From: a virus
Reading direction: 5' to 3' (one strand)
IMG/VR virus record: IMGVR_UViG_3300037071_005581
Span: 1 to 28,591 of that record
Length of the DNA: 28,591 bases
Of this stretch, positions 1 through 28,591 are shown one piece after another. Every line of letters begins with the position of its first letter. The stretch's first letter is position 1. Made by a program: the position numbers and the translations under genes. Below the pieces are notes generated by a model. That model saw only the letters and a program-made list of their open reading frames with translations, made no database searches and was not told the DNA's origin.

Positions 1-3000
1 GGCGGGGAGCAGGCGCGGCTGTCGAACAGCTGGATCGTGCGCAAGGTGAAGGTCGCGAACGAGAACCGCTTGGAGATCTTCACCTCCTACATCGCTCCGT
101 CTGAGGCCGCGCTCCTGAAGCAGCAGGGCGCCTTCGTCGAGCGCATCCAGTACCGCGATCGACTGTTCATCCCCACCGGCGACCATGCGGTGTTCGAGCG
201 CATCACCCGTGGCTCCAACCATCCGGTCGTCGAGTTCTTCGGCGGCGAGGGAAAGCTGTCGCTCCCGAAGGGGTGGGGCGTTGCCGAGGCCCAGAAAGGT
301 TTCGGGGCGCGCACCGTCGAGCAGGTCGAGCGCTTCGCGCAGGCCCTGAGCAAGCAATGGAAGAACGCGCCGCCGATCGTCGTGGTGCGCAGCATCGCCG
401 ATCTTCCGTTCAAGGTCCCGGAGAAGGTGCGCGGCGCCTACTGGAACGGCAAGGTCTATCTCGTCGCCGACAACCTCGCCAGCAACAACGCCGTGCAGTA
501 CACGATCCTGCACGAAACGCTCGGCCACTACGGTCTCCACGGACTCCTCGGGGACCAGCTCGTCCCGATGATGAACCGGATCTACGCGACGAACGCGGCG
601 ATCCGGATCGCAGCCGACGAGCGCATGGCGACCTACGAGAAGCTCGGCCGCAAGCTCGATCGCGCGACGGCCACCGAGGAAGCCCTCGCCCACATGGCGG
701 GGCGCGGCGAGTGGTCTAGGGTGTCTGGCTGGCAGCTGCTGTTCGCGGCGATCCGCGCGGGCCTGCGCAAGATCGGCTTCAACCTGGGCCTGTCGAACGA
801 CGAGATCGCTTCCCTCCTCGCCAACGCACGGCGCTACGTGCGCGAGGGCGATGCAAGCACTAGCCCCGACGCGCACGCGCCCAAGCTCGCGCTCGGCCCG
901 ATCTTCACGCTGGCTGCGGACGGTCCGCTCGGCACGATCAAGCAGGAGCTCCTTGATCGCTTCGCCTTCGACGGCAAGCACATGTCGTGGATCAACCGCA
1001 CGATCAACACCCAGTACCACAAGGCCCAGATCAACGAGCACTACCGCAAGGTCTACCAAGGCGTGCAGCGCTACATCGCCGACGTGAACGCTATGGCGAA
1101 CGACGCTGCCGACGAAGCGGGCGAGAGAATTCTGCCGCGGATGCGCGACATCTCCGACGTGTGGTTCAACCCGTTCAAGTTCTCGAACTGGCAGAAGGAA
1201 CGGCAGCTGCAGCGGGACCTGAAGACCGTCGGCCAGGTGGTCTGGGCGGCAACCCTCGCCGACAAGCGCCCCACGGACTACGAGCTCTTTAAGGGGTTCA
1301 AAGCCGTGGTGCGCGACACCAAGGGCGATGTGGTCGGCGAGGTCGAGGCGCCGCCGCTGGAAGGCGACCAGCTCGAGCACTACCACCGGATCCGCGCCGC
1401 GATCGACCTCTCGCTCGACCAGGCCGGGGCCTCCGAAATGGTGAAGATTGCTCGCGACGAGGCGATGGAGCGTCATCTCCCGTCGATCGAGGAAGCGCGC
1501 AAGAATGCGAAGGACGACCCGCGCAACGCCGCCGCGATCCTGACCGCCGCGCTGCAGGAGCGCTTGGAGACGATCGAGGACCGGCGGGCGGACGAGAGCA
1601 TGTCGCCGGTGCTCCTCGACCGCTACAAGGAATCGACCGAGGCCACGCTCAAGGCGATCGAGGACAAGGCCGCGCTCGTCATCAAGCTGCAGGACGAGGG
1701 TTACGCGCCGCTCATGCGCTTCGGCCGCTACACGGCAAAGGTGATCGAGCGCACGCGCGGCGTGGAGAACGTCCTCTACTTCGGGATGTTCGAGAGCATG
1801 AAGGACGCCAACAAGACCGGCCGCGACATGCTGGTCGAGCTGCAGCTCGATCACCCCGAGGCGGTGCTCGTCAACAACACAATGGACACCGAGAGCTGGA
1901 AGCAGATGCGCGGGCTCTCTCTCGACACGCTGCAGGCCTTCGCCGACGTCACCGGGATCGACGCGGACATGGCGGTGCAGGAGTACCTCAAGATGGCGAT
2001 CGCCTCGCGCTCGGCGATGAAGCGGCTGATCCACCGCAAGGGGATAAAGGGCTATGACGAGGACGTGCAACGCGTGCTCGCGACCTTCGTCACCAGTCAG
2101 GCCCGCTTCGCGGCGCGCAACTACCACTTCGGCGAGCTCGTCGCGGCGACCCAGGCGATCCCGGAGGGCGACACCCGGGCCGAGGCCTCGAAGTTGACCG
2201 GCTACGTGCAGAACCCCGGCGAGGAGGCGCAGGGGCTCCGGGGCTTCCTGTTCACCCAGTTCCTCGGCGGCTCGATCGCCTCGGCGCTCACCAACATCAC
2301 GCAGCCGATTCTGATGACGCTGCCGTATCTCTCGCAGTACGAGCCCGCCACGGGGCTCGCCGGGATCGTGAAGGCGCCCGCGGCGGCCAGCATTGCTCTC
2401 GCCAAGGCGCTCAAGGTGATCGCCAAGGGCACGACCGACCCGAGGTTGCGCGAGGCGCTCGACGTCGCCGCCAAGGAAGGTCACACCGAACCGCAGGAGA
2501 TCCACCAGCTCTACGCGGAGTCGATCCGCTCGGGGCTGGGCGGACGCAACCTGCAGGCGCGCAAAGCCCTGCGGCTGTGGTCGTCGATGTTCAGCCTTTC
2601 GGAGAGCTTCAACCGCAGGATTACCTTCATCGCCGCCTTCGAGCTCGCGAGCCAGCCGGGGATGATGGTCGCGATCAACGCGAAGCGTGCCGAGCAGGGG
2701 CGCGACGCGTTCGCCGGTCCGTACAGCTTCGCGGTCAACGCGATCAACGATACGCAGGGCGTCTACAACAAGGGCAACCGGCCCAACTGGGCGCGCGGCG
2801 GGATCGGCGCGACGGTGTTCACGTTCAAGCAATTCTCGATCGCCTACGTCGAGTTTCTGACCCGGCTCCCACCGCGCGAGAAGGCGATTGCGCTGGCGAT
2901 CCTCGTCATGGCGGCCGGCGCCGAGGGGCTCCCGTTCGAGGACGACCTGGTCGACCTCTGGGACACGATATGGCAGGCGATGGGCTTCTCAAGCAATGCG

Positions 3001-3717
3001 AAGAAATCCATCCGCAAATGGGCCACACAGACCCTCGGCGAGGCCGGCGGCGGCTTCCTCACCGGAGGACTCTCCGGACTCCCCGGATCGCCCATAGACG
3101 TTTCTGGGCGGCTTGGCGTGGGCAATCTGATCCCCGGGACGGCGCTATTCGCCCGCAGCACGCAGGACGCCACGCAGGAGATCACCCAGGCCCTCGGCCC
3201 GATCGGCTCGGTACTGGTGAGCGCGCGGCAGGCGTTCGCCGCGGCCGAGGCGGGGCAGCTCGCGAGCGCCACCTACAACGTGGTGCCCAAGGCGATCCGC
3301 GACGCGATGCAGGCGATGGACATGGCCCAGACCGGCTACTACCGGGATCTCAAGGGCCGTCGCGGTATCGACGTCAGCGGCGTCGACGCGGCGTTCAAGG
3401 CGATCGGGCTACAGCCCTACGACGTGGCGCAGGAGGGCAAGCGGCGGAGCGACATCCAGCAGGACATCGCGCTTCACAACGTCGTCGAGGCTGGGATCGC
3501 GGACCGCTGGGCGCGCGGCATCTTCGAGAAGGACCCCGCTGAGGTCGAGAAGGCGATCAAGGAGTTGTTCGCTTGGAACCAGAAGAACCCCGACCTGCCG
3601 ATCGCGATCACCCCAGCGCAGATCCGGGAGCGGGTGCAGAAGGCCCTGCAGCCTGCTGATGTGCGGCAGATGAAGCAGACTCCCAGAGAAATCCGGGGCC
3701 AAGAATTCCAGCGATGA
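1..3717 (+). CDS. Large polyvalent virion/ejection-type protein, 5' partial
   Basis: The frame is open from the first base, so the true start lies upstream; the first in-frame GTG is at 37. About 1238 residues are visible. A zinc-peptidase-like motif HETLGHYGLHG (HExxGH) starts at base 511. Near base 2775 is the segment NRPNWARGGIGATVFTFKQF, followed by hydrophobic stretches. HExxGHxGL and the RPxxxRG...FxFK region are features I associate with large polyvalent phage proteins of the LPD/PLxRFG type, which are injected or internal virion proteins in podovirus-like phages. The middle is long, charged and helical. It ends with a Gln/Arg-rich tail. Its place at the end of a rightward block, just before the leftward recombination operon, suits the last structural gene of the virion module. 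A peptidase role is inferred from the motif only. Confidence 0.8.
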   Translation, partial: GGEQARLSNSWIVRKVKVANENRLEIFTSYIAPSEAALLKQQGAFVERIQYRDRLFIPTGDHAVFERITRGSNHPVVEFFGGEGKLSLPKGWGVAEAQKGFGARTVEQVERFAQALSKQWKNAPPIVVVRSIADLPFKVPEKVRGAYWNGKVYLVADNLASNNAVQYTILHETLGHYGLHGLLGDQLVPMMNRIYATNAAIRIAADERMATYEKLGRKLDRATATEEALAHMAGRGEWSRVSGWQLLFAAIRAGLRKIGFNLGLSNDEIASLLANARRYVREGDASTSPDAHAPKLALGPIFTLAADGPLGTIKQELLDRFAFDGKHMSWINRTINTQYHKAQINEHYRKVYQGVQRYIADVNAMANDAADEAGERILPRMRDISDVWFNPFKFSNWQKERQLQRDLKTVGQVVWAATLADKRPTDYELFKGFKAVVRDTKGDVVGEVEAPPLEGDQLEHYHRIRAAIDLSLDQAGASEMVKIARDEAMERHLPSIEEARKNAKDDPRNAAAILTAALQERLETIEDRRADESMSPVLLDRYKESTEATLKAIEDKAALVIKLQDEGYAPLMRFGRYTAKVIERTRGVENVLYFGMFESMKDANKTGRDMLVELQLDHPEAVLVNNTMDTESWKQMRGLSLDTLQAFADVTGIDADMAVQEYLKMAIASRSAMKRLIHRKGIKGYDEDVQRVLATFVTSQARFAARNYHFGELVAATQAIPEGDTRAEASKLTGYVQNPGEEAQGLRGFLFTQFLGGSIASALTNITQPILMTLPYLSQYEPATGLAGIVKAPAAASIALAKALKVIAKGTTDPRLREALDVAAKEGHTEPQEIHQLYAESIRSGLGGRNLQARKALRLWSSMFSLSESFNRRITFIAAFELASQPGMMVAINAKRAEQGRDAFAGPYSFAVNAINDTQGVYNKGNRPNWARGGIGATVFTFKQFSIAYVEFLTRLPPREKAIALAILVMAAGAEGLPFEDDLVDLWDTIWQAMGFSSNAKKSIRKWATQTLGEAGGGFLTGGLSGLPGSPIDVSGRLGVGNLIPGTALFARSTQDATQEITQALGPIGSVLVSARQAFAAAEAGQLASATYNVVPKAIRDAMQAMDMAQTGYYRDLKGRRGIDVSGVDAAFKAIGLQPYDVAQEGKRRSDIQQDIALHNVVEAGIADRWARGIFEKDPAEVEKAIKELFAWNQKNPDLPIAITPAQIRERVQKALQPADVRQMKQTPREIRGQEFQR

Positions 3718-3724
3718 GAACAAG

Positions 3725-4069
3725 GTGCGCACCGCGGGGGCAACGCAAAAAAGCGTGCTTGCCGGGGCCTCGGAAGTCCCACCTGCCGTCGGGGAGACGC
3801 ACGGCGCTCGTCTTGTCCCCCATCTGCCAACGCATGTTGCAGAGTACGGTGCGCTTCGAGCGCTTCGCTCGCTTCACTTGAGCCCCTGGCACTACGTCCC
3901 GGCCGTCGCGACGGTCGGGATGATGGTGCTCGTTCCCCAGACGATCATCGGGGTGGTGCTGTTTGTGGCGTGCTACCTTGCGGTGGTTGCCCTGCTTGAA
4001 TCGCTCGGCCGATCCGCTCGAGGGCCCAGCGCGCCTCGGCCTGCGAAGCGGGCTCGGTCAGGATCTTGA
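3725..4069 (+). CDS. Small membrane protein, unknown (possible holin-like)
   Basis: A GTG start lies 7 nt after the stop of the giant virion gene. The 114-residue product has a polar N-terminal half and then a strongly hydrophobic segment, roughly residues 56-92 (YVPAVATVGMMVLVP then IIGVVLFVACYLAVVALL), enough for one or two membrane passes. A basic Arg/Pro/Ser tail follows. The last 125 nt overlap the 3' end of the leftward gene ending at 3945, so one of the two C-terminal tails may be an artefact. No ribosome binding site stands out. The hydrophobic block argues that the rightward frame is used. Function is not recognisable; a holin or other inner-membrane role is a guess from size and topology. 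Confidence 0.5.
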   Translation: MRTAGATQKSVLAGASEVPPAVGETHGARLVPHLPTHVAEYGALRALRSLHLSPWHYVPAVATVGMMVLVPQTIIGVVLFVACYLAVVALLESLGRSARGPSAPRPAKRARSGS

Positions 4070-4226
4070 CCGGCTCTCCCTCTTGGTTCTGGACCGTGAT
4101 CGTCATCACCGAAATGAAGCGCAACGCCTGAACCGCGATCGCGAGCGCTTCGTTCGCCTTCTCCCGCGACAGGTCGTACGTCCCGACCCCCTTCGCCACC
4201 AGCACAGTTTTCTTCTGCTCGTCCAT
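3945..4226 (-). CDS. Hypothetical protein, last gene of recombination operon
   Basis: The 93-residue product begins MDEQKKTVLVAKGVGTYDL. Its ATG shares one base with the stop of the upstream bet gene (TGATG), so it is probably translated by coupling; longer in-frame starts would run into bet. The N-terminal two thirds looks like a compact alpha/beta domain containing ALAIAVQALRFISVMTITVQ. The C-terminus is Gln/Pro-rich and low complexity. I do not recognise a family. Its place at the end of the exo-bet operon suggests an accessory to recombination, but nothing in the sequence proves that. The 3' end overlaps the opposite-strand membrane gene. Confidence 0.6.
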   Translation of the reverse strand: MDEQKKTVLVAKGVGTYDLSREKANEALAIAVQALRFISVMTITVQNQEGEPVKILTEPASQAEARWALERIGRAIQAGQPPQGSTPQTAPPR

Positions 4227-5218
4227 CACGGGGCAGTCGCAGTTGCAGCGCCGCCGCTTTCGAGCGTCTCCGTCACAGGGCCGAGACCGCTCATAACCCG
4301 ATCCTTCGCCTGTTTGTAGGCCGTGTTGGCGAGGGACTGTTCCTCCTCGCGCTTCAGCGCGCGCGCCGCATCGCACGCTTCCGCGAGGGCCTCTTTCGTC
4401 TGCGCCTTCTGGAACATTCCGACGATCTCACCGACGGTGAATCCTTCGTTCGGGTTGGCCTGTGACGGCGGAGCCTTCGGCTGCCCGACGTCGATCGGGG
4501 GTGTTCCTTTCTTGATGCGGTCCTTCAGCTTGTCAGCGGTCTTCGCTGGCGGCGGGGCTTCCGTCTGGACGTTGCTGATGATCTCGCCGGTTTCGTTGTC
4601 GATCACCTTCCCCGCCATTTCATCTGCCGTAGGCGCCGCCCCAACCTCGGGGAACGCGCGCCGCAGCGCCAATGCCTCGGCGCACTTCTCGAGCTGCCCG
4701 AACGGGCGCTTTGACCACATCGCATTGGGCGTATCCGACTCGCGCGACTTCGTCGCGTAGGATTCCAGCCAGTACACCTTGCCGCTGGAAAACGCTACCC
4801 GCTCTCCCTGCACGATCCGATACACCGTCACCGAACACCACTCGGGATAGGCGACGCCCTTGGGTCCCCACGCTCCCGTCACCTTCTCGCCGAACACGCC
4901 TTCGTCGACACCGGCGAACGCACCCGTGCGCGCAGCTTGCGTGCGATACAAACCTACTCCCGGCATCACCACGTCGCGCCACTCATAGTCGTTCGACTTC
5001 GCCTTCTTCACGTTCATCGGGACGATGTGATAGGGCTTCTGGAACGGGTCCAGATGTTGCGCTCGGCACACGTTCACTACGAGCTTGACGCTCGGCAGCG
5101 CCGCTCCGGGGTAGCACGTCGATTCGAGCGCCGCGAGCAGCTCGGCCTCGGGCATCGCAAACGCGGGGACGCTCACTTGCGCGAGCGCGGCGACCGCCGT
5201 GGTCTTTGGTTCGTTCAT
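4226..5218 (-). CDS. bet: Phage recombinase Bet (RecT/Red-beta family)
   Basis: This is a single-strand annealing protein that would anneal complementary strands exposed by the Exo nuclease encoded upstream, acting in the cytoplasm during phage recombination and replication. The product is 330 residues. The conserved core runs through LVVNVCRAQHLDPFQKPYHI, the GVGLYRTQAARTG segment, EWCSVTVYR and the PFGQLEKCAEALALRRAFPE segment, which are typical of the Bet/RecT family. The C-terminal third is Pro/Lys-rich and variable. I chose the ATG at 5218 because AAGGAG sits 7 nt upstream and because this start overlaps the previous stop by 4 nt (ATGA); a longer frame to 5332 crosses the neighbouring gene. 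Family assignment is from recognition of the sequence; partnership with Exo is inferred from operon order. Confidence 0.92.
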   Translation of the reverse strand: MNEPKTTAVAALAQVSVPAFAMPEAELLAALESTCYPGAALPSVKLVVNVCRAQHLDPFQKPYHIVPMNVKKAKSNDYEWRDVVMPGVGLYRTQAARTGAFAGVDEGVFGEKVTGAWGPKGVAYPEWCSVTVYRIVQGERVAFSSGKVYWLESYATKSRESDTPNAMWSKRPFGQLEKCAEALALRRAFPEVGAAPTADEMAGKVIDNETGEIISNVQTEAPPPAKTADKLKDRIKKGTPPIDVGQPKAPPSQANPNEGFTVGEIVGMFQKAQTKEALAEACDAARALKREEEQSLANTAYKQAKDRVMSGLGPVTETLESGGAATATAP

Positions 5219-5400
5219 GTTTTCTCCTTGGTGGTGGGAAATGCGTTCGGGCAGTACGGTGGCAGCGCGGCCCGGGCGCGCATCAAGATCTGCCGTGGCG
5301 GTGCTTGCGGCTCTCCGCGTTCGTTCATGCACGCCCCGACGAGGCGATCCAACGTGAGCGACAGCACACGCAGTGCGTGCTGTAGTACCTCGTCGCTCAT
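5215..5400 (-). CDS. Small hypothetical protein between exo and bet
   Basis: The 61-residue product starts MSDEVLQHALRVLSLTLDR. Both ends overlap neighbours by 4 nt: its ATG overlaps the preceding stop and its TGA overlaps the bet start, so it sits in a coupled chain. The N-terminal half is helical and the C-terminal half is basic and Pro-rich. No cysteine pair, membrane segment or recognisable family. Conservation of the coupling on both sides is the main reason to accept it as a gene. Confidence 0.65.
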   Translation of the reverse strand: MSDEVLQHALRVLSLTLDRLVGACMNERGEPQAPPRQILMRARAALPPYCPNAFPTTKEKT

Positions 5401-5567
5401 TCTGCGGGCGGCGGCGTCCAGCCGTTCAGCTTCGCCCAGTCTTCGAGCTGGGCGCGGTCGTAGACGTCCTGCGGTTGCAGGTTGGTCGCGATCCATTCCA
5501 GTGTTGCTTGATACACGCCCTCGAAACAGGCTTGGGCGAATCGTCCCTCTGGTGCTTCCTCAGCCAT
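5397..5567 (-). CDS. Small hypothetical acidic/aromatic protein
   Basis: The 56-residue product starts MAEEAPEGRFAQACFEGVYQ and contains YDRAQLEDWAKLNGW near its end. The start lies 8 nt inside the 3' end of exo and the stop overlaps the next start (ATGA). A longer start at 5594 would lie deeper within exo and is less likely. Trp- and Tyr-rich helices could mediate protein contact. No family is recognised; a helper role for the adjacent recombination proteins is possible from position only. Confidence 0.65.
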   Translation of the reverse strand: MAEEAPEGRFAQACFEGVYQATLEWIATNLQPQDVYDRAQLEDWAKLNGWTPPPAE

Positions 5568-6462
5568 CACTCCCTCCCTTCTTGAAGCGCACATCCATCA
5601 CCATCGTCTCGTCGACGGTATAGCCCTTGCGCTTGATCAGCTTGCGTTCGAGATTCGTGCCGTTGAACTTGAGGATCGCGCCGTTGCCGAGCGCTTCGAG
5701 CATGTGCGCCTTCGCACCCTCGGCCACCTTCTCGTACTGCGAAACTTTCAGTTGGGCCTGCTGGAACACGAAGCGCCAATGTTCGAGGTCCTGGTCGGCG
5801 ACCACGATCGAGCCGTCGGTTCCCGCATACACGCGCTTCACGATCTCAAGGGCGCGCGCGTTGGAGAGGTCGATCGGTGGCGGGACGCCGGGAATCACGT
5901 GGTCGTACCAGAACGCGTGCGTCTTCTCGATGATGATCTGGTCCCAGTCGGGGTCGCGCACCAGCTCGTAGAGCCGGAGGTCGTCCCCGCCGAAGTAACC
6001 GGCCACCGTCCACACGGGGTAGCCCTTGACCAGCATGTAGGTCATCGGCTGCGGCATGTAGTAGTCGGGGATCTCGTCGGTGAGGCTCGCGCCCCAGTTG
6101 CGCGCCGCCCGGGCCCCGACGTTCTTCAACTCCACCCCGCGCTCCTCACCCACGACATCACGGTCGATGTGGATCGTGAGCCAGTCGTGCTTGGGGTGGG
6201 AGAGCGTCAGATTGCAGCGCCGGAGCTTCACCGGCTTGTTCCACAACCGGCCCATGTGCTTCGCCGCGAGCTCGGCGATACCGTCCTCCAGCACATTGCC
6301 CGCCTCGACCTTCCGGTTCTCGGACAGGTCTTCCACTTCGATCGTCCCCCGCTTTTCGTGGTACAGCTCGACCGCCGACTTGAACGGGTTCAGCCCGAGA
6401 ATCGTCGCGACGTCCGAGCCACCGACCTTACGGGCGGCCAGTTGTTCCTTAGTGAGGGCCAT
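5560..6462 (-). CDS. exo: YqaJ/lambda-Exo-type recombination exonuclease
   Basis: This is the 5'-3' double-strand DNA exonuclease partner of Bet; it would resect DNA ends to leave the 3' strand that Bet anneals. The 300-residue product opens with KVGGSDVATILGLNPFKSAV, the classic N-terminal signature of YqaJ-type phage nucleases. The catalytic PD-(D/E)xK core is visible as GNVLEDGIAEL near residues 56-65, D100 in HIDRD, and E111-x-K113 in GVELKN. Length is normal for the family. The start overlaps the previous gene by 14 nt. The C-terminus carries a helical pair around residues 225-260, as in relatives. Operon position directly supports pairing with bet. Confidence 0.92.
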   Translation of the reverse strand: MALTKEQLAARKVGGSDVATILGLNPFKSAVELYHEKRGTIEVEDLSENRKVEAGNVLEDGIAELAAKHMGRLWNKPVKLRRCNLTLSHPKHDWLTIHIDRDVVGEERGVELKNVGARAARNWGASLTDEIPDYYMPQPMTYMLVKGYPVWTVAGYFGGDDLRLYELVRDPDWDQIIIEKTHAFWYDHVIPGVPPPIDLSNARALEIVKRVYAGTDGSIVVADQDLEHWRFVFQQAQLKVSQYEKVAEGAKAHMLEALGNGAILKFNGTNLERKLIKRKGYTVDETMVMDVRFKKGGSDG

Positions 6463-6718
6463 GCGCCTTCCTCGCTTTCTTCGCCTTCTTCACCGGCGGC
6501 GGCAACAGCTTCGCCTCGATCTTGAGGATGCGCTTGTGGATCTCGTCCTGCAGCACCTCGGCGCGCTCGATCAGCACCTTGCAGCTGTGCTGGATGCCGA
6601 TCAACTCCGCTAGGGAGCGCCGCCCGAACTCTCTGTGACTCAGGTCGCGTCGCGCCTCGGCGACGTCGTCTGGTTCGTCTTCGATTTCTTTGCCTCGGTG
6701 GTGGAATGTGCTCATCAT
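6449..6718 (-). CDS. Hypothetical coiled-coil protein upstream of exo
   Basis: The 89-residue product starts MMSTFHHRGKEIEDEPDD. The middle, LAELIGIQHSCKVLIERAEVLQDEIHKRILKIEAKL, is strongly helical and coiled-coil-like; the tail is Lys/Pro-rich (PPPVKKAKKARKAHGPH), possibly nucleic-acid binding. GAGG lies 5 nt before the first ATG and 8 nt before the second, so either may be used; the first gives an ATGA overlap with the tiny gene upstream. No known family is recognised. Confidence 0.65.
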   Translation of the reverse strand: MMSTFHHRGKEIEDEPDDVAEARRDLSHREFGRRSLAELIGIQHSCKVLIERAEVLQDEIHKRILKIEAKLLPPPVKKAKKARKAHGPH

Positions 6719-6798
6719 TCTTTCCTCGGAAACCGCCGCATCAGTTCGTCGAGCAGCTCGGTTGCATCACGTCGCGTCGGATCGAAGCGGTAGTCCAT
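6715..6798 (-). CDS. 27-residue microprotein
   Basis: A very short frame, MDYRFDPTRRDATELLDELM then RRFPRKE, preceded by a good ribosome binding site (GGGAGAG then AA and ATG). Its TGA overlaps the ATG of the next gene, as elsewhere in this operon, and its 5' end overlaps the preceding gene by 32 nt. The site and the coupling support translation. It could serve as a coupling leader rather than a functional peptide. Function unknown. Confidence 0.45.
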   Translation of the reverse strand: MDYRFDPTRRDATELLDELMRRFPRKE

Positions 6799-6988
6799 TT
6801 CTCTCCCTCATGTGCCGCAGGAACTGCCCTTCGCTGCGACGGTTGGTGAGTTGGTTCGGCCAGTGCCGCAGCCATGCCCGGGCAGCGGCTACGGTCCGGT
6901 CGATCTCGCGGTTGCCCTCGGCGATCCGAGCGTCGATCGAGAGTTCGATCAGCCACAGCGCGTGGTTGATCTCGGCGTCGACGTTCAC
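6767..6988 (-). CDS. Hypothetical helical protein
   Basis: The 73-residue product begins with GTG and overlaps the upstream stop by 4 nt (GTGA). It starts MNVDAEINHALWLIELSIDA and continues with ARAWLRHWPNQLTNR, amphipathic helices rich in Trp and Arg, ending in a basic tail. No recognisable family. It is probably a real small early gene because of the exact stop/start overlap and because the other frames here make low-complexity Arg/Pro sequence. Confidence 0.6.
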   Translation of the reverse strand: MNVDAEINHALWLIELSIDARIAEGNREIDRTVAAARAWLRHWPNQLTNRRSEGQFLRHMRERNGLPLRSDAT

Positions 6989-7143
6989 GTGGACTTCTTG
7001 ATCGGGATGACCTGCCGCGTCAGCTTCGCGCCCTCGGCCGCGCGCTGCTGCTGCAGCTCCTTGCGTACCCTGGCGAAGGTCTTCCGGAGATCGGTCGAGG
7101 CGCTCGGGACGTACTTAAAGTCAGGATCGAGAATGGATTTCAT
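6985..7143 (-). CDS. First gene of leftward recombination operon, small basic protein
   Basis: The 52-residue product starts MKSILDPDFKYVPSASTDLR; ATG at 7143 was chosen because GGGAGGTGG lies just upstream. Longer frames to 7341 would begin upstream of the leftward promoter. The product has a charged helix (TFARVRKELQQQRAAEGAKL) and a basic C-terminus. It follows a leader of roughly 105 nt from the predicted promoter. Many leftward early operons begin with small host-interaction genes, but no family is recognised here. Confidence 0.65.
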   Translation of the reverse strand: MKSILDPDFKYVPSASTDLRKTFARVRKELQQQRAAEGAKLTRQVIPIKKST

Positions 7144-7254
7144 TTCATCCACCTCCCCGCGGAAGTGCCGGTCTCTCCCGGCTGCCCCGCCTGTTCCTAA
7201 CGCGGTGGGACCCCGGACTGGGGTGACGGCCATTCGCGCTTTCAGGACACTTCT

Positions 7255-7283
7255 ACTGTAATCCACACTTGACGGGTTTGCAA
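7255..7283 (-). promoter_or_regulatory. Predicted leftward early promoter (PL-like)
   Basis: Read leftward: TTGCAA at 7283-7278, a 17-nt spacer, then TACAGT at 7260-7255. Each hexamer matches the sigma-70 consensus at 4 of 6 positions. Predicted start is near 7248. It drives the exo-bet operon and overlaps the rightward promoter region, so one operator could control both. Confidence 0.5.
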
Positions 7284-7289
7284 GCGCTG

Positions 7290-7318
7290 TTGACGTTTCG
7301 GGATGAGGCGGGTAAAGT
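7290..7318 (+). promoter_or_regulatory. Predicted rightward early promoter (PR-like), leaderless
   Basis: TTGACG at 7290-7295, a 17-nt spacer, and TAAAGT at 7313-7318. Transcription should begin near 7325, practically at the ATG at 7326; no Shine-Dalgarno lies before that ATG. A second TTGACG starts at 7269, 21 bp (two helical turns) upstream, a candidate operator repeat for the Cro-like product. Confidence 0.55.
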
Positions 7319-7325
7319 CTCCGAC

Positions 7326-7571
7326 ATGACCTACGTGACACCCCAAGACGTGATCTCGCACTACGGCAACGGCAGCCCAGTCGATGCCGCCATCAAGCTA
7401 GGCCTCACCCGACAGACGATCCACACATGGATCAAAGCCGATTGGGTCCCTCTTGACTGGCAGCACTGGATCGAGCGCGATACCGCAGGGCGATACAAGG
7501 CCGATCCGCGGCGACCTAACGACCCACACCTGCGGAAAAATAAGGCGATAACCACCACGGCAACAGCGTAA
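7326..7571 (+). CDS. Cro/YdaS-like DNA-binding regulator
   Basis: The 81-residue product begins MTYVTPQDVISHYGNGSPVD and has a clear helix-turn-helix, DAAIKLGLTRQTIHTWIKAD (about residues 20-39), followed by a basic tail. The domain resembles the small Cro/YdaS-type regulators of lambdoid phages, which sense the intracellular state by binding the divergent operator between early operons. It is the first rightward gene, directly beside the divergent promoters, the usual place for Cro. ATG at 7326 is favoured over the in-frame upstream TTG at 7269, because the predicted transcript starts at about 7325 and the upstream residues (GLQALLTF...) do not fit the family. Confidence 0.75.
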   Translation: MTYVTPQDVISHYGNGSPVDAAIKLGLTRQTIHTWIKADWVPLDWQHWIERDTAGRYKADPRRPNDPHLRKNKAITTTATA

Positions 7572-7654
7572 TATTTCCGTGCCGGGAAAAGGTCGACGGA
7601 CCCTTCCTGCCGCTTTCAGGATACCGGCCTCATTTTCCCAAGCGGGGGATAGCT

Positions 7655-8671
7655 TTGGCCCACTACTACAAGCGGCACGTCGGAGACTACGTGAAAGACA
7701 CGATAGGTCTCTCGATGCTTGAGGATGGCGCCTACACACGCCTGCTTGACCAGTATTACGCCACCGGACGCCATCTTCCTCGCGCCCGCGCAGAACTCTA
7801 CCGTCTCGCCCGCGCCGGCAACGCTGGTGAGCGCCGAGCGGTCGACTACGTTCTGTCCCACTTTTTCGATGAGCGCGCCGACGGGTGGCACCAGAAGCGA
7901 GCCGACTCCGAGTTGGGCCTCATCACCGAGAAGTCGCGACAGGCGACCGAGTCAGGCCGTCTGGGCGGCTTGGAGCGCGATCGTCGGAACAAGGAACTTC
8001 GCGCGTCTCGGTTGAAAGAGGCCAGAAAAAAAGGAAAACACACCGAGGCCGAATGGGATGCTTTGAAAGATGTTTGCGGCAACTGCTGTTTAGGGTGCAG
8101 CAGTGCCGGACCGCTGGAAACTGATCACATCCAACCGATTTATCTTGGTGGATCAGATGCTTTGGACAACATCCAGCCGCTTTGCCGTTCCTGTAACGCC
8201 AAGAAGGGACCCGAAGTGATCGACAAGCGTCCGCTTGGTTGGCGCGAAGCGGTCGCTAAGCGTTTGCTCAACGATCGTTCAACTATCCATAAGCCATTAG
8301 CCATTAGTAACCCTTTAGAGAATCCTTCGGATTCTCTTGTCGGGCAGTCGCCCGACGCCACCCCGAAAAACGGTCATGCACGACACGACAAGGAACTGAT
8401 CGCCACGGCGGTCGGGATCATCGTGTTCCTCAACGAGAAGACCGGTGCCCACTACCAGCCGGTCAAGGCGAACGTCCAGATGGTCGTCGCTCGGCTCAAG
8501 GAAGGCTTCACCGAGAAGATCGTCCGGCAGGTGATCGCCAACCGCTGCCTTCAGTGGAAGGACGATCCGAAGATGGACGAATTCCTCAGACCGAAGACCC
8601 TGTTCGCGGCCTCGAATTTCGCGAGCTACGCGGGGCTTATCGGCAAGACCCAACCCGAGGGGACGACATGA
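7655..8671 (+). CDS. Phage replication protein: DUF1376 + HNH + Phg_2220_C-like domains
   Basis: The 338-residue product starts at TTG, preceded by GGGGGAT. Residues 1-90 (HYYKRHVGDYVKDTIGLSML, then LEDGAYTRLLDQYYATGRHL) are a DUF1376/YdaU-type domain of phage replication proteins. Residues 124-185 form an HNH nuclease-like zinc domain: C145/C148, D157-H158, N172 and C177/C180 with LETDHIQPIYLGG and NIQPLCRSCNAKKG. Residues 255-327 (VFLNEKTGAHYQPV then LRPKTLFAASNFASYAG) match the conserved phage C-terminal domain TIGR02220. The family is thought to act at phage replication initiation. The HNH stretch (about 8020-8225) is clearly more A+T-rich than its surroundings, suggesting insertion. The linker at about 8280-8360 carries repeats and hairpins (see separate entry). 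Domain calls are from motif recognition. Confidence 0.85.
   Translation: MAHYYKRHVGDYVKDTIGLSMLEDGAYTRLLDQYYATGRHLPRARAELYRLARAGNAGERRAVDYVLSHFFDERADGWHQKRADSELGLITEKSRQATESGRLGGLERDRRNKELRASRLKEARKKGKHTEAEWDALKDVCGNCCLGCSSAGPLETDHIQPIYLGGSDALDNIQPLCRSCNAKKGPEVIDKRPLGWREAVAKRLLNDRSTIHKPLAISNPLENPSDSLVGQSPDATPKNGHARHDKELIATAVGIIVFLNEKTGAHYQPVKANVQMVVARLKEGFTEKIVRQVIANRCLQWKDDPKMDEFLRPKTLFAASNFASYAGLIGKTQPEGTT
8292..8356. repeat. Repeat/hairpin cluster in replication gene linker (candidate origin)
   Basis: Within the linker of the replication gene: AGCCATT in tandem starting about 8292, then a perfect 9-bp hairpin AGAGAATCC/GGATTCTCT (8317-8325 with 8329-8337), directly followed by a perfect 7-bp hairpin GTCGGGC/GCCCGAC (8339-8345 with 8350-8356). 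The first half is markedly A+T-rich for this genome. Lambda has its origin inside its initiator gene O, so this is a candidate origin; that is inference. Confidence 0.4.
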
Positions 8672-8856
8672 TCGACGAACCGACGATCGACGGGTGGCTC
8701 AAGAAGCACTACCCAGACATCGACCTACCACTGCGGGCGGCGGCGCCGCGCAAGCGCATCGACTTGCGCGAGGCAAACGCCATCGCCACGCGCATTGCCA
8801 TCGGCTTCGCTGCGGGCATCTGGGCCTACAACTTCTTCTGGTGGCTGACGCGATGA
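8668..8856 (+). CDS. Small membrane protein
   Basis: The 62-residue product begins MIDEPTIDGWLKKHYPDIDL; its ATG overlaps the previous stop by 4 nt. The C-terminal 23 residues (IAIGFAAGIWAYNFFWWLTR) form one membrane-spanning segment, giving a C-tail-anchored protein with an approximately 40-residue cytoplasmic part rich in Arg. No family recognised. Sits between the replication gene and an exported protein, coupled to both. Confidence 0.65.
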   Translation: MIDEPTIDGWLKKHYPDIDLPLRAAAPRKRIDLREANAIATRIAIGFAAGIWAYNFFWWLTR

Positions 8857-9182
8857 ATAGGCGCGGCTTCATGGGCGCGATCCTCGCGCTCGGCGTGGCG
8901 CCGGCCGTGGTCAAGGCCGGTTCGATCATGCGCGTGCGCCCCCCGACTGGATGGGTTGAAAGCGAGTGGAGTCTGCTGCTTACGGGCGAGATCGGCCGCT
9001 ACGAAGGCGTTAGGTTCATCGAGAATGATATGGCGCGGCTGAAAGGCGCACCATTGTTTCTGGTGTGCGGTGACAGCGTTAGGCTGCGACCCGACGGTGC
9101 GAGTGCAATCTATGTCGCGACACGTTCAATCGACCTGAGAACAGCGAGCGCCGACGAAATCCGCGGCGCGTTGATCGGATGA
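8853..9182 (+). CDS. Exported protein with twin-arginine-like signal
   Basis: The 109-residue product starts MNRRGFMGAILALGVAPAVV. RRGFMG followed by a hydrophobic stretch and a small-residue site around VVKAG resembles a twin-arginine (Tat) signal, so the mature part (about 85 residues, GSIMRVRPPTGWVESEWSLL...) is predicted periplasmic. The mature region looks like a small beta-rich fold with LFLVCGDSVRLRPDG. ATG overlaps the previous stop by 4 nt. Similar short RR-signal proteins occur in early regions of other phages, but I know no role for them. A folded periplasmic phage protein made early could affect entry of other phages; that is speculation. Confidence 0.65.
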   Translation: MNRRGFMGAILALGVAPAVVKAGSIMRVRPPTGWVESEWSLLLTGEIGRYEGVRFIENDMARLKGAPLFLVCGDSVRLRPDGASAIYVATRSIDLRTASADEIRGALIG

Positions 9183-9526
9183 AGTGCCCTGCCTGCACCG
9201 AGACGCTGGCGGAGAACGCAACCTTGTGCGATTGCGGCTGGCGTAGGCCGAAGGCCACGCCACAGCAGGAGCGCAAGGAACGCCAGGGGCAGCTCGTCGA
9301 GTTGGCCCGCAGGGCCTACGAGGAGAGCGCCCCGCGCGTCGCCGATTTGAGCGAGCAGCAGTGGTTCAATGTTTGCCGGTACTTCCCGTCGATCGCGGAG
9401 CACTGCACGCGCCCGCGGCCGGTCGTGAGCCCGGATCACCCGCTTTGGAAGACGAGCCGTATGGGGCTGTTCATGCGGATCCGCACGGCAGCGATCGCGC
9501 TGCGGGAACCGGGGGAGGAGGGATGA
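9179..9526 (+). CDS. Zinc-ribbon protein
   Basis: The 115-residue product starts MKCPACTETLAENATLCDCG, a CxxC...CxC zinc-ribbon at residues 3-19. The remainder is helical (ERKERQGQLVELARRAYEES, then WFNVCRYFPSIAEHC). ATG overlaps the previous stop by 4 nt. The ribbon suggests DNA, RNA or protein contact, possibly within the replication complex. No specific family is recognised. Confidence 0.65.
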   Translation: MKCPACTETLAENATLCDCGWRRPKATPQQERKERQGQLVELARRAYEESAPRVADLSEQQWFNVCRYFPSIAEHCTRPRPVVSPDHPLWKTSRMGLFMRIRTAAIALREPGEEG

Positions 9527-9861
9527 ACGACGACGATCGCTTCCCTCCGTACCAACGCGGATCTGACACCAGCCACAACGCCGCAGGGGAGATACATGCG
9601 AAAGCCCCAACCTTACGAGCTCTGGTGTTCGATCGGATTAAGGCCTCCGGTGGTTACGGGATGACGGACGACGAGATTCAAATCGCGTTGGGGATGCTGT
9701 TGCAGACGGAAACCGCGCGGCGCAACGAATTGCTAAACGCGGGTGCGATCGTCGATTCAGGAAAGCGCAGAAAGACGCGCCACGGACGGCCGGCGGTTGT
9801 TTGGATCGAGGCGCCGCTCAAGCCGGTATCCGAGTGGGTTCAGCCCACACTCATGCTATGA
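9523..9861 (+). CDS. Winged-helix DNA-binding protein
   Basis: The 112-residue product starts MNDDDRFPPYQRGSDTSHNA. Residues 30-95 read as a winged helix: RALVFDRIKASGGYGMTDDE, then a recognition helix with QTETARRNELLNAGAIVDSG, then the wing RRKTRHGRPAVVW. This pattern is common in small phage proteins that read DNA near the replication genes. ATG overlaps the previous stop by 4 nt. Role (repressor, replication accessory or packaging) cannot be told from sequence. Confidence 0.65.
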   Translation: MNDDDRFPPYQRGSDTSHNAAGEIHAKAPTLRALVFDRIKASGGYGMTDDEIQIALGMLLQTETARRNELLNAGAIVDSGKRRKTRHGRPAVVWIEAPLKPVSEWVQPTLML

Positions 9862-10187
9862 GACGCTTCTGCCGCACTGACGCGAACCAGCGCGACGTCG
9901 TCAAGGCGCTGCAGGCGCTTGGCTGCAGCGTGCTCGATCTCTCTCCCCTCGGGTTCGGCGCACCGGATCTGCTGATCGGCGCGACGAAGCTGCAGCTGGG
10001 CGGCGCCGCGGGGCGCTTGAACATCCTGCTCGAAGACAAGGACGGGAAGAAATCACCGTCGAAACGGCGGCTCACCGACTTTCAGGAGGACTTCCACGCG
10101 GGCTGGCGCGGCCAGGTCGACGTCGTGAACTCGGTCGAGGAAGCGATCTCGATCGTCACGAAATATCGAAGGCTGGGGGAGCTGTGA
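9858..10187 (+). CDS. VRR-NUC/PD-(D/E)xK nuclease-like protein
   Basis: The 109-residue product has the pattern of a small PD-(D/E)xK nuclease: QRDVVKALQALGCSVLDLS at the start, D37 in GAPDLLIG, then E59-D-K61 in NILLEDKDGKKS, followed by LTDFQEDFHAGWRGQVDVVN. This matches VRR-NUC-type phage nucleases, which may resolve branched DNA intermediates. The size is normal for the standalone form. ATG overlaps the previous stop by 4 nt. Placement in the replication/recombination block supports a role in processing phage DNA. Structure specificity is not deducible. Confidence 0.7.
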   Translation: MRRFCRTDANQRDVVKALQALGCSVLDLSPLGFGAPDLLIGATKLQLGGAAGRLNILLEDKDGKKSPSKRRLTDFQEDFHAGWRGQVDVVNSVEEAISIVTKYRRLGEL

Positions 10188-10669
10188 ACAAACTCGACTT
10201 CCCCGAGCACAAGGGCTTCGAGATCGAGGCGATGCTGCTGCGCTGGGCGAATAGCTCATCCGGTGGGCCCCAGGTCGTGCTGCAGCTGCGCGGCGAGGAG
10301 GACCTCGAGCCGTTCAAGTCGATGACGCTTGCGAAGGGCAAGATCGCCGGCCAGCGGCTGCAGCTCGTCGTAGTCGAGATTGGCGAGGACGAGAAGCCGA
10401 AGGAGAAACCGAAGGGTGGAGCGCTCTCGATCCTCGCGGCGAGGTGGTGCCAGGACGAAGCATTTCAGTTCTGGTTGGCGGCGGAATTTTCGCACTCATG
10501 GGCTGATAATTTCAGCACAGGGACTCCGACGCACGACCGCGCGGCTGCTGTGCTGCGCAAGATCTGCAACGTATCCTCGCGCGCCGAGCTCGATCACGAC
10601 GCGGTCGCGGCGCACACCTTCGACACCGTTATCCGGAGGCCGTACATGCACCACTTGGGAGAGCAATGA
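10184..10669 (+). CDS. Conserved phage hypothetical protein
   Basis: The 161-residue product starts at GTG overlapping the previous stop (GTGA): MNKLDFPEHKGFEIEAMLLR. The N-terminal half is beta-rich (VVLQLRGEEDLEPFKSMTLA, then QRLQLVVVEIGED), a Lys/Pro linker follows (KPKEKPKGG), and the C-terminal half is helical with FQFWLAAEF and VLRKICNVSSRAELDHD. This two-domain layout resembles conserved proteins of unknown role in early operons of several proteobacterial phages. The C-terminal part looks like a four-helix DNA-binding or protein-contact module; this is a guess. Confidence 0.65.
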   Translation: MNKLDFPEHKGFEIEAMLLRWANSSSGGPQVVLQLRGEEDLEPFKSMTLAKGKIAGQRLQLVVVEIGEDEKPKEKPKGGALSILAARWCQDEAFQFWLAAEFSHSWADNFSTGTPTHDRAAAVLRKICNVSSRAELDHDAVAAHTFDTVIRRPYMHHLGEQ

Positions 10670-11130
10670 GCACAGACCTAACCGAAGGTTATCACCTATG
10701 GGCGGATAGGCTAGCCGCCCTGCGCGCCGCGCCAGCAGGGGTGCCGAGAGTGGAATGCGTACACGAATGGGTCGATGCTCAGAACGAGATAGTCAAGGGC
10801 GACATTTTCGTTTGCATAAAATGCAAGAGGTTCCACTTGGGTCCGCTCTCAACAGCGCCGCAAGCGGAATACGCCGCACCAGCAGGGGTGCTGCTTACCG
10901 ACGCCGAGATTGTCGCAATACGCGACGAGCACTTGCCGTCGCAGGGTGAGCCGTTCGACTGCATAGCGTTTGCGCTGGACATCATCGCCGCCGAGCGTGA
11001 GCGGTGCGCGAGGATTTGCGAGGCGAGAATCGAGGAAGTCGGCCTGAGCGGATTCCCGCACTATCGTAGTCGCAGCGCGTCGGAATGCGCCGCCGCTATC
11101 CGCGCACAGAAGGGGAGCGATGATGCCTGA
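10666..11130 (+). CDS. Hypothetical protein with Cys pair and helical tail
   Basis: The 154-residue product starts MSTDLTEGYHLWADRLAALR. The middle contains FVCIKCKRFHL, a CxxC pair that may bind zinc with nearby Cys/His. The C-terminal part (CIAFALDIIAAERERCARIC) matches the helical AERERCA...AAAIRA segment often found in phage Ea22-like or DUF551-neighbour proteins. ATG overlaps the previous stop by 4 nt. Function unknown. Confidence 0.65.
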   Translation: MSTDLTEGYHLWADRLAALRAAPAGVPRVECVHEWVDAQNEIVKGDIFVCIKCKRFHLGPLSTAPQAEYAAPAGVLLTDAEIVAIRDEHLPSQGEPFDCIAFALDIIAAERERCARICEARIEEVGLSGFPHYRSRSASECAAAIRAQKGSDDA

Positions 11131-11656
11131 CGTATCGCGAGAGCCGACGAACGAAATGCTTGCTGCTGGGATGAACGTACCCATCAACGGGCTTTATCCG
11201 CCACAGGTTGTTACTGTAATTTGGCGAGCCATGTACGACGCCGCGCCACGATCACAACCGCCAGCTACCGAGAAAGGAGGTAAAGATGCCCGGACCATAC
11301 AATCCGAGGATGTTGTAACGGGGGCCGCGCATCCGCAAAACGCGGCTGGCGACCTTACGGAACTGTGCGCGGCACTCCGCGACTACGAACAGGCTGATGA
11401 CGACGGCGTGTTTGTGCGCGTATCACGACAAGCCTGCGACGAAGCCGCCGCCCGCATCGAGGCGCAGCAGCGGGAGATAGCGGAGTTGCGAACACAACGC
11501 GACCAACTGTTCGCGGACTCAACGAGGGACAAGATACGGCTCGACTATCTCGACAAGGAATCGTCGAGCGGACCATCCGGCGCTCACATCATGTGCTTGC
11601 CGGGGCATCTTCGCGCCGCCATCGACGCCGCTCTCGCAAAGGACAGCAATGGATGA
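11120..11656 (+). CDS. Ea22-like helical protein, possibly composite
   Basis: The 178-residue product starts MMPDVSREPTNEMLAAGMNV. The first 50 residues (VVTVIWRAMYDAA) resemble one kind of small phage protein, and the rest (DLTELCAALRDYEQADDDGV, then RIEAQQREIAELRTQRDQLF) is a coiled-coil Ea22-like module shared with the next gene. At the joint there is a near-perfect ribosome binding site (AAAGGAGGTAAAG) and a 10-codon frame, which suggests the gene arose by fusion of two units. Role unknown; such proteins are typically nonessential early proteins. Confidence 0.6.
   Translation: MMPDVSREPTNEMLAAGMNVPINGLYPPQVVTVIWRAMYDAAPRSQPPATEKGGKDARTIQSEDVVTGAAHPQNAAGDLTELCAALRDYEQADDDGVFVRVSRQACDEAAARIEAQQREIAELRTQRDQLFADSTRDKIRLDYLDKESSSGPSGAHIMCLPGHLRAAIDAALAKDSNG
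11274..11318 (+). other. Embedded strong ribosome binding site and 10-codon frame
   Basis: AAAGGAGGTAAAG ends 1 nt before ATG at 11286, followed by a frame encoding MPGPYNPRML and TAA at 11316. It lies inside the overlapping Ea22-like gene in another frame. It may be the remnant of a former gene start or a regulatory leader peptide. Confidence 0.4.
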
Positions 11657-11675
11657 CCTTACGGAACTGTGCGCG
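11351..11675 (+). repeat. 21-bp exact direct repeat in adjacent Ea22-like genes
   Basis: The 21 bases at 11351-11371 recur exactly at 11655-11675 (beginning GACCTTACGGAACTGTGCGC), 304 bp apart. Both encode DLTELCA. The downstream paralogous regions also share QQREIA and IDAAL near their ends. This indicates a duplication, or a recombination hotspot, in this pair of genes. Confidence 0.75.
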
Positions 11676-12200
11676 AGGCTGCGTAATCCGAAGGTCGAGA
11701 TATGGACGCAGGGTATTCACGGCGCGATGAACGTGCTAACGGATTTCACGGTGCTTAAGGAAGCCGCCGCCGCCATCGAATCGCTACAGCAGCGCATCGC
11801 CAATTATCAAGGCAGCCGCGACCATGCGATAGAAACCTTAGCGGCGGCGCTCAAGATCGAGCCGGACAGGGTTCGCGCCGTCGAGTATTACGCGCGGCTT
11901 GCAGGCGAGGCCATCGAATCGCAGCAGCGCGAGATTGCGCGGTTGAAGCGGGAGGGCGATCCTCTGCTTGGCCCCTCGTCAGCACAAGTACGAGCCAACG
12001 CAGCCGAGGCCCAAGCGGCGGCGCTGCGGAAGCTAATCGACGATCACAATGCCGGGATCGAATCGAGTTGCGGTAGAGCAAATGAATACACCGCTCGCGC
12101 TAGAGCGTGCGACGATTATCTCAAGCGCGGACGCCAATGCGTTGACTGTCCCTACGAATGGAAAATCGACGCAGCCCTCGCGCAGAAGGCCGCCGAGTGA
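11649..12200 (+). CDS. Ea22-like coiled-coil protein
   Basis: The 183-residue product starts MDDLTELCARLRNPKVEIWT; its ATG lies 8 nt before the end of the previous gene. Helices with heptad-like patterning fill the middle (AAAAIESLQQRIANYQGSRD, then EAIESQQREIARLKREG). The C-terminal region carries Cys residues (CGRANEY, RACDDYLKRGRQCVDCPYEW), possibly a metal site. It is a paralogue of the previous gene, sharing the N-terminal DLTELCA motif and a similar C-terminal IDAALA end. Function unknown. Confidence 0.65.
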   Translation: MDDLTELCARLRNPKVEIWTQGIHGAMNVLTDFTVLKEAAAAIESLQQRIANYQGSRDHAIETLAAALKIEPDRVRAVEYYARLAGEAIESQQREIARLKREGDPLLGPSSAQVRANAAEAQAAALRKLIDDHNAGIESSCGRANEYTARARACDDYLKRGRQCVDCPYEWKIDAALAQKAAE

Positions 12201-12227
12201 CCCTGCCGCCCTCCATGCTATGCGGCA

Positions 12228-12548
12228 ATGGCTGACGTCTCGACAGAAGCGGAGCGCTGGTGGATCGACCGTGTGGTTCGCCTCGGTTGCGTGGTTTGCC
12301 GCAACTTGGGCCACGGCCCGACACCGGCGGTCTACCATCACATTCGTACAGGCCAAGGAGCTGGGCAACGCGCGGGCAACGGCCTCGGCATCCCGCTCTG
12401 TCCGGCCGCTGGTGGGCTCGGTCATCACATGGGCGGAGGCACCGGCGTCGGGTATCACGACGGGCCGAAGTCCTTCGAGCGGATGTACGGCAGCGAGCTT
12501 GATTTGCTGAACCAGACGATCCTTGAGGTGGCGGAAAGCCTGCGATGA
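12228..12548 (+). CDS. Ref-like RecA-dependent nuclease
   Basis: The 106-residue product matches the Ref (recombination enhancement function) pattern: CVVCRNLGHG (C21/C24), VYHHIRTGQGAGQRAGNGLG (H37/H38), IPLCP, then GLGHH...GVGYHDGPKSFERMYG. In phage P1 Ref is an HNH-like nuclease that cuts DNA held by RecA filaments at D-loops. This copy is shorter than P1 Ref and contains only the nuclease core, as in many phage homologues. ATG at 12228 lacks an obvious ribosome binding site. Its position suggests it works with host RecA rather than with Exo/Bet. The family call is from motif recognition. Confidence 0.75.
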   Translation: MADVSTEAERWWIDRVVRLGCVVCRNLGHGPTPAVYHHIRTGQGAGQRAGNGLGIPLCPAAGGLGHHMGGGTGVGYHDGPKSFERMYGSELDLLNQTILEVAESLR

Positions 12549-13144
12549 ACTCACACGACCGCATCATCGACTACCTCGAGCAACGCTGGCGCGCGTTCGT
12601 CGAGGGCGAGGGCAACGTCCCGTGCGGGGAGTGTCGTGGCTGCTGCCGCTCCGGGTACTCGATCGGCCTCTCCGAGAAGGAAGCGGCGGAGCTTGAGCAC
12701 ACCGACATCCAAGTGGGCGGGGTGACTCACCACGTGATACTGGCGCTGCCCGACGGGCGCTGCCCGAATCTGACCGAGGACCTGGTCTGCGCGGTGTACG
12801 AGAAGCGGCCGATGTCCTGCCGCCAGTACGACTGCCGCGACATGGCGCTCTCCGCGGTGCGGATCCAGAGCCCGCATCCCGGCGCCGTCGAGGTCAATGC
12901 CTCGATCATGCGTCACTACGAAGCATTCGGCGGGGCGATCGTCCCGATGGCGGAGCAGGCCGCCGAGTTCGTGAAGACGGGATCCAGTGCCCCAGCGGCG
13001 GGCCAGAGCTCGGTGGTTCTCGGAATCCTGCAGATGCTCCCCGAAGCCAAGGGCAAGCGGCTCATCGAGCTGCTGCTCTCGCCGGAGGAGTCGGCCCGGG
13101 GCGCCGCGATGCAGGCCGTGGACGTCATGCAGGGGGCGGCGTGA
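12545..13144 (+). CDS. YkgJ-type cysteine-cluster protein
   Basis: The 199-residue product carries an N-terminal Cys cluster CGECRGCCRSGY (C27, C30, C33, C34), then CPNL...LVCAVYEKRPMSCRQYDC, the classic YkgJ/UPF0153 metal-binding arrangement (Zn or Fe-S suspected in the family). The C-terminal 80 residues are helical (ILQMLPEAKGKRLIELLLSP) and not part of the usual domain. ATG overlaps the previous stop by 4 nt. Homologues are mostly chromosomal and of unknown function; a phage copy immediately before the antiterminator gene may aid host takeover. That role is inference. Confidence 0.75.
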   Translation: MNSHDRIIDYLEQRWRAFVEGEGNVPCGECRGCCRSGYSIGLSEKEAAELEHTDIQVGGVTHHVILALPDGRCPNLTEDLVCAVYEKRPMSCRQYDCRDMALSAVRIQSPHPGAVEVNASIMRHYEAFGGAIVPMAEQAAEFVKTGSSAPAAGQSSVVLGILQMLPEAKGKRLIELLLSPEESARGAAMQAVDVMQGAA

Positions 13145-13786
13145 GTGGCTAACCTCCGCAAACTCGTCGCCTCAGCTCTCAACAGCTCGGACCTGTCATC
13201 TTCTGACATCATCGAGACGGCGATCGACCGGATCGGGGCGCTTGCCTTCTCCGATTCGCTCGGCAGCGAGCTTTGGGCTCTGAAATACGCGGGGGATGCC
13301 CGTTCCTGGTCCCGGGCGCTCCTGCTCCTGTCGCAGCGCAGCAAGCGCATTGCCCCCGACCGCTCGATCCGCACCAAGATCTGCGGCATTTGCCTCGGCG
13401 AGTGGCTGGACGAACTCTGCCGCACCTGCGCTGGCCGCCGGCTGATCCTCGCCTCGTCGTCTTCTTCGGCGCACGTGTGCACCACCTGCGGCGGGACGGG
13501 GCTGAAGCGCCACTCGGACCTCTCCCGGATGCGCGACATGGGGCTCGAGCGCGGCGCCTACCGGCGCTGGGAGCACAAGTTCGCGCTGGTGCACGCGCGG
13601 ATCGCCGACGCCGACACGCAGGTCTGGTACGAGCTCGCCGCGCAACTGGGCAGGGTTCCCACCAGAATGATTCGCGAGAAAGTGCTTGACGCCCCTCGCC
13701 GACTGGGCATAATCGAGTCAGAGCACCCGGGGCATAACGAGAACTCTATCCCGGACTTCGTGTTCTGCAGCACCGCCCGAGCATAA
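13145..13786 (+). CDS. Zinc-finger antitermination protein Q-like
   Basis: The 213-residue product starts at GTG one base after the previous stop (overlap of TGA and GTG by none). Three Cys pairs (C80xxC83, C92xxC95, C112xxC115 with CTTCGGTG) form a DnaJ-like zinc finger. It is followed by GAYRRWEHKFALVHARIADAD, the aromatic/basic helix seen after the zinc finger in Q-type proteins. In lambdoid phages Q binds near the late promoter and makes RNA polymerase ignore the terminator downstream. Here a promoter lies in the last 100 nt of this gene and a terminator about 200 nt further on, exactly where Q should act. Family is likely but not certain; sequence similarity to lambda Q itself is weak. 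Confidence 0.6.
   Translation: MANLRKLVASALNSSDLSSSDIIETAIDRIGALAFSDSLGSELWALKYAGDARSWSRALLLLSQRSKRIAPDRSIRTKICGICLGEWLDELCRTCAGRRLILASSSSSAHVCTTCGGTGLKRHSDLSRMRDMGLERGAYRRWEHKFALVHARIADADTQVWYELAAQLGRVPTRMIREKVLDAPRRLGIIESEHPGHNENSIPDFVFCSTARA
13686..13713 (+). promoter_or_regulatory. Predicted late promoter (pR'-like) inside Q-like gene
   Basis: TTGACG at 13686-13691, 16-nt spacer, CATAAT at 13708-13713 (5 of 6 matches to consensus). Predicted start near 13720, inside the Q-like coding region. The -10 overlaps the first of three GCATAA-type repeats. Confidence 0.55.
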
Positions 13787-13803
13787 CGAGAATTCCATTC
13801 CGG
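13706..13803 (+). repeat. GCATAACGAG repeats near late promoter
   Basis: GGCATAATCGAG at 13706-13717, GCATAACGAGAA at 13732-13743 and again at 13781-13792. The latter two are parts of a 23-bp imperfect repeat (20 of 23 identical). Starts are about 25 and 49 bp apart. Candidate Q-binding or pausing elements around the late promoter. Confidence 0.6.
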
Positions 13804-13894
13804 CGGAGCGTGGCGGGGTTCAAGCCCTCGCAGGTAGGGACCAACTCCCTCTAAATTCGCACCCGTCTTCTCCCTGACGCGCACGCGTCGACTC

Positions 13895-13917
13895 GCCCGC
13901 TTCGGCGGGCTTTTTTT
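13895..13917 (+). terminator. Intrinsic terminator (tR'-like)
   Basis: GCCCGC, TTCG loop, GCGGGC, then seven T residues: a 6-bp G+C stem with a stable tetraloop and U-tract. It ends about 200 nt after the predicted late promoter and 23 nt before the next ATG, so the late operon would need antitermination through it. Confidence 0.9.
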
Positions 13918-13939
13918 CGTCCATCGAAAGGACACTTCC

Positions 13940-14368
13940 ATGAGCAAAGGCGACACCTTCGAGAATGATCTTCTCAAGCTGATCTTCCAGGCGACGGCGA
14001 TCGCGAATCTGGCCGACAACGCGGCGAGCTCGCCCCTCACCAACCTCTCGGTGGCGCTGCACACGGCGGATCCGGGCGAGACGGGCGTGCAGACCACGAA
14101 CGAGGCGGGCTATGGCGCCTACGCGCGCGTTTCGGTGGCGCGCACCTCGGGCGGCTGGGCGATCTCGGGATCGACCGTGACGCCGGTCGCAACGATCTCC
14201 TTCCCGGCCGGGACCTCGGGCACGAACACGATCACTCACTTCTCGGTGGGCCCGACCGGCGGTGGTGCGACCAAGATCTTCTACTCCGGCACGGTGACGC
14301 CGAACATCGTCGTGACCTCCGGTGTAACGCCGCAGCTCACCACGGCGAGCACGATCACGGAAGACTGA
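13940..14368 (+). CDS. Phage tail-fibre-like / structural protein
   Basis: The 142-residue product starts MSKGDTFENDLLKLIFQATA and continues with ATAIANLADNAASSPLTNLS and VALHTADPGETGVQTT. This N-terminal signature is shared by a widespread phage family usually annotated as tail fibre or virion protein. The C-terminal half is beta-rich with alternating T/G/S (GTSGTNTITHFSVGPTG). AAAGGAC lies 8 nt before the ATG. It is the first gene after the late terminator, so probably late-expressed. It lacks a trimeric coiled coil, so a fibre role rests only on family resemblance. Confidence 0.7.
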   Translation: MSKGDTFENDLLKLIFQATAIANLADNAASSPLTNLSVALHTADPGETGVQTTNEAGYGAYARVSVARTSGGWAISGSTVTPVATISFPAGTSGTNTITHFSVGPTGGGATKIFYSGTVTPNIVVTSGVTPQLTTASTITED

Positions 14369-14371
14369 TCC

Positions 14372-15577
14372 GTGTTTGCGTGGGGAACGCGGGCGTCGCA
14401 GGAAGCGCGCGCTCGCGTCGTTGGCATCGCCCGGGGCGGAGGATTCGATCCGAACTGGCTCTCTGCCGCGATCATGTTCGAGAGTCGCTGGGACCCCAAG
14501 GCGGTAAACCCGCTTTCCAGGGCCACGGGGCTCATCCAATTCATGCCGCGCACCGCAGAGGGGCTCGGCACCACGGTCGAGCAGCTGGCGGCGATGTCGG
14601 CGGAAGCACAGCTGAATTTCGTCGCCGCGTATTTCGCACCGTTCGCGCACCGGATCAGCACGATCGAGGATTGCTACATGGCAATCCTCTGGCCCGCCGC
14701 CGTTGGCAAGCCAAACGATGCGCCGCTTTTCTCCAAGGACGATGCGAACGCGAAGGCGTACTTCGCCAACAAGGGCCTTGACGTCAACCAGGACGGCGTC
14801 GTCACCAAGGCCGAGGCAGCGGCGCGCGTCGTCCAGCTGCTCGCCCAAGGCTTGCTGCCAGCCAATGCAACCACCGACGAGGCCGAAGTGCAGCCCGTCG
14901 CTGCTCAGGAGGCCCCGATGGGCGCGCTGATTCCGATTCTCACCACCCTGTTGCCGACGGTGCTTGGTTTGTTTCAACCGAAGATTCAGGCCAAGGTGGA
15001 GCAAGTCACCGGCCAGCCCCCCGAGGTCGCCGGTCCGTTCTTGATCGACTTCTTCTCGAAGATGGCGCAGCTCGCCGGCGTTGTCCAGCCCGGACAGGCG
15101 ATCACGACGCCAACCCAAGCAGTGCAGGCGGCCGCGGCCTTGCAGACCGCGCCGGCAACTGCGGTGCAGGAGCTCGAGCAGCACACGCTCGACTATCTCG
15201 ACAAGATCGGCCCGACTTTGGATCGCCTCGCGCAGCTCGACCGCGAGGAATGGGCCGCGGCGATCTCCGGCCGCGACGCGGCGAGTGCCCGGGCGGCGCG
15301 CGATCGCGTCGACCTGGGGCCGTTCCTGGCACGGGTGGCCGCCGGTATCGCGGCGCTCATCATCTTGTGCGGACTCGTCGCACTTGGCCTACAAGTGTGG
15401 TTGAATGACGACCATGAACCTTCCGTTGGACTCGTTGGCTTGCTCGGGCCTATCATCACGCTGGCCGTGAAGTGGCTCTCGGACATCATCGCCTACCGCT
15501 TCGACGGCACCCCGACGAGCAATGCGGCTAACGCCGCGAACGCCGCGATCGCGGCCTCACTTCCAACGAAGGGATAG
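14372..15577 (+). CDS. Lytic transglycosylase / EF-hand / holin-like fusion
   Basis: The 401-residue product starts at GTG four bases after the previous stop. Residues 25-100 form an SLT-type lytic transglycosylase: catalytic E37 in MFESRWDP, then GLIQFMPRTAEGLG. Residues 137-148 are a complete EF-hand loop, DVNQDGVVTKAE. From residue 183, MGALIPILTTLLPTVLGLF begins a part resembling 3-TM phage holins (gene transfer agent/holin type), with a linker rich in Ala/Gln and two membrane spans at about 318-344 and 351-377 (PIITLAVKWLSDIIAYRF). The protein therefore joins cell-wall cleavage to a membrane-embedded, holin-like end. AGGAGG 5 nt before an in-frame ATG at 14918 points to a second, shorter product. 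Residue numbers are counted from the GTG. Confidence 0.85.
   Translation: MFAWGTRASQEARARVVGIARGGGFDPNWLSAAIMFESRWDPKAVNPLSRATGLIQFMPRTAEGLGTTVEQLAAMSAEAQLNFVAAYFAPFAHRISTIEDCYMAILWPAAVGKPNDAPLFSKDDANAKAYFANKGLDVNQDGVVTKAEAAARVVQLLAQGLLPANATTDEAEVQPVAAQEAPMGALIPILTTLLPTVLGLFQPKIQAKVEQVTGQPPEVAGPFLIDFFSKMAQLAGVVQPGQAITTPTQAVQAAAALQTAPATAVQELEQHTLDYLDKIGPTLDRLAQLDREEWAAAISGRDAASARAARDRVDLGPFLARVAAGIAALIILCGLVALGLQVWLNDDHEPSVGLVGLLGPIITLAVKWLSDIIAYRFDGTPTSNAANAANAAIAASLPTKG
14907..14912 (+). promoter_or_regulatory. Internal Shine-Dalgarno (AGGAGG)
   Basis: A perfect AGGAGG lies 5 nt before an in-frame ATG at 14918 within the transglycosylase gene. Such a strong site inside a coding frame suggests internal initiation. 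Confidence 0.6.
14918..15577 (+). CDS. Internally initiated holin-like product (in-frame with lysin)
   Basis: Translation from the ATG at 14918 would give a 219-residue protein consisting only of the C-terminal part of the fusion: an N-terminal amphipathic/hydrophobic segment (MGALIPILTTLLPTVLGLF), a helical linker and two clear membrane spans near the end. The ATG follows AGGAGG at 5 nt. This matches the size and layout of 3-TM-type phage holins, whose usual N-terminus also begins with a hydrophobic stretch. The full-length protein would then be lysin plus holin, and this shorter form holin alone. The second product is inferred, not shown. Confidence 0.5.
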   Translation: MGALIPILTTLLPTVLGLFQPKIQAKVEQVTGQPPEVAGPFLIDFFSKMAQLAGVVQPGQAITTPTQAVQAAAALQTAPATAVQELEQHTLDYLDKIGPTLDRLAQLDREEWAAAISGRDAASARAARDRVDLGPFLARVAAGIAALIILCGLVALGLQVWLNDDHEPSVGLVGLLGPIITLAVKWLSDIIAYRFDGTPTSNAANAANAAIAASLPTKG

Positions 15578-15579
15578 CG

Positions 15580-16038
15580 ATGACGATCCATAAAAGCACG
15601 TTCAACTACGCCCCCGGCACCGGACAGGACACGTATTTCTCACCGGAGCTGTTCGTCAATGACGAGGTACACATCAGCTTCACAACCCCACCCACGCTGC
15701 GCGAGGGTGGGGCAGGCGGCTGGGTTGGCTTCGCCAACCAAGGGCGCGTCGAGGGTGGCCGCAACCTGACCAACTCGCTCGAGCTCTCGCTGAGTGAAAT
15801 CGAGGGCGACTTCTCGAAGTCTGTCGGCGGCAATTCGTCCGGCTCAATCCACTTCAACACCAAACCGGCGCCATCGTGGTTCTCATGGCTGCACAAGGGC
15901 GCGACGAACAAGCCGAACGATAACGTGCTGAAGCCGGGGACGACCTACTGGATCAACGTGCGCAACCGCTTCGGTCCGGCGCCGGATGGCATTCGCGTGA
16001 AAATGGTGGAGGGCAGCGACGCTCCGCCGCGCGGCTGA
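15580..16038 (+). CDS. Hypothetical beta-rich protein
   Basis: The 152-residue product starts MTIHKSTFNYAPGTGQDTYF two bases after the previous stop. It is rich in T/G/S and aromatic residues, with GGWVGFANQGRVEGGRNLTN and PGTTYWINVRNRFGPAPDG; it looks like an all-beta, perhaps jelly-roll, fold. No signal peptide or membrane span. Many phages carry a small late gene after the lysis gene that encodes a virion decoration or adsorption protein, and this could be one. No family recognised. Its stop lies 2 nt from the stop of the convergent leftward gene, without a visible terminator between. Confidence 0.65.
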   Translation: MTIHKSTFNYAPGTGQDTYFSPELFVNDEVHISFTTPPTLREGGAGGWVGFANQGRVEGGRNLTNSLELSLSEIEGDFSKSVGGNSSGSIHFNTKPAPSWFSWLHKGATNKPNDNVLKPGTTYWINVRNRFGPAPDGIRVKMVEGSDAPPRG

Positions 16039-16040
16039 CC

Positions 16041-16268
16041 TTAACTCGCCGCGACGTTGGCTTCCCGGAGGGCAATGCGGTAGATCGGGTGCTGATTGGT
16101 GAGCAGCAGGAACAGCTCCCAGCGCGCGAGATCCATCGGCTGGGAGCCGCGCTCGTACTCGGCCCAACGTGGCTGGGCTCCCAGGTGGACGAGCTCGGCC
16201 GCCTCGGCCTGTGTAAGCCCCGAGGCGGCGCGAGCGATGCGGATGACTGTGGCGGAAGGTACGTTCAC
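16041..16268 (-). CDS. XRE-type helix-turn-helix protein, last gene of accessory operon
   Basis: The 75-residue product begins with GTG overlapping the previous stop (GTGA). It carries IRIARAASGLTQAEAAELVH then PRWAEYERGSQPMDLARWEL, a typical Cro/CI-type helix-turn-helix domain in which the LTQAEAAEL helix precedes the recognition helix. The C-terminal tail is short. As the last gene of a long leftward operon it could be a repressor of its own region or an antitoxin-like regulator. No effector domain is present. Confidence in the HTH is high; target unknown. Confidence 0.75.
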   Translation of the reverse strand: MNVPSATVIRIARAASGLTQAEAAELVHLGAQPRWAEYERGSQPMDLARWELFLLLTNQHPIYRIALREANVAAS

Positions 16269-16453
16269 ACGACCGCCTTGGCGATGCCGACAGCCTTGTC
16301 CAGCGCGGCGGCCATCACATCCGGGTCGCTGTTGCTGTTGGCTCGGATGTCAGCGATTGCGCGCAGCGCCCTGAGCAGCACTCGCACGCGCTCGACGTTG
16401 CAGACGTGGGTGTTGTCCTTCCACAACTCGCCGCACTTGGTGCAGTTGTTCAT
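16265..16453 (-). CDS. Small Cys/His protein
   Basis: The 62-residue product starts MNNCTKCGELWKDNTHVCNV; C4, C7 and C18 with H16 may bind zinc. A helical tail follows (RVLLRALRAIADIRANSNSD). ATG overlaps the preceding stop by 4 nt and a longer frame to 16705 would be Arg/Pro-rich shadow. Unknown function. Confidence 0.6.
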   Translation of the reverse strand: MNNCTKCGELWKDNTHVCNVERVRVLLRALRAIADIRANSNSDPDVMAAALDKAVGIAKAVV

Positions 16454-16626
16454 GCTGCTCTCCCCCGGTTGTATGCCGTAACGAGCAATTTGGCTGCCTC
16501 GTCGTCGTACACCGTGGCAATGCAGGTATCGGTGTCGCCGGAGTCTGTGCCGTCGGCAAGGCGGACAGTCCAATACCCGAAGGCGTCTGGACAGGGGTCG
16601 ACTACCAACTTCCCAAGGTCGATCAT
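16450..16626 (-). CDS. Small hypothetical protein
   Basis: The 58-residue product starts MIDLGKLVVDPCPDAFGYWT and continues VRLADGTDSGDTDTCIATVY, a beta-rich short domain with two Cys. Both ends overlap neighbours by 4 nt, supporting a coupled gene. Longer upstream in-frame starts fall inside the neighbouring gene and give low-complexity sequence. Function unknown. Confidence 0.6.
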   Translation of the reverse strand: MIDLGKLVVDPCPDAFGYWTVRLADGTDSGDTDTCIATVYDDEAAKLLVTAYNRGRAA

Positions 16627-16889
16627 GCGGCTCTCCTGAGTTTGCGCTTCGCGGCCTCGGCGGCGCGCTCGGCGATTGCGGTTTGCTTGACGGCCATCGC
16701 GGCACAGGCCCCGATGGTCGTGGTGTAGGTCTTGCGGCAGCCCGATTCCCTGAACCCGATCAGATTCCCCGGTCCGAGGATCACGACGAGTTGCCTCCCG
16801 AACCGGCCTAAACGGTCGTCTGAGAGGCGAATCACCGTTCCGGGTGTCGTCGTGCCGTCCTTGCGCTTGCGCGGGCGTAGCGGGGTCAT
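16623..16889 (-). CDS. Small hypothetical basic protein
   Basis: The 88-residue product starts MTPLRPRKRKDGTTTPGTVI. A beta-rich middle (LGRFGRQLVVILGPGNLIGF) is flanked by basic ends, the last being RAAEAAKRKLRRAA. The layout fits a small nucleic-acid-binding protein, but no family is recognised. ATG overlaps the upstream stop (ATGA). Confidence 0.6.
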   Translation of the reverse strand: MTPLRPRKRKDGTTTPGTVIRLSDDRLGRFGRQLVVILGPGNLIGFRESGCRKTYTTTIGACAAMAVKQTAIAERAAEAAKRKLRRAA

Positions 16890-17203
16890 TTCGGCCTCCC
16901 TGCGTTGCATCGACCGCACTGGGTCGCCCATCCGACGTTCGTCTGCCCGCAGCAGGCTTGCTCGCAGACCCACGGTCGTTCCCCGAGGCGGCTCCGCCAC
17001 CTTGTTGCCTCGACTTCGGCTTTGGCTCGCGCTTCGGACCACAGGACGGCGGCGTTCGCGCCCGCGTCAAGCAACTTGATCGCGGTCGCCGCACCAAGGT
17101 AGAAACAGGCTTCATGGGTGAGGTCGAAAGGAGGCTCGGGTTCGTCGGCGTGAAGGCTTGCCATTTGCGCGGCGTAGCGCCTGTAGCTTTCAGCGAGCGT
17201 CAT
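16886..17203 (-). CDS. Protein with C-terminal RanBP2-like zinc finger
   Basis: The 105-residue product starts MTLAESYRRYAAQMASLHAD. The middle is helical (FYLGAATAIKLLDAGANAAV). The C-terminus WVCEQACCGQTNVGWATQCG then RCNAG has the W-x-C...C...N...C-x2-C arrangement of RanBP2-type fingers, which bind RNA or ubiquitin-like partners elsewhere. Its role in a phage accessory operon is open. ATG overlaps the upstream stop by 4 nt. Confidence 0.65.
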   Translation of the reverse strand: MTLAESYRRYAAQMASLHADEPEPPFDLTHEACFYLGAATAIKLLDAGANAAVLWSEARAKAEVEATRWRSRLGERPWVCEQACCGQTNVGWATQCGRCNAGRPK

Positions 17204-17436
17204 TTGACGACCCCGATGTAGGTTCCCGCAACGAAGTAGGCGAAGCATCCGCACTTCGGGCATTCGCCAGCCGGGACTTCCCCGCCGGGATCGAGTCGGT
17301 CGTTGAGGTCGGGTGTCTCGTCCAGCTGCTTGCCGAGATAGGCTTGTGGTCCCCGCCAGTTGCAGTTGTCGCATTTGCAGGCTTTGGTGAGGTCGGGTGC
17401 TTGGTCTAGCGCCTTGCGGCGTGCGCGGGTTTTCAT
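17200..17436 (-). CDS. Small zinc-ribbon protein
   Basis: The 78-residue product starts MKTRARRKALDQAPDLTKAC. Two Cys pairs (CKCDNCNW and ECPKCGCFAYF) about 35 residues apart form a zinc ribbon. A basic N-terminus precedes it. Overlaps both neighbours by 4 nt. Such small ribbons frequently occur in phage operons; specific target unknown. Confidence 0.65.
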   Translation of the reverse strand: MKTRARRKALDQAPDLTKACKCDNCNWRGPQAYLGKQLDETPDLNDRLDPGGEVPAGECPKCGCFAYFVAGTYIGVVK

Positions 17437-17765
17437 TTCGGTTGCTCCTCGGGCCAGTAAAACTGTTCACGTGCGTCGGTGGCGATCTTGCGATCAACCT
17501 CGGCGTTCCAGATTGCGCGGGCGATGGCCCACGGCAGCTGCTTGCGGGCTTCCTCGATGCGCTGGGCGGATGCTCGTCCCGCCTGCCAGTAGCGGTGATC
17601 GTCGGAGTAGGCGTAGGTCAGATCGTGGCGCACCACCATCTTGGTGAACGCATCGAGCTTCTCTGTGAAGGCCTTGGCGTTCGCCTCGTCCTGCTCGCGC
17701 ACTTCGCGGGCTTCGTCCAAGATGCGGTGCTTGGCGTCGGTGCCGTAGTTGAATGGCTCGCTCAT
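17433..17765 (-). CDS. Hypothetical helical protein
   Basis: The 110-residue product starts MSEPFNYGTDAKHRILDEAR and is largely helical and charged (REVREQDEANAKAFTEKLDA), with Tyr/Trp-rich ends (YAYSDDHRYWQAGRA). AGGAGAAAG lies just before the ATG. The product overlaps the upstream small gene by 4 nt. No family recognised. Confidence 0.65.
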   Translation of the reverse strand: MSEPFNYGTDAKHRILDEAREVREQDEANAKAFTEKLDAFTKMVVRHDLTYAYSDDHRYWQAGRASAQRIEEARKQLPWAIARAIWNAEVDRKIATDAREQFYWPEEQPK

Positions 17766-17890
17766 GTCTTTCTCCTGTGGGTGGCGTCGAAATCGCAAAC
17801 CCATACCCAAGCGGCCACGAACGCTCCGCCTTCGACAACCTTGACTTGGGCGTGCTCGTCGATCTCGATGTCGTCGTCAGACGAAAACAT
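17762..17890 (-). CDS. 42-residue acidic protein, possibly made by frameshift or reinitiation
   Basis: The frame encodes MFSSDDDIEIDEHAQVKVVE then GGAFVAAWVWVCDFDATHRR, ending KT. Its TGA overlaps the next ATG. No ribosome binding site precedes its ATG; instead a well-placed site (CTAGGAGCAAATC) precedes an overlapping 13-codon frame at 17918-17877 (MSQFDRVTYDVFV), which ends in TGA-C in the +1 relation. A +1 shift at that stop would fuse the two into a smooth protein. The KVVEG motif recurs in the gene at 18400-18609, suggesting relation. Probably a real product, but its start is unresolved. Confidence 0.5.
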   Translation of the reverse strand: MFSSDDDIEIDEHAQVKVVEGGAFVAAWVWVCDFDATHRRKT

Positions 17891-17935
17891 CGTATGTAAC
17901 GCGGTCAAATTGAGACATGATTTGCTCCTAGTTGG

Positions 17936-18151
17936 TCAGGCGAGAGCTTCACGGCGCGCTTCCATGTGCGCCTCCGACGATGGGAAAACCTCGCCGCAAT
18001 GAAGGCACTTGACCGGACCTCGCTTGCCGTCTGGCTGGCCCTGTGTCCATCCATGAGTGCAGATTCCAGCCTTGCGCAAGCGCGATTCCCGCGCACCTTG
18101 CCGGTACAATTGGGCTTGCAATAGATCCGCATCCATTTTCATATGATCCAT
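17936..18151 (-). CDS. Small protein with CxxC zinc-finger motif
   Basis: The 71-residue product starts MDHMKMDADLLQAQLYRQGA. The C-terminal part holds C...H (ICTHGW) and CLHCGEVFPSSEAHMEA, a plausible zinc finger. The ribosome binding site CCTAGGAGCAAAC is nearly identical to the one before the 13-codon frame at 17918, suggesting duplication of a translation module. Confidence 0.6.
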   Translation of the reverse strand: MDHMKMDADLLQAQLYRQGARESRLRKAGICTHGWTQGQPDGKRGPVKCLHCGEVFPSSEAHMEARREALA

Positions 18152-18164
18152 GTTTGCTCCTAGG

Positions 18165-18239
18165 TTAGTGAGAGAGAATGAACGCCAGCGCAACGGCGAA
18201 TGCGCAGGCGAGGGCGATGATGGATTCGGATTTGCTCAT
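18165..18239 (-). CDS. 24-residue membrane microprotein
   Basis: The short frame encodes MSKSESIIALACAFAVALAF then ILSH: a polar start and one hydrophobic helix. Its ATG overlaps the stop of the preceding small gene (ATGA), and it ends with TAA. Short single-span peptides like this are known to modulate membrane complexes, but no specific relative is recognised. Confidence 0.5.
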   Translation of the reverse strand: MSKSESIIALACAFAVALAFILSH

Positions 18240-18403
18240 GCTGTGGCTTTGATAGGTTGCGCCACAAAAACCACGCAAGACTCGTCTTGTGTTGAATAGC
18301 GTTCGACGTAATAGCGCAGATTGGACGCGAAAACCACGCAATAGGGCGCATGGAAATAGTCTGCATTGGCGCGAGCTTGTTTCTTTGCTTGCTCGAATGT
18401 CAT
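18236..18403 (-). CDS. Small hypothetical protein
   Basis: The 55-residue product encodes MTFEQAKKQARANADYFHAP then YCVVFASNLRYYVERYSTQD, a compact alpha/beta pattern rich in Tyr and Val, ending CVVFVAQPIKATA. Both ends overlap neighbours by 4 nt (ATGA). Clearly part of the coupled chain; function unknown. Confidence 0.65.
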   Translation of the reverse strand: MTFEQAKKQARANADYFHAPYCVVFASNLRYYVERYSTQDESCVVFVAQPIKATA

Positions 18404-18609
18404 GATGCGTCACCCTGCGCGTCGGCCAAGGCTTCGGCTTCGGTAGCGAATGGGCCTACGGGGTCCGAATCGGGCAGGCAGCCGGGAAAGCAATACCAGT
18501 AATACCAACCTTGCTCGGCGTCGATGCCAATATCGTCCGGGCATCCGTAGAAAACCTCAACGTCGGGCAACGCATGGGCGCCTTCGACAACCTTGATCGT
18601 GCCGTTCAT
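18400..18609 (-). CDS. Small acidic aromatic protein
   Basis: The 69-residue product starts MNGTIKVVEGAHALPDVEVF. It contains a Tyr/Trp patch (EQGWYYWYCFPGCLPDSDPV) and ends with an acidic helix (FATEAEALADAQGDAS). Its ATG overlaps the end of the methyltransferase gene by 4 nt. The KVVEG string also appears in the gene at 17762-17890. Unknown role; possible methyltransferase accessory by position. Confidence 0.6.
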   Translation of the reverse strand: MNGTIKVVEGAHALPDVEVFYGCPDDIGIDAEQGWYYWYCFPGCLPDSDPVGPFATEAEALADAQGDAS

Positions 18610-20018
18610 GCTGCCTCCTCTTGGCATTCGGATGCGACGAGCGCATCGCAGTTCGCTTCGACAATCGCACGGGCCACTGGCGGGCAAACGCTGTTGCCAC
18701 ACATCCGGACCTGCGCGCTCTTGGGAAGAATCAAACCTTGGGCCGGATCGTCCCCGATGATGTAGTCGTCGGGGAATCCCTGCGCCTTGTACAACTCGCG
18801 GGGTGCGAGCATCCGCATTCCGATGTCGGTGATGACGTACTCCTCGCCGTCCACGATGACCAGAGCAAACCGCTCCTTGGCGGTGATCGTGTGCAGCGGC
18901 TCCTCGAGGCCCTGCTGCTGCGTGGTGCTGCTGCCGTAGAACTTGACCAGAAAGGCGTAGACGGTCCCTGCGCGCAGCGGGTCGGCAACCTGTGCCTTGA
19001 CCAACTGGGCCGCGACAAGGGCCTTCTGATCGGTGCCGGTGATCGTGTGCGTAGGCTCGGTCAGCGATTGACCGACGACCATCTTCGCGCCGATGCCGTT
19101 GTGCTTGGCGAGGAACGCAGTCACCAATGCGCCCTGCGATCCCAACGCGGTGATCGTGTTCATGGGCTTGCCGATGTCGAGCACGCGTGGCGCTTGCTCG
19201 CCGTGGCGACCGTGGCGCTCGCCGTTGCGTGTGTTGATCAGAATGGGCACGCGCGGCGGGTTGGGCACGATGTACGGGTGCTTGGTGTTAACCACATACT
19301 TCATAACCCCGTGCGCGATCCGGCGCAGCGTGGCATCCGCCAAGGGCCGCTCGCGGTCGAAGATCGAGCGCGTCGGGATCGTCCAGTCGATGCAGCTCGC
19401 CGCCGTGCGGAACGGGATCAAGCCGGGGCCGTGCGTCTTGACCGGCCATTCGATTGGCTCGCCGTCGCAGCGGGCGATCAAGAACAGCCGCTTGCGCGTC
19501 GTGGGCGCACCGTAGTCGCAGGCCCGCAACTCGCGGAACTGGACGTCGTACTTCATGCGCCGGAGCGCATTGACGAAGGCGTCGAAATGCTTGCCCTTGC
19601 GATCCGGGCAGGGCTGGCCGTCAACGACCGGACCCCACTCGCGGAACTCCTCGACGTTCTCAAGGCAGATCAGCTTGGGGCGCACCTGTTTCGCCCACTT
19701 GACCGCGATCCACGCGAGGCCGCGCACGCGCTTGCTGACGGGCTTCCCGCCCTTGGCTTTGGAGAAGTGCGTGCAATCGGGCGACAGCCACAGCAGGCCC
19801 ACTGGGCGTCCGCCGCAGGCCTCGACTGGATCGACGTTCCACACGTCCTCGCAGTAGTGCAGCGAGTCGGGATGGTTAGCCAGGTGCATCATCATTGCCT
19901 CGGGGTTGTGGTTCACCGCGATGTCGGGTGAGCGGCCGAGAGCCTGAAAGATGCCGGTGGAGGCACCGCCGCCACCCGCGAAGTTGTCCACGATCAATTC
20001 GTTCGGGGCGAGGATCAC
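18606..20018 (-). CDS. DNA cytosine-5 methyltransferase
   Basis: This enzyme would transfer a methyl group from S-adenosylmethionine to carbon 5 of cytosine in a short DNA target. The 470-residue product shows motif I DNFAGGGGASTG (residues 11-22), motif IV SPDCTHFSKAKGG with catalytic Cys82, motif VI ENVEEF (residue 120 on), motif VIII RKRLFLIA (residue 175 on) and a terminal motif X GNSVCPP. The long insert around residues 230-330 (VVNTKHPYIVPNPPRVP) would hold the target-recognition domain. No partner endonuclease is visible, so a protective, anti-restriction role is likely. Starts with GTG overlapping the upstream stop. Target sequence cannot be predicted. Confidence 0.92.
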   Translation of the reverse strand: MILAPNELIVDNFAGGGGASTGIFQALGRSPDIAVNHNPEAMMMHLANHPDSLHYCEDVWNVDPVEACGGRPVGLLWLSPDCTHFSKAKGGKPVSKRVRGLAWIAVKWAKQVRPKLICLENVEEFREWGPVVDGQPCPDRKGKHFDAFVNALRRMKYDVQFRELRACDYGAPTTRKRLFLIARCDGEPIEWPVKTHGPGLIPFRTAASCIDWTIPTRSIFDRERPLADATLRRIAHGVMKYVVNTKHPYIVPNPPRVPILINTRNGERHGRHGEQAPRVLDIGKPMNTITALGSQGALVTAFLAKHNGIGAKMVVGQSLTEPTHTITGTDQKALVAAQLVKAQVADPLRAGTVYAFLVKFYGSSTTQQQGLEEPLHTITAKERFALVIVDGEEYVITDIGMRMLAPRELYKAQGFPDDYIIGDDPAQGLILPKSAQVRMCGNSVCPPVARAIVEANCDALVASECQEEAA

Positions 20019-20218
20019 AGCGCGGCCTCGTTGCGTTCGCCGAGCTGAAACTCGGTTTCCAGCTTCGTGATCAGATCGTGCATCTTGTCTTTCTCAGCAT
20101 CGGCGCGGGTTACTTGCTCCGCGCACTCCGGCGCGTCGGTGAATATGTCGCGGCTGATGCTGTCGGCTACCTCGTCCCATTGGGCGACGATGGCTCGCAG
20201 TAGGCTGATGGCGGTCAT
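20015..20218 (-). CDS. Small hypothetical protein
   Basis: The 67-residue product starts MTAISLLRAIVAQWDEVADS; it is helical and acidic, ending with KLETEFQLGERNEAAL. Its TGA overlaps the GTG of the methyltransferase gene and its ATG overlaps the upstream stop, so it lies in the coupled chain. The longer frame to 20599 is Arg-rich shadow. No family recognised. Confidence 0.6.
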   Translation of the reverse strand: MTAISLLRAIVAQWDEVADSISRDIFTDAPECAEQVTRADAEKDKMHDLITKLETEFQLGERNEAAL

Positions 20219-20424
20219 TGCGGCTCCTTGGATACCCACATCTGCACGCCATCGACCCAGTAGCTGAGGCCGTTGTTGCGGACATAGGCGGGGCGTGATC
20301 CGGGATGCGGCGGGCGCACGGCTTGAAAGGCGACGACAGCCGCGTGGCTCTCGTCGTCGGCCTCGACCGTGACGCAAGCGCCGCGACGCGTGGGCAGGAA
20401 AACGTGGACGTTGAAGCGGCTCAT
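20215..20424 (-). CDS. Small hypothetical beta-rich protein
   Basis: The 69-residue product starts MSRFNVHVFLPTRRGACVTV. It looks beta/alpha (EADDESHAAVVAFQAVRPPH) and ends GLSYWVDGVQMWVSKEPQ. Overlaps both neighbours by 4 nt. The fold may resemble small phage proteins with a ferredoxin-like arrangement, but no relative is recognised. Confidence 0.6.
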   Translation of the reverse strand: MSRFNVHVFLPTRRGACVTVEADDESHAAVVAFQAVRPPHPGSRPAYVRNNGLSYWVDGVQMWVSKEPQ

Positions 20425-20627
20425 CGCTGCACCTCGACGCAGCCCAAGTCGGCCGGCGTGGCGCGGCGAACCTCGATGACCGCCGCATTGAGCGGCAGCA
20501 TCGAATTGGCTTTCGCGGTGCGGATCGCGCCCGCCTCGGACGCAGCCCGCACGTACTTGGTGTCGTCGTTGCGCGTCTGGTGCTGCCGCAGCCGCACAAC
20601 CCATACCGGCGAGGTGAGGATGGTCAT
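20421..20627 (-). CDS. Small hypothetical protein
   Basis: The 68-residue product starts MTILTSPVWVVRLRQHQTRN and continues TKYVRAASEAGAIRTAKANS, then LPLNAAVIEVRRATPADLG. It appears alpha/beta. CACAGGAGCAAGC lies right before the ATG and its stop overlaps the next gene. No family is recognised. Confidence 0.6.
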   Translation of the reverse strand: MTILTSPVWVVRLRQHQTRNDDTKYVRAASEAGAIRTAKANSMLPLNAAVIEVRRATPADLGCVEVQR

Positions 20628-20698
20628 GCTTGCTCCTGTGGTGGGGGAAACAGCTTGTTCAGGTTGCCCGTGAGCGGGCTGATGCGGCTGAGCCTCAT
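20624..20698 (-). CDS. 24-residue microprotein
   Basis: The frame encodes MRLSRISPLTGNLNKLFPPP then QEQA. AAAGGA sits a few bases before the ATG and the TGA overlaps the next ATG. A short frame with a good ribosome site and canonical coupling. Its last codons also hold the ribosome binding site of the next gene. Unknown function. Confidence 0.5.
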   Translation of the reverse strand: MRLSRISPLTGNLNKLFPPPQEQA

Positions 20699-20700
20699 GG

Positions 20701-21045
20701 CTATCCTTTCAGGCCGTTCAGGCGGTCGAACTCCGCGATGTACTCGGAGGGATCGGCAAGGGAAAAGCGGGGATCGGGGATGCGCGGCGGATCGGGCCGC
20801 AGTACGCGTGGGCGCATGGCTGACTTGAGCCAGTCGGCGTAGGTCGGGAGCGCCACGGTGAGGATGCAGGGCGCCCTGAATTCGGGGCTACAGCCGTACT
20901 TCCGCAGCTTGGCGAGCCGGGATGGGGTGAGGCGCACTTGATCGCTCAGGCGGGCGCGTGGCGCGTCCACCGGGGACTTCATCATTGCCTCGTAGGCGGC
21001 CCAACCGATGCGTTCGGACGGGCTGATGTGGGCGGGGACGCTCAT
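20701..21045 (-). CDS. Hypothetical protein
   Basis: The 114-residue product starts MSVPAHISPSERIGWAAYEA. It has helices (AMMKSPVDAPRARLSDQVRL, then TPSRLAKLRKYGCSPEFRAP) and a Pro-rich end (LRPDPPRIPDPRFSLADP). GGAGAAATGAG precedes the start. The start is one base after the TGA of the upstream gene. No family recognised. Confidence 0.6.
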   Translation of the reverse strand: MSVPAHISPSERIGWAAYEAMMKSPVDAPRARLSDQVRLTPSRLAKLRKYGCSPEFRAPCILTVALPTYADWLKSAMRPRVLRPDPPRIPDPRFSLADPSEYIAEFDRLNGLKG

Positions 21046-21046
21046 C

Positions 21047-21232
21047 TCATTTCTCCACGTTGATTGAGGCATAGCCGGGGTACTCACAGGTGACGCTGCT
21101 GATGGTCAACTCGCGGCAGCCATCGCGCTCGGAGTCGTCCGCGAGCATCACGCAAGCGGGGTAGTCGGGGTCCATCTCCTGTAGGAGCGCGATCAGATCG
21201 CGGACCTTGGCGGTTTCGGGGAAGTCGCTCAT
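21047..21232 (-). CDS. Small acidic hypothetical protein
   Basis: The 61-residue product starts MSDFPETAKVRDLIALLQEM then DPDYPACVMLADDSERDG. The VRDLIALLQEMDPD pattern recurs in many short phage proteins of unknown role. ATG overlaps the preceding stop by 4 nt. Probably a real early gene. Confidence 0.65.
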   Translation of the reverse strand: MSDFPETAKVRDLIALLQEMDPDYPACVMLADDSERDGCRELTISSVTCEYPGYASINVEK

Positions 21233-21447
21233 TCCGGCACCAATACGCGCAGCACGACGACATCGCGGTCGGCGCGCAGTTGCCGCTTCGCTTCCTCAAT
21301 GTCCGCGTCTGTGTGGTGCGGCTCGCGCAGCAGATGGAACCCCGCACCGTTGATACTGGCGAGATACCAGTCGAACACGACGCCGTTGCGAGTCACGTCC
21401 CCCTGCTTGCGGCACTTGGCGAGTAAGGCTTGGTCGTAGGTGCTCAT
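21229..21447 (-). CDS. Small hypothetical protein
   Basis: The 72-residue product starts MSTYDQALLAKCRKQGDVTR then NGVVFDWYLASINGAGFHLL. It has a compact alpha/beta pattern and two His near the middle. Coupled to both neighbours by 4-nt overlaps. No family recognised. Confidence 0.6.
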   Translation of the reverse strand: MSTYDQALLAKCRKQGDVTRNGVVFDWYLASINGAGFHLLREPHHTDADIEEAKRQLRADRDVVVLRVLVPE

Positions 21448-21674
21448 ACCTTGACCCACGTGGAGTCAGCCGGGGCGGGCGCGTCCACGCGAGGCTGTTC
21501 GGTGGCCTCGGTGTACTCGGTGGCGTACTCACGCTCGGCCCAACCGAAGCGTTCCGACCAGTAGCCCTCGCCGGGGCGCGCTGCGTCCTCGGAGGGCGAG
21601 AAGATGATGTAGCGCCCCAAGACAGGGGGGCGCGAGGGCAGCGAGCGGTCATCCCAACGGGTAGCGGTTCTCAT
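21444..21674 (-). CDS. Small hypothetical protein
   Basis: The 76-residue product starts MRTATRWDDRSLPSRPPVLG and contains RYIIFSPSEDAARPGEGYWS then ERFGWAEREYATEYTEATEQ. The Tyr/Glu-rich region is unusual. A strong ribosome binding site (AAGGAGGACGT) stands before the ATG; the start also overlaps the upstream stop by 4 nt. Unknown function. Confidence 0.6.
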   Translation of the reverse strand: MRTATRWDDRSLPSRPPVLGRYIIFSPSEDAARPGEGYWSERFGWAEREYATEYTEATEQPRVDAPAPADSTWVKV

Positions 21675-21856
21675 ACGTCCTCCTTGTGGGCTTCGATGCT
21701 CGCGTCGAGCGCGTGGGCGTGGAGCGCCAATTGCAGCGACAGGGCGGCGCGCCGGTTCTCGCAGTTGATGACGGCCTTGGTAGAGCCGTCCACGAAGACG
21801 ACAGCCCATACACGGCTGCCGTCGGTGAGGGTGCGGGTTGTGACGCTTACGTTCAT
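21671..21856 (-). CDS. Small hypothetical protein
   Basis: The 61-residue product starts MNVSVTTRTLTDGSRVWAVV then FVDGSTKAVINCENRRAALS, a beta-hairpin followed by a helix (LQLALHAHALDASIEAHKED). The start follows the upstream stop by 5 nt. No family recognised. Confidence 0.6.
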   Translation of the reverse strand: MNVSVTTRTLTDGSRVWAVVFVDGSTKAVINCENRRAALSLQLALHAHALDASIEAHKEDV

Positions 21857-21861
21857 GGGGA

Positions 21862-22356
21862 TCAGCCGAAGTAGACGACGCAGCACTCGGCCCGGATAGC
21901 GGTCACGATGCGGTCGCGCTGTTCGCGCTCGCCAACGAGGGCCAACAGGTCGTCACCGGCAACGATCAGCTTGCGGATCAGCTTCCCGCAGACCGAATGG
22001 AGGGGGCAGTCGAGAAGCGCGTTGGGGCCTTGCGCGTAGTCCGCGAATGCGGTGAGCCAACGGCTGCGTGAGGGGTCGCTGCGCTCGTTCAGGAGCCACT
22101 GGCGAAGCGTGGCGGGCTTCCATGCCTCGGCGTAGAACGCAGCGGCGTTGGAGTTGACGTACACCCCGAAGTACACGCTCTCGTCCTCATCGCCCATCGC
22201 GTAGATGCCCAGATCGGCCCGCTCAACGGGGTCGGGCAGCGACGGGTCGTCGTGCGTGGTGATCATGTAGCGGAAGCCGTCACGCTCGGCGGCCCATGCC
22301 ATGCAACCGCCGCCCGTGTTCTCGGCGGCCCATGCGAGTTTCTGAGTCTTGTTCAT
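21862..22356 (-). CDS. First gene of the accessory operon, hypothetical
   Basis: The 164-residue product starts MNKTQKLAWAAENTGGGCMA. The N-terminal half is alpha/beta with aromatic residues (WAAERDGFRYMITTHDDPSL); the C-terminal half is helical (RWLTAFADYAQGPNALLDCP). AAGGTG lies about 6 nt before the ATG. It follows a roughly 215-nt structured leader. An upstream in-frame ATG at 22572 exists but gives Arg/Pro/His-rich sequence. Function unknown; as the first gene it is likely strongly expressed. Confidence 0.65.
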   Translation of the reverse strand: MNKTQKLAWAAENTGGGCMAWAAERDGFRYMITTHDDPSLPDPVERADLGIYAMGDEDESVYFGVYVNSNAAAFYAEAWKPATLRQWLLNERSDPSRSRWLTAFADYAQGPNALLDCPLHSVCGKLIRKLIVAGDDLLALVGEREQRDRIVTAIRAECCVVYFG

Positions 22357-22391
22357 GCGAGCACCTTGTCGATTTGGTGGAGATGGGGGGT

Positions 22392-22474
22392 GCCCCGCGT
22401 GGCGCAGCGGTCCGTCGTGCCTACGGGATGGATACCGTCCGGCGTCATGGTGCGATGCACGCCACGCAAGGGGC
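22392..22474 (-). repeat. Long inverted repeat in leader (GCCCC-GCGTGGCG / CGCCACGC-AA-GGGGC)
   Basis: A 13-bp stem with one 2-nt bulge: GCCCCGCGTGGCG at 22392-22404 and CGCCACGC, AA, GGGGC at 22460-22474, enclosing 55 nt. It lies wholly within the predicted untranslated leader of the accessory operon, so it is probably an RNA structure. Confidence 0.6.
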
Positions 22475-22570
22475 ATTGGGAAAGGCATAGCCCTCCGGTC
22501 ACGCAGGACTGACTCCGCTGCAATACGCTTGAGAGCGTGGGGAGTGTCCGGAGAGTGCAACCGAGAGGGC

Positions 22571-22596
22571 ATAACCTCACGATACGTTATCCGTAT
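22571..22596. promoter_or_regulatory. Candidate operator dyads
   Basis: ATAAC-N10-GTTAT (22571-22590) and ATACG-TTATC-CGTAT (22582-22596) overlap each other and the promoter spacer and -10, the placing expected for a repressor site. Confidence 0.4.
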
Positions 22597-22606
22597 ACAG
22601 TGTCAA
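22579..22606 (-). promoter_or_regulatory. Predicted leftward promoter of accessory operon
   Basis: Leftward: perfect TTGACA at 22606-22601, 16-nt spacer, TATCGT at 22584-22579. Predicted start near 22572. Reads into the 23-gene accessory operon. Confidence 0.55.
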
Positions 22607-22618
22607 GGAACATTGACG
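22602..22618 (+). repeat. GTCAAGG-N4-TTGACGA dyad, copy 1
   Basis: GTCAAGGAACATTGACGA begins at 22602 and ends in the terS ATG. The AAGGA in the loop is the likely ribosome binding site of terS, so folding would hide it. The same pattern recurs at 23458. Confidence 0.55.
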
Positions 22619-23263
22619 ATGAGCCGACGAACGGTAGCAGCGACCACAAAGCCTACGCCCCGCAAACCCCGCAAGGTCAAACCTGAGCTTTCCGAGCGAC
22701 TGGTCAAGACCATCATCAACAGAATCGCCGAGGGGGAAACCCTAACAGCCATCTGCCGCAATGAGGGGATGCCAAGCTACGGGCGCGTCATGGGGCGGAT
22801 AAATCGGACTTCTTCCCTGCGTGCTGCCCTCGCACGCGCGCGCGACACTCGGCTGAACCGCATGGCCGAGGAGTTGCTCGACGTTGCCGACGACGGGCGC
22901 AACGACTGGATGGAGAAGCAGGGGCGCAACGGGACGATCACCGTGCTGAACGAGGAAGCCATGCGGCGCTCTACCCTGCGACTGGACACCCGCAAGTGGT
23001 TGCTCTCGAAGATGCTGCCTGCCCAGTACGGTGAGCACGTGGAGCACACAGGCGCAGGAGGCGGGCCGATACAGCATGAGCACTCACTATCAGCGCAGAT
23101 GTTGGGCAATCTCGCTTCGCTTCGTGCCAAGCTGCCCTCTCTGCCTACCCCTGCGGTGGTCGATGTGACCCCAATACGGGAGGGGAGAGGGGACATGGAC
23201 ACCATCAAGGGTAGGGTTGGAGCCTTGCTCGATGCCAAGACGAGGGGATCGAGCGCATCCTGA
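22619..23263 (+). CDS. terS: Terminase small subunit
   Basis: This subunit recognises the packaging site and hands DNA to the large subunit. The 214-residue product has a basic N-terminus (TTKPTPRKPRKVKPELSERL), a helix-turn-helix-like segment (ETLTAICRNEGMPSYGRVMG), then RTSSLRAALARARDTRLNRM, AEELLDVADDGRNDW and LRLDTRKWLLSKMLPAQYGE. The last strings are typical of a terminase small subunit family of proteobacterial phages. ATG at 22619 is favoured because AAGGA sits about 9 nt upstream. The position 1.1 kb before terL is normal. A C-terminal disordered tail follows. Confidence 0.85.
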   Translation: MSRRTVAATTKPTPRKPRKVKPELSERLVKTIINRIAEGETLTAICRNEGMPSYGRVMGRINRTSSLRAALARARDTRLNRMAEELLDVADDGRNDWMEKQGRNGTITVLNEEAMRRSTLRLDTRKWLLSKMLPAQYGEHVEHTGAGGGPIQHEHSLSAQMLGNLASLRAKLPSLPTPAVVDVTPIREGRGDMDTIKGRVGALLDAKTRGSSAS

Positions 23264-23518
23264 CCGCATGAGGCCGAGCTGGCGGGTCCCCTCGCGTTCC
23301 TGGCCCCGCCGACCCGAGCGGGTCCCATCCAGCCCGCGGGAGGGGGTATATGAGTCTCACCTCTCGCTTGCGCACAGGTTTTCAACCCTTTTGCAGTTTC
23401 CCGCTGCAGTTTGGCGAATCGCTGGCGCAAAAAATTCTGGGAATTTGGAGGTTCGTCGTCAAGGTAGTTTGACGAAACCCCGGGTTTTGACGGTCTTTTC
23501 GTCAGAGGAGCTTTAAAA
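23264..23518. other. Intergenic region after terS, low-GC patch, possible packaging site
   Basis: About 255 bp without a convincing gene. The first half is very G+C-rich with repeated GCGGGTCCC (23282, 23318). From 23368 to 23518 the sequence is far more A+T-rich, with TTGCGC/GCGCAA inverted copies (23368, 23425), direct TGCAGTTT repeats (23392, 23405) and clustered TTGACG/CGTCAA motifs. Regions next to terS often hold the cos or pac site; this is a candidate. Confidence 0.4.
23458..23504 (+). repeat. GTCAAGG-N4-TTGACGA dyad, copy 2, plus TGACG hairpin
   Basis: GTCAAGGTAGTTTGACGA at 23458-23475 (stem of 7 bp including the preceding CT) is followed by TGACG-N7-CGTCA at 23488-23504, immediately before GAGGAG of the next gene. 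Same dyad as at 22602. Confidence 0.6.
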
Positions 23519-23896
23519 ATGCCGCGAAAAGCTCCCGTACGGGCACGACCGAAGGCATGGCACGTTCGGGTGCGGGCTGGGGTAGCGGCGCATCCGGTCA
23601 CGCTGGGGGCGCTGGTGACGTTCGTGGCGGCGGCGTATCCGGTTGCGGTGTGGGTGGAGGGGCACTTTATGACGCGGGCCGAGGCGAACCGGAAGGCGGC
23701 CTGGTTGAGCGTGCAGGTGGCGGAGCTGCAGGAGACGGTGATGCAGAATCGGGTGAACGAGTGTGATTCCAAGGAGAAGGCGGGGACGATCACGGTGTTC
23801 GAGAGCTCGGTATGCAAGGATTACCGGATCAAGCTTGGGGCGGCGTCGACCGCCAGGGAGCGTCGGCGGACGGATGCGGAGGAGTCGTCGAAATGA
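23519..23896 (+). CDS. Single-pass membrane protein
   Basis: The 125-residue product starts MPRKAPVRARPKAWHVRVRA with a very basic N-terminus, then a membrane span (VTLGALVTFVAAAYPVAVWV), then a helical outer part with two Cys (NECDSKEKAGTITVFESSVC). GAGGAG is 8 nt before the ATG. Predicted topology: N inside, C-terminal about 75 residues in the periplasm, possibly disulfide-linked. A role in lysis (spanin-like or holin-like) or in virion assembly is possible but unproven. Confidence 0.65.
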   Translation: MPRKAPVRARPKAWHVRVRAGVAAHPVTLGALVTFVAAAYPVAVWVEGHFMTRAEANRKAAWLSVQVAELQETVMQNRVNECDSKEKAGTITVFESSVCKDYRIKLGAASTARERRRTDAEESSK

Positions 23897-24036
23897 AGAA
23901 CTGGATCTATCTCAAGTGGGACCCGTTGTTCTTTTCGATGGCGGCGGGTGGGGCGTTGGGCCCGCGCTGGGCGGTTCGGGCCCGGATCGAGGCGGCGGAC
24001 TACAAGCGATTCCTGAAGGCCCAGCGTGGAGGCTGA
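23893..24036 (+). CDS. Small hypothetical protein
   Basis: The 47-residue product is MKNWIYLKWDPLFFSMAAGG then ALGPRWAVRARIEAADYKRF, ending LKAQRGG. The first half is hydrophobic and aromatic, the second basic. ATG overlaps the upstream stop by 4 nt. A weak membrane association is possible. Unknown function. Confidence 0.55.
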   Translation: MKNWIYLKWDPLFFSMAAGGALGPRWAVRARIEAADYKRFLKAQRGG

Positions 24037-24037
24037 G

Positions 24038-24355
24038 GTGGACACGACCCCGATGCCGGTCTCCGACCACCGCAAGAGCGGGTGGACGCTGTGGCGCGAG
24101 ATCTACGGGACCTTTATCGGGCTGCTGCCGCTGCTGGTTGTGATCAGCGGGGTGGCGTGGACGGTGATCCGGGATACGGACCGGCACACGTTGGAGATTT
24201 TCTACCTGCAGCAGGCCGACACGCGGCATGAGGAGCAGATGACGGCGCTACGCTTGGAGCAGGCGTCGATCCGGTTGGAGATCATCGGGAAGATGGACAA
24301 GATCGGGAACCAGATCGAGGAGCTGCAGAAGCAGGTGGCCCGGGCGATGCGCTGA
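24038..24355 (+). CDS. Membrane-anchored coiled-coil protein
   Basis: GTG at 24038 was chosen because GGAGG lies 5 nt upstream; an earlier GTG at 24026 is possible. The product (about 105 residues) has a short polar start (SDHRKSGWTLWREIYGTF), a membrane span (IGLLPLLVVISGVAWTVI) and a long charged coiled coil (EEQMTALRLEQASIRLEIIG, then KMDKIGNQIEELQKQVARAM). With the preceding membrane protein it may form a two-component complex. The stop shares a base with the terL ATG (TGATG). Family unknown; the layout recalls spanin or XhlA-like proteins but does not match them. Confidence 0.65.
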   Translation: MDTTPMPVSDHRKSGWTLWREIYGTFIGLLPLLVVISGVAWTVIRDTDRHTLEIFYLQQADTRHEEQMTALRLEQASIRLEIIGKMDKIGNQIEELQKQVARAMR

Positions 24356-26037
24356 TGGGTAAGGCGGCAAGGAAGGAGCGGCTCCCCCAGCCGTGGGGGC
24401 TCAAGGTCTTGACGGTGGAGGACGGGCTGCGGATCCGGGCTCTCCCCTTCGGGGAGGAGTTGCTGGCGGCGTGGGATCGGGTGCTGAAGATCGGGGACGC
24501 CGCGGCGGCCGATCTGGGGAAGCTGGACCGGTACTGGCTGCTGATCGAGCCGTGCAAGCGCACCGACCTGTGGCACCCGTGGATCTACGCGCGCTGCCGG
24601 GAGGTGGAAGCCGAGCCCGACGGGGTGCTGGACCTGTGGGCGCGCGAGCACGGAAAGTCCTCGATGATCACCTTCGGGGGCTCGGTGCAGGAGATCGTGC
24701 GGGATTCCGACATCACGATCGGGATTTTCAGCCATACGAAGCCGGAAGCCCGGAAGTTCCTGAGCTGGGTGAAGTTGGAGCTCGAGGACAACCGCGTGCT
24801 GCAGGGCCTGTACCCGGACGTCCTCTACGCGGACCCGCAGAAGGAAGCCCCGCGATGGTCGGAAGAAAAAGGGATCATCGTCAGAAGGAAGTCGAACCCG
24901 CGCGAGGCGACGATCGAGGCCCACGGTCTCGTAGACGGCCAGCCGACGGGGAGCCACTTCAAGCTGCGGATCTACGACGACATCGTGACGCTCGAAAGCG
25001 TGACGACCGCCGAGCAGATCAAGAAGACGACGGAAGCCCACGCCCTCTCGGACAACCTGGGCGCCCGCGGCGCCGACGGAAAAAAGCGCGCGTGGCATCT
25101 GGGGACGAGGTATCGCTTCGGGGACACCTACCAGGATCTGATCGACCGCAAGGCGCTGAAGACCCGGATCTATCCGGCGACCGACGACGGGACCCCGACG
25201 GGGAACCCGGTGTACCTCACCAAGGAGCAGTGGGCGGACGTGCGGCGGAAGCAGCCGACCGCGATCCTGGCGGCCCAGCAGCTCCTGAATCCGGCGGCCG
25301 GGGTGGAGGCGATGTTCCAGCAGAGCTGGCTCCGCTTCACCGACATCCGGCCGGCGACCTTGAACGTGTACCTGTGCTGCGATCCGGCGTCCTCGCGGAA
25401 GAAGAACTCCGACGACACGGTGATCACCGTGATGGGGATCGACGCGAACCGCAACAAGTACCTGCTGGACGGCTACGCGCACAAGATGGGCCTCTCGGAG
25501 CGCTGGCAGAAGATCCGCGACCTGTGGAAGAAGTGGTCGGAGAGCCCGGGGGTGCAGTTCGTGAAGGTGGGCTACGAGCGCTACGGCCTGCTGGATGCGA
25601 TGGAGCACTTCGAGGAGCGGCAGGAGGTGGAGAAGCTCTCCTTCGAGATCGCGGAGCTCGCGTGGCCGACAGAGGGCGCGAACTCGAAGTACGACAGGAT
25701 CCAGAGGCTCGAACCAGACTTCCGGGCGGGGAAATGGTTCCTGGCGGCCGAGCCGATCGACAAGGAGGGGCGCCCGATCGAGGAGACCCGCAACCAGCGG
25801 GAGTTGCGCGAGATGGGGCAGGACTTCCGGGCGATGCGCCCGATCTGGCGGAAGGACGCCGAGGGCAATGCCTACAGCCTGAACGGCAAGATTCTGGTGT
25901 GTTACCTGCGCTACCCCTACGTGGTGCGCGACGACACCCTCGACTGCATGAGCAGGATCTACGACATGGACCCAGCCCCGCCGATCGTGATCGACGCCCA
26001 GCTTCTGGAACCGGAGACCTTCGTCGACGGCGCGTAG
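24355..26037 (+). CDS. terL: Terminase large subunit
   Basis: This is the ATP-driven packaging motor and the nuclease that cuts phage DNA. The 560-residue product has the Walker A variant LWAREHGKSSM (residues 94-104), Walker B LRIYDDI with D208/D209 and a nearby Glu, a probable coupling segment (WHLGTRYRFGD), and the C-terminal RNase H-like nuclease with D343 (CCDPASSRKKNSDD), E408 (VGYERYG) and D526/D527/D530 (RDDTLDCMSRIYD). Length is normal. ATG overlaps the upstream stop by one base (TGATG). The AREHGKS type resembles terminases of several proteobacterial podo-/siphoviruses. After the stop, another frame continues as an HTH-like sequence. Confidence 0.92.
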   Translation: MGKAARKERLPQPWGLKVLTVEDGLRIRALPFGEELLAAWDRVLKIGDAAAADLGKLDRYWLLIEPCKRTDLWHPWIYARCREVEAEPDGVLDLWAREHGKSSMITFGGSVQEIVRDSDITIGIFSHTKPEARKFLSWVKLELEDNRVLQGLYPDVLYADPQKEAPRWSEEKGIIVRRKSNPREATIEAHGLVDGQPTGSHFKLRIYDDIVTLESVTTAEQIKKTTEAHALSDNLGARGADGKKRAWHLGTRYRFGDTYQDLIDRKALKTRIYPATDDGTPTGNPVYLTKEQWADVRRKQPTAILAAQQLLNPAAGVEAMFQQSWLRFTDIRPATLNVYLCCDPASSRKKNSDDTVITVMGIDANRNKYLLDGYAHKMGLSERWQKIRDLWKKWSESPGVQFVKVGYERYGLLDAMEHFEERQEVEKLSFEIAELAWPTEGANSKYDRIQRLEPDFRAGKWFLAAEPIDKEGRPIEETRNQRELREMGQDFRAMRPIWRKDAEGNAYSLNGKILVCYLRYPYVVRDDTLDCMSRIYDMDPAPPIVIDAQLLEPETFVDGA

Positions 26038-26039
26038 CG

Positions 26040-26225
26040 CTCGAAATCGCACTCGTCGCGCACTTCCTGCGCAGCGACGGCCTCACGGTGGCAGCCGTTG
26101 CGCAGCTTTTAGGCTCCAACCGCATCACCGTCCACCACTGGTCGCGCGTCGGCGAAGGCTACCTGCGCCGATTAGCCAGGGATACCGAACTAATCAGATA
26201 CCTGAAGGAGATCGCTCATGGCTGA
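26040..26225 (+). CDS. HTH-like reading frame after terL, start unresolved
   Basis: Immediately after the terL stop, frame -1 relative to terL reads LEIALVAHFLRSDGLTVAAV then AQLLGSNRITVHHWSRVGEG and YLRRLARDTELIRYLKEIAHG. AQLLGSNRITVHHW has the look of a helix-turn-helix. No ATG, GTG or TTG lies before the domain; the first in-frame GTG (26088) would cut off helix 1. Either a frameshift from terL, an unusual start codon, a sequencing error or a decaying gene explains it. Its TGA overlaps the next ATG by 8 nt. Confidence 0.4.
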   Translation, partial: LEIALVAHFLRSDGLTVAAVAQLLGSNRITVHHWSRVGEGYLRRLARDTELIRYLKEIAHG

Positions 26226-26421
26226 TTTCGACCCCGATGCACCCTTCGCCACCGTCGTCGGACTCCCCGGCGCCGCCTTCGAGCAGGAAGGGGTGTTCTT
26301 CGACAGCCAGTTGGTCGAAGTCACCCCGCCGGACGATACCGAGTTCGTGGAGCTCGCCTCCTCGCGCACCGGAGCGGTACGCCTGGTGACGCTCGCCCAG
26401 CTCGCGACACTTCTCGCATGA
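26218..26421 (+). CDS. Small beta-rich protein, paralogue A
   Basis: The 67-residue product starts MADFDPDAPFATVVGLPGAA then FEQEGVFFDSQLVEVTPPDD. Pattern: VVGLPG...EGVFFD...EVTP...ELASSRTGAVRLVTLAQLATLL. AAGGAG lies 8 nt before the ATG. It is clearly related to the next gene (VIGLPG...DGVYYD...EVTP...RTGTVRLVTLEALALLL), so the two are a tandem duplication. Unknown fold; possibly a virion or head-connector component given the late position between terL and the probable portal gene. Confidence 0.65.
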   Translation: MADFDPDAPFATVVGLPGAAFEQEGVFFDSQLVEVTPPDDTEFVELASSRTGAVRLVTLAQLATLLA

Positions 26422-26672
26422 CCCAAGAAGCCACCGGGATCGGCGCCGCAAGCGGGGCCGGCGCCTTCGTCCGCGTCGCCTTCGATGCCGAGGTTGGTCA
26501 CGCCCAGGTGATCGGGCTCCCCGGGGTCGCCTACAGCCAGGACGGGGTCTACTACGACAACGAGGGCACCGAGGTCACACCCGAAGCCGACGTCGAGCTC
26601 GTACGCGTGAAGAACGGCCGGACCGGCACGGTTCGCCTCGTAACACTCGAAGCCCTCGCCCTCCTCCTCTGA
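26418..26672 (+). CDS. Small beta-rich protein, paralogue B
   Basis: The 84-residue product starts MTQEATGIGAASGAGAFVRV. Its core matches the preceding gene over about 55 residues (VIGLPGVAYSQDGVYYDNEG then VTPEADVELVRVKNGRTGTV). It has an extra Gly/Ala-rich N-terminus. ATG overlaps the previous stop by 4 nt. Duplication with divergence suggests that the two products form a hetero-oligomer or do related jobs. Confidence 0.65.
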   Translation: MTQEATGIGAASGAGAFVRVAFDAEVGHAQVIGLPGVAYSQDGVYYDNEGTEVTPEADVELVRVKNGRTGTVRLVTLEALALLL

Positions 26673-26685
26673 AAAGGAACCAGTA

Positions 26686-26910
26686 ATGGCTGACGAACGA
26701 CCCACCGGCGCCGGCAAGCGCCGCGATCAGACAATGGCCGACGCCGAGGCGAAGGCGCTGGGGGGGCCTCCTCCCGCCCCCAGCGCCCCAACAGCCGCTC
26801 CGGCGCCGTCCACCCCTTCGCTCATGGACCGCATCAAAAGCGCGTTCGGGACCTCCAACCCGGAGAACAAGGCGGGGCTCTCCCACCCTCCGGGCTCGCG
26901 CGGCATGTGA
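26686..26910 (+). CDS. Low-complexity Pro/Ala-rich protein
   Basis: The 74-residue product starts MADERPTGAGKRRDQTMADA. The middle is Pro/Ala-rich (GGPPPAPSAPTAAPAPSTPS), the end a short helix (LMDRIKSAFG) and KAGLSHPPGSRGM. AAGGA is 8 nt upstream of ATG. Likely disordered. A 16-bp palindrome begins directly after its stop. Unknown function; scaffold-like or linker proteins of this sort occur in virion operons. Confidence 0.6.
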   Translation: MADERPTGAGKRRDQTMADAEAKALGGPPPAPSAPTAAPAPSTPSLMDRIKSAFGTSNPENKAGLSHPPGSRGM

Positions 26911-26926
26911 CGTTCCACGTGGAACG
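26911..26926. promoter_or_regulatory. Perfect 16-bp palindrome with ParB parS core
   Basis: CGTTCCACGTGGAACG is a perfect palindrome directly after a stop codon. Its inner 14 bases, GTTCCACGTGGAAC, equal the parS core used by host ParB in Pseudomonas and match the broad bacterial consensus GTTNCACGTGNAAC. Outer bases differ from the usual T/A. Could alternatively be another regulator's site. Confidence 0.55.
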
Positions 26927-26936
26927 GGGCTGACCG

Positions 26937-26981
26937 ATGACCAATATCGACCTCAACCCACAGAGGAAGCGCAAATGCTAA
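26937..26981 (+). CDS. 14-residue leader-like peptide frame
   Basis: The frame encodes MTNIDLNPQRKRKC and ends TAA inside the start of the next gene (ATG at 26975 lies within it). GGAACGGGG lies upstream but is not an ideal ribosome site. GAGGAAG for the next gene lies within this frame. It may be a translational-coupling leader peptide. Confidence 0.3.
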   Translation: MTNIDLNPQRKRKC

Positions 26982-27337
26982 TCGACATTCAGTTTCAGGC
27001 ACACATCAGTAATGACGGCAGGCACACCTACGAACTGGTGCAGGACAAGACACTCTCCGGGCTGGACGAACGGATGGCGACGGTGTGGAAAAACGCCTTC
27101 GAGCAAACGGTGATCGACCTCTACAAAGCGGGTGCAGCGCCGGGACAGTTTTATCTCTTGCCCGAAATGACCGTGCGCTGGCCGCCGTCGCCCATCATGC
27201 AGAATGGGAGTGAGCGGTTCGCGCTGCCGTTCCCGACGCAAGCCTTGCGTGACGCGGCGCTCGTCAAGTTCAACGAATTCGTTGCCACGACGCAGGGTGG
27301 CGGACAGAGCGGAAGCGGGAAGCATCACAAAAAGTGA
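26975..27337 (+). CDS. Hypothetical protein
   Basis: The 120-residue product starts MLIDIQFQAHISNDGRHTYE and has helices and strands (WKNAFEQTVIDLYKAGAAPG, then QFYLLPEMTVRWPPSPIMQN). The C-terminus is basic and Gly/Ser-rich (QGGGQSGSGKHHKK). GAGGAAG precedes the ATG. Its stop overlaps the GTG of the next gene (GTGA). No family recognised; late location suggests a virion or assembly role. Confidence 0.6.
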   Translation: MLIDIQFQAHISNDGRHTYELVQDKTLSGLDERMATVWKNAFEQTVIDLYKAGAAPGQFYLLPEMTVRWPPSPIMQNGSERFALPFPTQALRDAALVKFNEFVATTQGGGQSGSGKHHKK

Positions 27338-28380
27338 ACACCATCGACTACAACCCGCTTGACCCCATATCGCAGCGGGGGACGATCACCAATTCCTGCC
27401 AGACCTACTCGGCGTCCGACGCCGCGCACCTCGCGCGCGCTCTGGCGGGCCTGCCCATGCAGGACATCGACGAGGGCGACATCTTCGCTCGCGGGCAGGC
27501 GTACAGCCGCAGCCGGGGATTCTCTGGCGTCGTCGGCCCGATCAGCCCCGGCGACGCGCTCTACGTCATGGCGCGCGACGGCTACCGCTTCGTGGGCGAG
27601 ACGAGCCTCGGGGCGCACAAGGTCGTCTACTCCAACTACGACGGCAGGCTCAGCAGCGTCGACTGGATCGCCCAGAAGCTCGCCGCGAAGTGCGCGCCGG
27701 TCATCACGCTCATTTTCAGCGGCGTGCTCGACGCGAACTTCATCATGCAGCCTCCGCCACCGACGATGTTTCTCCACGCGATGCGCGTTGATGGGATCGA
27801 CTTCGACCGGCAACTGGTCAACTGTTCCAACATGTACGGGGATGGGTGGGGCGACAGCGGGCGCTGCTACATCCGGTTCGCGGACTTCGAGCGGACCTCG
27901 ACCATGGCCGCGCAGGCCAGTTGCTCGGTCGATGGGCTGATCGAGAACGGCGTGCGCGTCGTCTACTCGTTTCCGCCAACGCAACCGACAGGAGCAACCG
28001 TGACCCTAGCCGAGATTATCGCAGCGCTACGCGCGAAGCAATGGACGCAAGCCGAGAAGGACACGATTGTCGGCGCGGTTCAGGTCGCGCCTGTAACCCC
28101 GCCCGTTACACCGCCCGTCACGCCGCCGGTCCAGCCGTCAGCGGGCGGCGTATTCAGCCCGCCCGCGCCCTACGTCACAATGGGCGGCGCTCGCTACTCG
28201 CTGGATGGTCGCTCGGTTCGCATCAACGGGCAGCAATCCGTAGGCCCGAACGGCGGTGCTGACAAACTGTGGACCGACGGCGTTACGCTCAAGGCGCAGG
28301 CTTACAAGCCGTGGACTACGGACGGGCCGTGGTTCCTGTACGCGGGCCCCGGCAACTGGACGCCAACAACGGCGCCGTGA
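27334..28380 (+). CDS. Papain-like cysteine peptidase domain protein with PVTP linker
   Basis: The 348-residue product starts at GTG overlapping the previous stop. Residues 14-30 (QRGTITNSCQTYSASDA, Cys22, Gln14 as oxyanion residue), 146-156 (FLHAMRVDGID, His148) and 166-182 (NMYGDGWGDSGRCYIRF, Asn166) align with the Cys-His-Asn core of papain/C39-type peptidases; the last matches papain's NSWGxGWGxxGYxxI block. A PVTP-repeat linker (about residues 253-265) joins a C-terminal domain ending YAGPGNWTPTTAP, which resembles small phage tail/adhesin modules. The protein could cut host or virion proteins, or be a virion-borne peptidase or adhesin. Peptidase homology is by motif only, but the three blocks are in order and well spaced. 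Confidence 0.7.
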   Translation: MNTIDYNPLDPISQRGTITNSCQTYSASDAAHLARALAGLPMQDIDEGDIFARGQAYSRSRGFSGVVGPISPGDALYVMARDGYRFVGETSLGAHKVVYSNYDGRLSSVDWIAQKLAAKCAPVITLIFSGVLDANFIMQPPPPTMFLHAMRVDGIDFDRQLVNCSNMYGDGWGDSGRCYIRFADFERTSTMAAQASCSVDGLIENGVRVVYSFPPTQPTGATVTLAEIIAALRAKQWTQAEKDTIVGAVQVAPVTPPVTPPVTPPVQPSAGGVFSPPAPYVTMGGARYSLDGRSVRINGQQSVGPNGGADKLWTDGVTLKAQAYKPWTTDGPWFLYAGPGNWTPTTAP

Positions 28381-28390
28381 AGGAGACCCG

Positions 28391-28549
28391 ATGAAATACA
28401 AGTCCGCACCACCGCAGACCCCGATCGCCACCATCGACAAGGGCCCCGCCAGGACCCCGATCGCCGCACCGGCGGCCTACGGCAACAAGCACCCGAAGAC
28501 CCTCCCACGCAAGGCGATGCACGTGCGCGGGCGGAACCGGGGCATGTGA
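28391..28549 (+). CDS. Small basic hypothetical protein
   Basis: The 52-residue product starts MKYKSAPPQTPIATIDKGPA then RTPIAAPAAYGNKHPKTLPR and ends KAMHVRGRNRGM. Pro/Ala/Arg-rich and likely disordered. AGGAG lies 5 nt before the ATG. Its end RGRNRGM resembles the end of the protein at 26686-26910 (SRGM). Its stop shares a base with the next ATG. Unknown function. Confidence 0.6.
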   Translation: MKYKSAPPQTPIATIDKGPARTPIAAPAAYGNKHPKTLPRKAMHVRGRNRGM

Positions 28550-28591
28550 TGCCGAGCCTCTGTTGCGAGGACTACTGCAGCGTTGAGCGCT
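28549..28591 (+). CDS. Start of next gene, 3' partial (possible portal)
   Basis: ATG at 28549 overlaps the previous stop by one base (TGATG). Only MPSLCCEDYCSVER is visible before the window ends, too short for a family call. Gene order (after terL and accessory proteins) suggests the portal or another head gene. Confidence 0.45.
   Translation, partial: MPSLCCEDYCSVER

Follow-up and report, generated by a model that had tools for sequence, protein, structure and literature searches.

Canonical phage lysis leaves the endolysin unbound in the cytoplasm up to the moment when the holin opens the membrane. Lambda S105/S107 is a single frame with two starts, from which the holin is made with or without an N-terminal extension. 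A natural holin-endolysin fusion of the TpeE family is described in Clostridium sporogenes (PMC9527704), and M4Lys of Salmonella phage BSPM4 is an endolysin with a C-terminal transmembrane domain, or TMD (PMC7143992). Endolysins made as two polypeptides through internal translation starts include CTP1L (PMC4777826) and those of a survey that left out phages of Gram-negative bacteria as unlikely (PMC9430671). The holin TeaA of ICP1, which DNP can trigger, collapses the PMF and lyses V. cholerae, all demonstrated for TeaA alone, and was called GTA_holin_3TM (PF11351) by remote homology in the same work (PMC7182436). Holin-endolysin fusions, endolysins with a C-terminal TMD and internal starts in endolysins have been published separately; our literature search brought up no fusion of endolysin and holin that has an internal start, which is weak evidence given that subscription journals lie mostly outside its coverage.

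We describe a gene that appears to combine these elements, in a window of 28,591 nucleotides (the whole stretch of DNA analysed, IMG/VR record IMGVR_UViG_3300037071_005581). The open reading frame lies at 14372..15577 on the + strand (401 aa, GTG start, TAG stop), and all of its features given below are on that strand. Judged from its sequence, it is probably a dual-start endolysin-holin gene, encoding a membrane-tethered lysin and a free holin. An earlier sequence-only reading of this DNA had called the arrangement unusual; the combination stands as such, although there are precedents in the C. sporogenes fusions (PMC9527704), M4Lys (PMC7143992) and CTP1L (PMC4777826).

The same reading placed a transglycosylase, an EF-hand and a membrane half in one frame, which the open reading frame, the PF01464 match, the calcium-binding loop and the hydrophobic helices bear out. 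The lytic transglycosylase (LT) domain with its EF-hand covers residues 3-161 (14378..14854), as delimited by PF01464, phrog_4928/196 and PDB 9udh. The SLT domain PF01464 is matched in residues 24-70 (E 1.2e-7, 31.7 bits, cut-off 21.3), and the nearest solved chain to the enzyme half is 9udh, a 'lytic transglycosidase' (E 2.6e-33, residues 3-161). Alignment with stand-alone LTs (LAWG/FAWG) backs the GTG start at 14372, and the putative catalytic Glu37 (14480..14482) is invariant in 11 aligned LTs. The EF-hand-type Ca-binding loop DVNQDGVVTKAE (residues 137-148, 14780..14815) has the canonical pattern D137-x-N-x-D-G-x-V-x-x-x-E148 and aligns in relatives. A SAR/signal-peptide test found no hydrophobic segment ahead of residue 176 in the fusion frame. 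A non-conserved linker (residues 168-182, 14873..14917) joins the enzyme to the TeaA/phrog_1544-like holin half of 219 aa (residues 183-401, 14918..15577). By hydropathy, this half has one N-terminal hydrophobic stretch, MGALIPILTTLLPTVLGLF (14918..14974), with which the predicted short product would begin, and two strong hydrophobic helices, predicted TM1 (residues 322-340, 15335..15391) and predicted TM2 (residues 351-369, 15422..15478, with an acidic loop ahead). Hydropathy and charges favour an N-in/C-in orientation of this C-terminal two-TM hairpin.

The internal Shine-Dalgarno sequence (SD) AGGAGG was located at 14907..14912, where the sequence-only reading had put it, separated by the 5-nt spacer CCCCG from an in-frame ATG (14918..14920) that is the predicted start of the free holin-like product. 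The SD of this ATG is the strongest among 23 internal in-frame ATG/GTG/TTG codons tested in the frame, and of the 223 internal in-frame starts that the main + strand genes of the window contain, no other attains -10 kcal/mol; the SD of the gene's own GTG at 14372 is weak (-3.5 kcal/mol). In all ten non-redundant fusions known to us from the searches described below, an ATG or GTG with an SD 5-8 nt upstream stands where the C-half begins. The start codon is GTG in L108 and L128 and ATG in the remaining fusions, and the signals include AGGAGG at 5 nt in the window, GAGGA at 7 nt in L025, AGGAG at 6 nt in L026 and AGGA at 6 nt in L051, each with an in-frame ATG. The mean duplex energy of the junction SD is -9.15 kcal/mol in the ten fusions, several of which are mutually homologous and do not count as fully independent events, versus -2.60 kcal/mol for 249 other internal in-frame starts (MWU p=2e-7), and within each fusion frame the junction ranks first or second among in-frame starts. 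The linker peptides at the join differ among fusions (QREDQR, NVEGR, EKEKT, PKETS, GQEHS, QEAP); L025 and L114 share up to 73% identity along the gene and read QREDQR-M and TNVEGR-M, with GGAGG kept in both. Homologues lacking the signal would have counted against the earlier reading; an in-frame ATG/GTG with an SD is kept in 10/10 fusions, in which linker sequence, length and enzyme class vary. An in-frame start with a ribosome-binding site at a domain boundary, conserved in relatives, is also what marks internal-start endolysins. A synonymous-codon test had been expected to be strong and came out weak: against codons resampled under the same peptide, the SD stood out little (combined p=0.04; p=0.53 for the window by itself), and consequently SD strength is due largely to residues such as QE, EG and KE at that distance.

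Searched alone, the C-half of the window matched only phrog_1544 (E 0.0014), with no significant match in Pfam or NCBIfam. ICP1 TeaA falls in phrog_1544 (E 1.7e-53), and in our searches PF11351 was hit neither by TeaA nor by the window. When aligned to phrog_1544 with hhalign, seven sister C-halves reached a probability of 94.5 (E 8e-8) and the window branch (window, L025, L114) one of 79 (E 1.5e-5); none of eleven unrelated membrane-protein controls exceeded 34. Kuura_022, chosen as a twelfth control and encoded just upstream of the Kuura LT, turned out to be a relative (95.6). In hmmsearch with the phrog_1544 profile, L128 scored 2e-9 and the window C-half did no better than shuffled controls. 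Direct hhalign between the two groups of C-halves was not significant (probability 4.9), so the groups are joined only via the TeaA family and the architecture. The family has the invariant residues D88, A92 and R93 (D-x3-A-R ahead of TM1), a motif that DAASAR in the window (residues 302-307, 15275..15292) satisfies. Structure prediction of the C-half, proposed earlier as a check, was of no help: AF2 modelled the enzyme of the fusion well and the C-half poorly, the C-half alone had a pLDDT of 59.5, and Foldseek with that model found nothing. The resemblance of the C-half to a TeaA-type holin is solid for several relatives and moderate for the branch of the window, as judged from these sequence comparisons. 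The claim that residues 183-401 are holin-like has accordingly gained a family link through phrog_1544, weak for the window protein itself (E 0.0014).

Members of phrog_1544 lie directly behind a muramidase (C5a), annotated endolysins (K371a, ZP9), a lysozyme (P24), a GH108 enzyme (Rhodoferax phage) and an amidase (GJ44). In KLEA5 the member follows one small gene after an endolysin of the same LT type, and in Spe5P4 and BcepF1 no annotated endolysin adjoins it. The window shares this adjacency of TeaA-type holins to endolysins, by fusion, and its C-half matches a complete stand-alone holin in length. The family, listed as of unknown function (e.g. L006:3688-4194, L020:2348-2878, L024:2411-2905), is here linked to holin function and could be annotated as holin.

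A search for the same fusion in other sequences, which had also been proposed, yielded nine further non-redundant genes with an endolysin N-half in frame with a two-TM C-half, six of them on IMG/VR contigs and three from bacterial genomes. Among 93 relatives of the enzyme half, all except seven rows stop within 41 residues of the EF-hand region; those with a longer C-terminus are the window (listed twice), L001, L025, L026, L037 and L051. Searches with C-halves added L108, L111/L112 and L113, a genome scan with L025 added L114 (a Burkholderiales MAG), and searches of same-order and same-phylum genomes added L128 and L133. The total of ten excludes L109, a repeat of L051, and L106/L107, repeats of L025/L026; the weak genome-search matches L129-L131 look spurious. 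Of the IMG/VR scans, A2 (with an alignment) and A5 (with the C-half) were productive, those with single sequences or A4 brought hardly anything, and A1 was too poorly conserved for scanning. With tblastn, 50,697 phage records gave zero matches for the C-halves of the window, L025 and L128. The phage relatives of the enzyme half are either lytic enzymes encoded on their own or the final domain of baseplate hubs.

The endolysin halves of the fusions are of three unrelated kinds (SLT, lambda-R-like and GH19-like). L128 and L133, from two genomes, have C-halves that are 92% identical and enzymes that are unrelated, lambda-lysozyme-like in L128 (1am7, E 2e-26) and GH19-type-endolysin-like in L133 (9ms7, E 4e-43); the enzyme of L108 resembles that of L128 and the enzyme of L113 that of L133. 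Endolysins have thus been swapped in frame ahead of a single holin-like part, and the start signal has stayed at the junction. A stand-alone relative of the C-half, L134:1474-2025 (genome G694), has the corresponding start with its own SD (-11.8) and lies two genes downstream of a lysozyme-like frame (337-837), in a putative lysis region. L001 and L037 carry the same LT with another C-terminal extension, a PG-binding-like stretch and a TM, and have no internal SD start at the join; these genes (L001:3992-5194, L037:2935-4218) show similarity to phrog_181 and phrog_1224 endolysin, and from sequence they appear to be a second kind of membrane-tethered endolysin.

One or two small single-TM proteins are encoded just upstream of the fusion in L025, L114, L051, L111, L128 and L133, and these proteins, which precede the fusion in most relatives, are possible antiholin or spanin parts. 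None was seen directly upstream of the fusion in the window. Two small proteins elsewhere in the window (23519-23896 and 24026-24355, + strand), with one predicted TM each, resemble them and precede a long frame (24355-26037) that looks like a large terminase, with no confirmation from Pfam. Two adjacent small frames at 26218-26421 and 26418-26672 (+ strand) look like tandem copies (SRTGAVRLVTLAQLATLL, GRTGTVRLVTLEALALLL).

If the gene has two starts, GTG 14372 would give an SLT endolysin with a TeaA-type two-TM holin domain permanently attached, and ATG 14918 the holin domain alone. The sequence itself shows a well-formed internal initiation site and no stop codon closing the N-half, so the endolysin can arise only within a membrane protein, unless cleaved later. 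Both forms would insert via the C-terminal hairpin with cytoplasmic N and C termini. The short form, more strongly initiated, would be made in excess, act as the main hole-former and carry or admit the tethered enzyme, and the long form would co-assemble with it, hold the enzyme at the membrane and reach the cell wall where the hole forms. The bulk of the N-domain may also delay hole formation, a timing part as in long lambda S. That the long form serves both as a tethered lysin and as an antiholin-like timer, with the short form as hole-former, in a design recurrent in phages of proteobacteria with an interchangeable endolysin, is a tentative proposal about which we are somewhat doubtful. If it is true, lysis enzyme, hole and clock are one gene, with the ratio set by two ribosome-binding sites.

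The dual-start interpretation draws on the nine further in-frame fusions with a start and SD at the same join, on junction SDs far above other internal starts (MWU p=2e-7), on the enzyme swap between L128 and L133, and on the stand-alone L134 with the corresponding start and its own strong SD. It also draws on the presence of TeaA in phrog_1544, a family whose stand-alone members are usually encoded right behind an endolysin, and on the profile links to that family (94.5 and 79 versus at most 34 in controls). Against it count an SD that only slightly exceeds what synonymous codons would give (combined p=0.04), the remoteness of the window C-half from TeaA with its poor AF2 model and empty Foldseek search, the occurrence of the SLT/EF-hand domain also in baseplate hubs (phrog_196), and the structural nature of the upstream gene (Gp80).

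Some of these points would fit a membrane-anchored endolysin like M4Lys, in which the C-half serves for anchoring or export, the SD and ATG are a by-product of the peptide QEAPM, and no short product is made. M4Lys by itself lyses E. coli (PMC7143992), the synonymous-codon null is weak, and in L001 and L037 the same enzyme has a different TM tail and lacks an internal SD start at the join. We consider this explanation unlikely, since a start codon with an SD stands exactly at the join in 10/10 fusions despite different linker peptides, and since the C-half has the length of a complete stand-alone holin. The close matches of the enzyme half to baseplate hub C-termini (phrog_196) and the Gp80-like virion protein encoded upstream would suit a virion-associated transglycosylase for entry, with a membrane-inserting tail and no role in lysis; however, sister fusions bear lambda-R-like and GH19-like endolysins on the same type of C-half, and phrog_1544 includes the holin TeaA and adjoins endolysins, which makes an entry enzyme quite improbable. 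Stand-alone LT and holin-like genes are neighbours elsewhere, for example in KLEA5, and two overlapping genes might have been merged by a sequencing or assembly frameshift. This is scarcely credible, and the independent fusions refute it: across separate assemblies, ten non-redundant genes run open through the join with in-frame starts.

Under the dual-start interpretation, binding of the enzyme to the holin itself, in ten genes and three enzyme classes, implies that delivery and timing must work differently from the canonical scheme. With the fusion one could simply test if a lysin has to be released or if touching the wall at the rim of the hole is enough, and the range of endolysins with internal starts would grow by a group omitted from the published survey.

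The C-half is like TeaA in its size (~180-220 aa), hydrophobic N-terminal stretch, D-x3-A-R motif and C-terminal two-helix hairpin with a small acidic loop, and the TeaA family usually comes right after an endolysin; unlike TeaA, which is a separate gene, the half in the window follows the endolysin in one polypeptide, and in sequence it lies far from TeaA. The C. sporogenes fusion likewise has holin and endolysin in a single polypeptide, but its holin is N-terminal, of another family and from Gram-positives, and the accessible text describes no internal start; the clostridial order, an N-terminal TpeE holin followed by the endolysin, is reversed in the window. M4Lys resembles the long form in having a C-terminal TMD and no N-terminal signal, and differs in that this is one small TMD rather than a whole holin, that a separate putative holin gene exists and that the accessible text reports no second product. 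CTP1L and the surveyed endolysins share the internal in-frame start with its own ribosome-binding site that gives a short C-terminal product; theirs is C-terminal endolysin sequence (in CTP1L the wall-binding domain) in phages of Gram-positives, whereas hydropathy and the profile match point to a membrane protein here and not to a wall-binding domain. As in lambda S105/S107, one frame with a dual start would yield an extended and an unextended holin, the extension being two residues there and a 182-residue enzyme here.
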